From Salinirubrum litoreum (lineage in GTDB: Archaea; Halobacteriota; Halobacteria; Halobacteriales; Haloferacaceae): a stretch of DNA of 64,000 nucleotides. The stretch lies in contig NZ_JAJCVJ010000002.1 in NCBI RefSeq assembly GCF_020567425.1, forward strand, positions 723,068 to 787,067, in the 5' to 3' direction. Positions 1 through 64,000 of this stretch are shown piece by piece (the stretch's first letter is position 1; every line of letters begins with the position of its first letter). Position numbers and translations under genes: made by a program. The notes below the pieces were generated by a model, which had not been told where the DNA came from, did not search any database, and saw nothing but the letters and a program-made list of their open reading frames with translations.

Positions 1-1793
1 TTCATCTCGTCGAGTTCGGCGTACTCGCCCTCGGAGGCACCTTGCCCCCGGATGCCGTCCTCCAGGAAGCGGTCCGGCAGGGAGTCGTCCGCGCCGTCGA
101 AGCCGGCGAGGTTGTTGTAGTAGCGTTCGAGGTTGTAGATTCGCTCGCCCGCTTCGAGCAGTTCCTCCTCGCTCACGTCGAGGCCGGTCATGCCGTTGTA
201 CTGCAGGACGTACTCCTCGATGCCCTCCGCGAAGGCGTTGAACTTGCAGATGTCGAAGGAGTCGGAGATGCAGTGCATGTCCTGGAAGGTTGCGGTGAGT
301 TCGCCCTTGCCCTCCCACTCGTACGGATCGACCTTCACCGGGAAACCGAGAATCTCCGCCGAGGGCGTGTACCCCCGGAGGTGACAGGCACCGCGGTTCG
401 AGGTTGCGTAGCCGATGGCCATGCCCTTCATGCAGCGCGGGTCGTACGCCGGGATGGTCTGTCCCTTGACGGCCAGCGAGTTCTCGTGGGCGTCCTTCGA
501 CTCGGCGATGCCGTTCGGCCCCTCGGCGAGCAGATCCGGCAGGCCCTCTTCTCGGTGGGCGACACGCTCGATCATGTCGACCATCGTCTCGGTGTCGCCC
601 CAGTCGAGCGTCTCGCCGACGTCGTCGAGTTTGCCTTCCTCGGACATCTCCATCGCCATGGCCATCACGTTGCCCATCTCGATGGTGTCGACGCCCATCT
701 TGTTGCACTGGTCGATCATGACCGCGACCTGGTCGCGGTCGGTGTGCCCCGAGTTCGGACCGAGTGCGTAGGCGGACTCGTACTCGTACGACTCCATCCG
801 GACGTTCATCTCCTCGCCTTTGTGCATCGTGGAGACCTCGACCTCCTTCTTGCACGCCACCGGGCAGGAGTGACAGGTCGGTTCGTCGACGAGGATGTTC
901 TCCCGGACGTTCTCACCCGACACCTCCTCGGCGTCGAGCGTCGCGCCCTCGGTGTCGCGCATCGACTCTGTCGAGGTGTACTTCCCGTTCTTCACCGGGA
1001 GGCCGTCCATCTCCTCGGTGATGTTCATCAGGACGTTCGTCCCGTACAGCGACAGGCCGCCCTCGTTGGGCGCGGTCACGTCGGACTCCTGGATGACCTG
1101 CATCGCCTGCTGGTAGCCCTCCTGGAACGTCTCCGCGTCGGCCGGCTTCGGCATCCTCGTCCCCGACTTGACGACGACCGCCTTGAGGTTCTTCGACCCC
1201 ATCACACAGCCAGTGCCACCGCGGCCGGAGGCCCGGTCGTCCTCGTTGACGACGCAGGCGTACTTCACGCCGTTCTCGCCGCCCGGCCCGATGGCCATGA
1301 TGGAGGTGTTCTTGCCGACCGACCCCTCGACCTCCTCGCCGAGCGTCTCGATGGTCTCGTGGACGCTCTCGCCCCAGACGTGCGAGGCGTCGCGCAGTTC
1401 GAGTTCGCCGTCCTCGACGACCGCGTACACCGGCGACTCGGCCTTCCCGGTGAACAGCAGGCCGTCGAAGCCCGACCACTTCAGTCGCGCCCCGGACCAC
1501 CCGCCGTGGTGCGAGTCGGTGACCGTCCCCGTCAATGGGGACTTCGTGACGAGGGCGATCCGGCCGCTCATCACGGTCTGCGTCCCCGTGAGCGGCCCGT
1601 TCATGAACGCGAGCAGGTTGTCGGGACCCATCGGGTCCACGTCCGGTCCCTGATCGAAGACGTACTTGACACCCAGTCCGCGCGCGCCGATGTACTTCTT
1701 CGCGTCCTCCTCGTCGATGCCCTCGTACGCGACCTCGCCAGCCGAGAGGTCCACGCGGGCCACGTGGTCTTGGAATCCGCCGAGTTCTGTCAT
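1..1793 (-). CDS. aor: Aldehyde ferredoxin oxidoreductase (partial, 3' end off window)
   Basis: Tungsten/molybdenum-pterin enzyme that oxidises aldehydes to carboxylates and passes electrons to ferredoxin in the cytoplasm. The frame opens with ATG at complement 1793 and stays open to the left edge. About 597 codons are present, so only the last few dozen residues can be missing. Visible family marks are GARGLG at residues 36-41 in the N-terminal beta domain, the cluster cysteines C307-x2-C310-x3-C314, and a late Cys pair (C508, C516), of which C516 in the FDICKF context is the probable fourth 4Fe-4S ligand. The substrate cannot be read from the sequence. It is transcribed divergently from the VanZ-like gene. 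A weak AT-rich stretch (about 1806-1822) lies just upstream and may hold the promoter. Confidence 0.93.
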   Translation of the reverse strand, partial: MTELGGFQDHVARVDLSAGEVAYEGIDEEDAKKYIGARGLGVKYVFDQGPDVDPMGPDNLLAFMNGPLTGTQTVMSGRIALVTKSPLTGTVTDSHHGGWSGARLKWSGFDGLLFTGKAESPVYAVVEDGELELRDASHVWGESVHETIETLGEEVEGSVGKNTSIMAIGPGGENGVKYACVVNEDDRASGRGGTGCVMGSKNLKAVVVKSGTRMPKPADAETFQEGYQQAMQVIQESDVTAPNEGGLSLYGTNVLMNITEEMDGLPVKNGKYTSTESMRDTEGATLDAEEVSGENVRENILVDEPTCHSCPVACKKEVEVSTMHKGEEMNVRMESYEYESAYALGPNSGHTDRDQVAVMIDQCNKMGVDTIEMGNVMAMAMEMSEEGKLDDVGETLDWGDTETMVDMIERVAHREEGLPDLLAEGPNGIAESKDAHENSLAVKGQTIPAYDPRCMKGMAIGYATSNRGACHLRGYTPSAEILGFPVKVDPYEWEGKGELTATFQDMHCISDSFDICKFNAFAEGIEEYVLQYNGMTGLDVSEEELLEAGERIYNLERYYNNLAGFDGADDSLPDRFLEDGIRGQGASEGEYAELDEM

Positions 1794-1961
1794 GGTAATC
1801 TACGATAGTTAGGTAAGGACGCTGTGGTGTTAGTCGTTCTCACACGAACGTAACCCGATTCGGTTACGTCCCGTCGCCGACACGGATGTCGGGACATCTC
1901 ACCGGCGTCGCGGGGCGGCCCGGCCGCGTCACTTACCTCGCCCGCCCGCCAAGACCGCGCC

Positions 1962-2429
1962 GTGTCGGACGACGACGAAACCGGGAGCGGGCACGATACT
2001 GACAGCGAGCCGAGAGACTCCTCGCGGAGACGCTGGCTCGCTGTCGCCGGACTCGTCACCCTCGGCCTCGTCGGCGCCTCGCTCGTCCCACCCGCACTCG
2101 TCTTCGGGTCGTCGCCGGACGGCGGAGCGACGACAGAGGTGCTCGGACCGCTCGGTCTCGTCGGTGCGGACAAGTGGCTCCACGGGGCCGGCTACGCGGT
2201 GCTCGCCGGAACACTACTTCCTGCGGTGAGTCGCACCGACCGCGACCGCAGTGGCCTCCGGGTCGTACTGCTCGCGGTCGCGGTCGCCGCCGGTGTCGGC
2301 CTCGGCGTCGAACTGCTCCAGTGGCCCCACCCCGGTCGAACCGCCTCCGTGGCCGACGCGACCGCGAACCTCGTCGGTGCGGCCCTCGGCGCTGGCGTGG
2401 CGGTCACCGTCGGACGCCGGCGGAATTGA
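1962..2429 (+). CDS. VanZ-like membrane protein
   Basis: A 155-residue integral membrane protein. It has an acidic, hydrophilic N-terminus of about 24 residues followed by three or four hydrophobic helices. The VanZ-type pattern is visible: DKWLHGAGYAVLAG before a helix, an ELLQWP motif between helices, and DATANLVGAALG in the last helix. The biochemical role of archaeal VanZ-like proteins is not established, so only family membership is claimed. The start is GTG at 1962; no ATG lies in frame near the acidic N-terminus. It faces the lipoprotein array tail to tail, with a 54-bp gap. Confidence 0.75.
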   Translation: MSDDDETGSGHDTDSEPRDSSRRRWLAVAGLVTLGLVGASLVPPALVFGSSPDGGATTEVLGPLGLVGADKWLHGAGYAVLAGTLLPAVSRTDRDRSGLRVVLLAVAVAAGVGLGVELLQWPHPGRTASVADATANLVGAALGAGVAVTVGRRRN

Positions 2430-2483
2430 GTCGACGACGGACACTGGCGGGACCGAATCGTCCGTGGACGCCGACACGACCGA

Positions 2484-3638
2484 TCACGGTGCGGTCGCAC
2501 TCGCGGTGACGGTCCCGTCGGGTTCCACGACGAGGTACACCGGTCCGGTGTCGGGGCAGATCGGAAACCGGTAGGAGGCCTCGCTGCCGGCGTCGGTCGA
2601 CAGGTCGAGTGCGAAGGGGCCGGTGCCGGCGAACACGTCGGGGAGGTCGCGGCGCTCACCCGGGGCGAGCGTGAACGTCGCGTCGGCGACGTCGGTACCG
2701 TCGCGGGCGATGCGCACCGAGAGCGTCACCGACGCGCCGGACTGGTTCACCGCCACCGCGTCGGCCCGCCCGCCGGTACAGCCGACGAGTGGACCCGAGG
2801 CGGTTACCGAGGTGAACAGCGCCCGCGTCTCGCGGGCCGACCAGTCGTAGCGCGCGGTCTCGCCGTCGCTCGTCAGTTCGACCGCGAACTGGCCGCCGCC
2901 GGAGACGAGTGGGACGAACACCCGCGTCCAGCCCGGCAGACGGTAGTCGTAGTCGAGTCGGCGGTCCCGCCGTCCGGTGATCGTCAGCGACACCTCCCGG
3001 GTCGTGCCGGTCCGGTTCGTCAGTTCCAGCGTCGTCCCGGACCACGGTTCGAGCCCACTCGGATCGTCGAACGCCAGGCCGGTCTCGGTCCCGCCCCGCG
3101 ACAGCGGCGGGCAGTCGGGCGCACACCGGGCGACCTGCACCGCCTCGATGGGGTCGGCGAGCAGACAGTCGAGGCCGCCGAGGACGCCCTCGATCCGCCA
3201 GTCGCGTTCGAGTCGGCGGCCGGCGGCGGTCTCGATCACGACGCGGTAGGTGCCGGTACTGCCGAGCAGTCGGCTGTGTTCGACGGTCGCGTTCGGCGGG
3301 ACGTTCGCGCTGTCCACGTACACCGTCCGGTCGCCGTGTTCGACGACGACCGTCACGAACTGTGCGGTCAGTGTCGGGTTCCGGACCCGGAGCGTCCGGG
3401 CGCGGTCGACCGGGTCGTCGCCGCCGGTGTAGGGCAAGTCGGGTCGGTCGTCGGTCGCCGTGGCACCCTCGCCGGTGTCGGCGGGGTCGTCGCTGCCGGC
3501 GGTCGCTGTCTTCTGCCGGTCGTCGTCGCGGCCGAACCCCGGCGGCGGCGACCACGCGCGCTCGCCACAGCCCGCGAGACTCACACTCCCGCCGGTCGCG
3601 CCGAGTGCGGCCAGCCGAAGCAGTCGCCGCCGGTTCAT
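2484..3638 (-). other. Second lipoprotein module with its own Tat/lipobox start inside the fused frame
   Basis: ATG at complement 3636-3638 starts a full twin-arginine signal (MNRRRLLRLAALGATGG) and the lipobox SLAGC. A 384-residue protein of the same size class as the neighbouring paralogs follows. If translation begins here as well as at 4916, the locus makes a separate lipoprotein. A Tat/lipobox sequence in the middle of an 810-residue chain has no obvious use, so independent translation or a recently lost stop is the simpler reading. Confidence 0.6.
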
Positions 3639-4916
3639 ACTCACGGGTCGGTCCCACGGCGCAAAAGCGCCACGCCGGGAGAGCGTCGGTCGCGACCGAC
3701 CACCGCTGCCGGTCCCTACCGACCGACCGACCGGGTTCGTCGTCACCGCGTCACTCCCGACGCGGACGCTCGACACGCTGGTCTCGCCGACGACCACGAT
3801 CAGCGCACCACGCGGCGGACACGTCTCCCAGATCGCCTCGACGGCGTCACCGCCGACCACGACCTCGACGCGGTAGCGCCCGGCCGAGGCGATGACGTCC
3901 GAGCGTTCGACGCTCCCACTCGGGGGCACGGTGACCGTCTCCGCGAACAGCGGTCTCTCGTCTTCGTACTGGGTTGTGTTCTCGCTCTCGCCGGCGGCCG
4001 AGAACACCCGAACCGCCACCTCGCTCGTCGCGTCGTCGGGGTTGAGAACCTGCAGATCGCGGTTCCCCACACCACACCGGAACTGGATCGAGTCGGCCAG
4101 AATCGCCCGGAGCGAGGGCGTCACCTGCGGTCGCCAGTCGAACCGACGCTCGCGGTCGCCGGCGGTGATCGTGATCGGGAGTTCGCCGGCGTACTGCGGG
4201 ACCGGCAGTTCGAGGGTGACGCCCGCCGGATGCTCGTACCGGTAGTCCAACACCGACTGATCGTCGGTGCCGACCCGGATGCGGGTCGCTGTCTCGGTGC
4301 CGGCGGCGGGGTTGACGACCCGGAGCGTCGTGTCGTCTCGGCGGCCGCGGGGGTCGAAGTCGCCGGCCGGGTAGCCGACCGCCGTGCCGCCCTCCGCGAG
4401 CACACAGTCGGGCGCACAGCGCACGGTCTGCTGGATGGTCACGCCGTCACCGACCGTCACGCCGAGGTCACCCTGCGAGTCCGTGACGCGCCACGTCGTC
4501 TCGGCACGCTCGCCGGCGGCCGTCTCGACGACGACGCGGTACTCCCCTTCGGCGGCGACGAGGGCGTCGTAGCCGACGAAGCGCCGCCCGCCGAGACGCT
4601 CGCTGGAGACGAACACCTGCTCGCCGGCGTCGGTCTCGACCGCGAGCGTGACGTACGCGGCCGTCTCCGCGACGTTCCTGACCGTGATCCCGCGCGGCGT
4701 GACGGGAGAACCGTCGTCGTAGGGGAGGCTCGCGGTGGTCGCCGCCGCGTCCGGGTCGGGCCCGGTCGCGTTCTCGCCGTCTCCGGCTCTCTCGCTGGCG
4801 GTCCCGCGTTCGCCCGCCGACCGCACGTCCTCCAGCGCGTTACAGCCGGCGAGACCGACCGCGAGTCCGGGTGTCGCGGCGGCTCCGACGAGTCCGAGGA
4901 GTCGCCGGCGGTTCAC
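2484..4916 (-). CDS. Tandem Tat lipoprotein: two paralogous lipoproteins in one open frame
   Basis: One uninterrupted frame of 810 codons runs from GTG 4916 to the stop at 2484 and contains two complete lipoproteins. Module 1 begins with the Tat signal VNRRRLLGLVGAAA and the lipobox LAGC. It has beta-rich repeats, an RCAPDC motif and a C-terminal ETCPPRGALIVVV block. Module 2 begins at an internal Met (complement 3638) with MNRRRLLRLAALGA, lipobox LAGC, RCAPDC and PICPDTGPVYLVV. The paralogs end about 15 residues after the CP..G block. Here no stop occurs, and about 35 Arg/Gly/Ser-rich residues connect to the second signal peptide. This may be a true fusion, a lost stop with internal initiation, or a sequencing error. 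The gene lies 40 bp downstream of a third paralog, so co-transcription is likely. Function is unknown; an exported, membrane-anchored surface protein is inferred. Confidence 0.7.
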   Translation of the reverse strand: MNRRRLLGLVGAAATPGLAVGLAGCNALEDVRSAGERGTASERAGDGENATGPDPDAAATTASLPYDDGSPVTPRGITVRNVAETAAYVTLAVETDAGEQVFVSSERLGGRRFVGYDALVAAEGEYRVVVETAAGERAETTWRVTDSQGDLGVTVGDGVTIQQTVRCAPDCVLAEGGTAVGYPAGDFDPRGRRDDTTLRVVNPAAGTETATRIRVGTDDQSVLDYRYEHPAGVTLELPVPQYAGELPITITAGDRERRFDWRPQVTPSLRAILADSIQFRCGVGNRDLQVLNPDDATSEVAVRVFSAAGESENTTQYEDERPLFAETVTVPPSGSVERSDVIASAGRYRVEVVVGGDAVEAIWETCPPRGALIVVVGETSVSSVRVGSDAVTTNPVGRSVGTGSGGRSRPTLSRRGAFAPWDRPVSMNRRRLLRLAALGATGGSVSLAGCGERAWSPPPGFGRDDDRQKTATAGSDDPADTGEGATATDDRPDLPYTGGDDPVDRARTLRVRNPTLTAQFVTVVVEHGDRTVYVDSANVPPNATVEHSRLLGSTGTYRVVIETAAGRRLERDWRIEGVLGGLDCLLADPIEAVQVARCAPDCPPLSRGGTETGLAFDDPSGLEPWSGTTLELTNRTGTTREVSLTITGRRDRRLDYDYRLPGWTRVFVPLVSGGGQFAVELTSDGETARYDWSARETRALFTSVTASGPLVGCTGGRADAVAVNQSGASVTLSVRIARDGTDVADATFTLAPGERRDLPDVFAGTGPFALDLSTDAGSEASYRFPICPDTGPVYLVVEPDGTVTASATAP

Positions 4917-4956
4917 GGTCGACCCTCTCCGGACGGCGTCCAGTTCCGAACTCGGG

Positions 4957-6174
4957 TCATCCGGACAGCTCCTGTCGGAAGAACAGTTGACCGGCACTGT
5001 CGAGGCGAATCTCGGCGGGTCCGTGGGGCGGGCAGGCCCACCACGTCTCGGTGGTCTGCGAGCCACTGTCGCTCCGAAGCGACACCTCGTACCGGCCGGA
5101 CCCGGGCACCGGCGAGAGAGTCTGGCGCTCGTTCGGTTCGAGGTTGACCGTGCCGCGGTACAGTCGCTCGCCGGCCTGTCGGATCGTCACCGCGACGGCT
5201 CGCCGGTCGCGGTCCCCGTTCCGGAACCGGAGTTCGGCGGTCGCCCGACCACAGCCGAGCGCGACCGACTCGCCGAGCGTGACGTGGCGCTCCATCATCT
5301 CCGGGACGCGCCACACGTCGTCGATAGGGTCGCTCCCCTCGGGAGTGACGAGAAGGTCGTAGGCCCCCGACCGGTAGCTGGCCGGGACGGTCAGTTGGCT
5401 GGCCGCCGGGACGACGTATCGGTAGTCGAACAGCGTCTCGTCTCGCAGTGAGAGTCGGAGGCCGACCTCGCGGTCGGTCGCGGTCGGGTTCGTGACGACC
5501 AGCGTCGCGGGGCTGTACCACCGGCCGCTCCCGTCGCCGAGCAGCGGCAACTCGCCCGCGTCGCCCGAGTCGCCGCCGACCGAGAGCGAGCAGTCCGGAC
5601 CACACCGCACCGCGTTCCGGAAGGTGACGCTCTCGCCGACGCCGACCGCGAGTCCGTCGAAGGTGTCGGTGACGCGCCAGTCGTGGGTGGCGCGTTCGCC
5701 GTCGGCCGTCTCCAGGACCACCTCGTAGTCGCCGGCGGTTCGGAGTACGTCCGGGAAGGTCGCCTCTCGCCCGGCCGGAATCGTCGCGCTGTCCACGAAG
5801 ACCGTCCGGGAGTCGGTGGCGGCGGTCGCGTCCGGGTCGACCGCCGCGGTCGGGGTGGCGGACTGCCCGCTCTCGTCGTCGGGCGCGCTGTCGGACCGCT
5901 CCTCGGCGTCGTCTGCGGACGCCGACGCCTCGTCACCGCCGGGGGCGACGACGACCACCGTGAGGTAGACCGACTCGTTCCGGTCGTTCGCGACCTCGAT
6001 GGTCTGTTCCGGCACCGCCGGGCCGACCGGGGTCGGGCGCGGTGTCCGGGTGGCTCGGTCGGTCGCGTCCGCGCCGAACGAGCCGACGTCGTCCACGCCG
6101 GGGAGCGCGCTACACCCGGCGAGTCCGCCGGTCGCGCCGGCCGCCAGCGCCGCGAGGAGGGCGCGTCTGTCCAT
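4957..6174 (-). CDS. Tat lipoprotein, paralog 3 of the array
   Basis: A 405-residue exported protein that starts MDRRALLAALAAGATGG with lipobox LAGC. A twin-arginine-exported lipoprotein anchored at the outer face of the membrane is therefore inferred. The start at 6174 is chosen because it places the Arg pair and lipobox at the N-terminus; 14 codons further upstream are open but lack signal character. After the lipobox come a TPRPTPVG linker and beta-rich repeats. An Asp/Ser/Ala-rich insertion of about 45 residues interrupts the first repeat. The family motif RCGPDCSLSVGG and the C-terminal WWACPPHGPAEI block follow. The next gene begins 40 bp downstream, and paralog 4 lies 87 bp upstream. 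I recognise no characterised family. Confidence 0.8.
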   Translation of the reverse strand: MDRRALLAALAAGATGGLAGCSALPGVDDVGSFGADATDRATRTPRPTPVGPAVPEQTIEVANDRNESVYLTVVVVAPGGDEASASADDAEERSDSAPDDESGQSATPTAAVDPDATAATDSRTVFVDSATIPAGREATFPDVLRTAGDYEVVLETADGERATHDWRVTDTFDGLAVGVGESVTFRNAVRCGPDCSLSVGGDSGDAGELPLLGDGSGRWYSPATLVVTNPTATDREVGLRLSLRDETLFDYRYVVPAASQLTVPASYRSGAYDLLVTPEGSDPIDDVWRVPEMMERHVTLGESVALGCGRATAELRFRNGDRDRRAVAVTIRQAGERLYRGTVNLEPNERQTLSPVPGSGRYEVSLRSDSGSQTTETWWACPPHGPAEIRLDSAGQLFFRQELSG

Positions 6175-6261
6175 GGACCGCGTTGGCACGAGACGGGCAA
6201 AAGTGGACCGGCACACACAGACCGGAGAAAGTGACCCAGCACGCCGCCCGCGCGTCTCGGC

Positions 6262-7488
6262 TCAGAGTCGGATGAGTCCGCGTGTCGGGCTGAACAGCTG
6301 CGGCGTACCGTCGGCGTCGACCTCCACCGTGAGTTCGTCGTCGGGGTAACAGATGGTCCACGTTGCCGTGAGTTCGCGCTCGTCGTCGACGACGACCCGG
6401 AGGTCGTACCGGTCGGCGTCGGCCGTCGTCGTCGGGAGCATCTCCGGGTTCCCGCTCCACTCGTCGTCCTGTGTCGGCGTCTCGCTTCCCGTCGGTGACT
6501 CGCTCGGCTCGGTCGTGTCGTCGCTGGCGTTACCGGAGACCCCGCCGATCGTGATCTCGGGGAGTGACGACCGGGCGGGGAGGTCGTAGGTCTGCTGTGC
6601 CACGCGGTCGCCGTCGGTGCTGATCTCGATCCGGAGGCGATGGGGGTCGCCGTCGTCGTTCCGGAGGCGCGTCACCGCGAGTCCGGGCGTCTGGTCCCGG
6701 CAGTCGGGGCGGATGCTCGCCGCGCCGACCGTGAACCGGACGTGCTGTTCTTCGGGGACGTGCCACGCCTCGGTGTACGTCTCGCCGTCGGCCGCGAGAC
6801 GGAGGTCCAACACCCCCGGCGTCCGGGTGACCGGGAGTTGCACGCCGACGCCGGGCGGGACCGCGTACTCGTAGTCGACGACGGTCCGGTCGCCGTCGGC
6901 GATACCGACCGCGATGTCCTGCGCGGTGGTCGTCGCGTTCCGGACGGCGAGCGCGGCCGTCCGGGTGCTGAACGCGGCGTCCGGCGCGCGGTACGGCAGG
7001 TCGGTGCTCTCCCCGCCGACCGAGACCGGTCGGCAGTCCGGGCCGCAGAATACCGACTGGACGGTCCGCAGGCCCGCGTCGTCGAGGAACGCCTCGAACC
7101 CCTCGATGCCGGGCCAGACGACCCAGCCGTGGACCGCCCGGTCGCCCGCGCCGGTCTCGATCACGACGCGGTAGACCCCGCGCTTCCGGACGATGTCGCC
7201 GGTCCGGAAGACGCTCCACGGGTCGACGGTGCGGGTCTCGACGAACAGCGTCCGGTCGGGCGCGTCCACCGCGACGGTGACGAAGTGTTCCGTCCCGGTG
7301 CGGTTCTGGATGGCGAACCCGCGAGCGCGGTCGAGGTTCTCCTCGGGGTCGTCGCTCGCGTAGGGGAGGACGACCGGGTCGGGGGTCGCGGTCGGTGTCC
7401 CGCGCCGGTCGCCGGGGATCGCACAGCCAGCGAGCGGGGTGGCGGCGAGAGCCGACAGGACGGCTCTGCGCCCGAGGCGTCGCGTCAC
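6262..7488 (-). CDS. Tat lipoprotein, paralog 4 (first gene of the array)
   Basis: A 408-residue protein starting at GTG 7488 (VTRRLGRRAVLSALAATPLA, then GC). It has a twin-arginine signal and the lipobox LAGC, so it is probably an exported lipoprotein. It shares with its three downstream paralogs a first beta-rich repeat ending in FCGPDCRPVSVGG, a second repeat, and a C-terminal block with an ATWTICYPDDELTVEV-type strand. A Ser/Thr/Glu-rich loop of about 45 residues sits before the last strand. The open frame extends upstream through the 54-bp tandem repeats, but that part has no signal-peptide character and was left out. Promoter-like AT richness (ctactaatactcgg, about 7511-7524) lies just upstream, consistent with this being the promoter-proximal gene. 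Confidence 0.8.
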   Translation of the reverse strand: MTRRLGRRAVLSALAATPLAGCAIPGDRRGTPTATPDPVVLPYASDDPEENLDRARGFAIQNRTGTEHFVTVAVDAPDRTLFVETRTVDPWSVFRTGDIVRKRGVYRVVIETGAGDRAVHGWVVWPGIEGFEAFLDDAGLRTVQSVFCGPDCRPVSVGGESTDLPYRAPDAAFSTRTAALAVRNATTTAQDIAVGIADGDRTVVDYEYAVPPGVGVQLPVTRTPGVLDLRLAADGETYTEAWHVPEEQHVRFTVGAASIRPDCRDQTPGLAVTRLRNDDGDPHRLRIEISTDGDRVAQQTYDLPARSSLPEITIGGVSGNASDDTTEPSESPTGSETPTQDDEWSGNPEMLPTTTADADRYDLRVVVDDERELTATWTICYPDDELTVEVDADGTPQLFSPTRGLIRL

Positions 7489-7598
7489 GGCGTGGAACTT
7501 GGCGGGGCGGCTACTAATACTCGGTGACGACTGGGAGGTGGACGTGTGTTCCGGGCCAAGTGGGTGCGTTGGAGATGTGAACCTGGACGGGCCGGTCG

Positions 7599-7740
7599 CG
7601 GACGACCAGGGGTGAAAGCCCCCGGACCACGGTGTTGCGGTCAAGTGAGTCACGGACGACGAGGGGTGAAAGCCCCTGGACCACGGTGTTGCGGTCAAGT
7701 GAGTCGCGGACGACGAGGAGTGAAAGCCCCCGGCGTCTCG
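7599..7740 (+). repeat. 54-bp direct tandem repeat, about 2.6 copies
   Basis: The string cggacgac begins at 7599, 7653 and 7707, giving an exact 54-bp period. Each unit carries a small hairpin (aggggtgaaagcccc) followed by a ggaccacggtgttgcggtca segment; the third unit breaks off after its hairpin. The first two units are almost identical. The tract directly precedes the head of dispersed element copy A, whose GTGAAAGCCCCC motif is the third unit's hairpin. Confidence 0.85.
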
Positions 7741-8447
7741 ACCCTCCGGGACTCGCTGCGCCCTTCCCTCACGAGGGCGCGTCGCGTTGCTCCGCGCCCT
7801 CGTTCAGTCCAGTGCTTATGTCGTCCGGGAGGGGCCGAGACGCCGGCCCCTTTCAGTCCCACCCGGAATTAAGCGTCCCATCGCGTCGTCACTGGTTCTC
7901 ACCCGGCGTGGCGGCTGTCGATTCGGAACCCGGTTGTCGTAGTAGCTTCCCCACCCTCCCCGACTGCCGACGAGGCGACCTGCGAGCAGGTCCTCGCTGT
8001 CGCTCGGACACTGCTCTGTGTCGGTCGTCGACAGATCGCGTCCTCGTGGGGTTCCGGGCTGTCGGAGTTGTCGGGTGACGAGTGGAGTCGTGCGCTTTCG
8101 TCCGAAATTCGGCGCGCGCGAGGAACGTGCGCGAGGGAGGGACTGCGGGCGGTGCCGAGAGCAGTCCCGAGGCTGGGGAGGACGAGGTGCGGTGCTGTGC
8201 TGTCTGCGGTGCGGTTTCTCGCGCTGGCACGAGTAGCGGTGCTGAGGCGGGTTGCAGTCGCGGTGCGGTCGCGGTCGAATAGTCCGGTTGTCCCGGGTCG
8301 GGTAGCGGTGCTGTTGTGGTCGCGGTCGCGGTCTGCGGTGCTGGTGCAGTAGCAGTCGCGGTACACAGCGGAGTATCGGTCACACGTCTATCCTGCCGAG
8401 TCCATCTCACGCACCACTAAGTTCCCGCACGGCGTGCTCCCGACTGT
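7720..8447 (+). repeat. Dispersed intergenic element, copy A
   Basis: This gap of about 0.9 kb before pgk holds no convincing gene. It contains a head (gtgaaagccccc motif at 7720-7731 and ccctttcagtcccaccc at 7848-7864) whose two halves are flanked by the perfect 11-bp arms ccggcgtctcg (7730-7740) and cgagacgccgg (7836-7846). A middle block follows (about 7870-8050, including accctccccgactgc and gctgtcgctcggacactgct). Then come a two-hairpin module (8111-8168), the string gaggctggggaggacgaggt and a tail rich in gcggtgctg. Related blocks recur near 31.7, 38.9, 45.6 and 56.8 kb. Open frames inside it are Arg/Thr-rich, follow the repeat and look spurious. Confidence 0.7.
8111..8192 (+). ncRNA. 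Candidate structured RNA module, element copy A
   Basis: Hairpin 1 pairs 8113-8120 with 8126-8133 (8 bp, one G-U, loop aggaa). Hairpin 2 pairs GGGACTGC (8139-8146) with GCAGTCCC (8161-8168) around the 14-nt loop gggcggtgccgaga. The flanks gcgaggga before and gaggctggggaggacgaggt after are shared with the other copies, while the hairpin-2 stem sequence is different there and still pairs. The strand is inferred from copy B, which has a TATA box upstream. No TATA box was seen here, so expression is uncertain. Confidence 0.4.
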
Positions 8448-9662
8448 ATGTTCAAGACGCTCGACGACCTCCCCGACGACCAGTGCGTCCTCGTCCGACT
8501 CGACCTCAACTCGCCGGTCGAAGACGGCAAGCCGCAGGACAATCGCCGGTTCCAGCGACACGCCCGGACCGTCCGAGAACTGATGGAGACCGGCCACCGC
8601 GTCGTCCTCATGGCCCACCAGGGCCGCCCCGGCCGGGACGACTTCATCTCACTCGAAGGCCACGCGGACATCCTCGCCGAGCACGTCGGCCACGACGTCG
8701 GCTTCGTCGCCGACACCTACGGCGAGGAGGCACTCGCCGCGATCGACGCCCTCGAACCCGGCGAGGCCCTGTTGCTCGAGAACACCCGGATGTGCGACGA
8801 CGAACTGCCCGAGAAAGAGCCCGAAGCCCACGCCGACTCCGAGTTCGTCCAGACCCTCTCGGGACACGTCGACGCCTACGTCAACGACGCCTACTCGGCG
8901 GCCCACCGCGCGCACGCCTCGCTGGTCGGGTTCCCACTCGTCCTGCCGGCCTACGCCGGGCGCGTGATGGAGACCGAGTACGAGGCCAACACCGCCATCG
9001 CGGAGAAGGAGTTCGACGGGCAGGTGACGATGGTCGTCGGCGGGACGAAGGCGACCGACGTCATCGACGTGATGCACGCCATCGGCGACAAGGTCGACAC
9101 CTTCTGCATGGGCGGTATCGCGGGCGAACTGTTCTTGCGCGCGGACGGCGCGCCGGTCGGCTTCGACCTCGACCCCGAGGCCGACCTCTACGACAGTCAG
9201 TGGGACGCGAACCACGAGACCATCGAGTCCCTGATCGACGAACGCGGCGACGGCATCCGCCTCGCGACCGACCTCGCGTACGAAGCCGACGACGGCGACC
9301 GCGCCGAAGTCCGTGTGGCCGACGTCGACGAGAAAGACGAGTCCTACCTCGACATCGGGACCGAGACGGTCGAGTCGTACGAACCCATCATCCGCGAGTC
9401 CGACGCCGTCTTCGTGAAGGGTGCACTCGGCGTCTTCGAGGACGAACGCTTCTCGACGGGAACTGTCGGTGTCCTCGAAGCCATCGCCGAGACCGACTGC
9501 TTCTCGGTCGTCGGCGGCGGCGACACCTCCCGCGCCATCGAGATGTACGGCCTGAGCGAGGACGACTTCTCGCACGTCTCCATCGCGGGCGGGGCCTACA
9601 TCCGGGCGCTGACGGGCGACTCGCTGATCGGTGTGGAAGTCCTCCAGCAGGAGCGCGACTGA
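8448..9662 (+). CDS. pgk: Phosphoglycerate kinase
   Basis: Interconverts 1,3-bisphosphoglycerate plus ADP with 3-phosphoglycerate plus ATP in cytoplasmic glycolysis and gluconeogenesis. The 404-residue length is normal for an archaeal Pgk. Family marks in order are VLVRLDLNSPVEDG near the N-terminus (substrate binding), LMAHQGRPG, LLENTRM, VNDAYSAAHRAHAS, MVVGGTKATD, and the C-terminal nucleotide-binding FSVVGGGDTSRAI and SIAGGAYI. ATG 8448 gives the expected N-terminus. Its product feeds SerA, encoded about 34 kb away. Element copy A fills the region upstream, so the promoter must lie inside or next to the repeat tail. Confidence 0.97.
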   Translation: MFKTLDDLPDDQCVLVRLDLNSPVEDGKPQDNRRFQRHARTVRELMETGHRVVLMAHQGRPGRDDFISLEGHADILAEHVGHDVGFVADTYGEEALAAIDALEPGEALLLENTRMCDDELPEKEPEAHADSEFVQTLSGHVDAYVNDAYSAAHRAHASLVGFPLVLPAYAGRVMETEYEANTAIAEKEFDGQVTMVVGGTKATDVIDVMHAIGDKVDTFCMGGIAGELFLRADGAPVGFDLDPEADLYDSQWDANHETIESLIDERGDGIRLATDLAYEADDGDRAEVRVADVDEKDESYLDIGTETVESYEPIIRESDAVFVKGALGVFEDERFSTGTVGVLEAIAETDCFSVVGGGDTSRAIEMYGLSEDDFSHVSIAGGAYIRALTGDSLIGVEVLQQERD

Positions 9663-9741
9663 GCGACCGTCGGCGGCCACCCCGCCGTCGCCGCGCCACT
9701 CCGGCGGTACGCTGATACGCCCGGGCGTCGAACCACGAGCC

Positions 9742-10233
9742 ATGCTCGTCGGCATCGTCTCCGATACCCACGACAACCTCGACGCGGTCGAGTGGGCGGT
9801 CGCACAGTTCGAGCAGGCAGCCGTGGACGTCGTGATCCACTGCGGCGACTTCGTCGCCCCATTCTCGGCGACGCCGTTCGAGGGTGACTGGGAGTTCTAC
9901 GCGGTCAGGGGGAACAACGACGGCGAGTGGGCGCTCCAGCAGACGGTCGAAGGGTTCGGCACCTACCTCGGCCAGTGCGGCCGTCTCACGCTGGACGACA
10001 CCGACATCGCGGTCTACCACGGGACGAACAGACACCTCCGGGAGGCCTTGGTCCGGTCGGGCGAGTACGACTTCGTCTGCCACGGCCACACCCACCAGCG
10101 CGCCCACGAGGCGACCGACGGGACCGTGCGCGTCAACCCCGGTGGTCTGCCGATTCCGGACGCCGACGACACCTTCTCGGTGGCGACGCTCGACACCGCC
10201 TCGGGGTCGGTCGATTTCCACGAACGCGGGTAG
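9742..10233 (+). CDS. YfcE/MJ0936-type metallophosphoesterase
   Basis: A 163-residue calcineurin-like phosphodiesterase. The full set of metal-binding motifs is present in order: SDTHDN near residue 7, HCGDF, RGNNDGEW, YHGTN, CHGHTHQRA and NPGG. Size and motif spacing match the archaeal YfcE/MJ0936 group, which hydrolyses phosphodiesters with Mn or Ni; the physiological substrate is unknown. The start at ATG 9742 places SDTHDN at the usual distance. Longer in-frame upstream sequence is Ser/Pro-rich and overlaps the pgk 3' end. The gene begins 79 bp after pgk. Confidence 0.9.
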   Translation: MLVGIVSDTHDNLDAVEWAVAQFEQAAVDVVIHCGDFVAPFSATPFEGDWEFYAVRGNNDGEWALQQTVEGFGTYLGQCGRLTLDDTDIAVYHGTNRHLREALVRSGEYDFVCHGHTHQRAHEATDGTVRVNPGGLPIPDADDTFSVATLDTASGSVDFHERG

Positions 10234-10267
10234 CGCCGCGGGTGGCCGTCACGCGACCGGATCGGCG

Positions 10268-10277
10268 ACTATACTTA
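10268..10277 (+). promoter_or_regulatory. TATA box of the small membrane protein gene
   Basis: The string ctatacttat lies 26-35 bp before ATG 10303, the normal archaeal TATA-to-start distance. It implies a leaderless or nearly leaderless transcript. Confidence 0.5.
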
Positions 10278-10302
10278 TCTCCGCTGGTGTCGTCTACCGA
10301 CC

Positions 10303-10614
10303 ATGTTCGGCATCGGCATCTTCGAGTACCAGCGCCGGCGGTATCGCAAGTGGCGTGGGCTCTCGGCGGCGGGAAAGGCGTGGTGGGCGGTGAAGAAAGC
10401 GGTCACCGCGGCGATCGTCGCGATCGTCCTCGCGGTCGTGGTCGTCCACTACAACCACTCCGAGGCGGTGCTGGCGGTCGTCCAGTCGGGTGCGAGTCCC
10501 CTGACGCTCGTCGGCCCCGTCGTCGCCTCGCTCCCGCTGATCCTGCTGACGACGGTCCTGTCGGTGCTGGCGGTGCTGTGGCCGACGCGACGCCCGGGCG
10601 ACGTCGGGTACTGA
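10303..10614 (+). CDS. Small two-helix membrane protein, function unknown
   Basis: A 103-residue protein with an aromatic/Arg-rich amphipathic N-terminus (FEYQRRRYRKWRGL), a first transmembrane segment near residues 34-48 and a second near 68-92. Basic residues before the first helix suggest a cytoplasmic N-terminus. No family or catalytic motif is recognised. A good TATA box upstream and typical composition support a real gene. Confidence 0.65.
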   Translation: MFGIGIFEYQRRRYRKWRGLSAAGKAWWAVKKAVTAAIVAIVLAVVVVHYNHSEAVLAVVQSGASPLTLVGPVVASLPLILLTTVLSVLAVLWPTRRPGDVGY

Positions 10615-10720
10615 TCCGCACTCCTGAACTCGACCGCTGCGGAGCGACGCCCACACTCGACCGCCCGACCTGCGGGAATCAGGGTCGGTCGCTATCGCGA
10701 CGGCGACCGTCTCTCCACGT

Positions 10721-11446
10721 ATGGCGACCGAGACACACACCGACAGAGCGGAGACCGACCGGACTGCCGCGTCCCAGCAGTCCGAGCCACGACGGCGAAG
10801 TCGCCTCGGGCGTCTCGTCCGGACCGGCGTCAGGACTGCGGTCGGCCTCGCCGTCTACGCGACGGTCGTCCGGCCGCGACTCCTCCGGCTCGGGGCGACA
10901 CGGTCGGAGGCGACCGCCGCCCTGCCGGGAGACGCACTCAACCCGACGGCGACCTTCGAGGCGACGAACGGTATCACCATCTCGGCCCCGGCGGAGGCGG
11001 TCTGGCCGTGGCTCGTCCAGCTCGGGCAGGACCGCGGTGGCTTCTACAGCTACGAACTCCTGGAGAACCTCGCCGGTCTCGACATCCACAACGCCGACGA
11101 CCTCGTCCCGGCGTGGCAGGACCTCGCGGTGGGCGACACGATCCGACTCGCACCCGCGGACCATCCGGCGGTGACCGACGAGGCGGGCTATCTCCGCGTC
11201 GCGCTCGCGGACCCCGACCGTGCACTGGTGCTCCGGACCGACGACGACCCGCCGACGTGGACGTGGGCGTTCGTGCTCGCGCCGGTCGACCGGACCTCGT
11301 GCCGACTGCTCGTCCGGTCGCGGATCGCAGTCGAGTCGCCAGCCGGCAGGGCCGGTGCGGTCGCGCTCGAACCGTTCTCGACGCTGCTGACGATGGGGAT
11401 GCTCCGGGGTATCAGACGCCGTGCCGAGCGCGAGTGGGCGGACTGA
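10721..11446 (+). CDS. SRPBCC (START-like) ligand-binding domain protein
   Basis: A 241-residue protein. A basic N-terminal segment with one hydrophobic stretch (about residues 35-50) precedes a helix-grip fold domain. The domain opens with the typical strand and helix ITISAPAEAVWPWLVQLGQD and continues with GGFYSYELLENLAG and the terminal helix of SRPBCC proteins. Such domains bind hydrophobic ligands; the ligand here is unknown. The similarity is judged from the SAPAEAVWPWL signature and overall layout only. ATG 10721 lies about 105 bp after the preceding gene. Confidence 0.7.
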   Translation: MATETHTDRAETDRTAASQQSEPRRRSRLGRLVRTGVRTAVGLAVYATVVRPRLLRLGATRSEATAALPGDALNPTATFEATNGITISAPAEAVWPWLVQLGQDRGGFYSYELLENLAGLDIHNADDLVPAWQDLAVGDTIRLAPADHPAVTDEAGYLRVALADPDRALVLRTDDDPPTWTWAFVLAPVDRTSCRLLVRSRIAVESPAGRAGAVALEPFSTLLTMGMLRGIRRRAEREWAD

Positions 11447-11495
11447 CTGCCCGAGAAGCGACTCGTTTAGGCCCCGTCGGCGTCTACGACCGGTG

Positions 11496-11663
11496 ATGGC
11501 GGACAGCGACACCTACCACTGCGACACCTGCGACCGCGAGGTCCCCTCGGACGAGGCCATCAAAGGCGAGACGATGGGGAATCTCGACCCCGAGACGTGG
11601 CAGACGCTCTCGTGTCCCCACTGCGGGAACCGACTGAAGACCGTCTTCGTCGGCGGCGAGTGA
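11496..11663 (+). CDS. Small zinc-ribbon protein (CxxC/CPHCG)
   Basis: A 55-residue protein with C9-DT-C12 and C40-PH-C43-G, a two-knuckle zinc ribbon separated by an acidic linker. Haloarchaea encode many such micro-proteins, several linked experimentally to stress or biofilm traits, but no function can be assigned to this one. ATG 11496 is chosen because it places the first knuckle near the N-terminus; the longer frame overlaps the previous gene and is Arg/Ser-rich. The gene begins 49 bp after the SRPBCC gene. Confidence 0.75.
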   Translation: MADSDTYHCDTCDREVPSDEAIKGETMGNLDPETWQTLSCPHCGNRLKTVFVGGE

Positions 11664-11735
11664 CCGTCTCACTCGACTACCAGCGAGTTCCCCCGCCCCA
11701 CGAACATCTTTGCCGCTCGCCGTCGTCCACCGACT

Positions 11736-12569
11736 ATGGCGACTCCCGACACCTTCGACATCGGCGGCGAGTTGACAGTGAACCGGCTCGGCTTCGGCGC
11801 GATGCGCCTCTGCGGCGAGGGGATCATCGGCCCGCCGGACGACGAGGCCAACGCCCACGAGGTCCTCCAGCGGGCGGTCGACCTCGGCGTCGACTTCATC
11901 GACACCGCCGACTCCTACGGCCCCGGCGTCTCCGAGCGTCTCATCGGCGAGGCGCTCGACCCCGAGGACGCCGTCGTGGCGACGAAGGCCGGTCTCCTCC
12001 GGAACCGATCGGGCGAGTGGCTCCCCCACGGCGACCCCGACTACATCCGGAACCAGGTGCTCTGCAGCCTCGACCGCCTCCGAACCGACAGCATCGACCT
12101 CTACCAGTTCCACCGGCCCGACCCGGACACGCCGTTCGCCGACTCGGTGAACACCTTCGCCGAACTGCAGGACGACGGCCTCGTGGACCACGTCGGCCTG
12201 TCGAACGTCTCGGTCGAACAACTGGACGAGGCCCGCGAACTGGTGGACGTGGCGACCGTCCAGAACCGCTACAACTTCGCACACCGCGACGACGAGGACG
12301 TCCTCCAGGCCTGCGAGGACTACGACGTCGGCTTCATCCCGTGGTACCCCATCGGCGCGGGCGACCTCGGCGAGAAGGGTGAGGTCCTCGACTCGGTCGC
12401 CGCGAACCACGACGCCTCCCGGATGCAGATCGGACTGGCGTGGCTCCTCCAGCACTCGCCGGTCACGCTCCCGATTCCGGGCACCTCCAGCGTCGAGCAC
12501 CTGGAAGAGAACGTCGCCGCCCGGGACATCGAGTTGACCGACGAGGAGATGCGGCGACTCGGCGCGTAA
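11736..12569 (+). CDS. Aldo/keto reductase
   Basis: A 277-residue NAD(P)H-dependent oxidoreductase with a TIM-barrel fold. The catalytic tetrad is visible as D56, Y61, K84 and H126 in FIDTADSYGPG, ATKAG and YQFHRPD. GLSNVS and the C-terminal LPIPGTSSVEHLEEN cofactor-binding segment also fit the family. The substrate cannot be inferred. Length is at the short end for the family but complete. The start at ATG 11736 lies 72 bp after the zinc-ribbon gene. Confidence 0.93.
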   Translation: MATPDTFDIGGELTVNRLGFGAMRLCGEGIIGPPDDEANAHEVLQRAVDLGVDFIDTADSYGPGVSERLIGEALDPEDAVVATKAGLLRNRSGEWLPHGDPDYIRNQVLCSLDRLRTDSIDLYQFHRPDPDTPFADSVNTFAELQDDGLVDHVGLSNVSVEQLDEARELVDVATVQNRYNFAHRDDEDVLQACEDYDVGFIPWYPIGAGDLGEKGEVLDSVAANHDASRMQIGLAWLLQHSPVTLPIPGTSSVEHLEENVAARDIELTDEEMRRLGA

Positions 12570-12670
12570 CCGCCGTAGCCAACCTTCTGCCGGTGTCGTC
12601 GGGAGTCGGGACTCCCCGACACACCGACCTCGGAGGAACGTATTTCTCCGACGGTAGCGTACCGACTGGC

Positions 12671-13609
12671 ATGTCAGTCGGCCCCAATCCACGACCCTCG
12701 GCACGCCACCGTGCCCGGACCACGGTCGCCGGGGTCCGCGGTGGCCGACCGCCGACCGACCGCGACGACCGAACGGGCGCTGGCCGCCGACCGGTAACCG
12801 ACACCCGACGAGTAGCCGACGACGACTCTCGGCGGCCGGACCCCGGGATTCTCCCGCTGATCGCCGACCCCTTCGAGTCGGTCGCGGACGCCCACGAGCG
12901 ACTCACGACGCTCGAATCGACCTTCCGCGAGCGCGGCGACCGGCGCGGCGCGTTTCTCTGTGTCTACGCGCGGGTCACCGAGGCGGTCGGCGTCGCCATC
13001 GACGCGGGCGAGTTCGCCGACCCGGACTGGGTCACCGACTATCTCGTCACCTTCGCGGATCTGTATCGGGAGGCGCTGCTCGCCTACGAGACCGGGGACC
13101 TCGTCGCGCTCCCCGACCCGTGGCAGGTCGCCTTCGAGACCGCCGAGCGCGGGGACGCGCTGGTCGTGCAGGACGTGGTCCTGGGGATCAACGCCCACGT
13201 CAACTACGACCTCGCGCTGGCGCTCCACCGCGTCGGCGTCGGGCCGGATCGCCGGGCGCGGTACGCCGACCACTGTGCCGTGAACGCGGTGCTCCGGTCG
13301 CTGGTAGACGAGGTGCAGGATCGGATCGCCGCGAACTACGCCCCCGGCGTGACGGACCTCGACGAGTCGTTCGGCAGACTCGACGAGGCGCTGTCGATGC
13401 TCTCGCTCCGGGAGGGGCGAGACAGCGCGTGGCGGTCTGCGGTCGCGCTCTCCTCGCGGTTCCGTCTGCGCCGGCGACTCGCAGGGTGGGTCCTCCGGAC
13501 GAGTTCGACCGGGGCGGCGTACCTGCTGCTCGCGCCGACGGTCAGTCGGTCGGTCGCGGACGCGCTGGCCGGCGTGGAGCGCGGTGACGGGGTGCCTTCG
13601 GAGGAGTGA
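12671..13609 (+). CDS. DUF5995-like haloarchaeal protein
   Basis: A 312-residue cytoplasmic protein. The first 60 residues are Arg/Pro-rich and low in complexity, so the true start may be further downstream. The core, from about residue 62, contains DRRGAFLCVYARVTEAV, DPWQVAFETAERGD and the His/Asn-rich VVLGINAHVNYDLALAL. This pattern resembles the DUF5995 group, which has no established activity. The assignment is from memory of motif layout and should be treated as tentative. ATG 12671 is the only ATG between the preceding gene and the conserved core. Confidence 0.65.
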   Translation: MSVGPNPRPSARHRARTTVAGVRGGRPPTDRDDRTGAGRRPVTDTRRVADDDSRRPDPGILPLIADPFESVADAHERLTTLESTFRERGDRRGAFLCVYARVTEAVGVAIDAGEFADPDWVTDYLVTFADLYREALLAYETGDLVALPDPWQVAFETAERGDALVVQDVVLGINAHVNYDLALALHRVGVGPDRRARYADHCAVNAVLRSLVDEVQDRIAANYAPGVTDLDESFGRLDEALSMLSLREGRDSAWRSAVALSSRFRLRRRLAGWVLRTSSTGAAYLLLAPTVSRSVADALAGVERGDGVPSEE

Positions 13610-13737
13610 CTGACGGGAGCGTGATCGGTCGTGTGTCGCCGTCGACGACCGGTGGTGTCGTCACTCGTCGGGTAGCGTCACAAAAAGCGTGGATCGAACC
13701 GCGATAGCGTCGAAATCCGAAGTAGAGTCTGAGAGAC

Positions 13738-13932
13738 TTAGACTCGGGTGACGTTCGTCGCGCGCGGACCCTTGGGGGCCTGTTCGATGTCGAACTCGAT
13801 GTCCTGTCCTTCTTCGAGGTCCGGGCCACCGACGTCTTCCATGTGGAAGAATACGTCGTCGTCCGCGTCCTCAGTCGAGATGAATCCGTAGCCGCCAGTG
13901 TCGTTGAAGAAATCAACGGTTCCAGTCGCCAT
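13738..13932 (-). CDS. cspA: Cold-shock domain protein
   Basis: A 64-residue single cold-shock domain (OB fold) that binds single-stranded nucleic acid and acts as an RNA chaperone. RNP1-type GGYGFIST and RNP2-type DVFFHMEDV are present, followed by the usual C-terminal GPRATNVTRV. Length is exactly that of a CspA-class protein. ATG at 13932 follows a TATA box by about 28 bp. Confidence 0.95.
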   Translation of the reverse strand: MATGTVDFFNDTGGYGFISTEDADDDVFFHMEDVGGPDLEEGQDIEFDIEQAPKGPRATNVTRV

Positions 13933-13958
13933 TGCATTCCAATCGACGAGAGTGTCGG

Positions 13959-13968
13959 GTATAAGACT
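13959..13968 (-). promoter_or_regulatory. TATA box of the cold-shock gene
   Basis: On the minus strand, cttataccc lies about 28 bp before the ATG at 13932. This is the normal archaeal spacing for a leaderless transcript. Confidence 0.55.
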
Positions 13969-14006
13969 TGCGAGGGTCGCGGTGGCACGGCGCGTGCGCC
14001 GTCGGC

Positions 14007-14666
14007 TCAGTGCACGTGGGGGACGACCTGGTCCCGCAGGAACGTCAGGAAGTCGCCGGTCTCGAACGCTGACGGGCGGTACACCTCGACGTAGCCGCTT
14101 CGCGTAACCGAGAGTTTCACCCGTCGGTCGCCGTCGTCGTAGCTGACACCCAGTTGGTTCAGCGTGCCGCGATCCAGCAGATCCTCGGCGGCCGCGTCCG
14201 CGAGGAGGTCCGCCCCGTGCAGGACGCCGGTCCCGGTCGCTCCGGCGAACCCGGCCTTCCACGGGTCCGGGTCGGGGAGACCCGCGAGAAACTCGTCCAG
14301 GTCGATGGTCGCCCGGTCCACCGCAGTCCCCGTGTCGGCGGCGAGGAAGTCGAAGGCGAAGGTGCCGCGTCCGCTCCCGGCGACGACGAACTCCCCCGGC
14401 ACACCCGCTATCTCGGTGTAGTCGGTCGTCGGCCGCGTCTCCTCGTGGACCTCGATGCCGGTCGGCGTGACGGCGCGGACGCTGTCGTGTTGGAGCGACT
14501 GGCGGGCCGCGTCGCCGGCGAAGGCCATCCCGCCCGACGGGAGCGAGAAGACGCGCGTCACGTCGAGACAGTCGGTCAGTTCGTGGCCCTCCGTCTCGGT
14601 CGTCTCCCAGTACCCCTCCACCACGTCGAAGTCGCCGTCGACTCGGCCGAGTACCCCTGCGTGCAT
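14007..14666 (-). CDS. Conserved haloarchaeal protein of unknown function
   Basis: A 219-residue acidic soluble protein. It has repeated short beta-type segments (FSLPSGGMAFAGD, GEFVVAGSGRGTFAFDFLAA), no membrane helix and no recognised catalytic motif. The frame extends to 14711, but a strong TATA box (14693-14702) lies inside that extension. A TATA box sits upstream of its transcript, so ATG 14666 is the better start and implies a leaderless mRNA. Confidence 0.7.
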   Translation of the reverse strand: MHAGVLGRVDGDFDVVEGYWETTETEGHELTDCLDVTRVFSLPSGGMAFAGDAARQSLQHDSVRAVTPTGIEVHEETRPTTDYTEIAGVPGEFVVAGSGRGTFAFDFLAADTGTAVDRATIDLDEFLAGLPDPDPWKAGFAGATGTGVLHGADLLADAAAEDLLDRGTLNQLGVSYDDGDRRVKLSVTRSGYVEVYRPSAFETGDFLTFLRDQVVPHVH

Positions 14667-14692
14667 CGTGCGGAGACGTTTCCGAATCACCG

Positions 14693-14702
14693 ACATAAAT
14701 AT
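14693..14702 (-). promoter_or_regulatory. TATA box that decides the 14666 start
   Basis: The minus-strand string gaatatttat is the only strongly AT-rich stretch near the gene start. It lies about 27-36 bp before ATG 14666 and overlaps the earlier in-frame ATG at 14696, which argues against starting there. Confidence 0.55.
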
Positions 14703-14931
14703 TCGTGTCACCGTGGGTTGACTTCCAGTTCGAGATCGCGGCAGTACGGTCGTTGTCGTGCTGTCTCGGCCGACACACAGTCGTCAGTTGGTCGTCACAC
14801 ACCGGACAACGTCGGCCGGACGAACACGAGTCACCGGAGCACGTCCAGCAGGGAGGCGGCGTAGATGCCCCCGCAGGCGACCGGATGCTCGTCCGACGCG
14901 CCGGTTTTGTGCGTCGGTACCAAGTTGCAGG

Positions 14932-16011
14932 TCAGTTCTCCACATCCTGCACGGTCGGTAGTGATCGCTTGTCTCTGAGTTCATCCAACGTGTATGCTGG
15001 ATTCTCTTGGAGAGTCCAGTACTTGTAGCCGTTGAGCGCCTTGTCGGAATCGCGGCCAGCAAGTTGCCGGAGTAGCTCTTTCGACAGCCCAGTGAAAGAG
15101 TACTCTTTGTTGTCGTAGAGCCACTCTACGTTATCACTCTGGCCTTTTTTCCCCGTGATTCGGGCGCGCCAGAAGTCATCGCTTTCGTCATACTGTTGGA
15201 CTGGTGGATCGTCAGAGAACTCGTCGGGGACGTAGCTCTCGGTGAAGACAACCTCATCGCCCTGACTGAGGAGTTCACGATCAAGGAGCAGAGTAATCGT
15301 CCTACCGGAGTGTCGTTTCTCGTCTTGTCTCTCCTCTTTCTCACGCCGGCGGGTCATGTACTCCTCGGCTTCTTTCACCGGGATGATTTGCTGGGAGTCA
15401 AGCAGGATCTCGTCATCGTTATCGTAGGCGTCGATTTTCGTACAGGTGATGTCCATCCCGTACTCTTCGATTAGCCACATCACGGGCGCGGTGACTTGGG
15501 TCCCGAACTCCCCGGCCGCGAGAACGATTCGCGGCTTCGAGCCAAGATCAAAGGCCGCCCAGCCGTCCTCGGTAAATGGGTCTTCGCGGAGCACTCCTTC
15601 CTGGAGAAAGTCGTTGAATTTCTCGCCGACCGATCCCGGTGTGAGCTCCTCGTCGTCTCGTTCCTGCCAGAATTCACGGTACTCGTTTTGAATGTCTTCA
15701 GCTGTTAACGTCGCACAGTAGCTTGCGTATTTTATCGCTTGTAGGTCGGTCGTGTCGTCGGCGTTATCGCGTTTGAGTTCGACGACGACGAGTTTCCCGT
15801 CAGGAGTCAACGCGAGTACGTCTAATCGGTCTCGTAAGCCTTCAAATCCGTCGTACTCGGAGGTGACAACGAGCAGGTCCTCACCGAGTATACGAGGATT
15901 GTCAATCACCCATTCCTGTAGATCACGACGTTCCCAAATGTCGAGGTCAGCAAACTGTTCGTCTTTCAACTCTGTTACCGCCTCGGAGTTGTTGTTGATA
16001 GAGAATATCAT
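14932..16011 (-). CDS. NucS/DUF91-like PD-(D/E)XK nuclease domain protein
   Basis: A 359-residue protein. The N-terminal half has the nuclease core RLDVLALTPDGKLVVVELKR (Asp, then E-L-K), preceded by GEDLLVVTSEYDGFEGL and followed by DLQAIKYASYCATL. This matches the catalytic pattern of the NucS/DUF91 endonuclease-like superfamily. The C-terminal half (about 230-359) is a separate domain of unknown role and may recognise the target. Base composition is clearly less GC-rich, with more Lys, Asn, Ile and Tyr than its neighbours, so horizontal acquisition is likely. ATG 16011 is preferred; a TTG at 16053 in frame would add 14 residues. No methyltransferase or other restriction partner lies beside it. 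Confidence 0.75.
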   Translation of the reverse strand: MIFSINNNSEAVTELKDEQFADLDIWERRDLQEWVIDNPRILGEDLLVVTSEYDGFEGLRDRLDVLALTPDGKLVVVELKRDNADDTTDLQAIKYASYCATLTAEDIQNEYREFWQERDDEELTPGSVGEKFNDFLQEGVLREDPFTEDGWAAFDLGSKPRIVLAAGEFGTQVTAPVMWLIEEYGMDITCTKIDAYDNDDEILLDSQQIIPVKEAEEYMTRRREKEERQDEKRHSGRTITLLLDRELLSQGDEVVFTESYVPDEFSDDPPVQQYDESDDFWRARITGKKGQSDNVEWLYDNKEYSFTGLSKELLRQLAGRDSDKALNGYKYWTLQENPAYTLDELRDKRSLPTVQDVEN

Positions 16012-16103
16012 GCCCTCGATTTTGAGAGTTCTGGAGAAAGAACTGTCGGTCAAATCACTCGTAGATTAGGTTCGTTAACAGCGATATGGACACGCAAACC
16101 GTC

Positions 16104-16286
16104 TCACAGAAACGTCGTGACCAGATCGAGGAGCCAGCCGACAGAGAACAGCCGAAACTCGGTCCCGCAGTCGTCACACGCGTAGCCGTACCGGTGGACG
16201 ACACCGGGCACCCGGTAGTGTGACAGCACGGTCAGATCGTGACTGTCGCAGTCGGGACACTGCTTGGCGTCTTCGGGCAGGCTCAT
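16104..16286 (-). CDS. Small zinc-ribbon protein (CPDC/CDDC)
   Basis: A 60-residue protein, MSLPEDAKQCPDCDSHDL at the N-terminus and YACDDCGTEF later. The two CxxC knuckles suggest a single zinc ribbon. A hydrophobic C-terminal tail (VGWLLDLVTTFL) could touch a membrane or a partner. It is divergent from the membrane protein gene at 16378. The longer upstream frame lacks any family signal and was trimmed to ATG 16286. Function is unknown. Confidence 0.75.
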   Translation of the reverse strand: MSLPEDAKQCPDCDSHDLTVLSHYRVPGVVHRYGYACDDCGTEFRLFSVGWLLDLVTTFL

Positions 16287-16377
16287 CGTCGGTCGGTGCT
16301 CTCCCGACAGACAAAACTCCTGTCGTCTGTCGTGTCGAACGCCGAACGTTCTTGACAGCCGGCCGAGACGGGAGCGT

Positions 16378-16896
16378 ATGCTCAGACGACTCCGCGAGAA
16401 CGGACCGGTGCTCCTCGTCCCGGCGGCGTGGACCCTGGCGACGGTCGGGCACGCCGGACTGGTCGAGACGCGAACCGTGTTCATCGCACACCTCGTGATG
16501 GACGCAGTGCTGATCGCCTTCGCCGCGCTCTCGTGGTCGGAGATGGCCGAGGGGACACTCAGGGTGTGGCGCACGGTCCTCGTCGCCGGTCTCGGCGTCA
16601 CGCTCCTCGGCACGGTCGGCTTCCTGCTGTCGCCGCCGAACAGCGCACTGCTCGGGGCGACGGTCCTCGGCTGGATGCTCCTGCCCGCTGTCGGGTTGTG
16701 GCTCACCGGACGGGACGTACCGGTGGGTGAGGCCCCGCGTGTCTACACCGCCGGAGCGGTCCTGAGTCTGCTCGGGATGGTCGTCTACCTCCCCGCGTTC
16801 CTCGGCTTCCTCAGTCTCGACGTGATGCTCGTCGGCCTGACGCTGGCGAACCTCGGCCAGACGGCCGGCATCGCCAACGCGGTGTACCAGTATTGA
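16378..16896 (+). CDS. Integral membrane protein, function unknown
   Basis: A 172-residue protein with five or six predicted transmembrane helices and short loops, starting MLRRLRENGPVLLVPAAWTL. Charged residues are few and lie in the loops (WSEMAEGTLRVWR, TGRDVPVGEAPRV). No transporter or enzyme signature was recognised. ATG 16378 gives the basic N-terminus usual for a polytopic protein; the longer frame overlaps the divergent zinc-ribbon gene. Confidence 0.7.
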   Translation: MLRRLRENGPVLLVPAAWTLATVGHAGLVETRTVFIAHLVMDAVLIAFAALSWSEMAEGTLRVWRTVLVAGLGVTLLGTVGFLLSPPNSALLGATVLGWMLLPAVGLWLTGRDVPVGEAPRVYTAGAVLSLLGMVVYLPAFLGFLSLDVMLVGLTLANLGQTAGIANAVYQY

Positions 16897-16996
16897 CGGC
16901 GACCCCGACCAGCATCGTGTTCGACCGTGTCACCGACCGCGTGCGCGCACGGCTCACTACGCCCTTATCTCCTCGCTGTGCGTTTGAGCGGCTGTA

Positions 16997-17878
16997 ATGA
17001 CGAAGATTCTCGTTGCGGGAGCGACCGGTACGCAGGGCGGTGCAGTCGTCGATCACCTCCTCGGTGGCGAGTACGGCACGTACGACGTGTACGGCCTGAC
17101 CCGTGACGCGAACAGCGAGCGCGCACAGGCACTCGCCGAACGCGGTGTCACGGTCGTCGAAGGCGATCTGACCGACGGCGAGCGCATGGCGGAGCTCTGT
17201 GCCGGCATGGACGCGGTGTTCTGCGTGACGACGTTCTTCGAGGACGGTCCCGCAGTCGAGACCGAACAAGGGATCACACTCGCCGACGCCGCCAGCGAGG
17301 CGGGTGTCTCACACTTCGTCTACAGCTCTGTCGGCGGTGCCGACCGCGACACCGGACTCGCGCACTTCGAGTCGAAGTACACAGTCGAACGTCACGTCGC
17401 CGACCTCGGTCTCCCGGCGACCATCGTCCGCCCGGTGTACTTCATGCAGAACCTCGCGTACATGCACGGCGAGGAACTCCGGAACGGGACGCTCTCGATG
17501 CCCCTCGACGAGGGCGTCGAACTCGGACTAGTAGACGCCGACGACATCGGTCGTGCCGTGGCGACGGCGGTCGCCGACCCCGAGCGCTTCGTCGGACAGA
17601 CCTTCGAACTCGGCGGTGACTCGCTGACGCTCGAAGCGATGGCCGACGCGGTCTCGACCGCGATGGGCACGGAGATCGAACCGGTCCACCTCGACCTCGA
17701 CACCTACCGCGACGCCGCCGGCAACGAGATGGCCGACATGTACGCGTGGTTCAACGCCGAGGGCTACGACATCGACACCGAGTCGCTCCGGGCAGAGTAC
17801 GGTATCGAGACTACCGACTTCGCGTCGTGGCTCACAGCCTCCGACGCCTTCCGCCCCGCGCCGGCCGCCTCGCGCTGA
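16997..17878 (+). CDS. NmrA/HSCARG-type NAD(P)-binding protein
   Basis: A 293-residue atypical short-chain dehydrogenase. The Rossmann motif G8-x2-G11-x2-G14 occurs in VAGATGTQGGA. A second conserved segment HFVYSSVGGADRDTGLAHFE and the TIVRPVYFMQN region match NmrA/HSCARG redox-sensing proteins, which bind NADP and often act as regulators rather than enzymes. Whether this one is catalytic cannot be read from the sequence. ATG 16997 follows an AT-rich cccttatctc stretch by about 30 bp. Confidence 0.85.
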   Translation: MTKILVAGATGTQGGAVVDHLLGGEYGTYDVYGLTRDANSERAQALAERGVTVVEGDLTDGERMAELCAGMDAVFCVTTFFEDGPAVETEQGITLADAASEAGVSHFVYSSVGGADRDTGLAHFESKYTVERHVADLGLPATIVRPVYFMQNLAYMHGEELRNGTLSMPLDEGVELGLVDADDIGRAVATAVADPERFVGQTFELGGDSLTLEAMADAVSTAMGTEIEPVHLDLDTYRDAAGNEMADMYAWFNAEGYDIDTESLRAEYGIETTDFASWLTASDAFRPAPAASR

Positions 17879-17935
17879 TCCGACCGAGGTAGTCGCCAAC
17901 AGACTGTTCTCGAACGAGTTCTTGTCTCGTCGGCC

Positions 17936-18394
17936 TCACTCCAGCCACGTCTCGTGGACGTCGACCCACAGCAGGTCGCCGGTGGCGGAGGAATCGACGC
18001 TGAACAGCACCGTACTGACTCGTCCGGTCGTCTCGCCGGCAGTCGTCTCGTCACTTCTCGTCTCGCCACCTGTCTCCTGCCACTCCTCGTAGCGAACCGT
18101 CGCGTGGTCGTCGGTCGCGTGTCGGAGGTCGACGTTCCTGATCTCGATGTCGAACGTGCCGGGGTCGTCCCGGCCGTACTGTGCTCGGATCGAGTCGAGG
18201 ACCGCCTCGCGGCCCACCCGATTCCCGTCGGGTGTGACCATCTCGAAGTCGGAGGCCAGCGCGTCCGCGATGTCGGCGAAAGAGTCCTCGTCGGCGGTGG
18301 CGGTGAACCACGCGACGAACCGGTCGTGGAGGCGCTCGATCTCCGCGCGGCAGGCCGATTCGGTCGGCGGAGCAGCCGGCTGTGAATCACTCAT
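17936..18394 (-). CDS. NTF2-like (DUF4440/SnoaL-type) protein
   Basis: A 152-residue protein with a cone-shaped NTF2-like fold, suggested by the N-terminal helix EIERLHDRFVAWFTATADED, the DFEMVTPDGNRVGREAVLDS block and the closing strands DLLWVDVHETWLE. Members range from isomerases to binding proteins, so no reaction is assigned. ATG 18394 overlaps the end of the DoxX gene by 8 bp, implying translational coupling. The longer frame adds a Cys/Arg-rich stretch inside the neighbouring gene and is unlikely. Confidence 0.75.
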   Translation of the reverse strand: MSDSQPAAPPTESACRAEIERLHDRFVAWFTATADEDSFADIADALASDFEMVTPDGNRVGREAVLDSIRAQYGRDDPGTFDIEIRNVDLRHATDDHATVRYEEWQETGGETRSDETTAGETTGRVSTVLFSVDSSATGDLLWVDVHETWLE

Positions 18395-18791
18395 CGGTGT
18401 ACCACCACGCCCACGCGACGAGCACGGCCTGCAGTGGAAGCCGCGCCCACAGCGCGAGATTCGAGAGGTCACGATACTCGTCGGGGACCGCGCCCAACTC
18501 GACGTCGTCGCTGGTCGCCATGTAGACGTTCGCGGGGAACACCGCCACGAGCAGGGCGATCAGTCCGAACGCAGACTCCCGGCGCGTGCGCTCGAACAGC
18601 ACCCCGACACCGAGGAGAATCTCGGCGACGCCGGAGAGGTAGACGAGCGTCCGGGGGGCGGGAAACTGCGGCGGGACGATGCGCTCGTAGGTGTCGGGCG
18701 CGCGGAAGTGGGTGATCCCGGCGAGGACGTAGAGGCCGCCCATCAGGTAGCGGAGCGGGCGTTTCAGTCGGGCGAGTGTGGTGGTCGGCAC
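18387..18791 (-). CDS. DoxX-family membrane protein
   Basis: A 134-residue protein with four hydrophobic helices. LMGGLYVLAGITHFRAPDTY and LVYLSGVAEILLGVGVLFER are the typical first two segments of DoxX/DoxD-like proteins, and AVFPANVYMA occurs in the third. The family is loosely linked to thiosulfate:quinone oxidoreductase subunits and to membrane redox proteins; no specific role can be claimed. The start is GTG 18791. It is the first gene of a two-gene unit with the NTF2-like gene. Confidence 0.8.
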   Translation of the reverse strand: MPTTTLARLKRPLRYLMGGLYVLAGITHFRAPDTYERIVPPQFPAPRTLVYLSGVAEILLGVGVLFERTRRESAFGLIALLVAVFPANVYMATSDDVELGAVPDEYRDLSNLALWARLPLQAVLVAWAWWYTDE

Positions 18792-18851
18792 GGTCAGGGG
18801 GTGGGCCGCCTCCGGCGAAAGTGTTCTGTTCGGACGGGGCGTCGCACGGGC

Positions 18852-18992
18852 TCACCGACCCGCCGAGCCGAGGTCGGCACCGCAGGACGGACAGACGAGT
18901 CCCTCGTCGGCGACGACCGGTTCGACGCTCAGTTCACACTGCGCGCACCACCGCCGGTCGCTGTCGGGGTCGCCGGGTGTGTCGTGGGTCAT
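18852..18992 (-). CDS. Tiny zinc-finger protein (CAQC/CPSCG)
   Basis: A 46-residue open frame from ATG 18992 to TGA 18852. It contains CAQC near residue 17 and CPSCGADLG near residue 35, a compact two-knuckle zinc site, with an acidic N-terminus (MTHDTPGDPDSDRRW). It lies 19 bp downstream of the acidic small protein gene on the same strand, so both may share a transcript. Function is unknown. Confidence 0.65.
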   Translation of the reverse strand: MTHDTPGDPDSDRRWCAQCELSVEPVVADEGLVCPSCGADLGSAGR

Positions 18993-19011
18993 CTCGTCAC
19001 CGACGACCGAT

Positions 19012-19233
19012 CTACTGGAACGGTTCTTCGTCGCGGTGGGAGTCGGGGTTCTCCTGTTCGCTCGCCTCCTCCTCGCGCACCTCGGACTCCTGTTCGATAC
19101 TGCGCTCCTTCTCGGCCTTCTCGATCTCCTCGTTCGCCTCGTTGTCGTGTTCTGCGGCGGTCTGCTCGTCGTCGTCGGCTGTTTCGAGGTCTGTGTCTTC
19201 CTCGATGTCGAGACCGTGGTCGTCGTCTGTCAT
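19012..19233 (-). CDS. Small, extremely acidic protein, function unknown
   Basis: A 73-residue protein made almost wholly of Asp, Glu, Gln, Asn, Ser and Ala (for example EEIEKAEKERSIEQESEVRE). It is probably helical or disordered. There are no hydrophobic segments or motifs. Composition matches haloarchaeal small acidic proteins rather than a shadow frame. ATG 19233 starts the frame, and the zinc-finger gene follows after 19 bp. Confidence 0.55.
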   Translation of the reverse strand: MTDDDHGLDIEEDTDLETADDDEQTAAEHDNEANEEIEKAEKERSIEQESEVREEEASEQENPDSHRDEEPFQ

Positions 19234-19623
19234 GCGGGGGCGACGTTGACGCTGGAGACGGAAGATAGTGGTGGCAGGTGAGGGAGTTGTGGACGAACCA
19301 GCAGAGAGTACCGAACAGAGAGGTAAGCGTCTGGGTGTGATTCGCGGTGAACCACTCCGGAGGTGCGCCTCGCGTTCCTCGCCAGTCCGGGCTGTGACTC
19401 ACCGGATGTAGGGTCCGCTCTGGCTCGTCGTCACCGTGCACGTCGTTCACAGCAAAAATGCCGCCTCCTCACTTCGTTCGTCGCCGTAGAACATGCCGCC
19501 TCCCGGATTTGAACCGGAGCGAGACGTGCTCGCTCACTTCGTTCACTGCGCGCGACTCGCAGGGTTCAAATCACGGTCGGCGTCGTTTCTTCGACGGTTC
19601 GCGTTGCTCACCGTCTCAGAATA
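19234..19623. repeat. Gene-poor gap with two tRNA-Phe 3'-end remnants
   Basis: No gene is seen here. The 3' end of the tRNA-Phe gene (plus strand: atgccgcctcccggatttga) recurs as an extended copy starting near 19493, which continues through the T-arm to ccgg. A shorter copy (atgccgcctcc) starts near 19458. The sequences between and after them (gctcgctcacttcgttcac, ggttcaaatc) resemble broken tRNA arms. Partial tRNA 3' ends in direct orientation beside an intact tRNA are the usual footprint of integration and excision by elements that target tRNA genes. No integrase gene remains nearby. Confidence 0.6.
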
Positions 19624-19697
19624 TGCCGCCTCCCGGATTTGAACCGGGGACAGCTCGATCTTCAGTCGAGTGCTCTCCCAGTCTGAGCTAAGGCGGC
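19624..19697 (-). tRNA. tRNA-Phe (anticodon GAA)
   Basis: On the minus strand the 5' GCCGCC (19697-19692) pairs with 3' GGCGGC (19630-19625), with discriminator A at 19624. The D-arm (agctcagactgggagagc), an anticodon loop ctgaaga carrying GAA, and the T-loop ggttcaaatcc are all present. No intron is visible and CCA is not encoded. Confidence 0.95.
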
Positions 19698-19787
19698 GCG
19701 TCTCGAACGACGCCGAAGACAGCAAAAAGGATTTCGGAATACGGCGGTGGGACGCAACCTCCACTAGCGCCCCGCGACACACCCGAT

Positions 19788-20336
19788 TCACGCGACCTGC
19801 CGCCGACCGCTGAAGGTGTAGCTCCCCTCGACGGTGGTGATCGTCGTCTCGACCGTCACGTAGCCGCCGTTGTTCTGGATCTTCGCGGCGTCGAAGTAGC
19901 CGATCTCGACGCGCTTGGTCGTCGTCGTCGACTCTCCGGCGTCGAGTCGACCGATGTCCTCCGACCCCTGCCAGATCTGGTCGTTCTCGACGTAGATGCG
20001 CGTCGTGGCGGTCACGTCGGTCGCTGGCGACTCACGCTGGTTCGTCAGCGTCGCGGTCACGTCCCGGCAGGTCGTGCCGCACTCCTCGATGCTGTCGATC
20101 TGGAAGCCGAACGGGGCCGGTTCCGGTGTCGCGGTCCCACTCGATCCACTCGCGCCGTCACCGCCGGCGCTCTCACCTCCGGTCCCCGGGTCGTCTGCCG
20201 ACGGACTGTCGGTGGCCGTCCCGCCGTTCGGCACCACGTCGGCGGAGAACGGCCCGACGCCGAAGGCCGCCGCACCGACGACCCCGAGGGTGATCGCGAC
20301 GACTGCGACGACGGCGGCGTTCGAGGCACTCACCAT
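19788..20336 (-). CDS. Membrane-anchored exported protein with beta domain
   Basis: A 182-residue protein. An N-terminal hydrophobic segment (about residues 5-27) serves as signal or anchor. A Gly/Ser/Asp/Thr-rich spacer (about 35-70) leads to an Ig-like beta domain with a Cys pair in EECGTTCRDVTATLTN and the repeated strands VTATTRIYVEN and GYVTVETTIT. This layout resembles FxLYD-type extracellular domains. ATG 20336 is preferred to the GTG at 20345. The ligand is unknown. Confidence 0.7.
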   Translation of the reverse strand: MVSASNAAVVAVVAITLGVVGAAAFGVGPFSADVVPNGGTATDSPSADDPGTGGESAGGDGASGSSGTATPEPAPFGFQIDSIEECGTTCRDVTATLTNQRESPATDVTATTRIYVENDQIWQGSEDIGRLDAGESTTTTKRVEIGYFDAAKIQNNGGYVTVETTITTVEGSYTFSGRRQVA

Positions 20337-20444
20337 ACGTGACACTCGGCCGAGCGTAGTCGGACGAGCCGTTTAGGACTGGTGGCCGTCAGGCTCCACG
20401 GCGTCCGGGGCGGGAACTTTACCCCCGGCCGACCCACTGCCGGC

Positions 20445-21686
20445 ATGGACTGCCGCGCGTTCACCGAGCGACTCCTGCGATTCGACACGACCGACGGGCG
20501 GGAACGCCCCGCCGCCGAGTGGGTCCGGACCCAACTGGCCGACTTCGGCTTCGAGACGTACACGTGGACCGCCGACGCCGAGCGCCTCGCCGACCATCCC
20601 TCGTTTCCCGACGATCCGGCGGAGATCGACACGGCGGACCGGCCGAGTGTCGCGGGCGTCCTCGAGTTCGGCGACCCCGAGGCCGGGCCGACGCTCGTCC
20701 TGAACGGCCACCTCGACGTGGTGCCGGCCGACGCCGAACTGTGGGACACCGACCCCTTCGAGCCGTCGTGGGACGGCGACGACCTGACGGCGCGGGGCGC
20801 GGCCGACATGAAAGCCGGCTTCGCCGCCTGCGTCTTCGCCGCGCTGGACGTGCGCGATGCGGTGGAGTCGGGCGATCGCTCGCTCGACGGTCGCGTCGTC
20901 GTCGAGGGTGTCGCGGGCGAGGAGGAGGGCGGCATCGGCGCGGCCGCCGCCGCACTCGACACTCCGTACCCCTTCGAGCGCGACGCGGTGGTCGTCGCGG
21001 AACCGACCGACCTCCGGTGTGTCACCGCCACCGAGGGGACCGTGATGAAGCGGCTCCACCTCCAGGGGCGGTCGGCCCACGCCGCGACCCGGTGGGTCGG
21101 CGAGTCGGTCCTGCCGCACTTCGAGACGATCCGAGACGCGTTCGAGCAGTTGGAAGCCGAGCGTGCCGAGTCGGTCACCCACCCCCTCTACGAGGAGTTT
21201 CCGATCCCGTGGCCGATCTGTTGCGGGCGTGTCGAGGCCGGGTCGTGGGCCTCGACCGTGCCCGCCACCCTGACCGCCGAGTGGCGCATCGGTGTCGCGC
21301 CGGGCGAGACCGTCTCGGAGGTCGAGGCGCAGTTCGCGGAGCGTCTGGCCGAGGTCGTGGCCGACGACGACTGGCTCACGGCACACCCGCCGACGTTCGA
21401 GCGGTTCACCATCCAGTTCGAACCGGCAGAGATCAGTCCCGACGAACCGGTCGTCGGAGCGCTCCAGTCGGCGATGACCGAGGCAGGCCTGGCGGAGACC
21501 GACGCGCAGGGGGCGACATACGGGGCCGACTCGCGCCACTACGTCGCGGCGGGGATTCCGACCGTGTTGTTCGGCCCGGGGACCATCGAGCAGGCGCACT
21601 TCCCCAACGAGACGATCCACTGGCCGGACGTGGCGACGGCGCGGGACGTGCTTGCCGGGACAGTCGAGACGTATCTCGCCGAGTGA
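20445..21686 (+). CDS. M20-family metallopeptidase (ArgE/DapE-like)
   Basis: A 413-residue di-zinc hydrolase of the ArgE/DapE/carboxypeptidase G2 group. Metal and catalytic residues are visible in LVLNGHLDVVPA (His, Asp), ARGAADMKAG (bridging Asp), GEEEGG (general base and metal Glu), AEPTD, and a late His in GTIEQAHFPNE. The dimerisation domain insert lies between. The true substrate (acyl-amino acid or peptide) cannot be read. The start at ATG 20445 excludes a basic extension. tRNA-Val lies convergent, 47 bp downstream. Confidence 0.9.
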   Translation: MDCRAFTERLLRFDTTDGRERPAAEWVRTQLADFGFETYTWTADAERLADHPSFPDDPAEIDTADRPSVAGVLEFGDPEAGPTLVLNGHLDVVPADAELWDTDPFEPSWDGDDLTARGAADMKAGFAACVFAALDVRDAVESGDRSLDGRVVVEGVAGEEEGGIGAAAAALDTPYPFERDAVVVAEPTDLRCVTATEGTVMKRLHLQGRSAHAATRWVGESVLPHFETIRDAFEQLEAERAESVTHPLYEEFPIPWPICCGRVEAGSWASTVPATLTAEWRIGVAPGETVSEVEAQFAERLAEVVADDDWLTAHPPTFERFTIQFEPAEISPDEPVVGALQSAMTEAGLAETDAQGATYGADSRHYVAAGIPTVLFGPGTIEQAHFPNETIHWPDVATARDVLAGTVETYLAE

Positions 21687-21733
21687 GCGGGCGGAGTGAA
21701 GTGAGAGAGTGCAACGATGGAGACGCGAGCGAG

Positions 21734-21806
21734 TGGGTCCGGGCGGAGTCGAACCACCGATCTCGTCCTTGTAAGGGACGCGTCATAACCACTAGACTAC
21801 GGACCC
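21734..21806 (-). tRNA. tRNA-Val (anticodon TAC)
   Basis: On the minus strand the 5' GGGTCC (21806-21801) pairs with 3' GGACCC (21740-21735), with discriminator A at 21734. The loop cttacaa, closed by CGTCC/GGACG, holds the anticodon TAC. The T-arm ggttcgactcc and the D-arm tagtctagtggtta are normal. No intron is seen. Confidence 0.95.
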
Positions 21807-21867
21807 GGCACTCCCACCGAGCGCGTCCGAGCGAATAACGTTTACTTTCTCGCCCGCAACGGGTGGT

Positions 21868-22368
21868 ATGGACTCCCGCACCGCCGCCGCCCTCGCCGCG
21901 ATCCTCCTCGTCTCCGTCGGTGGCGTCGCCGCTTTCGAACTCGGCTTCGTCGGCAGTGACGGCTACGACCGGACGACCGTGACCGTCGAGGACGAGTCCG
22001 GCCAGCAGTTGGCGACCGTCGAGGTGCGCGTCTCGGACACCTTCGACGAACGCTACACCGGCCTGTCGGACACCGAGTCGCTCGGGCCGAACGAGGGGAT
22101 GCTGTTCGTCCACGGTGAGGAGTCGCGCAAGACCTACGTGATGCGGGACATGGCCTTCCCCATCGACATGGTGTTCGTCGCCGCGAACGGCACCGTCACC
22201 CGCATCCACCACGCCGAACTCCCGCCCGAAGGGACGAGCGAGGGCGATCTGAAGGGCTACACAGGACAGGCAAAGTACGTCCTCGAAGTCCCCTACGAGT
22301 TCACGACCGAGAACGGCATCGAGGTCGGCGACCGACTCGTGATCCCCGACGAACACCGCAATCCGTGA
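21868..22368 (+). CDS. DUF192 exported protein
   Basis: A 166-residue protein with an N-terminal hydrophobic signal or anchor (about residues 5-27) and a DUF192 domain. Family marks are RYTGLSDTESLGPNEGMLFV, the YVMRDMAFPIDMVFV strand pair, and the C-terminal LEVPYEF and GDRLVI. DUF192 proteins are small extracellular beta proteins of unknown function. ATG 21868 lies 27 bp after a cgtttacttt AT-rich stretch. Confidence 0.85.
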   Translation: MDSRTAAALAAILLVSVGGVAAFELGFVGSDGYDRTTVTVEDESGQQLATVEVRVSDTFDERYTGLSDTESLGPNEGMLFVHGEESRKTYVMRDMAFPIDMVFVAANGTVTRIHHAELPPEGTSEGDLKGYTGQAKYVLEVPYEFTTENGIEVGDRLVIPDEHRNP

Positions 22369-22447
22369 TCGGCCGACTGTAGTCGCTCACCGACTGCGAT
22401 CCGGTCTCTCGTACGCCGTGCCTCGTTCGCTCCGTGTCGCAGGAGAC

Positions 22448-23023
22448 TCAGTTCTCCACCTGCTCTGTCTCTCGTTTACGTCGGCTCCGGGCGGCGTTTC
22501 GCGTCGTCTCGTTGTCCCAGTCCTCGCCCGCCTCCGCCGTCATGATCCGCTCCAGTCGACGCTCGAACTCCGCGTCGTCGATGTCGCCGGCCGCGTAGCG
22601 TCGTTTCAGGATCGCCTCGGCCGACTCGTCGTCGGACGACGCACCGCCGGACAGGTCGGTCGTGCCGACCGGGTCGACCGAGTCGGTGCCGGAGAGCCCG
22701 ACAGACGACCGTCGGCGGCCACTCGTCGTGGCGTAGTCGGCGGGCGACTCGACGTTGCCGATCAACGAGAGGTACACCGGCCACAGCGTGACGACACCCA
22801 GCAGGAGCGCGAACGGTCCGAGGGTCACGCCGAGAACGCCGGTCAGGAAGGCGACGAACGTCGTCGCGTCGGTGATCATGATCACTCCGCCGAACAGCAT
22901 GAACGGCGAGAGACCGAGTGCCGACAGGCCGAGCAGGAGTCTCCCGAGCGTGCCGTCTGGCGTGTAGTGTTCGAGCAGGCGGTGGACCGCACGGAGGGTG
23001 GAACTGTCGGAGGACCCGAGCAT
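22448..23023 (-). CDS. SHOCT-domain membrane protein
   Basis: A 191-residue protein. Two hydrophobic segments (about residues 28-50 and 55-85) are followed by a Ser/Gly/Asp linker. A SHOCT-type C-terminal helix pair is seen in AEAILKRRYAAGDIDDAEFE, then a basic tail. SHOCT modules are short oligomerisation elements attached to many haloarchaeal membrane proteins. ATG 23023 places the first helix near the N-terminus. The in-frame extension upstream is Arg-rich and overlaps the leuS side. Confidence 0.8.
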   Translation of the reverse strand: MLGSSDSSTLRAVHRLLEHYTPDGTLGRLLLGLSALGLSPFMLFGGVIMITDATTFVAFLTGVLGVTLGPFALLLGVVTLWPVYLSLIGNVESPADYATTSGRRRSSVGLSGTDSVDPVGTTDLSGGASSDDESAEAILKRRYAAGDIDDAEFERRLERIMTAEAGEDWDNETTRNAARSRRKRETEQVEN

Positions 23024-23106
23024 ACCTCCGACTACCGGAGCCTGGACAAAAACGGTTCGGTCGTGTCGATGCGTCGATACGTGCGGCGGGCGGCGTGCCG
23101 ACAGCC

Positions 23107-25782
23107 TCACTCGATCCGGATCGCGGGGCGACCGGGTCGCGCCTTCGAGACCGCGTCCTCGTCGGCCCCACCCTGCCGGACGACGACCTCCGCGTCGAAC
23201 TCGCTCTCGATCAGCCACGCGGCCCGCGACAGCACCGCGACCTCACGCGCCGGATCGAGTTGTTCGGTCAGCGACTGGCGCTCCTCCTGTAAGTCCTGCC
23301 CGTAGGAGGCGGCCGCGTCACCGCGCTCGCGCAGGTGATCCTGCTGCATGATCTCGCCGATCACGTTCGGCGAGTCGCTCGTGCGCGCGATCTCGTAGGC
23401 CTCGTACTTCCAGTCGGGTGCGACGACGATCTGGATCTCCTCGGGGTCCTGGATGTCGGCCACGTCCACGATCTGGCGCACGTCGCCGCGCGTGTCTTCG
23501 ATGACCCGGCGTTCGATCTCCACGTCAGACAGGTCGCCGTCGAAGGTCGGCCACTCGGCCTCGGCGACGAAGCCGTCGTACCCCAGCGTCTCCCACAGTT
23601 CCTCGGCGACGTGCGGTGCGACCGGTGCCAGCACGCGAACCACGGCCGACAGCGTCTCCTCGACGGTCTCGGCGTGTGGCTCGGTGTAGTCGGCGTACCG
23701 CTCCAGCAGCGTGACGAGTTCTCTCGTCTCGCGCAGGGCGGTGTTGAACGTCAGACTCTCGAAGTCGTCTTCGGCGATCGCCAGCACGCGGTCGCGCTCG
23801 CGTTCGACGTACTCCGCGACCGTGTCGTGGTCGCCTTCGGGCGGGGTCTCGGTGACCGACTCGACGACTCGGTACAGTTTGTTCAGGAACCGGTAGCTCG
23901 ACTGGACGCCCTCGTCGGTCCAGTTGAACTCCCGTTCCGGCTGAGCCGCCTGCATCGTGAACAGGCGCGCCGTGTCCGCGCCGTACTCGTCGACGATGGC
24001 CTGCGGGGAGACGACGTTGCCCTTCGACTTCGACATCTTCTCGCCCTCCAGTAGGACCATCCCCTGGGTGACCAGACTGTCGAACGGTTCGCGGTGCTCC
24101 AGCAGGTCCAGATCGGACAGCGCCTTCGTGACGAATCGCGAGTACAACAGGTGCATCACGGCGTGTTCGATGCCGCCGACGTACTGGTCGACCGGCATCC
24201 AGTCGTTCGCCTGCTCTGTGTCGAACGGCGCGTCGGTCAGGTCCGGCGAGACGTACCGCAGGAAGTACCACGAGGAGTCGACGAAGGTGTCCATCGTGTC
24301 CGTCTCCCGGCGCGCCTCGCCGCCGCAGTCGGGACAGGTCGTCTCGACGAACGACTCCACTTCGTCCAGCGGGTTGCCGGTCGTCTGGACGAACTCCGGC
24401 AGTTCGACCGGCAGGTCCTCGTCGGGCACCAGCACCGGGCCGCAGTCCGGACAGTGGACGACCGGGATGGGGGTCCCCCAGTAGCGCTGGCGGGAGACGC
24501 CCCAGTCGCGCAGGCGGTACTGCACGTCGTGGGCCGCCGAGGGGATGTCGGCCTCCAACTGCTCGCGGGCCTCGGCGCTCGGCAGGCCGTCGTACTCGCC
24601 GCTGTTGACGAGGACGCCGTCCTCGGTGAACGCCGACTCGGAGACGTCCGGCGCGTCGGACTCTCCGGCGTCGGCTGACGCCGCGTCGTCCTCGCTTGTT
24701 TCGTCTGCGGGCGCGACGACCGGCGTGATGTCGACGCCCATCGACTCGGCGAAGCGGTGGTCGCGGTCGTCGTGGCCGGGCACGCCCATCAGCGCGCCCG
24801 TCCCCACGTCGGACAGCACGAAGTCGGCGACGAAGACCGGGATCTCCTCGCCGGTCGCCGGGTTCGTCGCGGTCAGATCGGTGGCGACACCCTGCGGTTC
24901 GTCGCCGTCGGGGTCCGCGACCGCCTCGACGAAGTGGGCCACGTCGTCGTCTTCTGCGGCCAGGTCCTGTGCGATGGGGTGGTCCGGAGCCAGCGCGAAG
25001 AACGTCACGCCGAAGATGGTGTCGAGTCGCGTGGTGAACACCTCGACCGGGCCGTGGCCCGCCACGTCGAACTCGACGGTCGAGCCGTGTTGCCGGCCGA
25101 TCCAGTCGCGCTGCATGGCGCGGACGCTCTCGGGCCAGTCGCCCAGTCTGTCGAGGTCGTCGACCAGTTCGTCGGCGTACTCCGTGATCTCGAAGAACCA
25201 CTGGTCCAGTTCGCGCTGGGTGACCGGCGTGTCACACCGCCAGCAGAGTTCCTCGTCGCCCTCGACCTGTTCGTCGGCCAGCACCGTCTCACAGGAGGGA
25301 CACCAGTTCACCTCGGAGGCCTTCTGCTCGACCAGTCCGGCCTCGTGGAACCGGCTGAACAGCCACTGGTTCCACCGGTAGTAGTCGGGCTGGCAGGTCG
25401 TGATCTCCCGGTCCCAGTCGTAGCCGAACCCCATCGCCTGCATCTCCTCGCGCATCGTCTCGATGCACGACAGGGTCCACTCCTCGGGGTTCGTGTCGCG
25501 CTCGATGGCGGCGTTCTCGGCGGGCAGGCCGAAGGAGTCCCACCCCATCGGGTGGAGCACCGGTTCGCCCTGCATCCGGCGGTAGCGGGCGTAGGCGTCC
25601 GTGATCGTGTAGTTCCGGACGTGACCCATGTGGAGGTTCCCGGAGGTGTACGGGAACATCCCGAGGACGTAGGTCGGGTCCGCCTCGTCGTCTGCGATGT
25701 GGAACACGTCCGCCTCGTCCCACGCTCGTTGCCACTTCGTCTCGATAGCGTCGGGGGCGTAGCCGGTGGATTCAGACTGCAT
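23107..25782 (-). CDS. leuS: Leucyl-tRNA synthetase, bacterial-type
   Basis: Class I aminoacyl-tRNA synthetase that charges tRNA-Leu; 891 residues. The HIGH motif appears as NLHMGHVRNY and the KMSKS motif as EKMSKSKGNVVSP. The CP1 editing domain contains TNPATGEEIPVFVADFVLSD and GVPGHDDRDHRFA, both in the bacterial rather than the archaeal/eukaryal form. HPMGWDSFGLPAENAA is also bacterial in type. A haloarchaeal acidic insertion (DETSEDDAASADAGESDAPD) lies inside the editing domain. ATG 25782 is the first Met, and the longer frame has no synthetase similarity. The C-terminus, which ends in IRIE, is complete. Confidence 0.96.
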   Translation of the reverse strand: MQSESTGYAPDAIETKWQRAWDEADVFHIADDEADPTYVLGMFPYTSGNLHMGHVRNYTITDAYARYRRMQGEPVLHPMGWDSFGLPAENAAIERDTNPEEWTLSCIETMREEMQAMGFGYDWDREITTCQPDYYRWNQWLFSRFHEAGLVEQKASEVNWCPSCETVLADEQVEGDEELCWRCDTPVTQRELDQWFFEITEYADELVDDLDRLGDWPESVRAMQRDWIGRQHGSTVEFDVAGHGPVEVFTTRLDTIFGVTFFALAPDHPIAQDLAAEDDDVAHFVEAVADPDGDEPQGVATDLTATNPATGEEIPVFVADFVLSDVGTGALMGVPGHDDRDHRFAESMGVDITPVVAPADETSEDDAASADAGESDAPDVSESAFTEDGVLVNSGEYDGLPSAEAREQLEADIPSAAHDVQYRLRDWGVSRQRYWGTPIPVVHCPDCGPVLVPDEDLPVELPEFVQTTGNPLDEVESFVETTCPDCGGEARRETDTMDTFVDSSWYFLRYVSPDLTDAPFDTEQANDWMPVDQYVGGIEHAVMHLLYSRFVTKALSDLDLLEHREPFDSLVTQGMVLLEGEKMSKSKGNVVSPQAIVDEYGADTARLFTMQAAQPEREFNWTDEGVQSSYRFLNKLYRVVESVTETPPEGDHDTVAEYVERERDRVLAIAEDDFESLTFNTALRETRELVTLLERYADYTEPHAETVEETLSAVVRVLAPVAPHVAEELWETLGYDGFVAEAEWPTFDGDLSDVEIERRVIEDTRGDVRQIVDVADIQDPEEIQIVVAPDWKYEAYEIARTSDSPNVIGEIMQQDHLRERGDAAASYGQDLQEERQSLTEQLDPAREVAVLSRAAWLIESEFDAEVVVRQGGADEDAVSKARPGRPAIRIE

Positions 25783-26082
25783 ATGGTGGTTGTGTCGTCG
25801 TTCTCGGTGCGTACCCAAAGTAGTTGAGGAATCGCGTCCGCGTCTGTGGACGTGACTCCCGGCGATTCTGCGGCGGCACACGCCTGTCGGGACAGTGCGC
25901 GTCACGCCGGTCGGTTCGAGGTGTCTCGGGGACCGAGTACGGTACCGGTTCGTAGCCACCCGAGAGACATTCGACTTTCCGTCTGACAGCGCCGACTGGC
26001 AGGTGTGAGCCGAGAGCCTGCTCCGTGGGGTCTCTCCGGCCCGACCGAAAGACCGACCGAGGTGGCGGGAGACGAGGGCAGT

Positions 26083-26430
26083 ATGACCGAGCCGAGTTCC
26101 GGCGACGACGCCAGAGAATCACGTGACGGTGCCGACACCCGCGAGTCGCCAGACGCCGACGATGCCGATCCACTGGTCGAACTCGGCCGACTGGACGGCT
26201 GGCAGGTCGAGGGCTACGCCGCCCGCGTCCACTACCAGGGTGCCGGCGACCACTACAGCGTCGAGTACTACGCCCCGAGCGACTGCGTGCTCTACTGGAA
26301 GGTGAAGGGCGACGGCGAGACGGCCGTGCCCGTCGGCCGCGAGACGGTGCCCGATCCACTCCGGACACGGATTCGAGAGGATCTGGCGGACGCCGGCATC
26401 GACGCGGCGGTAGAAGGCCGGACGCTGTGA
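26083..26430 (+). CDS. Conserved small haloarchaeal protein, function unknown
   Basis: A 115-residue soluble protein. An acidic, disordered N-terminus of about 40 residues precedes a compact domain with many Tyr/Trp residues (LGRLDGWQVEGYAARVHYQG, DHYSVEYYAPSDCVLYWKVK). No catalytic motif is recognised. ATG 26083 is chosen because the upstream extension is Pro/Arg-rich. The 300 bp between leuS and this gene contain nothing else that I can identify. Confidence 0.7.
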   Translation: MTEPSSGDDARESRDGADTRESPDADDADPLVELGRLDGWQVEGYAARVHYQGAGDHYSVEYYAPSDCVLYWKVKGDGETAVPVGRETVPDPLRTRIREDLADAGIDAAVEGRTL

Positions 26431-26658
26431 TCGTGTGGCACCTCGCGACACACCACCTGAACGACTAAGTATCACCCGGCCGTCCCTTCGGTTCCAGATG
26501 TCACACACCGCCCACTCACGAGTCCCCCTCGGCGCGGCACGAGGACCGACGACGCGACCGTCGGTCAGTGTACGCGTCACGGTCGGCACAGGCCCGACTC
26601 CCGGCGTATTACGATTCGAAACAAACCCTTTTGCCGACACGGCATCTGAGACGTGTTA

Positions 26659-28584
26659 ATGGCTGTTCACGAAGACGACGACCCGTTCGAAGAACAGAAA
26701 GAACGGGCGGAGAACCCGATGCGGCGGCTGTTCTCCGAGTACGGATCGGACAACAAACTCGCCTTTGTCGTCGGTCTCCTCTCCAGTATCGTCGCCCGCG
26801 TTCTCGATCTCATCCCGCCGATCCTGCTCGGCATCGCGGTCGACGCCATCTTCGAGCGGTCCGGACAGGCGGAACAGGAGTACACCCTGCCGCTCGTCCC
26901 GCAAGCGTGGATTCCGCCGACCGAGCAGGGTCAACTGTTCTTCACGGTCGGGATCATCGCCTTCGCCTTCTTCGGCGGGGCCGCGTTCCACTACAGTCGC
27001 AACTGGGGGTGGAACTCCTTCGCCCAGCACATCCAGCACGACATCCGGACGGACACCTACAACAAGATGCAGCGGCTGAACATGGACTTCTTCGCCGACA
27101 AGCAGACCGGCGAGATGATGTCCATCCTGTCGAACGACGTGAACCGACTGGAGCGGTTCCTCAACGACGGGATGAACTCGGCGTTCCGCCTCGGCGTGAT
27201 GGTCGTCGGCATCGCCGCCATCCTGCTGTGGATCAACCCGCAACTCGCGGCGATCACGCTCGTCATCGTCCCGCTGCTGGCGCTGTTCACCTACATCTTC
27301 ATCCGGACGATCCAGCCGAAGTACGCCGAGGTCCGCTCCTCGGTCGGCCAGGTCAACTCCCGTCTGGAGAACAACCTCGGCGGCATCCAGGTGATCAAGA
27401 CCTCGAACACCGAGGACTTCGAGTCCGACCGCGTCGACGACGTGTCACAGGACTACTTCGACGCGAACTGGGACGCGATCGGCACCCGGATCAAGTTCTT
27501 CCCCGGGCTTCGCATCCTCGCGGGCGTCGGCTTCGTCCTCACGTTCCTGATCGGCGGGCTGATGGTGCTCGGTATCCCCTTCGGCCCGTTCACCAGCGAC
27601 CTCTCGCCCGGGAACTTCGTGACGTTCATCCTGCTGTCACAGCGGTTCATCTGGCCGATGGCGCAGTTCGGACAGATCATCAACATGTACCAGCGTGCCC
27701 GTGCCTCCTCGGCCCGTATCTTCGGCCTGATGGACGAACCGAGTCGCATCGCGGAGGACCCGAACGCCGACGACATCGTGGTCTCCGAGGGGCGCGTCGA
27801 GTACGACGACGTGAGCTTCGGCTACGACGAGGAGACGATCGTCGAGGATATCGACTTCACGGTCGAGGGCGGCGAGACGCTCGCGCTGGTCGGCCCGACC
27901 GGAGCCGGCAAGTCCACGGTGCTGAAGCTTCTCCTGCGGATGTACGACGTCGACGAGGGCGCGATCAGCATCGACGGGCAGGACCTCAGAGACGTGACCA
28001 TCCCGAGTCTCCGACAGGCCATCGGCTACGTCTCACAGGACACCTTCATGTTCTACGGGACGGTGAAGGAGAACATCGCCTACGGTACCTTCGACGCCGA
28101 CGACGACGCCATCGTCGAGGCGGCGAAGGCCGCGGAGGCCCACGACTTCATCAGCAACCTGCCGGAGGGCTACGACACCGAGATCGGTGAACGCGGCGTG
28201 AAGCTCTCCGGCGGCCAGCGCCAGCGACTCTCCATCGCCCGCGCCGTGCTGAAAGACCCGGAGGTGCTGGTCCTGGACGAGGCGACCTCCGACGTGGACA
28301 CCGAGACGGAGATGCTGATCCAGCGCAGTCTGGATCGCCTGACCGAGGACCGGACGACGTTCAGCATCGCACACCGCCTCTCGACGATCAAGGACGCCGA
28401 CCAGATCGTCGTCTTAGAGGACGGCCGGATCGTCGAGCGCGGCACCCACGCCGACCTGCTCGGCGAAGACGGCCTGTACGCGCACCTCTGGGGCGTGCAG
28501 GCCGGCGAGATCGACGAACTCCCCGAGGAGTTCATCGAGCGTGCGAGTCGGCGGCAGGCCCGGACCGAAGCCGACGACGACTGA
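26659..28584 (+). CDS. ABC exporter, fused permease and ATPase (MsbA/MDR-type)
   Basis: A 641-residue half-transporter that should act as a homodimer or heterodimer in the membrane. The N-terminal part (to about residue 340) holds six transmembrane helices with the coupling segment FFADKQTGEMMSILSNDVNR. The nucleotide-binding domain has Walker A GPTGAGKST, Q-loop GYVSQDTFMFYGTV, signature KLSGGQRQRLSIARA, Walker B VLVLDEATSDVD and the switch His in SIAHRLSTI. The exported substrate is unknown. ATG 26659 is preferred to GTG 26653. The gene stands alone. Confidence 0.94.
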   Translation: MAVHEDDDPFEEQKERAENPMRRLFSEYGSDNKLAFVVGLLSSIVARVLDLIPPILLGIAVDAIFERSGQAEQEYTLPLVPQAWIPPTEQGQLFFTVGIIAFAFFGGAAFHYSRNWGWNSFAQHIQHDIRTDTYNKMQRLNMDFFADKQTGEMMSILSNDVNRLERFLNDGMNSAFRLGVMVVGIAAILLWINPQLAAITLVIVPLLALFTYIFIRTIQPKYAEVRSSVGQVNSRLENNLGGIQVIKTSNTEDFESDRVDDVSQDYFDANWDAIGTRIKFFPGLRILAGVGFVLTFLIGGLMVLGIPFGPFTSDLSPGNFVTFILLSQRFIWPMAQFGQIINMYQRARASSARIFGLMDEPSRIAEDPNADDIVVSEGRVEYDDVSFGYDEETIVEDIDFTVEGGETLALVGPTGAGKSTVLKLLLRMYDVDEGAISIDGQDLRDVTIPSLRQAIGYVSQDTFMFYGTVKENIAYGTFDADDDAIVEAAKAAEAHDFISNLPEGYDTEIGERGVKLSGGQRQRLSIARAVLKDPEVLVLDEATSDVDTETEMLIQRSLDRLTEDRTTFSIAHRLSTIKDADQIVVLEDGRIVERGTHADLLGEDGLYAHLWGVQAGEIDELPEEFIERASRRQARTEADDD

Positions 28585-28646
28585 GCGAGCCACGTCCCCC
28601 CGATCGGACGCAGTAAGGACTGGTTATCGCTCCAGACCGGTCAGTA

Positions 28647-28660
28647 GTATATATATAATT
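28647..28660 (+). promoter_or_regulatory. Strong TATA box before the phosphatase-superfamily pair
   Basis: The string tagtatatatataa is the most AT-rich stretch in this part of the window. It ends about 29 bp before ATG 28689, the ideal archaeal spacing for a leaderless mRNA. Confidence 0.7.
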
Positions 28661-28688
28661 AGGTGTCTCCGGCCGCTTTCACACGGAC

Positions 28689-29756
28689 ATGCCGTTTCAA
28701 CCGGGGTCGTTCCTCCGCGACCTCCGTGACATCTCGGGGTGGAAGCTGAGGGCCTTCTTCGCGGTCTACTACACCTACGTCGGACTGTGGCTCACGCTCA
28801 GTACACGCGTCCGACTCGGAACACACGTCTTCGACGAGGACTGGGACCTGCTGGTCGTCCTCGACACCTGCCGCGTCGACGCACTCGAGGCCGTCGCCGA
28901 CGAGTACGACTTCCTCGACGGTGTCGGGTCGATCACCTCGCTCGGCAGTACCTCGGTGGAGTGGCTCTCCCAGACGTTCGACCGCGAGCACGCCGACCAG
29001 ATCGCCCGCACCGCCTACGTCACCGGAAAGCTCGACAGCGAGAGCATCTTCCGGGACGGCGACTACCCGCCGGCGTATCGTCAACCGCCGGCGACGTGGC
29101 CCGCGTGGGACGTGGTCTCCGCCGACGACTTCGGCCTGCTGGACGAGGTCTGGCACGACGGCACCGACGAGCGACTACGCGTCGTCCCGCCGCGACCGCT
29201 GACCGAGCGTGCGATCCGCGCCGGGCGGGAGACCGACCACGACCGACTCGTCGTCCACTACATGCAGCCGCACACGCCGTACATCGCCGAGTTGCTGTCG
29301 ACGGGTGTCGGGAGCGAGACGACCGTCCCGGCGGTCGACGCCGACCCCTTCTCGGCGCTCCGGGCGGGGTCGGTCGACCGCGCGGAGGTGTGGGATCGCT
29401 ACCTCGACAACCTCCGCCTCGTCCTCGACGACGTGGCGCTCCTCCTGGAGAACGTCGACGCGGAGCGCGTGGTGATCACGGCGGACCACGGCGAGGGCTT
29501 CGGCGAGTACGGCGTCTACGAACACCCCATCGGCTGTCCGTTCCCGACCGTCAAGCGCGTCCCGTGGGCCGTCACCACCGCCACCGACACCGGGAGCTAC
29601 CCGACCCCCTCCGGCGTTGCCGATTCCGACGTGACCGATTCCGACGTGACCGACCCGGAGGCACCCGGCGAGTCGCCGACCGAGCACATCGCACAGGACG
29701 GTGGTGTCCCCGACGGGGACGGGACCGAGAACTGTTACGGAGTCAGTAACGAGTGA
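28689..29756 (+). CDS. Alkaline-phosphatase-superfamily (sulfatase-like) protein, copy 1
   Basis: A 355-residue protein of the alkaline phosphatase/sulfatase superfamily. WDLLVVLDTCRVDAL supplies the first metal Asp and a possible nucleophile region, and ITADHGEGFGEYGVYEHP supplies the distal Asp-His and His metal ligands. There is no signal peptide; a single hydrophobic patch (FFAVYYTYVGLWLTL, about residues 22-36) may associate with the membrane. The next gene is a close paralog. Its C-terminus differs from that of copy 2: instead of DRLADLGYV it has an acidic tail with the duplicated unit DSDVT. Substrate is unknown; similar haloarchaeal genes occur in surface-glycan loci. Confidence 0.8.
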   Translation: MPFQPGSFLRDLRDISGWKLRAFFAVYYTYVGLWLTLSTRVRLGTHVFDEDWDLLVVLDTCRVDALEAVADEYDFLDGVGSITSLGSTSVEWLSQTFDREHADQIARTAYVTGKLDSESIFRDGDYPPAYRQPPATWPAWDVVSADDFGLLDEVWHDGTDERLRVVPPRPLTERAIRAGRETDHDRLVVHYMQPHTPYIAELLSTGVGSETTVPAVDADPFSALRAGSVDRAEVWDRYLDNLRLVLDDVALLLENVDAERVVITADHGEGFGEYGVYEHPIGCPFPTVKRVPWAVTTATDTGSYPTPSGVADSDVTDSDVTDPEAPGESPTEHIAQDGGVPDGDGTENCYGVSNE

Positions 29757-29847
29757 GTGACAAATCCCGGCGCGAGTGCCGTGAAAGGTCGGCTTACAGC
29801 GCAGAAGTGACTCCATAGTTAGCAGGGATGGCGGCGACAGGCTGGGT

Positions 29848-30873
29848 ATGCCGTTCCAACCGGACGCCTTCTTGGACGATCTCCGCGACTTCTCCGGGTG
29901 GAAGTCCCGCGCGTTCTTCGCGGTCTACTACACCTACGTCGGACTGTGGCTCACGCTCAGCTCTCGCGTCCGACTCGGGACACACGTCTTCGACGAGGAC
30001 TGGGACCTGCTGGTCGTCCTCGACACCTGCCGCGTCGACGCACTCCGGGCAGTCGCCGACGAGTACGACTTCCTCGGCGACGTGGCGACGGTCTGGTCGC
30101 TCGGGAGCACCTCCGACGAGTGGATGGTCCAGACGTTCGACCGCGACCACGCCGACCTGATCGCCCGCACCGCCTACGTCACCGCGAACCCGTACACCGA
30201 CGCCGTGTTCCACCGAGAGCACTACCCGCCGACCTACCGCCAACCGCCGGCGACGTGGCCCGCGTGGGACGTGGTCTCCGCCGGCGACTTCGGCCTGCTG
30301 GACGAGGTCTGGCGCTACGGCACCGACGACTCCGTGAAGGTGACGACACCGCGCGTGACGACCGACCGGGCCATCCGTGCCGGCCGAAGCGGCGACTACG
30401 ATCGTCTCGTCGCTCACTACATGCAACCGCACATTCCGTACCTCGGTCGGACGAGCGAGGCGGCCGCGACACCGGACGACCGCCTCCGGACCGACGGCGC
30501 GCTCCTCACGGCTCTCGACACACAGCCCTTCGACGCGCTCCGACAGGGCACCGCCGACCGCGCGGCGGTGTGGGACCGCTACCTCGACAACCTCCGCCTC
30601 GTCCTCGACAGCGTCGAACTCCTCCTGGAGAACGTCGACGCGGAGCGCGTGGTGATCACGGCGGACCACGGCGAGGGCTTCGGCGAGTACGGCGTCTACG
30701 AACACCCCATCGGCTGTCCCGCGCCGACGGTCAAACGCGTCCCGTGGGTCGTCACCACCGCCACCGACACCGGCGACCACGACCCGGCCCGGCACCGCGA
30801 CCCGGCGGCCGACACGGCGACAGGGGTGGAAGACGACGTCGCGGACCGACTGGCGGACCTCGGCTACGTCTGA
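29848..30873 (+). CDS. Alkaline-phosphatase-superfamily (sulfatase-like) protein, copy 2
   Basis: A 341-residue paralog of the preceding gene, starting MPFQPDAFLDDLRDFSGWK. It has the same metal-site blocks (VVLDTCRVDALRAV and ITADHGEGFGEYG). The C-terminus DVADRLADLGYV is that usual for sulfatase-like proteins, so this copy looks intact. Long stretches of DNA are identical to copy 1, notably around 30001-30040 and 30640-30720. ATG 29848 lies 91 bp after the stop of copy 1. Confidence 0.82.
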   Translation: MPFQPDAFLDDLRDFSGWKSRAFFAVYYTYVGLWLTLSSRVRLGTHVFDEDWDLLVVLDTCRVDALRAVADEYDFLGDVATVWSLGSTSDEWMVQTFDRDHADLIARTAYVTANPYTDAVFHREHYPPTYRQPPATWPAWDVVSAGDFGLLDEVWRYGTDDSVKVTTPRVTTDRAIRAGRSGDYDRLVAHYMQPHIPYLGRTSEAAATPDDRLRTDGALLTALDTQPFDALRQGTADRAAVWDRYLDNLRLVLDSVELLLENVDAERVVITADHGEGFGEYGVYEHPIGCPAPTVKRVPWVVTTATDTGDHDPARHRDPAADTATGVEDDVADRLADLGYV

Positions 30874-30924
30874 GTCGCTGCTCCGACCCACCGGCTATTA
30901 GCCTGCGGCGCGTCTCCTCCCGGT

Positions 30925-31656
30925 ATGCGACTCGCGGACGCCACGTGGCCCGAGGTGGCCGAGACGAACGCCGAACTCGCGCTGCTGCCAGTCGGCAGTA
31001 CCGAACAGCACGGCCCGCACGCCCCACTCGGCACCGACAGCCTGCACGCCGAGTCGGTCGCGGAGCGCACAGCCGAACAGTACGAGGCGACCCACGACGA
31101 ACCCTGCGTGGTCGCGCCGACGCTCTCGGTCGGCGTCTCGGCCGAGCACCGCGCCTTCCCCGGCACGCTGTGCCTCTCGCCGGACACCTTCCGGTCGGCG
31201 GTCAGAGAGACCGTGGGGAGTCTCGCACAGCACGGCATGCGCCGGGTAGTCGTCGTCAACGGCCACGGCGGGAACGTCGACGCCCTCCGGGAGGTCACGG
31301 CGACCATCTCGCGCGAAGACGAGGCCTACGCGGTCCCGTTCACGTGGTTCGAGGCGGTCGGCGAGCACTCGAGTCGGATGGGTCACGGCGGCGAACTGGA
31401 GACCGCACTCCTCCGGTACACCTATCCGGACCTCGTGCGCGAGGACCGGATCGCGGAGGCGCGGGAGCGTGCAGTGGATCGGTGGGGCGAGTGGGTCTCG
31501 GGCGTGAATCTCGCGCACGACTCGGTGGAGTTCACGGAGAACGGCGTGGTCGGCGATCCGGGCGCGGGCGACGCGGAGTTGGGTGCCGAGTTGTTGGAAC
31601 TGGCTGTCGAGGCGCTGTGTGAGGTGTTGGAGGCGGTTGCCGAGCGGGACCTGTAG
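30925..31656 (+). CDS. Creatininase-family amidohydrolase (possibly ArfB-like)
   Basis: A 243-residue metal-dependent amidohydrolase. Signature motifs are LLPVGSTEQHGPHAPLGTDS near residue 21 (metal-binding Glu, His, Asp), VVNGHGGNVDAL in the middle, and SRMGHGGELETALLRY with a further His and Glu. In archaea this fold includes the formamide hydrolase ArfB of riboflavin/F420 synthesis as well as creatininase-like enzymes. Sequence alone does not separate them. No riboflavin gene lies nearby. ATG 30925 follows copy 2 of the phosphatase-like gene by 51 bp. Confidence 0.85.
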   Translation: MRLADATWPEVAETNAELALLPVGSTEQHGPHAPLGTDSLHAESVAERTAEQYEATHDEPCVVAPTLSVGVSAEHRAFPGTLCLSPDTFRSAVRETVGSLAQHGMRRVVVVNGHGGNVDALREVTATISREDEAYAVPFTWFEAVGEHSSRMGHGGELETALLRYTYPDLVREDRIAEARERAVDRWGEWVSGVNLAHDSVEFTENGVVGDPGAGDAELGAELLELAVEALCEVLEAVAERDL

Positions 31657-32033
31657 GCTGACGTAGACTCGGCTGGGGAAGTCGGGAGGAACCGAGTCGA
31701 ATCTGTTGTAGACACCTCGGTCGAGTCGGTTGCAGGCGACAAGGGGTGAAAGCCCCCGGCCCCTTTCAGTCCCACCCGGATTTGCGTCCCATCGCGCAGT
31801 TACTGGTCGTCACCCGCCGTGTCGTCTGTCGGTTGGGAACCCAGTTTCGCGCAGTCGTCCCCGAACCTCCCCGACTGCTGGCGACCGAACTGCGAGCAGG
31901 TCACTCGCTGTCGCTCGGACACTGCTCGGTGTCGGTCGCCACCAGATCGCGTCCTCCCAGGTTCCGGTGGTCGTCGTCTCGTCGGGGTGACGACTCTGGC
32001 GTGCGCTGGTGGGGGTTGTGAACGACCGAGATT

Positions 32034-32043
32034 GCTTATAAAT
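32034..32043 (+). promoter_or_regulatory. TATA box before the hairpin module of copy B
   Basis: The string tgcttataaat is a good archaeal TATA element in very GC-rich surroundings. A transcript starting 25-30 bp later would begin near 32065, just ahead of hairpin 1 (32077). There is no CDS downstream on this strand. Confidence 0.45.
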
Positions 32044-32069
32044 CGGGAGTTGCGTGCGATTGGACTCGA

Positions 32070-32155
32070 AACCCGGCGCGCGAGAAACGCGCGAGGGAGG
32101 CGAGGGTGGGCGGTGCGGAGAACCCTCGCCGAGGCTGGGGAGGACGAGGTGCGGG
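32070..32155 (+). ncRNA. Candidate structured RNA module, element copy B
   Basis: Hairpin 1 is CGCGCG (32077-32082), loop agaaa, CGCGCG (32088-32093). Hairpin 2 is GGCGAGGGT (32099-32107) paired with ACCCTCGCC (32122-32130), 9 perfect bp around the 14-nt loop gggcggtgcggaga. The loop differs from that of copy A by one base while the stem is entirely different. The flanks gcgagggagg and gaggctggggaggacgaggt are conserved. A TATA box lies about 35 bp upstream, which supports transcription in this direction. Confidence 0.5.
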
Positions 32156-32407
32156 TGCTGTTGCGGGTGCGGTGCTGTTGCGGGTGCGGTACTGGTGCGG
32201 TTCCGCTGGGAGGTGCGCTAGATTGCGTAGCGGTGCTGTCGCAGTCGGGGTCTGCGGTGCGGTTCCGTGCGCTAGATCGAGTAGCTGTGTCAGCGCGGGT
32301 GCGGTCACGGGTCGCAGTGTCGTTGTCGGTTACGTGCTGTTGGCCTCCCATCACGGGTCACGGTACAGTCGTCTCGTCGACGCGAGTACCGACGACTCGC
32401 CACGCGA

Positions 32408-33211
32408 TTACCACTCGAGCACGACACGAGCACCCGGGTCGAGACCGAACGCCTCGTCACCGCGCCCGTGGTTCACGTCGCACTCCACGTAGCCGTGGCT
32501 CCCGACCGTCACCAGTCGCTCGCCCTGCGCGACGCCCGCAAACGACTCGACCGCGGGCACACGCTCACCGTTTACCAGCACCGACTCGACACCAGCCAAC
32601 ACCGAACCCGGGACGTTCGTGATCGCGTTCCCGAAGTCGTCCACGACCAGCACCTCGCCCTCGGCGCGACCCCCGGCCTCTGCGTCGCCCTCGGTCCCGT
32701 CGTCCGCGACGCTGGCAGAGGGCAACTCGAACGCGACGAGGTCGTCGACCGCCATCGGCTCCAGATCGGCCAACGTCGCCATCGCGTCGACACCGACAGC
32801 GTGGATCTCTCCTGCTGTCGGCCCGAACACGTCCCGGCCGTGGAACGTCGCCGACGCCGGATTCTCGTACGTGATCTCGAACGCCGCCATGTCCGCGCCG
32901 GTCTGCTCGGCGAGTCGGCGCGCGACGGGCCGGAGGACGCCGTTGTCCGGGCCGACCAGCGCGTGGTCGCCGACCCGGAGCGCGACCGCCGACCGGTCGG
33001 TGCCGACGCCGGGGTCGATCACCACGAGGTGGACCGCCGGCGGGAAGTACGGGAGCGTCTCCCGAAGCCAGAACGCGCCCGCCCGTACCGACTGCCGGGG
33101 CAGGTCGTGGGCGACGTCGACGATCCGGGCGTCCTCGTCGACTTTCGAGCAGAGGACACCCTTCACGGCGGCCGGATACGGCGACCCGAAGTCGGAGGCG
33201 AACGTTATCAT
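32408..33211 (-). CDS. SAM hydroxide adenosyltransferase (SAM hydrolase, DUF62)
   Basis: A 267-residue enzyme of the family that cleaves S-adenosylmethionine with water to adenosine and methionine. Family marks are the N-terminal FASDFGSPYPAAVKG, the VHLVVIDPGVGTDR block, LVGPDNGVL, and the C-terminal domain VDDFGNAITN. An Asp/Gly/Glu-rich loop (about residues 168-182) interrupts the second domain. ATG 33211 lies one base after the stop of the NMN adenylyltransferase gene, so the two are surely co-translated. Confidence 0.92.
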   Translation of the reverse strand: MITFASDFGSPYPAAVKGVLCSKVDEDARIVDVAHDLPRQSVRAGAFWLRETLPYFPPAVHLVVIDPGVGTDRSAVALRVGDHALVGPDNGVLRPVARRLAEQTGADMAAFEITYENPASATFHGRDVFGPTAGEIHAVGVDAMATLADLEPMAVDDLVAFELPSASVADDGTEGDAEAGGRAEGEVLVVDDFGNAITNVPGSVLAGVESVLVNGERVPAVESFAGVAQGERLVTVGSHGYVECDVNHGRGDEAFGLDPGARVVLEW

Positions 33212-33212
33212 C

Positions 33213-33728
33213 TCACTCCCCGTTCGAGTCCGACGCAGAGACGCGCTGGATGCGCTCGATGCCGTCGATCTCCTCGACGACCTCGACGACCGGATCGGGA
33301 ACCAGCTTCCGCCACCCCTCGTCGTCGATCATCTTGTCCCGGATGTCGGTCCCTTCCAGCACCTCCCGCCGGAACATCGGGGAGCGCCGCACCTCGACGC
33401 CCGCCTCGTGGAACAGTTGGATAACGAGCGGGTTGTTCGAGTAGGCCACGTCGAACGTCGGACACATGCTCTGGACGTGACTGACCCAGACCGAGTTCCG
33501 GTCGAGGTCCTCGATGGGCACGGCGTAGGTGACGATGTCCACGTCCACCAACGCCTTCGTGAGCATCATGATTCGCTCGCCCGCCGTGAAGGGGTTGCGC
33601 TCGGTGTGGGAGTCACCCGCACTCCCGATGCCGAGGACGAGTTCGTCCACCTCCTCGGCGATCTCGGCCACCATGTGGTGGTGCCCCTCGTGGTAGGGCT
33701 GGAACCGGCCGATGTAGAAGCCCCGCAT
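33213..33728 (-). CDS. nadM: Nicotinamide-nucleotide adenylyltransferase, archaeal type
   Basis: Makes NAD from NMN and ATP; 171 residues, the usual archaeal length. GRFQPYHEGHHHMV holds the nucleotidyltransferase HxGH motif, GIGSAGDSHTERNPFTAGER binds nucleotide, and the C-terminal signature EVLEGTDIRDKMIDD carries the ISGTxIR-like motif as EGTDIR. It begins with ATG 33728, about 28 bp after a TATA box, and is the first gene of a two-gene unit with the SAM hydrolase. It is divergent from lonB. Confidence 0.95.
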   Translation of the reverse strand: MRGFYIGRFQPYHEGHHHMVAEIAEEVDELVLGIGSAGDSHTERNPFTAGERIMMLTKALVDVDIVTYAVPIEDLDRNSVWVSHVQSMCPTFDVAYSNNPLVIQLFHEAGVEVRRSPMFRREVLEGTDIRDKMIDDEGWRKLVPDPVVEVVEEIDGIERIQRVSASDSNGE

Positions 33729-33752
33729 ACCCTGCCGATACGCACCGCCGGA

Positions 33753-33760
33753 TTTATAAA
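33753..33760 (-). promoter_or_regulatory. TATA box of nadM
   Basis: The palindromic string tttataaa is centred about 28 bp before ATG 33728 on the minus strand. The spacing suggests a leaderless transcript. Confidence 0.6.
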
Positions 33761-33850
33761 GGCGGCGGGACGCGCCGTTCGGCCGAAACGCCGGGTAGAG
33801 GGGCCGTGGCGGGTGTTTACTGCTCCCCGTCGGACCGACACGGGGGGAGA

Positions 33851-33860
33851 AAGTATATCA
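33851..33860 (+). promoter_or_regulatory. TATA box of lonB
   Basis: The string aagtatatca lies 38-47 bp before ATG 33898. It predicts a 5' leader of roughly 15 nt. Confidence 0.55.
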
Positions 33861-33897
33861 GTCGCGCGTCCTTCCGCACAGGTAGCGACAGAGTTCT

Positions 33898-35946
33898 ATG
33901 AGCAACGAAACGAACACCGACGACAGCCTCCCGGACGAGGAGGTCGGCGAGCCGCGCCCCGAGAACGGCCACGAGCCACCGGGGGACGACGAGCCGACCA
34001 TCGACGACCTCGGGAGCGACGTTGAGGTCAACGCCGAAGTCGCCGACGAGGTCGACGAGGACGACCTCCTCGGTGGGCTTCAGATCGACTCGACCGCCGA
34101 GATCGAGGTCCCCGACCGACTGGTCGATCAGGTCATCGGGCAGGAACACGCCCGCGACGTCGTGATGAAGGCGGCCAAGCAGCGCCGCCACGTCATGATG
34201 ATCGGCTCGCCGGGGACCGGCAAGTCGATGCTGGCGAAGGCGATGTCCGAACTCCTCCCGAAGGAGGAACTGCAGGACGTGCTCGTCTACCACAACCCGG
34301 ACGACGGGAACAACCCGAAGGTGCGGACCGTCCCCGCCGGGAAGGGCGAGCAGATCGTCGAGGCCCACAAGGAGGAGGCCCGCAAGCGCAACCAGATGCG
34401 CTCGTTCCTCATGTGGATCATCATCGCCGTCGTGCTGGGCTACTCGCTCATCATCGCCGGTCAGATTCTGCTCGGCATCCTCGCGGCCGGGGTCATCTAC
34501 CTCGCCTTCCGCTACGGCTCACGCGGCGGCGACGCCATGATCCCGAACCTGCTGGTCAACAACGCGGACACCCAGACCGCGCCGTTCGAGGACGCCACGG
34601 GTGCCCACGCCGGTGCCCTGCTGGGCGACGTGCGACACGACCCGTTCCAGTCCGGTGGGATGGAGACCCCGAGCCACGACCGCGTGGAACCCGGTGCCAT
34701 CCACCAGGCGAACAAGGGCGTGCTGTTCGTCGACGAGATCAACACCCTCGACATCCGGTCCCAGCAGCACCTGATGACCGCGATCCAGGAGGGCGAGTTC
34801 TCGATCACGGGCCAGTCCGAGCGTTCCTCGGGCGCGATGGTCCAGACCGAACCCGTCCCGACCGACTTCGTGATGGTCGCGGCCGGGAACCTCGACGCGA
34901 TGGAGAACATGCACCCCGCCCTGCGCTCCCGCATCAAAGGGTACGGCTACGAGGTGTACATGGACGACACCATCGAAGACACCCCCGAGATGCGCCGGAA
35001 GTACGCCCGCTTCGTCGCCCAGGAGGTGGCGAAGGACGGCCGACTGCCGGACTTCACCGCCACCGCGATCGAGGAGGTCATCCTCGAGGCCCGCCGCCGT
35101 GCAGGCCGGAAAGGCCACCTGACGCTCGAACTCCGGAACCTCGGCGGCCTCGTCCGCGTCGCGGGCGACATCGCTCGTGGCGAGGACGCGGCCAACACGA
35201 CCCGCCAGCACGTCCTGCAGGCGAAGGGTCGCAGCCGCTCCATCGAGCAGCAGTTGGCCGACGACTACATCGAGCGCCGGAAGGACTACGACATCACGGT
35301 CGGCGAGGGCTTCGTCACCGGTCGCGTCAACGGCCTCGCGGTCATGGGCGAGGACTCCGGGATCGTCCTCCCCGTGATGGCCGAGGTGACGCCCTCGCAG
35401 GGGCCGGGCGAGGTCATCGCCACCGGTCAGCTGAAGGAGATGGCCGAGGAGGCGGTCCAGAACGTCTCCGCCATCATCAAGAAGTTCTCCGACGAGGACA
35501 TCTCCCAGCAGGACGTCCACATCCAGTTCGTGCAGGTCGGTGAGGGCGGCGTCGACGGCGACTCCGCCTCCATCACGGTCGCCACCGCCGTCATCTCCGC
35601 CTTGGAGGGTGTCGCGGTCGATCAGAACCTCGCGATGACCGGGTCGCTGTCGGTCCGGGGCGACGTGCTCCCGGTCGGCGGCGTCACCCACAAGATCGAG
35701 GCCGCCGCGAAGACCGGCCTCGACCGCGTGATCATCCCGGCCGCCAACGAGCAGGACGTGATGATCGAAGACGAGTACAAAGAGCAGATCGAGGTCATCC
35801 CGGTCTCGCACATCTCCGAGGTGCTGGACGTGGCACTGGAGGGCGAACCGGAGAAGGACGGACTCGTGGACCGTCTGAAGAACATCACCGGGCAGGCGCT
35901 CAACAAGCAGAGCGTCAAAGGGCCGTCGAGTCCCAGCCCGCAGTAG
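33898..35946 (+). CDS. lonB: Membrane-anchored ATP-dependent protease LonB
   Basis: A 682-residue archaeal Lon that degrades membrane and regulatory proteins. After a very acidic N-terminus (about 65 residues) come Walker A GSPGTGKS at 103-110, two adjacent transmembrane helices inside the AAA+ domain (about 163-203), Walker B VLFVDEINTLD and sensor residues in MVAAGNLDAM. The C-terminal Ser-Lys protease domain has GDSASITVATAVIS with the catalytic Ser and GGVTHKIEAAAK with the catalytic Lys. It is essential in studied haloarchaea. The CPBP protease gene starts on the base after its stop codon. Confidence 0.97.
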   Translation: MSNETNTDDSLPDEEVGEPRPENGHEPPGDDEPTIDDLGSDVEVNAEVADEVDEDDLLGGLQIDSTAEIEVPDRLVDQVIGQEHARDVVMKAAKQRRHVMMIGSPGTGKSMLAKAMSELLPKEELQDVLVYHNPDDGNNPKVRTVPAGKGEQIVEAHKEEARKRNQMRSFLMWIIIAVVLGYSLIIAGQILLGILAAGVIYLAFRYGSRGGDAMIPNLLVNNADTQTAPFEDATGAHAGALLGDVRHDPFQSGGMETPSHDRVEPGAIHQANKGVLFVDEINTLDIRSQQHLMTAIQEGEFSITGQSERSSGAMVQTEPVPTDFVMVAAGNLDAMENMHPALRSRIKGYGYEVYMDDTIEDTPEMRRKYARFVAQEVAKDGRLPDFTATAIEEVILEARRRAGRKGHLTLELRNLGGLVRVAGDIARGEDAANTTRQHVLQAKGRSRSIEQQLADDYIERRKDYDITVGEGFVTGRVNGLAVMGEDSGIVLPVMAEVTPSQGPGEVIATGQLKEMAEEAVQNVSAIIKKFSDEDISQQDVHIQFVQVGEGGVDGDSASITVATAVISALEGVAVDQNLAMTGSLSVRGDVLPVGGVTHKIEAAAKTGLDRVIIPAANEQDVMIEDEYKEQIEVIPVSHISEVLDVALEGEPEKDGLVDRLKNITGQALNKQSVKGPSSPSPQ

Positions 35947-36969
35947 ATGACCGAGTGGGCGGCGTTCGCGGGATTCGCGGGCGTCGTCACGGTTGCACTC
36001 CTCGTTTTGGCCTACGCGTCGCAGGGTACTGTCTCCGGCAGTGGCGACGCCCCACCGGCGGAGTCGCTCGCCGACCGGTCGGGCGACAGCGACCGACCGC
36101 GTGATCCGCCGGCAGAGACGGCCGGCCGCGATCCGCAGACGGCTGGCGACGAACAGGCCGGCGTCGAGCAGTGGGACGATCCGCCGGGAGTCGATCCGGC
36201 GTCGTGGACCGACTCGGACGACGCGACTGGACCGACCGGCGACGCGGCGAGTCCGGGTGACGACTCGCCGGAGGCAGACGAGGCAGACGAACTCACTGCC
36301 CGCCACGAGGCGGACGGCTTCGAGTGGGTCGCCAGCGAGCCGGTCACCCCGGCGTGGCTCCGGGGGGAGGGACCCGAGATGACCTCCGGACTGCTGTTGG
36401 CGAACGTCCTCGTCTCGCAGGGGTTGTTCGCCGGCTTTCTCCTCTTCGGCGCGTGGTTCACCGACGTGCCGGCGTCGGCGTTCGGCGTGACGAGTGCCCC
36501 GCTCAGCACCGGTCTGCCCGCGATTGCGGTCGGTATCGGTGTCGGACTCCTGCTGTACCTGTTGAACGAACTCGGTGCCGGCGTCGGCGACCGACTGGGC
36601 GTGACCGCCGACGAGAGTCTCCGGGAACTGCTCGCGCCCGACACGCGACTCGGCTGGGTCGTCCTGCTCGTCGTCGTCCTCCCCATCGTCGCCGGCTTCG
36701 AGGAGTTCCTCTTTCGTGGCGCGCTGATCGGCGTCGTCGCGGTCGGCTTCGACGTGTCGCCGTGGCTGCTCGCCGCGCTGTCGTCGGTCGCGTTCGCGCT
36801 CGGGCACGGCGCGCAGGGGCCGGGCGGTATCCTCGTGACCGGCCTGTTGGGGTTCGCGCTCGCGGTGACGTTCGTGCTGACCGGGAGTCTGCTGGCGGTG
36901 ATCGTCGCCCACTACCTCGTGAACGCACTGGAGTTCGTCGTCCACGAGGGGCTTGACCTCGGGTCGTGA
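35947..36969 (+). CDS. CPBP-family intramembrane metalloprotease
   Basis: A 340-residue protein. One N-terminal transmembrane helix is followed by a long acidic linker (about residues 30-130), then a CPBP/Abi domain of six or more helices. The active-site motifs are in order: EEFLFRGALIG (motif 1, EExxxR), FALGHGAQG (His of motif 3) and VAHYLVNALEF (His/Asn of motif 4). The family includes Rce1-type CAAX proteases and membrane protein processors. The ATG touches the lonB stop (TAGATG), so translation is coupled. A joint role in membrane proteolysis is an inference. Confidence 0.88.
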   Translation: MTEWAAFAGFAGVVTVALLVLAYASQGTVSGSGDAPPAESLADRSGDSDRPRDPPAETAGRDPQTAGDEQAGVEQWDDPPGVDPASWTDSDDATGPTGDAASPGDDSPEADEADELTARHEADGFEWVASEPVTPAWLRGEGPEMTSGLLLANVLVSQGLFAGFLLFGAWFTDVPASAFGVTSAPLSTGLPAIAVGIGVGLLLYLLNELGAGVGDRLGVTADESLRELLAPDTRLGWVVLLVVVLPIVAGFEEFLFRGALIGVVAVGFDVSPWLLAALSSVAFALGHGAQGPGGILVTGLLGFALAVTFVLTGSLLAVIVAHYLVNALEFVVHEGLDLGS

Positions 36970-37071
36970 TCGACACCCCCCTCCTCGGCTACTGTGAAAA
37001 ACAGGGACAAACGTGAGGGTCGTTCGTGGCTACCGACGGGCTTTTTGATGGGTTCCACCGTAGCCGGGGGC

Positions 37072-38826
37072 ATGAGAAACGCGAAGATCGTCTGCACGCT
37101 CGGGCCGGCCTCCGACGACCGGGGGACGATTCGGGACCTCGCAGACGCAGGGATGTCGGTCGCTCGGCTCAACGCGAGCCACGGGACGACGGAGGATCGC
37201 GCCGAGGTGATCGACCGGATTCGGTCGGTCGACGAGACCACCGAGGCACCGCTGGCGGCGATGGTCGATCTGAAAGGCCCGGAGGTTCGCACCGCACCGC
37301 TGGACGAGCCGATTCGACTGGAGACCGGGTCGGAAGTACGGTTCCCGGTCGGCGGCGAGGCGACACCCGAGTCGGTGGGGTTGTCACACAGCATCGCGGC
37401 GGCGGAACCCGGCGCGACGATTCTGCTGGACGACGGGCGCATCGAGGCGACCGTCCTGTCGGTCGACGGCGACGCGGTCGTCGCACACATCGAGTCCGGC
37501 GGGAAACTCGGCGGCCGGAAGGGGGTCAACGTCCCCGGCGTCGAACTCGACGTGGACCTCATCACCGAACAGGACGAGAAGGACATCGCGCTGGCCGCCG
37601 AGAAGGAGGCCGACTTCGTGGCGGCGTCGTTCATCCGGGACGCCTCGGACATCTACGCCATCGCGGACGCACTGGAGTCGCACGGCGCGGACATCCCGGT
37701 CATCGCCAAGATCGAACGCGCCGGCGCGGTCGAGAATCTCGACGAGATCATCGACGCGGCCTACGGCGTGATGGTCGCGCGCGGCGACCTCGGGGTGGAG
37801 TGTCCGCTGGAGGACGTGCCGATGATCCAGAAGCGGATCATCCGGAAGGGCCAGCAGGCCGGCGTCCCGGTCATCACCGCGACCGAGATGCTGGACTCGA
37901 TGATCCACGCCCGGCGGCCGACGCGCGCGGAGGCGTCCGACGTGGCGAACGCGGTGCTGGACGGGACCGACGCCGTGATGCTGTCGGGCGAGACGGCGGT
38001 CGGCGACCACCCGGTTCGGGTGGTCGCCACGATGGATCGGATCGTCCGCGAGGTGGAGTCGAGCGAGGAGTACGCCGAGAGCCAGGAACAGCGCGTGCCT
38101 ACGGCCGAGGACGCGTCCCGGACCGAGGCACTCGCCCGGTCGGCGCGGTACCTCGCGCGCGACATCGGCGCGTCGGCGGTCGTGGCCGCCTCCGAGTCCG
38201 GCTACACCGCCCGGAAGACCGCGAAGTTCCGCCCGGGCGTGCCGGTCGTGGCGACGACGCCGAACGACCGCGTCCGTCGCCAACTCGCGCTCTCGTGGGG
38301 CGTGAACGCGCAACTGGCGGAGTACACCGAGGGCGTCGACTCGATCATCGACGACGCCGTGGACGCGGCGCTGCGGTCCGGCGCGGCCGACAGCGGCGAC
38401 ACGGTGGTCGTGCTCTCGGGGATGATGACCGAACTGGAGGGGACGAACACGACGAACATGCTGAAGGTCCACGTCGCGGCCGAGGCGGTCGGCACCGGCC
38501 GGAAGGTCGTCGGCGGTCGCGTCACCGGTCCGGTGGCACGCGCGCCGGACGGCGACCTCTCGGACCTGCCGGACGGCGCGATTCTCGCGCTCGCGGCGGA
38601 CTTCGAGGGCGAGTTCACCGGCGACGTGTCGAAGATCGCCGGCATCGTCGACGCCCGACCGGGGATGACCGGCTACCCGGCGCTGGTGGCCCGCGAGATG
38701 GACATCCCGATGGTCTCGGGTGCACCGCTGCCGGACCGACTGGCAGACGGCGAGACGATCACCCTGCACGCCGAACGCGGCGTGGTCTACGAGGGTGACG
38801 TGATCCGGCGCGACGACCGGCGATAA
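37072..38826 (+). CDS. pyk: Pyruvate kinase with C-terminal PEP-utilising-type domain
   Basis: Transfers phosphate from phosphoenolpyruvate to ADP in glycolysis; 584 residues. The catalytic part shows CTLGPASDD, RLNASHGT, MVDLKGPEVRT, VMVARGDLGVE and MLDSMIHARRPTRAEASDVA. Beyond the normal Pyk length, about 110 residues form a swivelling PEP-utiliser-like domain. Its phosphohistidine motif is degenerate: GMTGYPALVAREMDIPMVSG has Tyr where other members have the active His, so no phosphoryl relay is expected. ATG 37072 begins the conserved RNAKIVCTLGP; the longer frame runs through the promoter region. Confidence 0.94.
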   Translation: MRNAKIVCTLGPASDDRGTIRDLADAGMSVARLNASHGTTEDRAEVIDRIRSVDETTEAPLAAMVDLKGPEVRTAPLDEPIRLETGSEVRFPVGGEATPESVGLSHSIAAAEPGATILLDDGRIEATVLSVDGDAVVAHIESGGKLGGRKGVNVPGVELDVDLITEQDEKDIALAAEKEADFVAASFIRDASDIYAIADALESHGADIPVIAKIERAGAVENLDEIIDAAYGVMVARGDLGVECPLEDVPMIQKRIIRKGQQAGVPVITATEMLDSMIHARRPTRAEASDVANAVLDGTDAVMLSGETAVGDHPVRVVATMDRIVREVESSEEYAESQEQRVPTAEDASRTEALARSARYLARDIGASAVVAASESGYTARKTAKFRPGVPVVATTPNDRVRRQLALSWGVNAQLAEYTEGVDSIIDDAVDAALRSGAADSGDTVVVLSGMMTELEGTNTTNMLKVHVAAEAVGTGRKVVGGRVTGPVARAPDGDLSDLPDGAILALAADFEGEFTGDVSKIAGIVDARPGMTGYPALVAREMDIPMVSGAPLPDRLADGETITLHAERGVVYEGDVIRRDDRR

Positions 38827-39480
38827 GCCGGCTGGGGCGATTGGGACGGGTTTCTGGTGGAACGTCGGTGGGTGGAGTCGGGAGTGGATTCGTGTGCTCG
38901 TGGCTGGTGTCTTCGAGGCTACTGTGGTCCGTGGCGACAACTCTGCCGCCGGTGTTGCTTGTACGTGGGACCACGACAGCACCACGACTGCGACCGCACC
39001 AGCACCGCGCCGACTGCCTGCGAGACCCTTGGTCTCGCTCTGTTCGGTTCGTCACCGGCGCGAAGCGCCGGTTTCCAGCGAGACCGAAGGTCTCGCCCGG
39101 CTCACGAAGACGCCGACCGCACCGCGACACCACAGCAGAGTTCCAACTCACGACCAATGTACCAGTCGACCGGGCTGGCGCGACCTCCGTGTCGCGCCGA
39201 CGGTCGCAGGGAGGCGCTTCGCTGATCTGACTGCTCCACCGGGTGTTGCGTGCGTCCCCGCGAACTCTCCGGGTGGGACTGAAAGGGGCCGCGCTCTCGA
39301 CTGGTCCCCGACGAGGTAAGCACCGCAAAGCAACGAGCGAGCTTGCTCGCTCGTCGACTGAGGCGCGTGGTTCGAGAGACGCCGTCGGCGTCTCTCGTCA
39401 TCACGAGAGAGCTTCGCTCTCTCGAACGACAACGAGTCGCGGACCATCGAGAGCGCGGGGGCTTTCACCGCTCGGTGTCG
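38827..39480 (-). repeat. Dispersed intergenic element, copy C (reverse orientation, hairpin-rich)
   Basis: A gap of about 0.8 kb without a credible gene. Read on the minus strand it has the head (ggtgaaagcccccgcgctct near 39458-39476 and ggcccctttcagtcccaccc near 39270-39290) with perfect 12-bp arms, tcgagagcgcgg (39447-39458) and ccgcgctctcga (39289-39300), around a variable insert. Its tail has gcggtgctggtgcggtcgca. The insert and middle hold at least six perfect short hairpins, including GCGAGACC/GGTCTCGC twice (39020-39038 and 39078-39096), CCGGCGC/GCGCCGG (39055-39071), ACGAGCGAGC/GCTCGCTCGT (39333-39354) and CGAGAGACGCC/GGCGTCTCTCG (39373-39397). The two-hairpin module flanks are not recognisable here. 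Confidence 0.65.
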
Positions 39481-39589
39481 TCGCTCGATTCCACATCTCC
39501 GACGTATTCGACAGAGTTCACACCATCAACAGAGTCGACCCGGATTCCAGCGTCTCACCGCCCGTATCGGCCTCACGACGTTCCGTACC

Positions 39590-39598
39590 GTTTATACC
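39590..39598 (+). promoter_or_regulatory. TATA box of the eIF5A gene
   Basis: The string gtttatacc lies about 23-31 bp before ATG 39621, implying a leaderless transcript that probably also carries the agmatinase gene. Confidence 0.6.
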
Positions 39599-39620
39599 GG
39601 CGCTCGAACAAACCCGGTGT

Positions 39621-39995
39621 ATGGCAAGAGAGCAGAAGCAGGTCCGCGAACTGCAAGAGGGGAGCTACGTGATGATGGAAGAGTCCCCGTGCAAGATCAA
39701 CCACTACAGCACCGCCAAGCCCGGCAAACACGGCAGCGCGAAGGCCCGCATCGAGGGCAAGGGCGTCTTCGACAGCAAGAAGCGGTCGCTCTCCCAGCCG
39801 GTCGACGCGAAGGTCTGGGTCCCGATCATCGAGCGCAAGGGCGGCCAGGTCGTCTCCGTCTCCGGTGACGACGCGCAGGTCATGGACCTCGAGACCTACG
39901 AGACGTTCACGATGCGCATCCCCGAGGGCGAGGACTTCTCGCCCGACGACGAGATCGAGTACCTCGAGTACGAAGGCCAGCGGAAGGTCGTCTGA
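39621..39995 (+). CDS. Translation factor aIF5A
   Basis: A 124-residue archaeal initiation/elongation factor 5A, which relieves ribosome stalling at difficult peptide bonds. The N-terminal SH3-like domain carries the hypusination loop [12 protein letters not shown], with K36 as the modified lysine. The C-terminal OB domain ends [14 protein letters not shown]. The length is typical for archaea. ATG 39621 follows the TATA box. The agmatinase gene starts 5 bp after its stop, a tight pair that fits the agmatine-dependent hypusine pathway of haloarchaea. Confidence 0.96.
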
Positions 39996-40000
39996 GGCCG

Positions 40001-40822
40001 ATGTCGCTGCCGGGGGCCACCGCCGACCGCGACGCCGCCGACTACGTCGTCGTCGGCGCACCCCTCGACAGCACGACGACGTTCCAGCCCGGCACGCGCT
40101 TCGGCCCGGAGCGCGTCCGCCGGTTCGCCGAGACCTACGACGACTACGATCACGCGACCGAACAGTTCTTCTCCGATCTCTTCGTCCACGACGCGGGTGA
40201 CGTGCGCCCGTGGGACGACACCGCCGCGTACCTCGACCACCTGACCGGCGAACTCCGCGCGGCCGTCCTCGACGACGCGGTCCCCCTCCTCGTCGGCGGG
40301 GAACACACCGTCACGAAGGCCGGCGTCGAGGCGGCCGATCCGGACACGCTGGTCGTCCTCGACGCACACCTCGACTTACGCGACGAGTACGACGGCAACC
40401 CCCTGAACCACGCCTGCGTGACGCGTCGCGCCCTCGACACGGCCGACCGCGCCGTGATCCTCGGCGCGCGCACCGGGTCGCCAGAGGAGTGGCGTCGGGC
40501 AGCGCGCGACGACGTGACCGTGGTCGCCCCCGAGGCGGTCGCCGACTGGCTGGCCGACCCACCCGACTTCACGGAGGAGTCGGTCTACCTGAGTGTCGAC
40601 ATCGACGGCGCAGACCCCGGCTTCGCGCCCGGCACCGGGACGATGGAGCCCTTCGGTCTGACGCCCCGCGAGATGCGCGGGGTGGTTCGACACGTCGCAC
40701 CCCACTGCGTCGCCTTCGACACCGTGGAGGTGAACGACCGGGACGACGGGCAGGCGGCCGCACTCGCCGGGAAACTCCTGCGGGAGTTCGTCTACCGGCA
40801 CGCCGAGGCCCGCAACGACTGA
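40001..40822 (+). CDS. speB: Agmatinase / ureohydrolase
   Basis: Hydrolyses agmatine to putrescine and urea; 273 residues with a binuclear manganese site. Metal ligands are visible in LLVGGEHTVTKA, VVLDAHLDLRDEYDG and VYLSVDIDGADPGFAPGTGT. It is almost certainly co-transcribed with the eIF5A gene (5-bp gap). In haloarchaea polyamine precursors made from agmatine are used for deoxyhypusine formation on eIF5A, so the pairing is functional rather than chance. Another ureohydrolase substrate cannot be excluded from sequence alone. Confidence 0.9.
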   Translation: MSLPGATADRDAADYVVVGAPLDSTTTFQPGTRFGPERVRRFAETYDDYDHATEQFFSDLFVHDAGDVRPWDDTAAYLDHLTGELRAAVLDDAVPLLVGGEHTVTKAGVEAADPDTLVVLDAHLDLRDEYDGNPLNHACVTRRALDTADRAVILGARTGSPEEWRRAARDDVTVVAPEAVADWLADPPDFTEESVYLSVDIDGADPGFAPGTGTMEPFGLTPREMRGVVRHVAPHCVAFDTVEVNDRDDGQAAALAGKLLREFVYRHAEARND

Positions 40823-40866
40823 CCGGGAGCAAAACGCCTACCACGCGTGCCGCGCATCCTCCCGAC

Positions 40867-41631
40867 ATGGACCTCTCGGAGATCGTCACACGCTACGACG
40901 AACGGCTCGACACCGCCGCCTTCGCCGACCTCGACGCGAGTCCCAACGGCCTGCAGGTCGGCCCCGAGTCGGCCGACGTGGACCGGGTCGCCTTCGCGGT
41001 CGACGCGGTGGCGGCGACCGCCGAGGCCGCAATCGAGGCCGGTGCGGACCTGCTTGTCACTCACCACGGGATCGTCTGGGGCGACATCGAGCGCGTCACC
41101 GGGCGGAACTACGGCCGCATCGCGCCGCTCCTCCGGAACGACGTGGCGCTGTACGTCTCACACCTCCCGCTGGACAGCCACCCGGAACTGGGCAACGCGG
41201 CCGGGGTCGCGGACCACCTCGACCTCGACGGCCGGGAGCCGTTCGGCGAACTCGGCCCGGAGACGGTCGGCCTGCGCGGAACTGCGCCGGAGGCGTACAG
41301 CCACGCCGACCTCCGGGCGAGACTCGACGCGTTGGCGCAGGGAGACCAGTCGACGCAGGTGCTGGACTTCGGTCCCGACGAGATCGAGTTGATCGGTGTC
41401 GTCACGGGTGCGGGCGGCGACTGGCTCTCGGAGGCCGAGGCGCTCGGACTGGACGCGCTGGTCACCGGCGAGGGGAAGGGACGGCTCTACCACGAGGCGA
41501 GAGAGGCCGGCGTCTCGGTGTTCCTCGCGGGCCACTACGCGACCGAGACCTTCGGCGTCCGCCGGTTACAGACGCTCGCCGACGACTGGGGCCTGGAGAC
41601 GACCTACGTCGAGCATCCCACCGGATTGTAA
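40867..41631 (+). CDS. NIF3-family dinuclear metal-centre protein
   Basis: A 254-residue NIF3/YbgI-like protein. Metal-site motifs are the N-terminal ASPNGLQVG, LLVTHHGIVWG and VSHLPLDSHPELGN, and the C-terminal VTGEGKGRLYHEAREAG and AGHYATETFG. The family forms toroidal hexamers with a di-metal site; GTP cyclohydrolase I type 2 activity has been claimed for some members, but the role is unsettled. ATG 40867 lies 44 bp after the agmatinase gene, so it could belong to the same operon. Confidence 0.9.
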   Translation: MDLSEIVTRYDERLDTAAFADLDASPNGLQVGPESADVDRVAFAVDAVAATAEAAIEAGADLLVTHHGIVWGDIERVTGRNYGRIAPLLRNDVALYVSHLPLDSHPELGNAAGVADHLDLDGREPFGELGPETVGLRGTAPEAYSHADLRARLDALAQGDQSTQVLDFGPDEIELIGVVTGAGGDWLSEAEALGLDALVTGEGKGRLYHEAREAGVSVFLAGHYATETFGVRRLQTLADDWGLETTYVEHPTGL

Positions 41632-41652
41632 CGCTCGACCGACCCGCGCGGC

Positions 41653-42300
41653 TCACTCCTCTGGCTGGAGAATCGACGCGCCCTCGAACACCTTCCCGAG
41701 TCGGAACATCGACGCGACCACCGCGTCACAGGCCGGGCGGACCGCGTCCTTCGGCAGGAAGCCGACCGACAGCCCCGCGACCTCCAGCATCGGCAGGTCG
41801 TTCGCCCCGTCGCCGACCGCGACCGTCCGACTCATCGGCACGTCGAGTTCCTCGGCCAACCCTTCCAGTGCGTGATCCTTCGTCCCCTCGATCAGCGGGC
41901 CTTCGACCTCGCCAGTCAGTCGCCCACCCTCCACGGGGAGGCGGTTGGCGACGATGGTGTCCACCGACACGTCCTCGTGGGCCAGCGCGCGCTCCACGCC
42001 GCGCTCGAAGCCACCGGTGAGAATCGCGGTGTGGTGGCCGGCCTCGTTCAGTCGGCGGAGCACGTCGGCCGCGCCGGGGCGGAGTCGGACCTGCCCGTAG
42101 GCTTCCTCGGCCTTCTCCTCCGAGAGCCCTTCGAGCAGGCTGGCGCGCTCGCGCAGGCTCTCGGCGTAGCTGATCTCGTCGTTCATGGCGCGCTCGGTGA
42201 TGTCGGCCATCCGGGCCGCGACGCCCTCCTGTTCGCCCAGCAGCACGGTCATCTCCGAGTCTGACAGCGTCCCGTCGAAGTCGAACGCGATGAGTCGCAT
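41653..42300 (-). CDS. serB: Phosphoserine phosphatase (HAD superfamily)
   Basis: Catalyses the last step of serine synthesis, O-phosphoserine to serine; 215 residues. HAD motif I is FDFDGTLSDSE with nucleophile D7 and acid D9. Motif II lies in HTAILTGGFERG, and motif III/IV is DHALEGL followed by AVGDGANDLPML. The helical cap (about residues 20-75) is the size seen in SerB. ATG 42300 starts directly before motif I. The gene lies 1 kb from serA, which supports the serine assignment over other HAD phosphatases. Confidence 0.88.
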   Translation of the reverse strand: MRLIAFDFDGTLSDSEMTVLLGEQEGVAARMADITERAMNDEISYAESLRERASLLEGLSEEKAEEAYGQVRLRPGAADVLRRLNEAGHHTAILTGGFERGVERALAHEDVSVDTIVANRLPVEGGRLTGEVEGPLIEGTKDHALEGLAEELDVPMSRTVAVGDGANDLPMLEVAGLSVGFLPKDAVRPACDAVVASMFRLGKVFEGASILQPEE

Positions 42301-42388
42301 ACCGGTCGCTCGGGCGCGGTGGGTTTCAAACCTACCGAAGGTGGCAGCGCCGGGGCGGCCGTCGGCCCGCCCGCGACCGACTGCCGGG

Positions 42389-43036
42389 TCAGTAGTCCGT
42401 CCAGGCTCGCGGGCCGAACTCCGCCCCCCGGACCCGGACCTGTCGGTCACCCGTGTCCGTCTCGCGGAGTTCGACCAGCGCGTCGAACGGCTGTTTCAGG
42501 ATCTCCAGGTCCCGCGAGTCAGGGACCGTGCTGTCGATGGCGAAGACGCCGACGAACTCCGAACTGGCGATCCGCCCGGTCAACACGTGGACGAACTGGA
42601 AGACGCGCCGGAGGTCGGCGTACATCAGGATGGTCGACAGCGAGTGGAGGCCGACCCGTGCCGCGACGCCGTCGTCGTAGAACGCTCGGAGGTACTCGGT
42701 CAGTCCGATGCCGATACCCGTCAGGTCGCCCGGGTCGGTGACGTACCGGCGGTAGGGACTCTCGGGGGCGCGGCCGAAGCCGTTCGCGCGGCTCACGCAG
42801 TCGACGATCGGCAGTCGTTCGTCCGGGACCGGACCGGCCAGTCGCCGGAAACCGCCGGCGATCGTCTCCGCGTCCTGCCGGGTCGTGACGAGCACGTTCC
42901 CGCGTTCCGTCGCGTCGCCCGCCCCGACGAGCGACAGCAGGATGTCACGCTTGCCGGTCATCACCGGTCCGGCCACGAGGACGTTCGTCCCCGACTCGAT
43001 CTCGTCGCCGCGCAACACGGCGGGTTCCTCGTCCAC
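42389..43036 (-). CDS. RecA/KaiC-like ATPase-fold haloarchaeal protein
   Basis: A 215-residue protein. GTNVLVAGPVMTGKRDILLS has a Walker-A-like loop (GPVMTGKR) lacking the usual Ser/Thr after Lys. NVLVTTRQDAETI and ESPYRRYVTDPGDLTGIGI follow, and a VGVFAIDST segment stands at the Walker B position. Such RecA-fold proteins are frequent in haloarchaea and often sit near signalling genes; ATP hydrolysis is not certain here. There is no ATG upstream of the domain in frame. GTG 43036 gives a plausible acidic start and lies about 45 bp after an AT-rich aaatac stretch. It is divergent from serA. Confidence 0.7.
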   Translation of the reverse strand: MDEEPAVLRGDEIESGTNVLVAGPVMTGKRDILLSLVGAGDATERGNVLVTTRQDAETIAGGFRRLAGPVPDERLPIVDCVSRANGFGRAPESPYRRYVTDPGDLTGIGIGLTEYLRAFYDDGVAARVGLHSLSTILMYADLRRVFQFVHVLTGRIASSEFVGVFAIDSTVPDSRDLEILKQPFDALVELRETDTGDRQVRVRGAEFGPRAWTDY

Positions 43037-43286
43037 GTGGTGTGCCTCCGACTTGCCACGTGCTACGTGCCGGTCGTATTTCAAACCCTGCAACCCTCGC
43101 TCGTGATCGTCCGGAGACCGCCGGAGGCAGGTCGGTCGAGGTTCCGAGCGGACGCGGTCCGTCACGCTCCCGAGCAGTCGGAGTCTGCCACTCCCGACGA
43201 GTCGAGGGCTGTCAACACACCGCGTGAGGGCGCAACAATAGGGCCATAGAGAAACCGTTATCCACCGTCCGAAGCAGAGTACGCCC

Positions 43287-44870
43287 ATGAAGATACTGGT
43301 CACGGACCCAGTCGCGGACGCCGGCATCGCGCGACTCCGCGACGCCGGCCACGAGGTCGAGACCGCCTACGAGGTGGCAGACGAGGAACTGCTGGCGGCC
43401 GTCGCGGACGCCAACGCGCTGATCGTCCGGTCCGGGACCGAGGTGACCGAGGCCGTCTTCGAGGCCGCCGAGGACCTCGTCATCGTCGGCCGCGCCGGCA
43501 TCGGCGTGGACAACATCGACATCGACGCCGCGACCGACCACGGCGTGATCGTCGCCAACGCCCCGGAGGGGAACGTCCGGGCCGCCGCCGAGCACTCGGT
43601 GGCGATGGCGTTCGCGGCCGCGCGGTCGATCCCGCAGGCTCACGCCCGTCTGAAGGCCGGCGAGTGGGCCAAGGGCGACTACCTCGGGACCGAGGTCAAC
43701 GGCAAGACGCTCGGGGTCGTCGGTCTCGGTCGCGTCGGCCAGGAGGTCGCCAAGCGTCTCGGCTCGCTGGGCATGGACATCGTCGCGTTCGACCCGTACA
43801 TCGGCGAGGAACGCGCCGAACAGATCGGCGCGGAACTGGTCGACCTCGAGGACTGTCTCGCACGCGCCGACTTCCTGACGGTCCACACGCCCCTGACGCC
43901 GGAGACGGAGAACATGATCGCCGAGGACGAACTGGCGACGATGGGCGGCGGCTACCTGATCAACTGCGCCCGGGGCGGCGTCGTCGACGAAGACGCCCTC
44001 GCTGGGGCAGTCGAGTCGGGGACGCTCGACGGCGCGGCGGTGGACGTCTTCGCCGACGAACCGGTCGCGCCGGACAACCCACTGCTCGCGGTGGAAGACA
44101 TCGTGGTGACGCCGCACCTCGGCGCGAGTACCGAGGCGGCACAGGAGTACGTCGCCACCAGCATCGCGGACCAGATTCTCGCCGCGTTCGCCGACGAACC
44201 GGTCGTCAACGCGCTGAACGCCCCGTCGGTGGACAAGAGCGCGTTCCCGCGCATCCGGCCGTACATCGACCTCGCGGAGACCGCCGGGAAGGTCGCCGCA
44301 CAGGTGTTCGACGACCGCGTCTCGGAGGTGACGGTCAGCTACGAGGGCGACATCGCCGAGGAGGACGTGGACCTCGTCACCGCCAGCGCCCTGAAGGGCG
44401 TCTTCGAGCCGCTGGAGTGGCAGGTGAACGCGGTCAACGCCCAGAAGATCGCAGAAGAGCGCGGCATCGACGTGACCGAGCGGAAGTCCCGCCAGACCGA
44501 GGACTTCCAGAGTCTCATCACCGTCACCGTCTCGGACGGCGAGGAGTCGGTCGGCGTCTGCGGGACGCTCTTTGCCGGTGACGACCCCCGGATCGTCCGC
44601 ATCGACGGCTTCCGGGTGGACGCCATCCCCCACGGCCAGATGCTCGTCGCGCGCAACTACGACCGGCCGGGCGTCATCGGCTTCATCGGGACGGTGCTGG
44701 GCGACAACGACATCAACATCGCGGGGATGTTCAACGCCCGCGAGACGCGCGGTGGCGAGGCGCTGACGGTGTACAACCTCGACCAGCCGGTCTCCGACGA
44801 GGTCCGGGCGACACTGCTCGCGGACGAGCGACTGATCGACGTGAAGAACATCACGCTGAACGGCGAGTAG
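43287..44870 (+). CDS. serA: D-3-phosphoglycerate dehydrogenase
   Basis: First step of serine synthesis, 3-phosphoglycerate to 3-phosphohydroxypyruvate with NAD; 527 residues, the long form. The N-terminal part has VGRAGIGVDNIDIDAATDHG, nucleotide-binding TLGVVGLGRVGQEVAKRLGS, a catalytic Arg in LINCARGGVVDE, and the His-Glu pair in VTPHLGASTEAAQEY. An intervening domain (about residues 320-450) is followed by a C-terminal ACT domain (MLVARNYDRPGVIGFIGTVL), which usually mediates serine feedback. ATG 43287 is clear. Confidence 0.96.
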   Translation: MKILVTDPVADAGIARLRDAGHEVETAYEVADEELLAAVADANALIVRSGTEVTEAVFEAAEDLVIVGRAGIGVDNIDIDAATDHGVIVANAPEGNVRAAAEHSVAMAFAAARSIPQAHARLKAGEWAKGDYLGTEVNGKTLGVVGLGRVGQEVAKRLGSLGMDIVAFDPYIGEERAEQIGAELVDLEDCLARADFLTVHTPLTPETENMIAEDELATMGGGYLINCARGGVVDEDALAGAVESGTLDGAAVDVFADEPVAPDNPLLAVEDIVVTPHLGASTEAAQEYVATSIADQILAAFADEPVVNALNAPSVDKSAFPRIRPYIDLAETAGKVAAQVFDDRVSEVTVSYEGDIAEEDVDLVTASALKGVFEPLEWQVNAVNAQKIAEERGIDVTERKSRQTEDFQSLITVTVSDGEESVGVCGTLFAGDDPRIVRIDGFRVDAIPHGQMLVARNYDRPGVIGFIGTVLGDNDINIAGMFNARETRGGEALTVYNLDQPVSDEVRATLLADERLIDVKNITLNGE

Positions 44871-44945
44871 GGCGGCGAGTCGCCCCCCGTCAGGCTGAGT
44901 CGGGCGGCCGCCACCGGACACGCGACCGGGACGTCGCGACTCGCG

Positions 44946-45023
44946 TCAGTCGTCGGTACAGCAACAGTCGGTGCAGGATTCGTCGGCGGTGCAGTGACAG
45001 TCGGCGCAGGAACAGGAGCTCAT
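44946..45023 (-). CDS. 25-residue cysteine-rich metallothionein-like peptide
   Basis: The frame from ATG 45023 to TGA 44946 encodes 25 residues with eight cysteines: C4, C6, C9, C11 (plus H10) and C17, C20, C21, C22, separated by an acidic turn. The CxC and CxxCCC spacing is that of metal-thiolate clusters, so copper or zinc binding is inferred. It lies between serA (convergent) and a coiled-coil gene. The frame is too short for routine gene prediction, and the Cys density (32 percent) is far above chance for this genome. Confidence 0.55.
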   Translation of the reverse strand: MSSCSCADCHCTADESCTDCCCTDD

Positions 45024-45118
45024 TCGGAGGGTGCCTCCACGGGAAGGAAGGCACGGCCGCCACAAAGGTCTTTTTCGGGGTTCGATTGACTACGAAGATA
45101 GATCGTTCCGGAGACAGG

Positions 45119-45439
45119 TCACCGCAGGCGGAGGAGACGGGCGAGTCGGAGGCGGAGCGAGTCGTCGGGGACGGCGGTGTCGGACTGCGCTGTCTGCTGG
45201 TCGTGGCTCGAGACGGCGTGTTCGTACTGGCGTCTGCGTTCGGCTTCACGGTCGGCCCGGCGGTCGAGTTCGGCGCGGAGCGTGGCGTTCTCGTGTTCGA
45301 GTTCGGCGACGTAGAGGTCGCGGTCGGTGTCGGTCGCAGAGACCGCCGACTCGGCGTGGGGGGTGTCGCCGTCCCGTGGCCGGGTCCCGCGCGACTCGCC
45401 GGGACTGACGGTTCCGGTTGGGAGGTTGCTGAGAGGCAC
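45119..45439 (-). CDS. Small coiled-coil protein, function unknown
   Basis: A 106-residue protein from GTG 45439. The first 45 residues are polar and probably disordered. The second part is a leucine-zipper-like helix (DRDLYVAELEHENATLRAEL), and the C-terminus is Leu/Arg-rich (SLRLRLARLLRLR). The start is uncertain, since the open frame continues upstream through low-similarity sequence. Composition of the helical part supports a real protein; the identity does not go beyond that. Confidence 0.5.
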   Translation of the reverse strand: MPLSNLPTGTVSPGESRGTRPRDGDTPHAESAVSATDTDRDLYVAELEHENATLRAELDRRADREAERRRQYEHAVSSHDQQTAQSDTAVPDDSLRLRLARLLRLR

Positions 45440-45872
45440 GTGTGAACCGTTGTCACTGTCTGGCAAAAATCCCCGGCAGACTCCTGTCGTGCGACCGTCT
45501 GACGTGCGAGGGTGACGGGGTGGATGGTCGGGGACGCGGGAGTCGCCGGCCTGCGGAACGACTGGCTGGACTGTCCTTCGACCGTGAGAGTACGACAGAG
45601 CGCGACAGCGACCGCGACTGCGCCGCACCCCGCACCCCGCGACCGCACAACACCGCCACGGCCCTGTACCGCCCCTCGCTCTCCACGGCCTCGACCACGG
45701 CGAGAGCGTGGCGCTCGCTAGCTCTCGTCACCGGCGCTTCGCGCCGACTGCTGGGGATCACCGGTCCCGCCCTGCTCACGTAGACCTCGCACGCGTCGTC
45801 GTCGCGCGCACCGGGAGGTTCCGTGAGACCGAACGGCGTCCGAGCGACGGGATCAGCCCACCCGACGCACAC
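45440..45872 (-). repeat. Degenerate fragment of the dispersed element, copy E
   Basis: A 0.43-kb gap without a convincing gene. On the minus strand about 45600-45660 reads as gcggtgttgtgcggtcgcgg-like units, the same as the tail of copies A-C. Short hairpins (GGCGC/GCGCC near 45733; GAGAGC/GCTCTC near 45702-45726) resemble those of copy C. The head and the two-hairpin module are not recognisable. Open frames through it are Arg/Ser-rich and repeat-derived. Confidence 0.4.
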
Positions 45873-46991
45873 CTACAGGCCGGCCACGTCTTCGATGGCG
45901 TCGGTCAGGCGCTCGATCGACTCCACGTCGTGCTCGCCCATGTGGCCGATACGGAAGGTTCGCTCGCCCAGATCGCCGTAGCCGTTCGAGAAGGCGAAGT
46001 CGTACTCCTCGGAGACCTGCTCGATGGTCCCGGCCACGTCGATGCCGGCGGTGTTCTCGATACAGCTCACGGTCTGGGACTCGTAGCCGTCCTCGGGGAA
46101 CATGTCGAAGTGCTCGGCGGCCCAGTCGCGGGTGTACTCGGCCATCTCGCGGTGGCGCTCGCTCCGCCCCTCGTGGCCCTCCTCCAGCATGTACTTCATC
46201 TGCTTGCGGTAGGCGAGCATCACCGGGATGTTCGGCGTGGAGTGGGTCTGGCCCTTCCGGTCGTAGTAGTCGAGACAGCGCTGGAAACCGCCGTACCACG
46301 ACGCCGACTCTTTGCCGACCTCGCGGTCGTAGGCGTCCTCGCTGACGACACAGATCGCCAGCCCCGGCGGCATGGCGAACGCCTTCTGCGAGGAGGCGAA
46401 GATCACGTCGATGTTGTGCGCGTCGATGTCGACGTAGTCGCCGCCGAGACACGACACCGCGTCCACGACGAAGTAGGTGTCCGGGTACTCGGCGACCACG
46501 TCGCCGATCGCCTCGACCGGGTTCCGGACGCCGGTCGAACTCTCGTTCATGACACAGCCGACCATGTCGTAGTCCTTCTCGCTCGACTCCAGCGCCTCGC
46601 GCACGTCCTCGGGCTTGACAGCTTTCCCCCAGTCGTACTCCAGTCGGTCGACGTCCTTGCCGAGACGGTCGGCGACGTTGGCGAAGCGCTCGCCGAAACT
46701 GCCGGAGGTCGCACAGAGCATGTGGTCGTCGACGAGGTTCAGCGTCGCGGCCTCCCAGAACTCGGTGCCGGAGGCCGTGAGCACGATCACGTCGTTGTCG
46801 GTCCCGAGGAACGTCTTCGTGTCCTCGACGATGGTCGTGTAGAGGTCGGTCATCCGGTCCATCCGGTGTCCGAACATCGGCTGTGCCATCTCCTGGATCA
46901 CGTCGTCGCGGACCTCGGTCGGGCCGGGGATGTACAGCGTCTTGTCCTGATAGTCGTCCGTGTACTCCTGTTTCTCGGTCACGTGGGCCAC
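45873..46991 (-). CDS. Class V PLP-dependent aminotransferase
   Basis: A 372-residue fold-type I aminotransferase of the serine-pyruvate/alanine-glyoxylate group. LYIPGPTEVRDDV and MFGHRMDRM are at the N-terminus, VIVLTASGTEFWEAATLN binds the phosphate, VVDAVSCLGGDYVDID carries the PLP-pyridine Asp, and FASSQKAFAMPPG holds the Schiff-base Lys. In methanogens a class V enzyme of this type makes phosphoserine. The nearby serA and serB genes make a phosphoserine aminotransferase role attractive but unproven. The start is GTG 46991 (a second GTG three codons on is possible). Confidence 0.9.
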   Translation of the reverse strand: MAHVTEKQEYTDDYQDKTLYIPGPTEVRDDVIQEMAQPMFGHRMDRMTDLYTTIVEDTKTFLGTDNDVIVLTASGTEFWEAATLNLVDDHMLCATSGSFGERFANVADRLGKDVDRLEYDWGKAVKPEDVREALESSEKDYDMVGCVMNESSTGVRNPVEAIGDVVAEYPDTYFVVDAVSCLGGDYVDIDAHNIDVIFASSQKAFAMPPGLAICVVSEDAYDREVGKESASWYGGFQRCLDYYDRKGQTHSTPNIPVMLAYRKQMKYMLEEGHEGRSERHREMAEYTRDWAAEHFDMFPEDGYESQTVSCIENTAGIDVAGTIEQVSEEYDFAFSNGYGDLGERTFRIGHMGEHDVESIERLTDAIEDVAGL

Positions 46992-47104
46992 CTGATAGAG
47001 ACCACTGGGTCGCCGGACGTGATGGTACTTTTGGATGGCGCACTTCGGAGCAGTCGTCCCGGGTTGTCAGGGAGTCGAAGATCGGCTCGAACGTCCGAAC
47101 AGCA

Positions 47105-47476
47105 TCAGTCCGAGTCTCCGTACAGTACGTCGTCGATGTCGTCTTCGGTCATCGTGACACCGGACGAGACCATCCCCTCGTGACACGCTTCTCGTTCGTC
47201 CCCAGCGGACTGGTCGTTCGGCTTCGGTTCCAAGCCGTCGATGCGGTCGAATGCGGCCCGGCTCTCGGCTTCAAGTGCCCGAATCTCCTCGGTGTTGTCC
47301 TCGTAGTACGACAGCGCCTCGTGAACAGCCGCGAGTGAGATTTCCAAGTTGTCGGCGACCGACGCTGGCGACTGCTCACCATCGACGATTCTCCCGACGA
47401 TGTGGCGCACACCGATCCGTGTTCCGTCGATCCGAGGTTCTCCGCCGAGTACCCCGTCGTCACGGACGATGCTCAT
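47105..47476 (-). CDS. DUF433 antitoxin-like protein
   Basis: A 123-residue protein. The DUF433 winged-helix-like domain fills the first half (GVLGGEPRIDGTRIGVRHIV, then SVADNLEISLAAVHEALSYY). A long acidic helical tail follows. DUF433 proteins are usually the antitoxin of a pair with a PIN-like DUF5615 toxin; no toxin gene lies on either side here. Composition is slightly less GC-rich than in the neighbours. ATG 47476 is clear. Confidence 0.85.
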   Translation of the reverse strand: MSIVRDDGVLGGEPRIDGTRIGVRHIVGRIVDGEQSPASVADNLEISLAAVHEALSYYEDNTEEIRALEAESRAAFDRIDGLEPKPNDQSAGDEREACHEGMVSSGVTMTEDDIDDVLYGDSD

Positions 47477-47533
47477 ACAGAACAGACAGTCCTACTAGCA
47501 GTTATACGTTGTCGAAATAGTCACACCACGTAC

Positions 47534-50044
47534 TCACTCGAACGAGTCCGGGTCACGCATCGCGCGGGCCACGTCCACTGCCGCGACGTTCTCCGACACG
47601 TCGTGGACGCGGATGATGTCGGCACCGCGATCCGCCGCCAGCGCGGTCGTAGCGACCGTCGCCGACAGTCGGTCGTCCGGGCCACGCCCGATCAACTCGA
47701 ACAGCGACTTGTGGGAGTGGCCGACGAGCAGTGGACAGCCGAGCGCCTCGAACTCGTCCAGCCGATCCAGCAGTTCGAAGTTCTCGACCTTCGACTTCCC
47801 GAAGCCGATGCCCGGATCGACAACGACGCGCTCGCGGGGGATGCCGGCCTTCTCGGCCAGCAGGACGCGCTCGCGGAGTTCGGCGATCACGTCGGTCACC
47901 ACGTCGTCGTAGGTTACGTCTCGGTTCGGATCGACCGGCGCGTCGATGGAGTGCATCACGATTACCGGCACCTCGCGGTCGGCCGCGAGGAAGCGCATCG
48001 CGGGATCGGCCAGTCCGGTCACGTCGTTCAGAATCGTCGCGCCCGCGTCGAGCGCCGCCGCCGCGACCTCGGCTTTCCGGGTGTCGATCGACACGGCGAC
48101 GTCGAGGTCCGCGAGCGCCTCGACGACCGGGACGACGCGGTCGATCTCCTCCTCGACAGACACCGGGTCCGCGCCGGGGCGGGTGCTCTCGCCGCCGACG
48201 TCCACGATGCCGACGCCGGCCTCGACCATCGACTCGGCCTGCGCCACGGCGTCCTCGACCGCCTCGAACTCGCCGCCGTCGTGGAAGCTGTCCGGCGTGA
48301 CGTTCACGACGCCCATCACGCACGGGCCGGCCGACCACGGATACTCGCGGTCGGTCGCTGACGACTGTTCGGCGGAACTCGTCGCCTCGCCGGTCTGTCG
48401 AACCTGCGACCTGATCTCCTCGACGACTGCCGACAGTCCCATCGGGGCGTCGGCCAACCGCTCGGCGAGCGCGTCGAACTCGGACAGCCGTCCGCCGAGG
48501 ACGACCTCCACGAGTTCCCCGCCGCGCGTCTGCCCGGAGACGACCCCGGTGCCGCCGAGCGCCCGGAACTCGCTCGCGGCGCGGTCGGCGGCGTCACGGT
48601 CCAGTCGGGTCGTGACGACGCGGTACTGGAGGTCGTCGGTGTGGTCTGCGCGGTCGTCGCCCGCCGCGTTCGCTCGGCGGAGAACGGCCGCTGCGTCCTC
48701 GGCGTCCCGGACGGTCGTCGGCACGTCGGTCCGGGTCCACGTCCGTCGGGCCTCGGCGACACAGAACAGCGAGCCGACGACCAGCACGCAGTCGGCGGGG
48801 GCTGTGCGGTCGCGGGCCGAGGCGAGTGCGTCGGCGACCGACCCGCCGACCTCCACCGACTCGGCACCCGCGCGGTCGAACACCTCGGCGAGCACCTCCG
48901 GGTCCTCGGCGCGAGAGAGGTTCGGTTTGCAGGTCGTCACGGAGGCGGCGGTGGGGAGCGCGTCGGCCATCGCCCGGTGGTCCTTGTCGTGCATCGCCCC
49001 GAAGACGAGATGCAGGTCGTCGTAGTCGAACTCCGCGAGCGTCTCGGCGACCGACTCGCAGGCACTCGGGTTGTGCGCGCCGTCGAGGACGACGAGAGGG
49101 TCGGTCTCCAGCACCTCGAACCGGCCGGGCCAGTGTGCGTTTCGCAGGCCACGGGCGAGTGTCTCCTCGTCGACGTCCGCGAGTTGGCGAACCAGCGCGA
49201 CCGCGCATCCGGCGTTCGTCGCCTGATACCGCCCGAGCAGCGGTAGTCGTGCGTCGACTTCCCAGTCCGGGCCCACGAGCGAGACGGCCGACTCGGTGTG
49301 GTTCGTCCGGCCCTCGTAGCTGCAGGTCACGTCCGGTGTGTCGTGGGAGTCCGTGTCGTCGGACTCTGCCGACTCGGCCGCCTCGGCCGACGCGAAGCCG
49401 ACCGTCACGAGGTCGCCGGCCGCCGCCCGGAGTGTCGAGAGCGCCTCGCCGGTCGCGGCGGTGACGAGCGGTGCGTCGCTCGGCGCGACGGCGGCCTTCT
49501 TCTCGGCGATCTCCGCGACGGTGTCACCCAGCACCGCGGTGTGTTCGAGCGAGACGTTCGTCACCGCGCTGGCGACCGGGTCGACGACGCTCGTCGCGTC
49601 GAGTTTCCCGCCCATGCCGACCTCCAAGACGGCGACGTCGACCGCCTCGCGACCGAAGAACCAGAGGCCGAGCGCCGTCACCGTCTCGAAGAAGGTCAGT
49701 GGCTCCCCGTCGGCAGAGCGCTCGACGAGAAACGGCTTCGCGGTCTCGACGAACTCGGTGACGGCCGAGCGTGGGATCGTCCGCCCGTCGACGCGGACGC
49801 GTTCCGTGAGATCGTCGAAGTGCGGAGACGTGTAGAGGCCGACCGTCAGGCCGGTCTCCCGGAGGATCGACTCCACCATCGTGGCCGTGCTCCCCTTCCC
49901 GTTCGACCCCGCGATCTGGACGAACCGCACGTCCTCGTGGGGGTCCCCGAGGAACGCGAGTAGCTCCCGGATCGACTCGGTCCCCGGATCGACCTGAAAT
50001 CGCCGGAGGTCGAACAGGAAGTTCGCGGCCTCGTCGTACTCCAT
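47534..50044 (-). CDS. folCP: Bifunctional folylpolyglutamate/dihydrofolate synthase - dihydropteroate synthase
   Basis: An 836-residue fusion of two folate enzymes. The N-terminal FolC part (about 1-430) has the Mur-ligase P-loop GSNGKGST at 46-53, YTSPHFDDLTERVRVDG, VGMGGKLDATS, TNVSLEHTAVLG and LDGAHNPSA. A linking region of about 140 residues follows. The C-terminal FolP barrel (about 570-836) has VMGVVNVTPDSFHDGG, VDVGGESTRPGA, ILNDVTGL, VDPGIGFGKSKVENFELL and LVGHSHKS. FolC-FolP fusions are known in haloarchaea. ATG 50044 is preferred; a GTG four codons upstream is possible. The ligase gene ends 72 bp upstream on the same strand. Confidence 0.94.
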   Translation of the reverse strand: MEYDEAANFLFDLRRFQVDPGTESIRELLAFLGDPHEDVRFVQIAGSNGKGSTATMVESILRETGLTVGLYTSPHFDDLTERVRVDGRTIPRSAVTEFVETAKPFLVERSADGEPLTFFETVTALGLWFFGREAVDVAVLEVGMGGKLDATSVVDPVASAVTNVSLEHTAVLGDTVAEIAEKKAAVAPSDAPLVTAATGEALSTLRAAAGDLVTVGFASAEAAESAESDDTDSHDTPDVTCSYEGRTNHTESAVSLVGPDWEVDARLPLLGRYQATNAGCAVALVRQLADVDEETLARGLRNAHWPGRFEVLETDPLVVLDGAHNPSACESVAETLAEFDYDDLHLVFGAMHDKDHRAMADALPTAASVTTCKPNLSRAEDPEVLAEVFDRAGAESVEVGGSVADALASARDRTAPADCVLVVGSLFCVAEARRTWTRTDVPTTVRDAEDAAAVLRRANAAGDDRADHTDDLQYRVVTTRLDRDAADRAASEFRALGGTGVVSGQTRGGELVEVVLGGRLSEFDALAERLADAPMGLSAVVEEIRSQVRQTGEATSSAEQSSATDREYPWSAGPCVMGVVNVTPDSFHDGGEFEAVEDAVAQAESMVEAGVGIVDVGGESTRPGADPVSVEEEIDRVVPVVEALADLDVAVSIDTRKAEVAAAALDAGATILNDVTGLADPAMRFLAADREVPVIVMHSIDAPVDPNRDVTYDDVVTDVIAELRERVLLAEKAGIPRERVVVDPGIGFGKSKVENFELLDRLDEFEALGCPLLVGHSHKSLFELIGRGPDDRLSATVATTALAADRGADIIRVHDVSENVAAVDVARAMRDPDSFE

Positions 50045-50116
50045 GGGTTCGGAAACAGAGTCCCCGCGCTTTAGCCTGTCGGACGCGGCCTCGTCGTCCT
50101 GCAAACCGGGCGACGA

Positions 50117-51787
50117 CTACGACTCGCCGAACCGCTCTGCGACCGCCTGCCGGTCGATCTTCGAGGGACCGGAGGTCGGCATCTCGGCGACGAACGCGAG
50201 GTGTCGCGGGCGCTTGAACCGCGCCAGTCGCCCGTCGAGGAAGTCGGTCAACTCCTCCAGCGTCAGCGACTCGTCGCCCTCCACGACCGCCTTCCCGACC
50301 TGTCCCCAGCGGTCGTCCGGGACCGGGATCACGACGACCTCCGACACCTTCGGGTGATCCGCGATCGCGTCCTCGACCTCCGGCGGATAGACGTTCTCGC
50401 CGCCCGAGACGTACATGTTCTTCTTCCGCCCCTCGACGTGGACGTAGCCGTCGGCGTCGATGCGCGCGAGGTCGCCGGTCGAGACCCAGCCGTCACCGAA
50501 GGTCTCGGCCGTCTCCGCATCGTTGCGCCAGTAGCGGTCGCCGGCGTGGTTCCCCCGGAGTTCGAGTTCGCCGATCTCACCCGCCGGCAAGATGTTCCCG
50601 TCGTCGGCGACGATCCGCACGTCGACGTGCATCGCCGGCACGCCGACGCTGTCGGCCTTCTCGCGGGGCCAGCCGTCGGGCATGGCGAAGTTGTTCGGGC
50701 CGCACTCGGTCAGGCCGTACCCCTGCGAGAGATCCACGTCGCGGTCCCACCACGCCTCCAGCACCGACTGTCGGCAGGGCCCGCCGCCGGACTTGGCGAA
50801 CCGCAGACTCGACAGGTCGGTGTCGGTCCAGTCGTCGGATTCGGCCATCGCCCGCAGGACCGCCGGCACCGCGATCAGGAGGCTGGCGTCGTGACGCGGG
50901 ATCAGCGACAGCACCTCGCTCGGGTCGAACTCGCGAGCGATCACGACGGTCCCGCCGAGGTGAAAGAGGGGGACGGTGATGACGTTCCAGCCGCCGGTGT
51001 GGAAGAGCGGGAACACCATCGGGGTGGTGTCGTCCGGGCGGAGCCCCCACGCCGTGATCGTGTTGAAGGAGTTCCAGTAGATCGACTCGTGGGTGATCAC
51101 GGTCTCTTTCGGCACGCCGGTCGAGCCGCCGGTGTGGAGCAGGAGGTGCGGGTCCGACAGCGCGAGGTCGGCGGTCTCGACCGCCGAGTCGTCGGCGGGG
51201 AGCGACTCGTGGTAGCTTCCCCGGTCGGAGTCGCCGAGCGTCGGTGTGGTGTCGATGGCGGTGTCGTTCACGTCGCCAGCCGAACTCTGCTCGCTGTCGG
51301 CTCCGAGTGTCAACACGGTCGGCTCGACTGCACAGTCCTCGTGGGCCAGTACGTCCTCGGCGAGACGCTCGAAGGGTTCTTCGACGACCACCAGTTTCGG
51401 CGCTACGTCCGACAGCATCACCGCGAGTTCCGGCGGCGCGAGGCGGTGTGAGAGCGGTGCGAGGACACCGCCGGTCTTCCCGCAGGCGAAGAAGAGGTCG
51501 ATCAGTTCGGGCCGATTCCGCGAGAGCACGGCGATCCGGTCGCCAGATTCGACGCCGGACTCGCGGAGCAGGCGGGCGGTGCGGTTCGCGCGGGCGTTCA
51601 GGTCGGCGTAGGTGAACTCGCGGTCCGTGCTGGCGTCCACGAGTCCGACTCGCTCGGGGGAGAGTCGCGCCCGGCGGTCGGCCCACTGGCCGATCCACCC
51701 CGGCGGTTCGGGTCGTCTGCTCTCGTCGGTCGCGGCCGTCTGCTCGTCGGACTCGTCGCCGAGTCCGGCCGGCGACTCACGCGGCAT
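50117..51787 (-). CDS. AMP-forming acyl-CoA synthetase
   Basis: A 556-residue adenylate-forming ligase that activates a carboxylic acid with ATP and CoA. Motifs in order are HLLLHTGGSTGVPKETVI (AMP-binding loop), QGYGLTECGPNN, WVSTGDLARIDADGYVHVEG (hinge), KKNMYVSGGENVYPPEVE, and the late catalytic Lys in TSGPSKIDRQAV. The acyl substrate is unknown; the medium or long chain group is most similar in layout. ATG 51787 overlaps the end of the alpha/beta hydrolase gene by 11 bp, so they are translated together. Confidence 0.93.
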   Translation of the reverse strand: MPRESPAGLGDESDEQTAATDESRRPEPPGWIGQWADRRARLSPERVGLVDASTDREFTYADLNARANRTARLLRESGVESGDRIAVLSRNRPELIDLFFACGKTGGVLAPLSHRLAPPELAVMLSDVAPKLVVVEEPFERLAEDVLAHEDCAVEPTVLTLGADSEQSSAGDVNDTAIDTTPTLGDSDRGSYHESLPADDSAVETADLALSDPHLLLHTGGSTGVPKETVITHESIYWNSFNTITAWGLRPDDTTPMVFPLFHTGGWNVITVPLFHLGGTVVIAREFDPSEVLSLIPRHDASLLIAVPAVLRAMAESDDWTDTDLSSLRFAKSGGGPCRQSVLEAWWDRDVDLSQGYGLTECGPNNFAMPDGWPREKADSVGVPAMHVDVRIVADDGNILPAGEIGELELRGNHAGDRYWRNDAETAETFGDGWVSTGDLARIDADGYVHVEGRKKNMYVSGGENVYPPEVEDAIADHPKVSEVVVIPVPDDRWGQVGKAVVEGDESLTLEELTDFLDGRLARFKRPRHLAFVAEMPTSGPSKIDRQAVAERFGES

Positions 51788-52622
51788 CGGCGAGGAAGCT
51801 CCGGAGTCGGTCCGTCACACGGTCGGCCTGCTCGACGAAGAACAGATGCGGTCCCCCGTCGACCGTCTCCAGTTCGCTGTTCGGCAGTTTCTCGTGCAGG
51901 AGTCGGCTGTTCTCGACGGGGAGCACGCGGTCGTCGGTCCCGTGGAGCAGGAGCGTCGGCAGGTCGACGTCGCCGACCTCGTCGCTGACGTCGAACGCCG
52001 CGACGCCGCCGGCCTGCGCTTCTCGGCCAGCAGGTGTCGCGTCACCGGCCAGTCGCCAGTCGACGATCTGCTCGATCAGGTCGTCGTTCTCCGCCCAAAA
52101 GTCGGGAGACATCGCCGGTTCCATCTTGTACCGGATCGCCTCGCGTTCGTCGGCGTCTTCGGGGACGCCGAACATGCGCTCTTGCGTCTCGGGTGGTGTC
52201 GGCACCGCCTCCTCGCCGCCGTGGGAGGTGCAGAGCAGGGCCAGCGACTCGGCGCGGTCGTAGTCGAGGGCGTACTGCTGGGCGATCATCCCGCCCATGC
52301 TCGCGCCGACGACGTGGACCGACTCGATGCCGGCGTCGGCCAGCACCGCCTCCAGATCACTCGCCATCTCGGCGACGGTGTACGGTCCTTCCGGCACGTC
52401 GGAGTCGCCCGTGCCCCGGTTGTCGACGACGATTGTCCGGTACTCCTCGGCGAGTGGCTCTGCTTGCCACTGCCACATCCAGCGTCCGTAGCCCAGTCCC
52501 TCCACGAAGACGACCGTCGGTGGAGATGCGTCCGAGTCCGCACCGCCGTCGCCGCCGAGCGTCCCCTCGTCGGGACCGTCGACCTCGTAGTAGATCGAGA
52601 CCCCGTCGTTGTCCGCGTACAT
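51777..52622 (-). CDS. Alpha/beta hydrolase
   Basis: A 281-residue serine hydrolase. The nucleophile elbow is VVGASMGGMIAQQ (GxSxG), the oxyanion region FVEGLGYGRWMWQ, the acid lies in LLLHGTDDRVLP, and the His in VDGGPHLFFVEQ. Similar proteins include 3-oxoadipate enol-lactonase-like and esterase-type enzymes; the substrate is unknown. ATG 52622 follows the in-frame extension that lacks similarity. It heads a unit with the acyl-CoA synthetase and is divergent from the MaoC gene, 87 bp away. Confidence 0.9.
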   Translation of the reverse strand: MYADNDGVSIYYEVDGPDEGTLGGDGGADSDASPPTVVFVEGLGYGRWMWQWQAEPLAEEYRTIVVDNRGTGDSDVPEGPYTVAEMASDLEAVLADAGIESVHVVGASMGGMIAQQYALDYDRAESLALLCTSHGGEEAVPTPPETQERMFGVPEDADEREAIRYKMEPAMSPDFWAENDDLIEQIVDWRLAGDATPAGREAQAGGVAAFDVSDEVGDVDLPTLLLHGTDDRVLPVENSRLLHEKLPNSELETVDGGPHLFFVEQADRVTDRLRSFLADAA

Positions 52623-52709
52623 ACTGGTCAGTCGAGACGGTCCGGTAATCAAACGCGGGCTTCACATGTTAACCCGGATCGCTTTGTCGCCCGCACACCC
52701 TCCCTCGGT

Positions 52710-53111
52710 ATGCCAGTCGCGACCGTCGGCGACACCGCCACGAGCAGGATGACGGTGTCCGACGACACCATCGCACAGTACGCCGAGTTGTCGGGCGATC
52801 ACAACCCGATCCACACCGACGACGACTACGCCGAGGCGACGATGTTCGGCGGCCGAATCGCCCACGGGATGCTCTCGGCGGGCGCGATCAGTGCCGCCCT
52901 CGCCGACCTGCCGGGCGACATCGTCTACCTCTCACAGGACCTCTCCTTCGAGAACCCGGTCCGGCCCGGCGACACTGTGGAGGCGCGCGCCGAGGTCGCC
53001 GAAGCACTCGGCGGGGATCGGATTCGCGTCGAGACCGTCGCGGACGTGGTGGACGGCGACCGCGTGCTGTCCGGCGAGGCGGTCGTGCTGTCGGTGCCGC
53101 ACGAGGAGTGA
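52710..53111 (+). CDS. MaoC-family (R)-enoyl-CoA hydratase
   Basis: A 133-residue single hot-dog domain. The hydratase-2 signature YAELSGDHNPIHTDDDYA contains the catalytic pair D30 and H35, followed by IAHGMLSAG and YLSQDLSFENPVRPGDTV. Enzymes of this size (PhaJ-type) hydrate enoyl-CoA to (R)-3-hydroxyacyl-CoA and can feed polyhydroxyalkanoate synthesis; no PHA synthase is in the window. ATG 52710 starts the domain directly. The adjacent acyl-CoA synthetase supports acyl-CoA metabolism. Confidence 0.92.
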   Translation: MPVATVGDTATSRMTVSDDTIAQYAELSGDHNPIHTDDDYAEATMFGGRIAHGMLSAGAISAALADLPGDIVYLSQDLSFENPVRPGDTVEARAEVAEALGGDRIRVETVADVVDGDRVLSGEAVVLSVPHEE

Positions 53112-53145
53112 GTCGGCACCAGCAGACGCACTACGACGACCCGAC

Positions 53146-54711
53146 TCAGTCGTCGTCCGACGCCTCCGGGACGGCGTCGTCCGCTACCGTGTCGTCCGAG
53201 TCGCCGTCACTCTCGTCGTCGTCGGCTCCGATCTCCGGACCGGGACCCGGTCCGCCCGCGTCGACCACGTTGTCGGTCCACGTGCCCCGGAGGAACCAGA
53301 GGCCGGCGACGACCGGCGTGATCAACTGCGAGAAGGCGATGGCGTACCAGACGCCGTTCGGCCCGAGACCGACGAACTCCACCAGCGCGACGCCCGGCGG
53401 GATGCGGAACAGCCACAGCGACAACAGCGAGAACGCCATCGCAGTCCGGGTGCTCCCACTCCCCCGGAACCCGCCGGCGATCACGTGGAAGACACCGAGT
53501 CCGACGTAGGTCGGGGCGATGATCCGGAGGTAGTCCACCCCGACCGCGACCACCTCGGGCGAGTCCTCGATGAAGAAGGTCACGATGGGCGTGGCGAACA
53601 GGTAGGCGACCGCGCTGACGAGGGCGAGTCCGCCGGCGATCAGCGCGACACTCATCCCGACCGCACGCTTCGCCCGGTCCACGCGTTCCGCACCGAGATT
53701 CTGCCCGACCGTCGTCTCCGTGCCCTGCGCGAGACCGATGGCCGGGAGGAATACGAGCGAGGTGATTCGACTGCCGATGCCGAAGGCGGCGACGACCGCG
53801 CCCTGCTCGGCACCGACTGCGGTCGTCCCGGCGTAGGCGACCAGCGCCGTCAGCACGGTGACGCCGAGCGCGCGCGTACTCTGCTCGATGCCGGCCGGCG
53901 CGCCGATCCGGACGATCTGTTCGACCGTCTCCCGGCGTGGGATCAGGTCCGCGACCGAGAGGTGGATACCGATGTTGCCCGAGAAGAGCCACGCGAAGCC
54001 GACGAACGCGCCCAGTCCACGGGAGAGGATGGTGGCGATCGCGGCCCCCTGCACGCCGAAGCCCGTGAACCCGGTCGCGGCGTACAGCGACTGCTCCAGG
54101 CCCGTCATGCCGACCCACTCGAAGACGACGTTGTCCTGGAAGCCGAGGATGAAGAAGGGGTCGAGCAGGACGTTCAGCGCGACGCCGAACGCCATCAGGT
54201 AGAGGGGTGTCCGGGTGTCGCCCCACCCGCGCAGCAGCGCCTGGAAGATGAAGAAGCCGAAGACGAACGCGACCCCGACGAACAGGGTTCGCGTGTACTC
54301 CACGGAGAGTCGGTACACCTCGGTCCCGGGGTCGGCACCCACGAGCAGGAGCAACTGGGGCGCGAGGACGAAGCCGACGATGGAGAAGAACGTCCCGACC
54401 AGCGTGACGAAGGAGAGGGTCTGACCGGCCACGCGATCCACGCGGTCGGTGTTGCCGGCCCCTTTGTTCTGGGAGACGAGGACCGTCCCGGCGACCGTGA
54501 ACCCGCCGCCGAGCGAGATCATCAGGAAGACGATGGGCCACGAGAACGAGAGGGCGGCGACCGCCTCCTCGCCGAGTCGGCCGACCCAGAAGGTGTCCGC
54601 GAGGTTGTAGCCGACCTGCAGGAGTTGCGAGAGGACGATGGGCACCGACAGCAGGAGCAGCGGTTTCAGTAACTCCCCCTCCGTGAGTTCGACGGAGCGA
54701 TCACCGCTCAT
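53146..54711 (-). CDS. MATE-family efflux transporter
   Basis: A 521-residue membrane protein with 12 predicted helices. Both halves show MATE features: the N-terminal LLSVPIVLSQLLQVGYNLAD with WVGRLGEEAVAALS, and the equivalent LTALVAYAGTTAVGAEQGAV region in the second half. The C-terminal 40 residues are acidic and cytosolic. Such transporters export cationic drugs or metabolites using Na+ or H+. ATG 54711 overlaps the TetR stop by 4 bp, so the regulator and pump are co-expressed. Confidence 0.93.
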   Translation of the reverse strand: MSGDRSVELTEGELLKPLLLLSVPIVLSQLLQVGYNLADTFWVGRLGEEAVAALSFSWPIVFLMISLGGGFTVAGTVLVSQNKGAGNTDRVDRVAGQTLSFVTLVGTFFSIVGFVLAPQLLLLVGADPGTEVYRLSVEYTRTLFVGVAFVFGFFIFQALLRGWGDTRTPLYLMAFGVALNVLLDPFFILGFQDNVVFEWVGMTGLEQSLYAATGFTGFGVQGAAIATILSRGLGAFVGFAWLFSGNIGIHLSVADLIPRRETVEQIVRIGAPAGIEQSTRALGVTVLTALVAYAGTTAVGAEQGAVVAAFGIGSRITSLVFLPAIGLAQGTETTVGQNLGAERVDRAKRAVGMSVALIAGGLALVSAVAYLFATPIVTFFIEDSPEVVAVGVDYLRIIAPTYVGLGVFHVIAGGFRGSGSTRTAMAFSLLSLWLFRIPPGVALVEFVGLGPNGVWYAIAFSQLITPVVAGLWFLRGTWTDNVVDAGGPGPGPEIGADDDESDGDSDDTVADDAVPEASDDD

Positions 54712-55481
54712 TCGTCGGACCCCGTGGTCGTCGTGTCCTCGGTGTCGGCGGGATCGGTCTCGTCGCCGAATCGGTCGGCCGCGTCGTCGACCAGCAGGTC
54801 GGCGAGGACGAACTGCTCGATGCCCTGTCGGACCGCGTCGGTCGTCGAGTCGTCACCGAGCACGAGCGAGCGAACCCGGTCGCCTCTGGCGGCCGCCAAC
54901 AGCGTGGCGGCGACCACGTCCGGGTTGCGCTCGTGGAAGACGCCCGCGTCCATCCCGTCTTCGAGAATCTCGACGGTCAGCGCGTGGAGGTAGTCGTCGT
55001 GGCCGGTGATCGCCTCGCGGTACGCCGGGACGTAGGGTGCCTGCGCCCGGAGTTCGAGCATCGCGGTGTGGAAGCCGTCGCTGGCGGGCGGTGCGTCGGC
55101 GAAGGGACCTCCGTCCGCGGGCGGCCCGGACAGCAACCGGTCGATCAGCGTCGTCAGTCGCTCGACCGGGTCGCCGGATTCGGAGCCCTCCATCGCGTCG
55201 CCGAACTCGTCGAACAGGTAGTCGAGGAAGGCGACGAGCAGGCCCTCTTTCGTGTCGTAGTGGTAGTGGAGCAGGGACGTACTCCGGTCGGCCTCCGCGG
55301 CGATGTCGGCCATCGTCAGGTCGGCGTACCCGTGTTCACACAGCGCGCGGTACGTCGCCCGCATCAGCGCCTCGTGGCTGTCGGTCGCGTCGTCCGGGGT
55401 GGGGGACCCGTCGTCTGCGGGCGACGAATCCGTGGAGGGCGATCCGGCGGGCCGGTCGCCGGATTCGTCCGGTGGGAACAT
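54708..55481 (-). CDS. TetR-family transcriptional regulator
   Basis: A 257-residue repressor. A disordered acidic N-terminus of about 35 residues precedes the HTH domain (ALMRATYRALCEHGYADL, then TMADIAAEADRSTSLLHYHY). A helical ligand-binding domain and an acidic Thr/Asp-rich tail follow. It overlaps the MATE gene by 4 bp and probably represses the two-gene operon, since a perfect inverted repeat lies directly before its ATG at 55481. The inducing ligand is unknown. Confidence 0.92.
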   Translation of the reverse strand: MFPPDESGDRPAGSPSTDSSPADDGSPTPDDATDSHEALMRATYRALCEHGYADLTMADIAAEADRSTSLLHYHYDTKEGLLVAFLDYLFDEFGDAMEGSESGDPVERLTTLIDRLLSGPPADGGPFADAPPASDGFHTAMLELRAQAPYVPAYREAITGHDDYLHALTVEILEDGMDAGVFHERNPDVVAATLLAAARGDRVRSLVLGDDSTTDAVRQGIEQFVLADLLVDDAADRFGDETDPADTEDTTTTGSDE

Positions 55482-55503
55482 ACTGACTGATCGGTCAGTC
55501 AGT
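55482..55503 (-). promoter_or_regulatory. Probable TetR operator
   Basis: ACTGACTGA (55482-55490) and TCAGTCAGT (55495-55503) form a perfect 9-bp inverted repeat around TCGG, ending one base before the start codon. A TATA-like gtttacaac overlaps and follows it on the minus strand (about 55503-55511). Bound repressor would therefore cover the transcription start. The tetR-MATE pair is the likely target. Confidence 0.7.
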
Positions 55504-55577
55504 TGTAAACCGATTTCGGTTCGAGTGTCCTCACGGGAGAGCGTACCCGGTGTGTCGCGTCGTGGAGATCGGGGTCT

Positions 55578-56678
55578 TCAGAGCGCGTCGAGGAAGGCGT
55601 CGATGTCTGCGGCGGTGTTGAACGCGTGGACCGACACCCGGACCGCCTCGGGCGAAGGGAGGTCGCGGACGTACACGCCGGCGTCGGCGAGTCGCTCCAC
55701 CGTCGCCTCGGGGTCGTCGGCTGTGAAGGTGACGAGTCCGGACTCGTACTCGCGGGGACTCAGCAGGCGGTCGCCGAGGCCGTCTTTCAGTCGGGCGGTC
55801 AACTCGGCGATGCGGGACTCGATGGTGTCGAGGCCCACGGCGCGGGTGTTCTCGATAGCCTGCTGGAGGCCGACGTAGGGCGCGGGGTTCGTCGTCCCCA
55901 CCTCGACTCTGGCGGCACCGGGTTTCAGTTCGGGGTCGGCGGCGTTCGGGTCGGTGACGCTCCGGTAGCCGACACGCGCCGGCCGCACGTCGTCGATCCG
56001 ATCGTCGGCGATCCAGAGGAAGCCCGCGCCCCACGGCCCGAGGAGCCACTTGTGGCCCGCGCCGGCCACGAAGTCTGCACCCCAGTCGTCGACCGTCACG
56101 TCTCGCTGGCCGAACGACTGCACCGCGTCCACGAGCACCATCGTCCCGGCGTCGTGGGCGACGTCGACGATCTCCGGGATCGGCAGGCGCGTCCCGTAGT
56201 TCCACGTGATCGAGTTGAGACACAGGAGTTTCGCGTCCGCCACGGCGTCTCGCAACTCGTCTTCGTCCATCCGCCCCTCGGGACACTCGAGGACGCGCGT
56301 CTCGACGCCCTGTCGCCGGAGGTTCCACCACGGGAGGACGCCGGCGGGGTGTTCGAGGTCGGTCCGGACGACCACGTCGCCCGCCTCCCAGTCGAGTGCG
56401 CTGGCGACGGTCGCGATCCCGTCGGCGGTGCTGGCGGTCAGTGCGACCTCGGACTCCGCCGCGCCGAGAAAGTCCGCGACGACCTCGCGGGTCTCCTCGA
56501 AGGTGCCGAAGGCGGCGGGGTAGGCCCCCTCGCCGACCGGCGCCTCGGTCTCGTGGTACTCGACGAAGCCGGTCGTCGCCTCGACGACCGACCGGGGTGC
56601 CGGGCCGGATGCCCCGGTGTTCAGGTAGACGCCCGACTCGCAGACGGGGATGTCGGCACGGAGGTCACTCGGTGTCAT
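55578..56678 (-). CDS. Class V aminotransferase / cysteine desulfurase-like protein
   Basis: A 366-residue PLP enzyme of fold type I. YLNTGASGPAPRSVVEA opens the domain, LTASTADGIATVASAL binds phosphate, VLVDAVQSFGQRDVTVD carries the pyridine-binding Asp, and VAGAGHKWLLGPWGAGFLW holds the Schiff-base Lys. No desulfurase-type mobile Cys loop is evident in the C-terminal part, so isopenicillin-epimerase/selenocysteine-lyase-like or aminotransferase activity is as likely. ATG 56678 is chosen; the longer frame passes through a 27-bp tandem repeat. Confidence 0.85.
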   Translation of the reverse strand: MTPSDLRADIPVCESGVYLNTGASGPAPRSVVEATTGFVEYHETEAPVGEGAYPAAFGTFEETREVVADFLGAAESEVALTASTADGIATVASALDWEAGDVVVRTDLEHPAGVLPWWNLRRQGVETRVLECPEGRMDEDELRDAVADAKLLCLNSITWNYGTRLPIPEIVDVAHDAGTMVLVDAVQSFGQRDVTVDDWGADFVAGAGHKWLLGPWGAGFLWIADDRIDDVRPARVGYRSVTDPNAADPELKPGAARVEVGTTNPAPYVGLQQAIENTRAVGLDTIESRIAELTARLKDGLGDRLLSPREYESGLVTFTADDPEATVERLADAGVYVRDLPSPEAVRVSVHAFNTAADIDAFLDAL

Positions 56679-56740
56679 GCCGGTGTGTCGTGGGGCGGGG
56701 GACGTGAAGATTCGTGTGGCGGTCAGTACGTGGGTGGACA

Positions 56741-56790
56741 GGGTGTCGGTGTGAACTCGGTCGGATGGGGTGTCGGTGTGAACTCGGTCG
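56741..56790 (+). repeat. 27-bp direct tandem repeat, two copies
   Basis: The string gggtgtcggtgtgaactcgg with its next three bases occurs at 56741-56763 and again at 56768-56790, a 27-bp period. It lies just upstream of the aminotransferase gene, on the side of element copy D. Confidence 0.75.
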
Positions 56791-56799
56791 AATTTCGCC

Positions 56800-57265
56800 T
56801 CGACAACGAGAGGTGAGAGCCCCCGTCGTGTCGTCACTGGTCGTCACCCGGCGAGTCGTATGCGTATTCGGAACCCGGCAGTCGCAGTACCCCCCACCCC
56901 TCCCCGACTGCTGACGACCGAACGTGCGAGTCGGTTCGCGCTATCGCTCGAACACGACTCGGTTCCGGTCGCCACCAGCTCGCGTCCTGTCGGATTCCGG
57001 GCCGTCGTCGAACTGGTCGGGTGACTGGTGGGGTCGTGTGCGTTCACACAGAGTCCGGCGCGCGCGAGAAACGCGCGTGAGGGAGGGTCGCGCGTTCAGG
57101 CGCGACCCGAGGCTGGGGAGGACCGAGGTACGGTGCTGTCGCGGTCTGCGGTGCTGATGCCGTCACTATTTGCGGTACGGTAGCAAATGACGTACTGGTG
57201 TCATCCCGGTCTACGGTACGGTGGGAGGTGCTGTACTGTACTCTCGCAGTCGTGGCCGAATTCGA
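56800..57265 (+). repeat. Dispersed intergenic element, copy D
   Basis: This 0.6-kb gap has no credible gene. It begins with a half head (gaggtgagagcccccg, 56809-56824) that lacks the second CCCCTTTCAG half. The middle block matches copies A and B (tcactggtcgtcacccggcg, attcggaacccggcagtcgc, cctccccgactgctgacgac, gccaccagctcgcgtcctg). The two-hairpin module (57059-57108), gaggctggggaggaccgagg and a short gcggtctgcggtgctg tail follow. Confidence 0.7.
57056..57134 (+). ncRNA. Candidate structured RNA module, element copy D
   Basis: Hairpin 1 is CGCGCG (57061-57066), loop agaaa, CGCGCG (57072-57077), extendable by a C-G and a G-U pair. Hairpin 2 is GGGTCGCGC (57085-57093) paired with GCGCGACCC (57100-57108), 9 perfect bp around gttcag. 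Its stem shares no alignable identity with those of copies A and B except the first two or three G, yet pairs fully. The strand is inferred by analogy with copy B. Confidence 0.4.
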
Positions 57266-57278
57266 CCCGAAGTCGGGT

Positions 57279-57797
57279 CTACTCGGCGTCGACGCCGTGT
57301 TCCTCGTAGAACTCCTCGGGGGTCGCGTCGACGCGCTCGAAGGGGCCGAAGTCGCGCTCGTGGTGGCGGATGATCTGCTCGACGATCCACGAGGAGAACG
57401 TCTCGTCGAAACACCACTGCTCGTCCGGGCAGGGCACGTCGAACCGCTCGTCGGTGGCGAAGGCGACGTAGATGTGGTAGAAGCCGAGGATGGTGTCCGC
57501 GAACTCCCCAGCCTTCCCGCCGCACTCGACGCGTTTCTCGGTCAACTCCGACTCCCCCGCGTCGGTCAGCGCGAAGTACTTCCGGTCCGGTTCGTCCTCG
57601 CGGTCGATCCGCTCGGCCCAGCCCTCCTCCTCGAACTTGTGGAGAATCGGGTAGACGGAACCGTACGACGGCTCCCAGTGGCCGCCGCTGAGCGCCGTGA
57701 TCTCCTTCAGTATCTCGTAGCCGTACCGGGGCTTCTCGCTCAGTAGCTCCAGCACCAGATACGAGACTAACCCGCGTGGCGGGCCACTCTTCCGCAT
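57279..57797 (-). CDS. PadR-family transcriptional regulator
   Basis: A 172-residue regulator. The PadR winged helix is clear: LVLELLSEKPRYGYEILKEI, then SYGSVYPILHKFEEEGWAER and KYFALTDAGESELTEK. The C-terminal part (about 100-172) is a dimerisation/effector domain with several Trp/Cys residues (PCPDEQWCFDETFSSW). ATG 57797 lies 141 bp from the divergent PitA/HemQ-like gene, so control of that gene and of itself is likely. Confidence 0.9.
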   Translation of the reverse strand: MRKSGPPRGLVSYLVLELLSEKPRYGYEILKEITALSGGHWEPSYGSVYPILHKFEEEGWAERIDREDEPDRKYFALTDAGESELTEKRVECGGKAGEFADTILGFYHIYVAFATDERFDVPCPDEQWCFDETFSSWIVEQIIRHHERDFGPFERVDATPEEFYEEHGVDAE

Positions 57798-57938
57798 CGT
57801 TCGTTCGTAACAGTGTGGTTGGGAAAGCGTTTCGGTCGGGCGGTGCGACGCGGACAGCGTCGGAGTCCGCCGGGGGGTCGGAGTCACAGCCGGCGGAAAC
57901 ACGCAAGGTCCTTGTCCGGACCGTCCCAAGCGAGGAGT

Positions 57939-59513
57939 ATGGCAGAACCACCGCAGACCGACGAAGGCTGGTTCGCACTCCACGACCTCCGAACCGTGGA
58001 CTGGGACGCGTGGCGGGACGCGCCCGACCACGAACAGGACCGCGCGGTCCGCGAGGGGATCGACTACCTCCAGCGACACGAGGCCGTCGCCGACGCCGAC
58101 GAGGGCGTCTCGGCCGTCTTCTCGGTGCTGGGCCACAAGGCCGACCTGATGGTCGTCCACTTCCGGCCGACGCTGGACGCCCTCTCGACCGCAGAGCGGG
58201 CGTTCGACCGCACCGCACTCGGCGGCTTCACCGAACAGACGACCTCCTACGTCTCGGTGACGGAGGTCTCGGGGTACGGCTCGACCGACTACTTCGATGA
58301 CCCCGAGTCGGTCGACGCGGGCTACCGCCGCTACGTCGAGGGGAAACTCCACCCCGACATCCCCGAGGACACCTACGTCTCCTTCTACCCGATGAGCAAG
58401 CGCCGCGACCCGGAGTACAACTGGTACGACCTCGACTTCGAGGAACGCTCCGACATGATGTCCGCCCACGGCGAGACCGGCAAGGGCTACGCCGGCAAGA
58501 TCAAACAGGTCATCGCCTCCTCGGTCGGCTTCGACGACTACGAGTGGGGCGTCACGCTGTTCGCCGACGACCCGACCGACATCAAGGACATCGTCTACGA
58601 GATGCGCTTCGACGAGGTGTCGGCGAAGTACGGCGAGTTCGGCCAGTTCTACGTCGGCCGGCGCTTCCCGCCCGAAGACCTCGACGCCTTCCTCGCAGGC
58701 GAGTCGGTGCCGACGGCCGACGCCGGCCACGGCGCGAGCGAGGCCGACGAGGGCGGCCACCCCCACGGCGAGTCACCACACGGTGACCACCCCCACGGCG
58801 GCGAGGGCGGCCACGGCGACCACCCCCACGGCGGCGAGAGCGGCCACGGCGAAGCAGAGGCGAGCGGCCACCACGGCGACGACGGCAGTCACCACGGCGA
58901 GTCTGCCGACGCGGACGCCGGCGACTCCGACGAGGAGATTCGCGGTGAACTCTCGGATCTGGACATCTACGCCGGGAAACCGCACGGCGAAGACGTGTAC
59001 GCGACCGTCCTCTACTCGGAGGCCGACGCCGACGAGTTGTTCGAGGAGGTCGAGGGACTCCGGAGCAACTTCGACCACTACGGCACCCACGTCAAGACCG
59101 CCGTCTACGACGCCGAGGACGGCTCTCGCCGGGCGGTCGTGAGCATCTGGGAGACGGCGAGCGCCGCGGACACCGCCGCCGGCTTCCTCTCGGAACTCCC
59201 CGGAATCGTCTCCCGGGCGGGCGAGGAGTCCGGCTTCGGGACGATGGGGATGTTCTACACCGTCAAGCCGGACTACCGCGAGGAGTTCGTCGAGAAGTTC
59301 GGCGTCGTCGGCGCGAAACTGAACGAGATCGACGGCCACCAGGACACCGATCTGATGGTCAACCGCGAGGACGCGAACGACATGTTCATCTCCAGTCAGT
59401 GGGACTCGCGTGAGGACGCGATGGGGTTCTTCCGGAGCGACGACTTCCGGAACACGGTCCAGTGGGGTCGTGACGTGCTGGCCGACCGCCCCCGCCACGT
59501 CTTCCTCGCCTGA
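57939..59513 (+). CDS. PitA-like fusion: chlorite-dismutase/HemQ-family domain plus ABM domain
   Basis: A 524-residue haloarchaeal fusion. The N-terminal part (about 1-255) is a chlorite-dismutase/coproheme decarboxylase-like heme protein (SVLGHKADLMVVHFRPTLDA, YVSFYPMSKRRDPEYNWYD, YAGKIKQVIASSVGFDDYEW, GQFYVGRRFPP). A His/Gly/Asp-rich linker of about 60 residues (263-325, repeated GGHGDHPHG units) leads to a C-terminal antibiotic-biosynthesis-monooxygenase (ABM) domain. The same architecture is known as PitA in Haloferax. The heme-family role in making heme b is probable for the first domain. ATG 57939 is clear. Confidence 0.9.
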   Translation: MAEPPQTDEGWFALHDLRTVDWDAWRDAPDHEQDRAVREGIDYLQRHEAVADADEGVSAVFSVLGHKADLMVVHFRPTLDALSTAERAFDRTALGGFTEQTTSYVSVTEVSGYGSTDYFDDPESVDAGYRRYVEGKLHPDIPEDTYVSFYPMSKRRDPEYNWYDLDFEERSDMMSAHGETGKGYAGKIKQVIASSVGFDDYEWGVTLFADDPTDIKDIVYEMRFDEVSAKYGEFGQFYVGRRFPPEDLDAFLAGESVPTADAGHGASEADEGGHPHGESPHGDHPHGGEGGHGDHPHGGESGHGEAEASGHHGDDGSHHGESADADAGDSDEEIRGELSDLDIYAGKPHGEDVYATVLYSEADADELFEEVEGLRSNFDHYGTHVKTAVYDAEDGSRRAVVSIWETASAADTAAGFLSELPGIVSRAGEESGFGTMGMFYTVKPDYREEFVEKFGVVGAKLNEIDGHQDTDLMVNREDANDMFISSQWDSREDAMGFFRSDDFRNTVQWGRDVLADRPRHVFLA

Positions 59514-59778
59514 CCCACCCGACGACGGGGGTTCCTCGACTCGTTCGGCGATCGCCTCTCTCGGCCGAACCACTCGCCGACCGGTGTTTCGCGTCTGACG
59601 CTCCGGAGTGAAAGTGGTCCTCACACGCCGAGAGGGACTCACGTCACCGGGTTTCGAAACGAAGTGAGGGGGTTCGTCCCGCCGACGCTTGTGCCACCGG
59701 GACGAGTCGGCACGCCGTGGCTGTGGACGCCGGGACCGGTGCGGTGGCTACAAGGCCGAACCGAGCGAACGGGCGAGC

Positions 59779-60399
59779 ATGAACGGACAGGAGTTCCTCG
59801 ACGCACTGCGCGACGACCACGAGACGGCCCTGTCGCGGCTCGGATCCTCGAAGGCGCTGTACGCCGTCACCGGCGGCGAGATGGACGCCGCCCACGTGCG
59901 GCGCGCGGCGACCGACGAGGCGACCATCGCCGCCCGCACCTTCGACGCCTGGGCCGCAGACGAGGACAGCGACCAGGCCGCCGACCTCTTCGCCGACGTC
60001 GCCGAGACCAGCCGCGCCCACGCCGAGCGAGTCGAACCCGACGACTACGAACCGGTCGACAGCCTGCCGGTGTACGCCCACTGCGACTCGGTCGAGGGGA
60101 CCGTCGACCGCCTCGCCGCACTGGTCGCGGCGCGCCTCGTGGCCGGCAAGACCGTCGAGCAGATGGTCGGCTTCTTCGTCGGCGACGCGGACCCGACGAC
60201 CGCGAACACCTTCCGGGACCTCCGTGGCGACGTCGAGAGTCAGCGTGACGACGCCGCCGAACTACTGGCGGACACCTGCACGGACGACGCCGAGTGGGAC
60301 CGCGCCCGCGAGGCCGCGGACGCCGTGATCGAGGTCGCCTACGACGACTACGTCGAAACACTGGAGAGCATGGGCGTCAAGCCGAAGAACGTCTGCTGA
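59779..60399 (+). CDS. Conserved helical haloarchaeal protein
   Basis: A 206-residue, almost wholly alpha-helical acidic protein (MNGQEFLDALRDDHETALSR, SSKALYAVTGGEMDAAHV, AARLVAGKTVEQMVGFF). The layout suggests a ferritin-like or similar helical bundle, but the paired ExxH metal motifs are not evident. Similar haloarchaeal proteins carry the label transcription antitermination protein, for which I see no motif evidence. ATG 59779 is preferred to an upstream in-frame start that adds an Arg/Cys-rich segment. The 265-bp gap before it holds nothing identifiable. Confidence 0.7.
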   Translation: MNGQEFLDALRDDHETALSRLGSSKALYAVTGGEMDAAHVRRAATDEATIAARTFDAWAADEDSDQAADLFADVAETSRAHAERVEPDDYEPVDSLPVYAHCDSVEGTVDRLAALVAARLVAGKTVEQMVGFFVGDADPTTANTFRDLRGDVESQRDDAAELLADTCTDDAEWDRAREAADAVIEVAYDDYVETLESMGVKPKNVC

Positions 60400-60473
60400 G
60401 CGGTCGTCTCCGCCGAGACACGCCCGCGACACGTCCAGTCCACCCGGTACGGACGGCGTACCACGGGTTATCT

Positions 60474-60508
60474 CCCGCTTAGGTGACGTGTCCGGTGTTC
60501 GTACCTAT
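60474..60508 (+). promoter_or_regulatory. Shared upstream motif set 1 (CCCGCTTAG ... CGTACCTAT)
   Basis: CCCGCTTAG (60474-60482), TCCGGT (60491-60496) and CGTACCTAT (60500-60508) precede the first TasA-like gene. The same three words occur in the same order before the second TasA-like gene, which points to common regulation. Confidence 0.5.
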
Positions 60509-60614
60509 CTCCGGTCCCGCACAACTGGTAGTAGCCAACCGACCCGCCGGGAGCCATCGACTCGTCGGTCTCCCCCGACGAGCGACCTCGACGTGTCGGG
60601 CGGGAGAGACACAG

Positions 60615-61424
60615 ATGCAGACCACACCGACGAGACGACCGACGCGACGGGAAGTCCTCGCCGGTGCCGGGGCAGTGGGAATCGCCTGCCTCGGTGCCGG
60701 CTTCGGCGCACTCGGGCAGACCACGCCCGATCAGACGGAGACCACCTTCGACCTCCAACTCGACTACCGACTCGATCCGACCCCGACCGACAGCCCCGTC
60801 CCGATCCCGAACTCCAGCGGGCCAACCAGCCCGAGCGACACGTCCGGCGACGACCGGTCGCGTCGCCGGCGACGCCGGACGCCCACGCCGACACCGGAGC
60901 CTCGGCCCACGCCGCCCGGCAGACTCGTCGGCGTCACGCTCCCGCCGACCACCCTGTCCGACCTCCACCCCGGCGACGCCGGCACGCTGTCGGTCGACCT
61001 GCGACTCGTCGGCGGTCCCGCACGACTCTGGCTCCGGGCCGACGCGGGCGAGTTCACCGAGGGTGGGCTCGTCGAACCGGAGCGCACCGCCGGTGACGAC
61101 ACCGCCGTCGGCGAACTCCAGTCGCACCTCCGCGTGACGCTGTGGCTCGACAGCGACGGCGACGGGCTACTGGACGCCGACGAGTCGGTGTTCTACGACG
61201 GCCCGGCCGAGGGCCTCGGCACGCTCGCCGAGGGAGTTCCACTCGTCGACGACGCCGAGGGAGCCGACGATTCCGGCTGTCTCACACCCGGTACGTACCC
61301 GGTTGCGCTCCGGTGGTACCTGCCGACCGACGCGCCGAACACGGTCCAGACCGACGGGCTGTCGCTGGCGCTGGACTTCGCCGGCACCGACTGTGGTGTC
61401 GCCGGGGCACCGTTTCCGGAGTGA
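60615..61424 (+). CDS. Exported Tat protein, SipW/TasA-type, 1
   Basis: A 269-residue protein. The signal RREVLAGAGAVGIACLGAG with an upstream Arg-Arg is of the Tat/SipW-dependent kind. The mature part begins with TTFDLQLDYRLD, then a Pro/Thr/Arg-rich spacer (RRRRRRTPTPTPEPRPTPP), then a beta-rich domain with LWLDSDGDGLLDADES, a probable Ca-binding loop. A C-terminal Cys pair is in GCLTPGTYPVALRWYLP and GTDCGV. The downstream gene is a larger relative. ATG 60615 puts the Arg pair at the N-terminus. It is probably a surface or filament protein. Confidence 0.75.
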   Translation: MQTTPTRRPTRREVLAGAGAVGIACLGAGFGALGQTTPDQTETTFDLQLDYRLDPTPTDSPVPIPNSSGPTSPSDTSGDDRSRRRRRRTPTPTPEPRPTPPGRLVGVTLPPTTLSDLHPGDAGTLSVDLRLVGGPARLWLRADAGEFTEGGLVEPERTAGDDTAVGELQSHLRVTLWLDSDGDGLLDADESVFYDGPAEGLGTLAEGVPLVDDAEGADDSGCLTPGTYPVALRWYLPTDAPNTVQTDGLSLALDFAGTDCGVAGAPFPE

Positions 61425-61553
61425 GCGACCCCCGGTCGGTCGACCCCCGAGCGACTCCGTCTCCCGACACTCGCGCCCAGCGTCGGAGGGTCGACTGCGG
61501 GTCAGTACGGGGTGCGTACCAGTCTGGTACCGAGTGCCTAGGCCGTTCTACTA

Positions 61554-61609
61554 CCCGCTTAGCCGATGCTACTGTCCGGTTAGTCCGGTGACACCCGGCG
61601 CGTACCTAT
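61554..61609 (+). promoter_or_regulatory. Shared upstream motif set 2 (CCCGCTTAG ... CGTACCTAT)
   Basis: CCCGCTTAG (61554-61562) and CGTACCTAT (61601-61609) repeat the words found before the first TasA-like gene. TCCGGT occurs twice here (61575-61580 and 61584-61589). The outer spacing is 38 bases, 21 more than at the first site. Confidence 0.5.
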
Positions 61610-61666
61610 GGCCCGGTCTGTGGTACGGGGAGTCGTGACCGCCGGACCGCCCGGCCCACTGCCATC

Positions 61667-63202
61667 ATGACACGACACACTATCTCCCGGCGCGAGGTAC
61701 TCGCCGGACTGGGAACCATCGGCATCGCCTCCGCCGGGGCCGGCCTCGGCACGACCGCCTTCTTCAGCGACGAGGAGGCCGTCTCCGCAGACCTGACCGC
61801 CGGTCGCGTCGACCTGCTCGTGGACTACCGCGCCACGTACTCGACGTGGCTCCCGCAGGACGCCACCGACGCCATCGTCGACGGCCCCGCCGTCCCCGTC
61901 CCGGACGCAGACCGCACCTACCTCGTCGGCCAGAGCCCGGACCTCCGCACGGCCGAGGGCGGCGCTATCGCCGGCGCAGACTGGGCGAGTCTGACGACCG
62001 ACGTCCTCGACGCCTGTGCCATCGGCCGGAACAGCTTCGCCGACGTGCAGGCGCAACTCGACGCCGCCGAGACCGGCCTGCAGGTGTACGACGGCGACGA
62101 ACCGGACTTCCTCGGCGTCGCCGGCCAGCCGTACGCCGACGGCGTGGAACCGATCCTGTTCTCGCTGAACGACGTGAAGCCCCACGACGAGGGCGAGGCG
62201 ACGATCAGCCTCCACGTCTGTGACAACCCCGCGTACCTCTACCTCGGTGCCGAGCGCCTCGTCGACGACGAGAACGGCGTCGTCGAACCCGAGGCGGGCG
62301 ACGACGACAGCGAGGGCGAACTGGACGACTTCCTCTACGTCGAACTCTGGCACGACGACGACTGCTCCAACACCCGCGAGACCGGCGAGGACTACGTCTT
62401 CCGTGGCTCGCTCGCGGACCTGTTCGCGGCCGCGCTCGACCGGAACGACGACGGGAAGGGTCTGCGCCTGACGAACGACGACGACCTCTGCTTCCAGGGC
62501 CTCTCGTGTCTCGGCTTCCGGTGGGTCCTCCCGTCCACGCCCGCGGAGTTCGCGGCGCTCCCCTCCGCGTCGGCGAACAACATGGCGATGGAACTGGTCG
62601 GCAAGTACGATCAGTTCGACAGCATCGCCGACGTCGACGTGAACCTCGCACAGACCGACCGGCTCTCCTTCGGCCTGACGTTCTACGCCGAACAGTGCCG
62701 GCACAACATGCTCGCGGCGGGCGTCCAGTCGCCGCTCGACCTGTCGACCGGCACCGCACACGCCCCGTGGCGCGTCGTCGACGTGCCGGGTACCGACGCG
62801 ACCGTCGAGGGTGAACTCGCGGTCGACACCCTCCCGCACCCGCGGTACGCCAGCGTGCCGGGTGACTGTGCCGCGTGGATCGACCCGTACGGCAACGGCG
62901 AGACCGTGAGCGACCCCGTCGGCGAGTACGTCTACGAGGTCGAGTTCGAGGCCCCCGACCGCGCCAGCGGCATGTACTCGACGCTCGAGGTCAAGGCCAT
63001 CGGCGCGGACAACAGCGTCACGCTCGAACTCGACGGCGACGTGCTGTTCGCGTACGACACATACAACCCGATCGACGTCGTCCCGCGGTACTTCGACGTG
63101 GACGCCGGGACGCACACCCTCCGGGCCCGCGTGGTCAACGACTCCGGCCGAACCCCGACGGGCAACCCGACCGCACTCGTGCTCTGTGCGACGCTGTACT
63201 GA
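61667..63202 (+). CDS. Exported Tat protein, SipW/TasA-type, 2
   Basis: A 511-residue protein with signal SRREVLAGLGTIGIASAG followed by TTAFFSDEEAVSADLTAG, the junction typical of TasA/camelysin-like proteins cut by a SipW-type signal peptidase. The mature part has EATISLHVCDNPAYLYLGA, an acidic loop (VEPEAGDDDSEGELDD), GFRWVLPS and QTDRLSFGLTFYAEQCRHN. A C-terminal beta domain of about 130 residues is extra relative to paralog 1. It probably forms surface fibres or binds the cell envelope. No signal peptidase gene lies within the window. ATG 61667 is clear. Confidence 0.8.
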   Translation: MTRHTISRREVLAGLGTIGIASAGAGLGTTAFFSDEEAVSADLTAGRVDLLVDYRATYSTWLPQDATDAIVDGPAVPVPDADRTYLVGQSPDLRTAEGGAIAGADWASLTTDVLDACAIGRNSFADVQAQLDAAETGLQVYDGDEPDFLGVAGQPYADGVEPILFSLNDVKPHDEGEATISLHVCDNPAYLYLGAERLVDDENGVVEPEAGDDDSEGELDDFLYVELWHDDDCSNTRETGEDYVFRGSLADLFAAALDRNDDGKGLRLTNDDDLCFQGLSCLGFRWVLPSTPAEFAALPSASANNMAMELVGKYDQFDSIADVDVNLAQTDRLSFGLTFYAEQCRHNMLAAGVQSPLDLSTGTAHAPWRVVDVPGTDATVEGELAVDTLPHPRYASVPGDCAAWIDPYGNGETVSDPVGEYVYEVEFEAPDRASGMYSTLEVKAIGADNSVTLELDGDVLFAYDTYNPIDVVPRYFDVDAGTHTLRARVVNDSGRTPTGNPTALVLCATLY

Positions 63203-63242
63203 CGGAGCCAACGCTTTCCGTCTCCGGTGCCTCCCTGCCTCT

Positions 63243-63446
63243 ATGAGCACCGATCCCTGCGACGCCTGCGGGACCGAGGTGAAGATCGCGGGCGGCATCG
63301 CGGACTTCTGGTCCTTCTCCGACGAGACGACCGGCGGGATGTCGCTGGAGCTCGCCGACGGGAGCGACCACTTCCTCTGTTTCGACTGCATCGAGCGACT
63401 GCCCGACGACCGCGAGGTGACGCAGGACGACGTGTCGGCGCTGTAA
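63243..63446 (+). CDS. Small CxxC/CxxC zinc-binding haloarchaeal protein
   Basis: A 67-residue protein starting MSTDPCDACGTEVKIAGG, with a second knuckle in HFLCFDCIERLP. The four Cys (C6, C9 and a later CxxC) can bind one zinc. The WSFSDETTGGMSLEL segment lies between. The function is unknown. It is 78 bp upstream of the helicase gene on the same strand. ATG 63243 is chosen because it begins directly before the first knuckle. Confidence 0.75.
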   Translation: MSTDPCDACGTEVKIAGGIADFWSFSDETTGGMSLELADGSDHFLCFDCIERLPDDREVTQDDVSAL

Positions 63447-63524
63447 TCGACGGCAGAGTGAACCGGCGACCGCCGGCGTACCCCATCCGCATCCTTTTGA
63501 GGGAGAACGACTAACCCCGGTCCA

Positions 63525-64000
63525 GTGAACCCGGAGCGCATCGCCAGCGAGTTCCCCGCGCCCTCCCACCGCGGTGCCCAGAGACAGGCCCTCGCGGACA
63601 TCGCCGACGCGTTCGCCGCAGGGAACGAGGTCGTCCTCGTGCGCGCCCCGACCGGGAGTGGGAAGTCTCTTCTCGCGCGGTCTATCGCCGGCGCGGCCCG
63701 TACGATAGAGGAGGCGGGACCCAGTCAGGCGACCGGCGCGTACTACACCACGCCGCAGGTCTCGCAGTTGGACGACGTGGCGAGCGACGACCTGCTGGAC
63801 GACCTGAACGTGATCCGGGGGAAGCGCAACTACACCTGCATCCTGCCGGGCGAACACGACACGCCGGTCGACCGCGCGCCCTGCGCCCGCGAGAAGGGGT
63901 ACGACTGCTCGATCAAACACCGGTGTCCGTACTTCTCCGACCGGGCAATCGCCTCGAACCGCCAGATCGCGGCGATGACGCTGGCGTACTTCATGCAGAC
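63525..64000 (+). CDS. Fe-S superfamily 2 helicase, XPD/DinG-like (partial, 5' end)
   Basis: The first 158 residues of a DNA helicase run off the right edge. Walker A is VVLVRAPTGSGKSLLARSIA (near residue 41-48). Four cysteines, C105, C120, C128 and C134, in NYTC, RAPC, GYDC and KHRCPYF match the 4Fe-4S domain of XPD/DinG helicases. TTPQVSQLDD is motif Ia-like. The start is GTG 63525; no ATG precedes the conserved EFPAPSHRGAQRQAL. It is probably a repair helicase. Confidence 0.85.
   Translation, partial: MNPERIASEFPAPSHRGAQRQALADIADAFAAGNEVVLVRAPTGSGKSLLARSIAGAARTIEEAGPSQATGAYYTTPQVSQLDDVASDDLLDDLNVIRGKRNYTCILPGEHDTPVDRAPCAREKGYDCSIKHRCPYFSDRAIASNRQIAAMTLAYFMQ

Follow-up and report, generated by a model that had tools for sequence, protein, structure and literature searches.

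A candidate structured RNA at the core of an apparently undescribed dispersed repeat in haloarchaea

Three two-hairpin modules in a 64,000-nucleotide stretch of Salinirubrum litoreum DNA (the window) are members of an apparently undescribed high-copy family of folded, dispersed repeats. Judged from its sequence, and with moderate confidence, the module would be the core (~100 nt) of a structured non-coding RNA (ncRNA) borne by an old, non-autonomous, chromosomal dispersed repeat, which was probably mobile in the past. Conserved unpaired segments, a tandem G-A loop, strand-specific wobble pairs and TATA-like motifs favor an RNA, and dispersal together with the pattern of presence and absence favors a formerly mobile repeat. 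The restriction of the copies to the chromosome in the host and the lack of near-identical recent duplicates there argue against an element that is still active.

The module and its copies in the window

A preliminary description had placed three plus-strand copies of the module (A, B, and D) in the window, and a covariance model located all three there. Their hairpins 1 and 2 (H1, H2), together with two further hairpins upstream (H0, H3), are situated as follows.

8111..8193, + strand: two-hairpin core of copy A (covariance model, 85.4 bits), with H1 at 8113-8133, then the GAGGGA spacer, and H2 at 8139-8168 with a 14-nt loop at 8147-8160
8168-8193, + strand: conserved tail of copy A, CGAGGCTGGGGAGGACGAGGTGCGGT
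32075..32155, + strand: core of copy B (covariance model, 65.1 bits), with H1 in its 6-bp form at 32077-32093 and H2 at 32099-32130 with a 14-nt loop
32035-32043: TATA-like CTTATAAAT of copy B, ~35 nt upstream of the core
57057..57134, + strand: core of copy D (covariance model, 83.8 bits), with H1 at 57059-57079, H2 at 57085-57108 with a 6-nt loop, and the conserved tail
7955..8043, - strand: H0 of copy A, a covarying hairpin upstream of core A, with TCGGGGAGG next on the - strand
31866..31954, - strand: H0 of copy B (repeat family D4), homologous to the 21-copy H0 alignment and outside it
56899..56987, - strand: H0 of copy D, row L019 of the H0 alignment
7703..7867, - strand: H3 hairpin of copy A, GGGTGGGACTGAAAGGGGC...GGGGGCTTTCAC on the - strand, inverted relative to the core
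7595..7756, no strand assigned: tandem 54-bp units at the outer edge of copy A H3 (repeat family D7)
31743..31779, - strand: collapsed H3 of copy B, arms only, with the loop gone
56810..56827, - strand: fragment of the outer H3 arm of copy D (GAGGTGAGAGCCCCCGTC)
39268..39470, + strand: stand-alone H3 hairpin, GGGTGGGACTGAAAGGGGC...GGGGGCTTTCA, at which the core was not detected

The layout common to A, B, and D is H1, the GAGGGA spacer, H2 and a tail, CGAGGCTGGGGAGGAC(C)GAGGTGCGGT. The H2 arms (GGGACTGC/GCAGTCCC in A, GGCGAGGGT/ACCCTCGCC in B, and GGGTCGCGC/GCGCGACCC in D) and the 14-nt loop shared by A and B are as first reported, and the loop of D has 6 nt. All three copies are intergenic: A is flanked by a reverse-strand ORF and the phosphoglycerate kinase gene (pgk), B by genes for a creatininase-family protein and a SAM hydroxide adenosyltransferase, and D by an aminotransferase gene and a PadR-domain gene. 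The flanking motif CGAGGCTGGGGAGGAC is found three times exactly in the window and 13 times with at most three mismatches, where 2.6 are expected and none of 100 shuffles reaches 13.

A high-copy family in the host and in Halorubrum

The three copies first reported are real, but the family is far larger. The two-hairpin core has 97 confident copies in the 4.06-Mb host genome (E <= 7e-6 with R1, a covariance model of the core), and genomes with the most copies hold at least 150. A 314-bp version of copy A gives 47 blastn matches at ~40 places in the host genome, A itself included; the other long matches are 69-86% identical to it. Contigs C1, C2, and C4 carry 96 of the 97 copies, and a single one is situated on C3 and C5, which make up 0.69 Mb or 17% of the genome (P = 2.6e-7). 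The density is ~1 copy per 30 kb. Copies are randomly spaced on C2 and show slight clustering on C1, they occur on either strand, and neither regular spacing nor strand order was seen in the host genome. Genes predicted with a rough, home-made caller place the copies in mixed contexts (23 tandem, 10 divergent, 9 convergent), and a gene-context rule such as a terminator or an operon spacer was set aside. The nearest partner of a host copy is at the median ~86% and at most 92% identical over stretches of at least 120 bp, implying that there are no fresh duplicates and that the copies are old.

Most Halorubrum genomes contain roughly 40 to at least 150 copies. Model R1 gives 7 to 133 matches in named Halorubrum genomes, and a Halorubrum model, R2, gives 59 to at least 150 in five genomes of one genus that was taken as Halorubrum from its sequences (g14). 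Relatives, including some in other haloarchaeal genera, were found in 16 of 60 genomes, and in 42 of 213 in a second search with strict filters, in which only 18 candidates per genome were scored. R1 has no match in single genomes of Halobellus, Halogeometricum, Haloarcula, and Haloferax. The repeat has no match among phages and viral contigs and seven partial, weak ones in a plasmid collection, so that a plasmid- or virus-borne element was rejected. Plasmids of Haloarcula and Natrinema, too, contain matches to the Halorubrum H3 region; together with the stand-alone H3 at 39268-39470, these matches suggest that H3 may be a wider haloarchaeal element.

The preliminary description knew of no named RNA family with this layout, in agreement with Rfam 15: the window yields only two tRNAs, and copy A and ten related loci, searched at a permissive E-value, give nothing near a gathering threshold, so a known RNA family at or above its threshold was set aside. 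No description of the repeat sequence was found in the open papers searched on haloarchaeal and archaeal repeats, or by a search with a sequence string. In particular, it is not described in the passages on haloarchaeal repeats of PMC3119063 and PMC10544981 or in those of a REP survey (PMC12306157).

Stems that change and remain paired

The variation of H2 is striking in extent: 76 host copies have 33 distinct 6-nt arms, and in 68 of them the first seven pairs are perfect. The same arms recur in unrelated copies and genomes. Around the stems, a purine-rich core that is predicted to be unpaired is conserved (GAGGGAG and GAGGCTGGGGAGG..GAGG). The host alignment beats all 500 shuffles on three of five covariation measures and slid controls on all five. 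In a test in the manner of R-scape, in which substitutions were placed anew at random columns on a FastTree tree and scored by an APC-corrected G-statistic, six of the 17 structure pairs are significant in the host genome, all of them in H2, and none elsewhere. In Halorubrum, all 500 shuffles fall short of the observed values, whichever of the five measures is taken; against the tree-based null, a plain MAFFT alignment gives no significant pair in the structure and one outside, and an alignment anchored on conserved segments gives two in the structure and none outside. Significant covariation for one fold, as is asked of structured ncRNAs in general, is thus seen in the host (six pairs against none) and in the structural alignment of Halorubrum (two against none). 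Because the structural alignments were drawn up around the proposed stems, they are biased in favor of these, although the nulls have the same layout; the nulls leave out exchange between copies.

Covariation had been put forward as evidence of selected structure on the strength of three copies, and it proves to be real under the tree-based null. An unpaired stem 2 in other copies had been named as the observation that would count against it; copies elsewhere stay paired. The pairing of H1 through a G-U change holds in part, for G-U variation is present, but two-sided change is scarce and the significant covariation of the host is confined to H2. A protein-coding repeat was rejected because stems and loops change in length by non-multiples of three: stems have 7-11 bp and loops 6 or 14 nt, H1 is variable in length, and the indels are not multiples of 3.

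Strand asymmetry of the wobble pairs

On the plus strand, H1 of the host contains 34 G-U cells and one A-C cell (p = 2e-9 over cells, which overstates the evidence because the cells represent five distinct position-types against one). Halorubrum H1 is biased likewise, with 24 G-U and four A-C. In the long host copies (the 21-copy alignment), H0 has 18 A-C against five G-U on the plus strand, which places the wobble on the minus strand, and its alifold energy is better on the minus strand. The biases of H1 and H0 are opposite (Fisher p = 1e-9), implying that H0 belongs to the minus strand. There it is followed by TCGGGGAGG, which resembles the core tail, and then by H3, so that a long host copy looks like two divergent units. 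Opposite biases argue against a double-stranded cruciform and for a folded single strand, either RNA or single-stranded DNA (ssDNA). The mismatches of H2 show no strand bias (four G-U, four A-C), and H2 alone could be a DNA palindrome.

The Halorubrum unit and upstream TATA-like motifs

In Halorubrum, the unit is ~250 nt long and consists of H1, H2, a linker and H3. Its 5' end is sharp, starting at GGTGGCGCG, and the flanks before it are mostly unrelated among copies. H1 has an outer stem of 8 bp, then a covarying one of 3 bp, a tandem G-A loop and an inner stem; the loop, GAG opposite CGA, is found in 36 of 41 Halorubrum cores. H2 and the tail are situated 3' of H1, followed by a linker, 15-26 nt long in almost every copy, and by H3 (~119 nt), which has a conserved GGG opposite GGG and covarying arms. 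A kink-turn was considered for the internal loop and rejected, since this loop is a symmetric tandem G-A. Shine-Dalgarno mimicry by GGAGG/GAGGTG was also dropped, as GAGGTG is often GAGGCG or GAGGCT. Tandem 54-60-bp units are situated at the outer H3 edge both in the host (window 7595-7756) and in Halorubrum (L138, L279), and the Halorubrum units contain TTTATAA.

TATA-like motifs were counted in the 35 Halorubrum copies that have no homologous 5' extension and whose flanks are non-homologous. In the two 20-nt bins closest to the unit, they occur in seven and six of these copies, against two motifs in the twelve bins from -300 to -60. With the usual archaeal TATA-to-start distance, the predicted transcription start of several Halorubrum copies would fall at about the first base of H1. 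The presence of such motifs within 40 nt upstream, even in non-homologous flanks, favors an RNA; in the host genome, only eight of 83 copies have one near the core.

History of the repeat at orthologous sites

Downstream of pgk, the element is present in some Halorubrum species, and in others the gap between the genes is short. The element at this site is found in either orientation (L137 vs. L151, L140, L138, and L160), and in L143, L144, L147, and L153 a stretch of ~11 kb spanning pgk appears inverted relative to L137, L140, and L151, and the repeat has a copy at each breakpoint. Copies at inversion breakpoints suggest that the repeat may help to shape haloarchaeal genome order. At a second orthologous site, L143, L146, L135, and L153 contain the element and L159, L138, and L155 only remnants of it; the H2 stems differ among L143, L146, and L135, yet they pair. 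These comparisons suggest that old insertions are inherited, exchange stems, flip, and decay. Sites with the element, without it and with remnants are too diverged to define exact ends. An apparent 7-bp target duplication between L143 and L159 came from a BLAST overlap and was discarded, L159 being a deletion remnant; the repeat yielded no mobilizing enzyme, no target duplication and no clear 3' boundary. Inverted repeats near the ends (CGATCGATARCGGGAGT...) were seen only in a long Halorubrum subtype, and most copies have no inverted terminal repeats.

Interpretation and comparison with known systems

Structured dispersed repeats such as REP/BIME and ERIC are known from bacteria, where they are chromosomal and intergenic, occur in tens to hundreds of copies, and form stem-loops with compensatory change. 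The present repeat resembles them in location, in copy number and in its conserved, compensated stem-loops, and the host family consists, like REP/BIME, of high-copy intergenic palindromes on the chromosome. It differs from them in being archaeal, in sequence and architecture, and in having a three-hairpin unit with a tandem GA loop; the passages of the REP survey (PMC12306157) name no haloarchaeon. Among haloarchaeal repeats, elements described in PMC3119063 are similar to it. The palindrome-associated transposable elements (PATEs) of Haloquadratum are, according to the passages there, non-coding, a few hundred bp long, high in copy number and divergent, with terminal hairpins and with rearranged and internally deleted copies. 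The Halorubrum unit, from H1 to H3, likewise has near-terminal palindromes and is, at ~250 nt, too short to encode a transposase. PATE hairpins are related to IS605-type ends, whereas no such relation was seen for the present repeat at 13 host loci, and it has stems that covary across copies and, in some copies, TATA-like motifs just upstream. Small mobile repeats (SMRs) and MITEs of Haloquadratum are also short, transposase-free and dispersed, and near-terminal inverted repeats occur in the long Halorubrum subtype; the differences are an identity of ~86% as against >95%, the rarity of inverted terminal repeats and a structure kept by compensatory change. A further likeness is that SMRs are reported in the same source to be absent from a plasmid. 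The omega/sot RNAs associated with IS200/IS605 in haloarchaea are, according to PMC12558985, another case of structured RNA tied to repeats in archaea; the present repeat is not adjacent to tnpB, and the core model has no match at the tnpB loci tested.

The strongest rival explanation is an ssDNA element like the PATEs, which we regard as rather unlikely. The hairpins of such a non-autonomous transposable element would be read on one strand, as ssDNA, by a Y1 transposase (IS200/IS605-type) acting in trans, with RNA unneeded. Dispersed copies, the sharp 5' end, unrelated flanks, presence or absence between species and near-terminal hairpins all accord with it, and an ssDNA hairpin, too, would give a wobble bias on one strand. 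PATEs are abundant in Haloquadratum in the account of PMC3119063, one in a Halorubrum virus is transcribed according to the passages of PMC10544981, and the host has three Y1 transposase and 15 TnpB matches. However, the core model scores at best 15 bits (E 0.045) against the three Y1 and ten of the 15 TnpB loci of the host, none of which carries the core, and an IS605/TnpB end or omega RNA was rejected because no convincing match was found there. Contigs C3 and C5 are home to three of the 15 TnpB matches and hold only one of the 97 copies; near-identical copies and matches to phages or viral contigs are lacking.

Two further explanations were considered. In one, which appears improbable, the palindromes have no selected function and are kept perfect by a mutational process (template switching or fold-back repair) and by gene conversion between copies. 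The strand-symmetric mismatches of H2 and its identical arms in unrelated copies and genomes would suit such a process, and inverted H3 loops and flips of the whole element are to be expected of recombining palindromes, but it leaves unexplained the strand-specific wobble of H1 and H0, the non-Watson-Crick tandem GA loop, the conserved unpaired segments and the TATA-like motifs. In the other, similarly improbable, the repeat is a chromosomal DNA element of the host resembling REP/BIME, in which the hairpins or the G-rich core bind a chromosome-organizing protein. This would fit the chromosome restriction (P = 2.6e-7) and density in the host, the intergenic location in all gene contexts and vertical retention at orthologous sites; near-random spacing, random strand order, deletion of sites in some species and a strand-specific wobble that is unexpected of a duplex-binding site speak against it.

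The preliminary description had offered an ncRNA or a cruciform used by a mobile element. Strand asymmetry disfavors a plain duplex cruciform and the TATA-like motifs upstream of Halorubrum copies favor an ncRNA, but the choice between ncRNA and mobile element is a false one, as the evidence fits a repeat that is dispersed and, on its sequence features, could also encode an RNA. In an RNA-bearing repeat of this kind, RNA polymerase would start at about the first base of H1 in Halorubrum, where the third hairpin would extend the ~100-nt RNA to ~250 nt, and the transcript would fold into H1-H2-H3. A host protein, or one belonging to a mobilizing element that is lost or so far unrecognized, may bind the conserved unpaired segments, and the stems of H1 and H2 may act as interchangeable struts whose sequence drifts while pairing is kept, with exchange between copies helping. 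Past spread, possibly by recognition of the transcript or of the hairpins, would have placed the copies, which would by now be passed on mainly by inheritance, with recombination between them, flipping, and decay through internal deletions.

A more far-reaching proposal, which we put forward tentatively as a possibility that is somewhat unlikely, is that the repeat represents a new class of high-copy RNA genes in archaea: a folded RNA of ~250 nt that bears a promoter, present up to at least 150 times per chromosome and kept functional copy by copy. The logic would be like that of a SINE or of a multi-copy host RNA gene family, and we know of no archaeal counterpart. Should the repeat prove to encode an RNA, it would rank with the most numerous of the RNA genes in Halorubrum. 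A hypervariable yet paired stem between nearly invariant flanks constitutes a natural experiment on the requirements of a fold.

Sequences inserted in the repeat and other observations

A longer multi-hairpin sequence (GGCGAGACCGGAGGTCTCGCC..CCGGCGCGAAGCGCCGG..) is situated inside the H1 or H2 loop of several copies (L228, L248, L249, L251, L253, L257, L259, and L262; L005, L244, and L254), and palindromes related to it stand alone in the window at 39056-39096 and 45706-45746. At ~3380-3560 of L153, the H2 loop contains a MITE-like insert (TAGTACCTAGC...CTAGGCACTA), recalling the Haloquadratum PATE palindromes that are targeted by small mobile repeats. Apart from the repeat, the window contains two tandem paralogous genes, at 28689-29756 and 29848-30873, which are 85-94% identical in stretches.

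Follow-up and report, generated by a model that had tools for sequence, protein, structure and literature searches.

REP, BIME and REPIN sequences of bacteria are high-copy intergenic palindromes that occur in alternating orientation and are patchily distributed between relatives (PMC2817692, PMC3116915, PMC3733652). Among haloarchaeal repeats, PATEs are described as elements that lack a transposase, carry palindromes near their termini and shrink to forms made of these termini only, and SMR-A of Haloquadratum as a ~110-bp element with inverted ends that inserts into other palindromes without target duplication (both PMC3119063); one PATE is reported to be transcribed (PMC10544981), and the passages of PMC6006769 that treat archaeal Y1 transposases assign them to the IS200 subclass only. 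Here we show that a 64-kb stretch of the 4.06-Mb, five-contig genome of Salinirubrum litoreum (G000:C2:723068-787067, hereafter the window) contains members of a dispersed repeat family, no earlier description of which was found in the open-access literature searched, although the supplements of PMC3119063 might list it; where the sequences of its end boxes matched the full text of papers, the matches examined were CRISPR repeats, the rest being judged by title. Our preferred reading, which we hold tentatively, is that the many members of this family are non-autonomous palindromic DNA repeats, non-coding and intergenic, that spread at the DNA level and exchange their hairpins by means of an enzyme acting in trans.

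The original prediction placed one such family in five intergenic gaps of the window (A to E), with copies A, B and D on the plus strand and C and E reversed. A, B, C and E are members. A, B and E, which are full or near-full copies, resemble each other well beyond composition, as judged from blastn within the window (best pieces of 205, 225 and 127 bits, against a maximum of 38 bits for 200 dinucleotide shuffles of copy B); C is partial, its matches being confined to module I and short pieces of the tail, and it lacks domain II and the module III box. The orientations given for A, B (plus) and C (reversed) agree with blastn, whereas E actually lies on the plus strand. D (45706-45746, plus strand) is a lone hairpin fragment rather than a copy of the element: blastn links it to none of the other gaps at E ≤ 1e-3, and what it has in common with C (39056-39096, minus strand) is a single 41-bp stretch of 73% identity, the exact 15-mer CGGCGCTTCGCGCCG being present in both. 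As had been noted, the gene contexts are varied, A being divergent, B convergent, E tandem and C situated between two plus-strand genes. Elsewhere in the window, tandem paralogues at 28689-29756 and 29848-30873 (355 and 341 aa) share blocks that are 85-94% identical; neither matches a Pfam family at 1e-5.

Read on the plus strand of copy B, the element consists of module I, ~90 bases, domain II, a spacer, module III and a tail. Two fixed boxes, L (GGTGAAAGCCCC) and R (GGCCCCTTTCAGTCCCACCC), bound the hairpin of module I, whose long, interrupted stem has further hairpins nested in it; from box to box, both counted, the module measures 34 to 388 bases among the copies listed, and usually 90 or more. 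Domain II comprises an outer and an inner stem, and module III two hairpins followed by CGAGGCTGGGGAGGA, beyond which lie short repeats of the GTGCGGT type; relative to module I, module III may point either way. Copy A, whose plus-strand similarity to B and E was established by blastn, occupies the whole gap between two called genes (7489-8447) and contains 54-bp units at 7595-7756, each of which carries an L box (7611-7622, 7665-7676 and 7719-7730; TRF and box search). Its module I (7719-7864) runs from the last of these boxes through a long interrupted stem with an inner hairpin to the R box at 7845-7864, and is followed by domain II (7956-8043) and by module III (8110-8182), whose two hairpins are accompanied by GAGGCTGGGGAGGA. 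Copy B, which likewise spans its gap between gene calls (31657-32407, plus strand), has a short-form module I at 31745-31777, where the L box (31745-31756) adjoins the R box (31758-31777) and hairpin arms are missing; domain II lies at 31867-31954, module III at 32074-32144 and the tail of GTGCGGT-type repeats at 32145-32350, the end of the latter being approximate (TRF and sequence). Copy E retains a degenerate L box (56812-56823), domain II (56900-56987) and module III (57056-57122), all on the plus strand, but no R box was found in it and its module I is mostly lost. On the minus strand, module I of copy C (39271-39469; R box 39271-39290, L box 39458-39469) has a nested double hairpin. Double hairpins with a CGTCATC-type linker are nested in this way inside module I across genera (L061, L063, L198 and window 39271-39469), as if they were a separate inserted unit. 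Tandem arrays detected by TRF flank the L box on its left side in 12 of the 34 copies considered, and module III on its right side in 21 of the 36; the right tail of L023 contains about seven copies of an 18-bp unit, GCCACGCTTTCAGTTCCA, adjoining module III.

The family extends far beyond the window, so that the figure of five copies is a gross underestimate. The genome has 93 sites that match the R end box, CTTTCAGTCCCACCCG, with up to two mismatches, against two for a reversed-pattern control; for the module III motif the numbers are 158 and 30. All but two of the 93 R boxes map to the two largest contigs, which we infer to be the chromosome: C1 has 46 (26.9 per Mb) and C2 45 (30.5 per Mb), followed by one each on C3 (1.7) and C4 (5.6) and none on C5 (0). 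A genome-wide search with copy B, which had been suggested, also reached many further places (40 of 314 first-look candidates were scored), and 38 copies ranked by their likeness to copy B were fetched and compared with those of the window. Neighbouring boxes within 5 kb of each other face inwards in six cases, outwards in three and in the same direction in five; the closest pair, 29 bp apart, is of the last kind, and no facing pair lies within 700 bp. Part of copy B had no match in a plasmid collection and part of copy A none in a phage collection, both at 1e-5.

As claimed, no copy examined lies inside a gene. Forty-eight hits to the domain II motif in the window and the 38 fetched loci resolve into 41 intergenic, blast-supported copies, the lone hit in D and six chance matches, which are short and fall within genes predicted by a simple codon-usage script. 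The copies are non-coding, as had been proposed: their gap runs have lengths of 1, 2 or 0 modulo 3 in 95, 23 and 14 cases, respectively, variability is nearly equal across the three codon phases, and any single reading frame is open in at most 9 of 38 copies. Spurious Arg/Thr-rich ORFs do occur (R 13-27% and T 5-15% in eight examined), and six of the spurious ORFs have no Pfam hit at E ≤ 0.1; we reject a protein-coding reading in view of the frame-breaking gaps, missing codon periodicity and the lack of a Pfam hit. These repeats generate long false reading frames and, with them, a risk for annotation.

While the sequences of the hairpin arms vary between copies, their Watson-Crick pairing is retained (0.90-0.93 observed, 0.44-0.47 shuffled). 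The helices are supported by covariation, as would be expected of structured non-coding RNAs. For module III, where 32 hairpins have 19 distinct 5′ arms, paired positions amount to 0.929, against a shuffled mean of 0.44 (maximum 0.619 of 2000 shuffles; 21 distinct pairs); for module I the value is 0.90 against 0.47 (maximum 0.548; 71 distinct pairs, drawn from this genome and others), computed in the register chosen for pairing.

In other genomes, the exact 20-base core of the R box was found in 74 stretches with a named source, all but one titled as haloarchaea. An L-like box lies up to 450 bases upstream in 56 of these loci and the module III motif up to 450 bases away in 18, and none of the 74 hits falls in a predicted gene. 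With at most one mismatch the box is present in 32 of 60 genomes, the own included, with between 1 and 92 copies each (the control totals 1 across all genomes), a count of zero being no proof of absence since diverged forms such as that of L138 exist. Copy B as query matches 28 of the 60 genomes, again including its own, mostly through the R box and module III; domain II has no match elsewhere among the best candidates scored (up to 10 per genome), and the genomes returned include no second one of the same genus. The 114 boxes of 94 other-genome loci are mostly single, and where two lie within 700 bp they always face each other (16 facing pairs, 0 outward, 0 same-direction), with 15-27 bases between the boxes in 12 pairs and 162-333 bases plus module III in the other four. 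The one stretch with another title, L086 (PXTT01000034.1), is filed as a Bacteroidetes MAG and carries the haloarchaeal L and R boxes; it is probably a misplaced contig or binning error. Among the loci L075, L096, L109 and L098, a 4746-bp stretch with an R box occurs twice at 100% identity on a plasmid of Halorientalis marina and has a 96.4% relative in Halobellus clavatus, and in Haloprofundus marisrubri two genes that read as toxin-antitoxin-like differ in their position relative to the hairpin.

Comparison of two intergenic sites with conserved flanks across 11 genomes of one genus reveals presence, shrinkage and absence of the element at orthologous positions. At site 1, a hairpin is found in G065, G067 and G066 and a 30-bp core in G031 and G068; the element is decayed in G070 and, doubtfully, in G069, and G004, G062, G063 and G064 have none. 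At site 2, where G066 is left out of the presence/absence count (4 present, 6 absent), G031, G065, G067 and G070 carry a block made of module I, a spacer, module III and a facing module I, with the left unit cut to its L box in G067 and module III decayed in G070; G004, G062, G063, G064, G068 and G069 have no block, only 56-91 bases between the matched flanks. In our reading several independent changes would be needed at site 2 whichever state is ancestral, the support of deep nodes in the flank tree (1934 columns) being 0.04-0.72. The original prediction had suggested looking for target-site duplications, and the occupied and empty alleles of this site show no clear one. In a second genus (three genomes, one site) the element is present in G016 and G061, with G060 matched at the left flank only.

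The arms themselves can turn over. In the sister genomes G065 and G067 (support 1.000), those at site 1 are unrelated in sequence, each pair being self-complementary; the same two genomes have common arms at site 2, where G031 and G070 differ, so that turnover is not general. The outer site 1 arms of G067 match another place in this genome at 90 and 89%, which suggests exchange between sites, although the match falls short of identity. Just outside the L box at site 2 of G067 (L226) lie many repeats of a 15-bp unit, TTCGCGGTCGTCGTG, suggestive of slippage at the base of the hairpin. In G031, seven matches to part of the site 1 query at C1:1867556-1867971 are spaced by exactly 60 bp and form a tandem array.

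Could the family be a signal used by the host and kept by selection, such as a transcription insulator, a terminator, an mRNA-stabilising hairpin or a chromosome-organising site? The constant intergenic placement of the copies examined, the concentration of nearly all copies on two contigs and their position beside ordinary and housekeeping genes (coding for a phosphoglycerate-kinase-like protein, pyruvate kinase and eIF-5A, for example) would be compatible with this. It is nevertheless improbable, because the contexts of the 41 own copies (25 tandem, 10 convergent and 6 divergent) are not far from those of the 58 gene pairs in the window (43, 7 and 8). The R cores of other genomes fall between divergent genes in 24 cases, tandem genes in 33 and convergent genes in 6, with 11 at an edge; divergent pairs, 24 of the 63 placed hits as opposed to 102 of 485 in the background, are common enough to argue against a 3′-end role. 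Moreover, 28 of the 60 genomes have no box at one mismatch or less (some possibly carry diverged forms), and the element is lost at orthologous sites. We judge it similarly unlikely that the family is a PATE or another IS200/IS605 derivative, with boxes that represent the fused ends of an IS605-type transposon minus its genes. Copy B and site 1 of G031 and G068 do resemble the terminal-only short forms reported for PATEs. Against a parent of this type, neither L nor R box was found in the 1.8-3.3 kb examined at each of the 15 TnpB-type and 3 Y1-type loci of the genome, four of these 18 IS200/IS605 loci having just a single hit to the domain II or module III motif, and TnpB-like sequence, searched with 15 query proteins from the 18 loci, occurs in just 2 of the 74 box loci, more than 4 kb away. 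A related autonomous element, whose existence had been raised with the target-site duplications, was also not found among the 16 genes enclosed by the six facing box pairs of the own genome (2-5 kb apart); 14 of these belong to ordinary Pfam families (one below the cut-off only), including TruD, SOR/SNZ, succinyl-CoA-ligase-like, L37ae, Pcc1, TtuA-like, NUDIX and DoxX, and two have no family.

More serious, though we still consider it rather less probable than the DNA-repeat reading, is the possibility that the element, or at least its module III in some copies, is the gene of a multicopy structured RNA, transcribed in these copies from a start just before the first module III hairpin, on the plus strand of copy B; a second RNA could be read through module I in the direction R to L. 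In its favour, a ~50-bp insert with TATA-like boxes, resembling GGGGTATAAAAACGTTCGAAATCGCTTATAAACCCCGAGTTGCGTGCG when aligned, separates domain II from module III in 10 of the 36 own copies with both (B, L009-L015, L017 and L024), a fraction probably overstated because the fetched copies were ranked by likeness to the insert-bearing copy B; the other 26 do without it. In copy B its TATA-like box, TTATAAAT (32036-32043, plus strand), lies ~37 bases 5′ of the first hairpin, and in three copies measured the second TATA-like box precedes this hairpin by 37-39 bases. The first box has eroded or disappeared in B, L011 and L013, and L024 and L009 carry variants of the second. TATA-like hexamers are otherwise rare (31 on one strand of the own loci, which total 198.8 kb, insert copies included), a 23-base insert pattern with up to three mismatches has six matches in the genome, all within insert copies by position, and none in controls, and the next gene runs in the same direction in only 4 of the 10 insert copies (13 of the 26 without), so that the promoter is not simply that of this gene. 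The insert thus strengthens the RNA explanation at the expense of the DNA-repeat reading, and in some of the copies transcription may run through module III. An RNA would also require exact pairing at fixed positions, and in other genomes module I has more A-C than G-T mismatches (19 to 6, p=0.015), as have the own module I arms (8 to 3) and domain II (21 to 9), a pattern that an R-to-L transcript would give. No such wobble bias is seen in module III (5 G-T and 4 A-C; 13 and 14 in another count) or in a separate count of nine own module I arm pairs (2 and 2), and since the copies share ancestry these numbers are not independent. Further points weigh against an RNA gene: a TATA-like box lies close upstream in only 1 of 36 module III hits of other genomes, module III takes either orientation relative to module I, and an Rfam scan of the window at gathering thresholds returned nothing but two tRNAs.

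Returning to a DNA repeat, its basic unit would be module I, which in the own genome belongs to a I-II-III composite edged by short tandem repeats. Copies would spread and swap hairpins as DNA, probably while single-stranded, driven by a putative enzyme supplied in trans, and deletion between the boxes would remove the hairpins and leave a ~30-bp core like that of copy B. Such an element would have no fixed role toward its neighbours, and a minority of copies may in addition be transcribed from a promoter of their own. Within tandem gene pairs, D set aside, 15 copies are oriented with the genes and 10 against them. A counterpoint is that site 2 may record losses of the element instead of gains. 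A more specific version, which we regard as unlikely yet worth stating, is a widespread, RAYT-free haloarchaeal REP-like system, in which an enzyme reads the two boxes while the DNA is single-stranded and swaps the hairpin that they enclose, and some copies, having acquired a promoter, express a module III RNA that may participate; if this were true, sites could hold different but self-complementary arm pairs. Arms that can differ entirely between sister species at one site, within fixed boxes, offer a way to study how the two arms of an inverted repeat are kept complementary, and the promoter-like insert of some copies makes the conversion of a mobile hairpin into an RNA gene testable.

In summary, despite a way of working like that of REP and BIME sequences, the family does not qualify as either REP or PATE, the comparison with PATE and SMR elements being based on their descriptions. 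As with REP, BIME and REPIN sequences, its members are dispersed, intergenic, palindromic and patchily distributed, with a copy number in the tens to hundreds. REP sequences, however, are 20-40 bp long with a GTAG or CGTC foot, unlike module I with its 34-388 bases (only the core-deleted form being ~30 bp) and no such foot, its nested inner hairpins and its variable arms; nor was a RAYT-type transposase flanked by the repeat found, the three Y1_Tnp loci lacking both boxes. It is size, feet and the missing RAYT that separate the family from REP. REPINs are inverted REP doublets. In other genomes all 16 close pairs of boxes face each other, but most boxes there are single, and the own genome has no facing pair closer than 700 bp. 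Like PATEs, members are transposase-free, non-coding, palindromic and haloarchaeal, with core-deleted short forms (PMC3119063); unlike them, they show no tie to IS605-type ends in the 18 transposon and 74 box loci. MITEs are approached in that the repeat is non-coding and dispersed, with inverted ends where boxes face each other, but neither a parent transposon (18 IS200/IS605 loci, 16 enclosed genes) nor a clear target-site duplication (site 2) was found. The double hairpins nested in module I look similar in layout to SMR-A as described. REP-like repeats are known from bacteria together with their transposases, the RAYTs; the related design described here from many haloarchaea, in which no RAYT was found, speaks for a different mobiliser.
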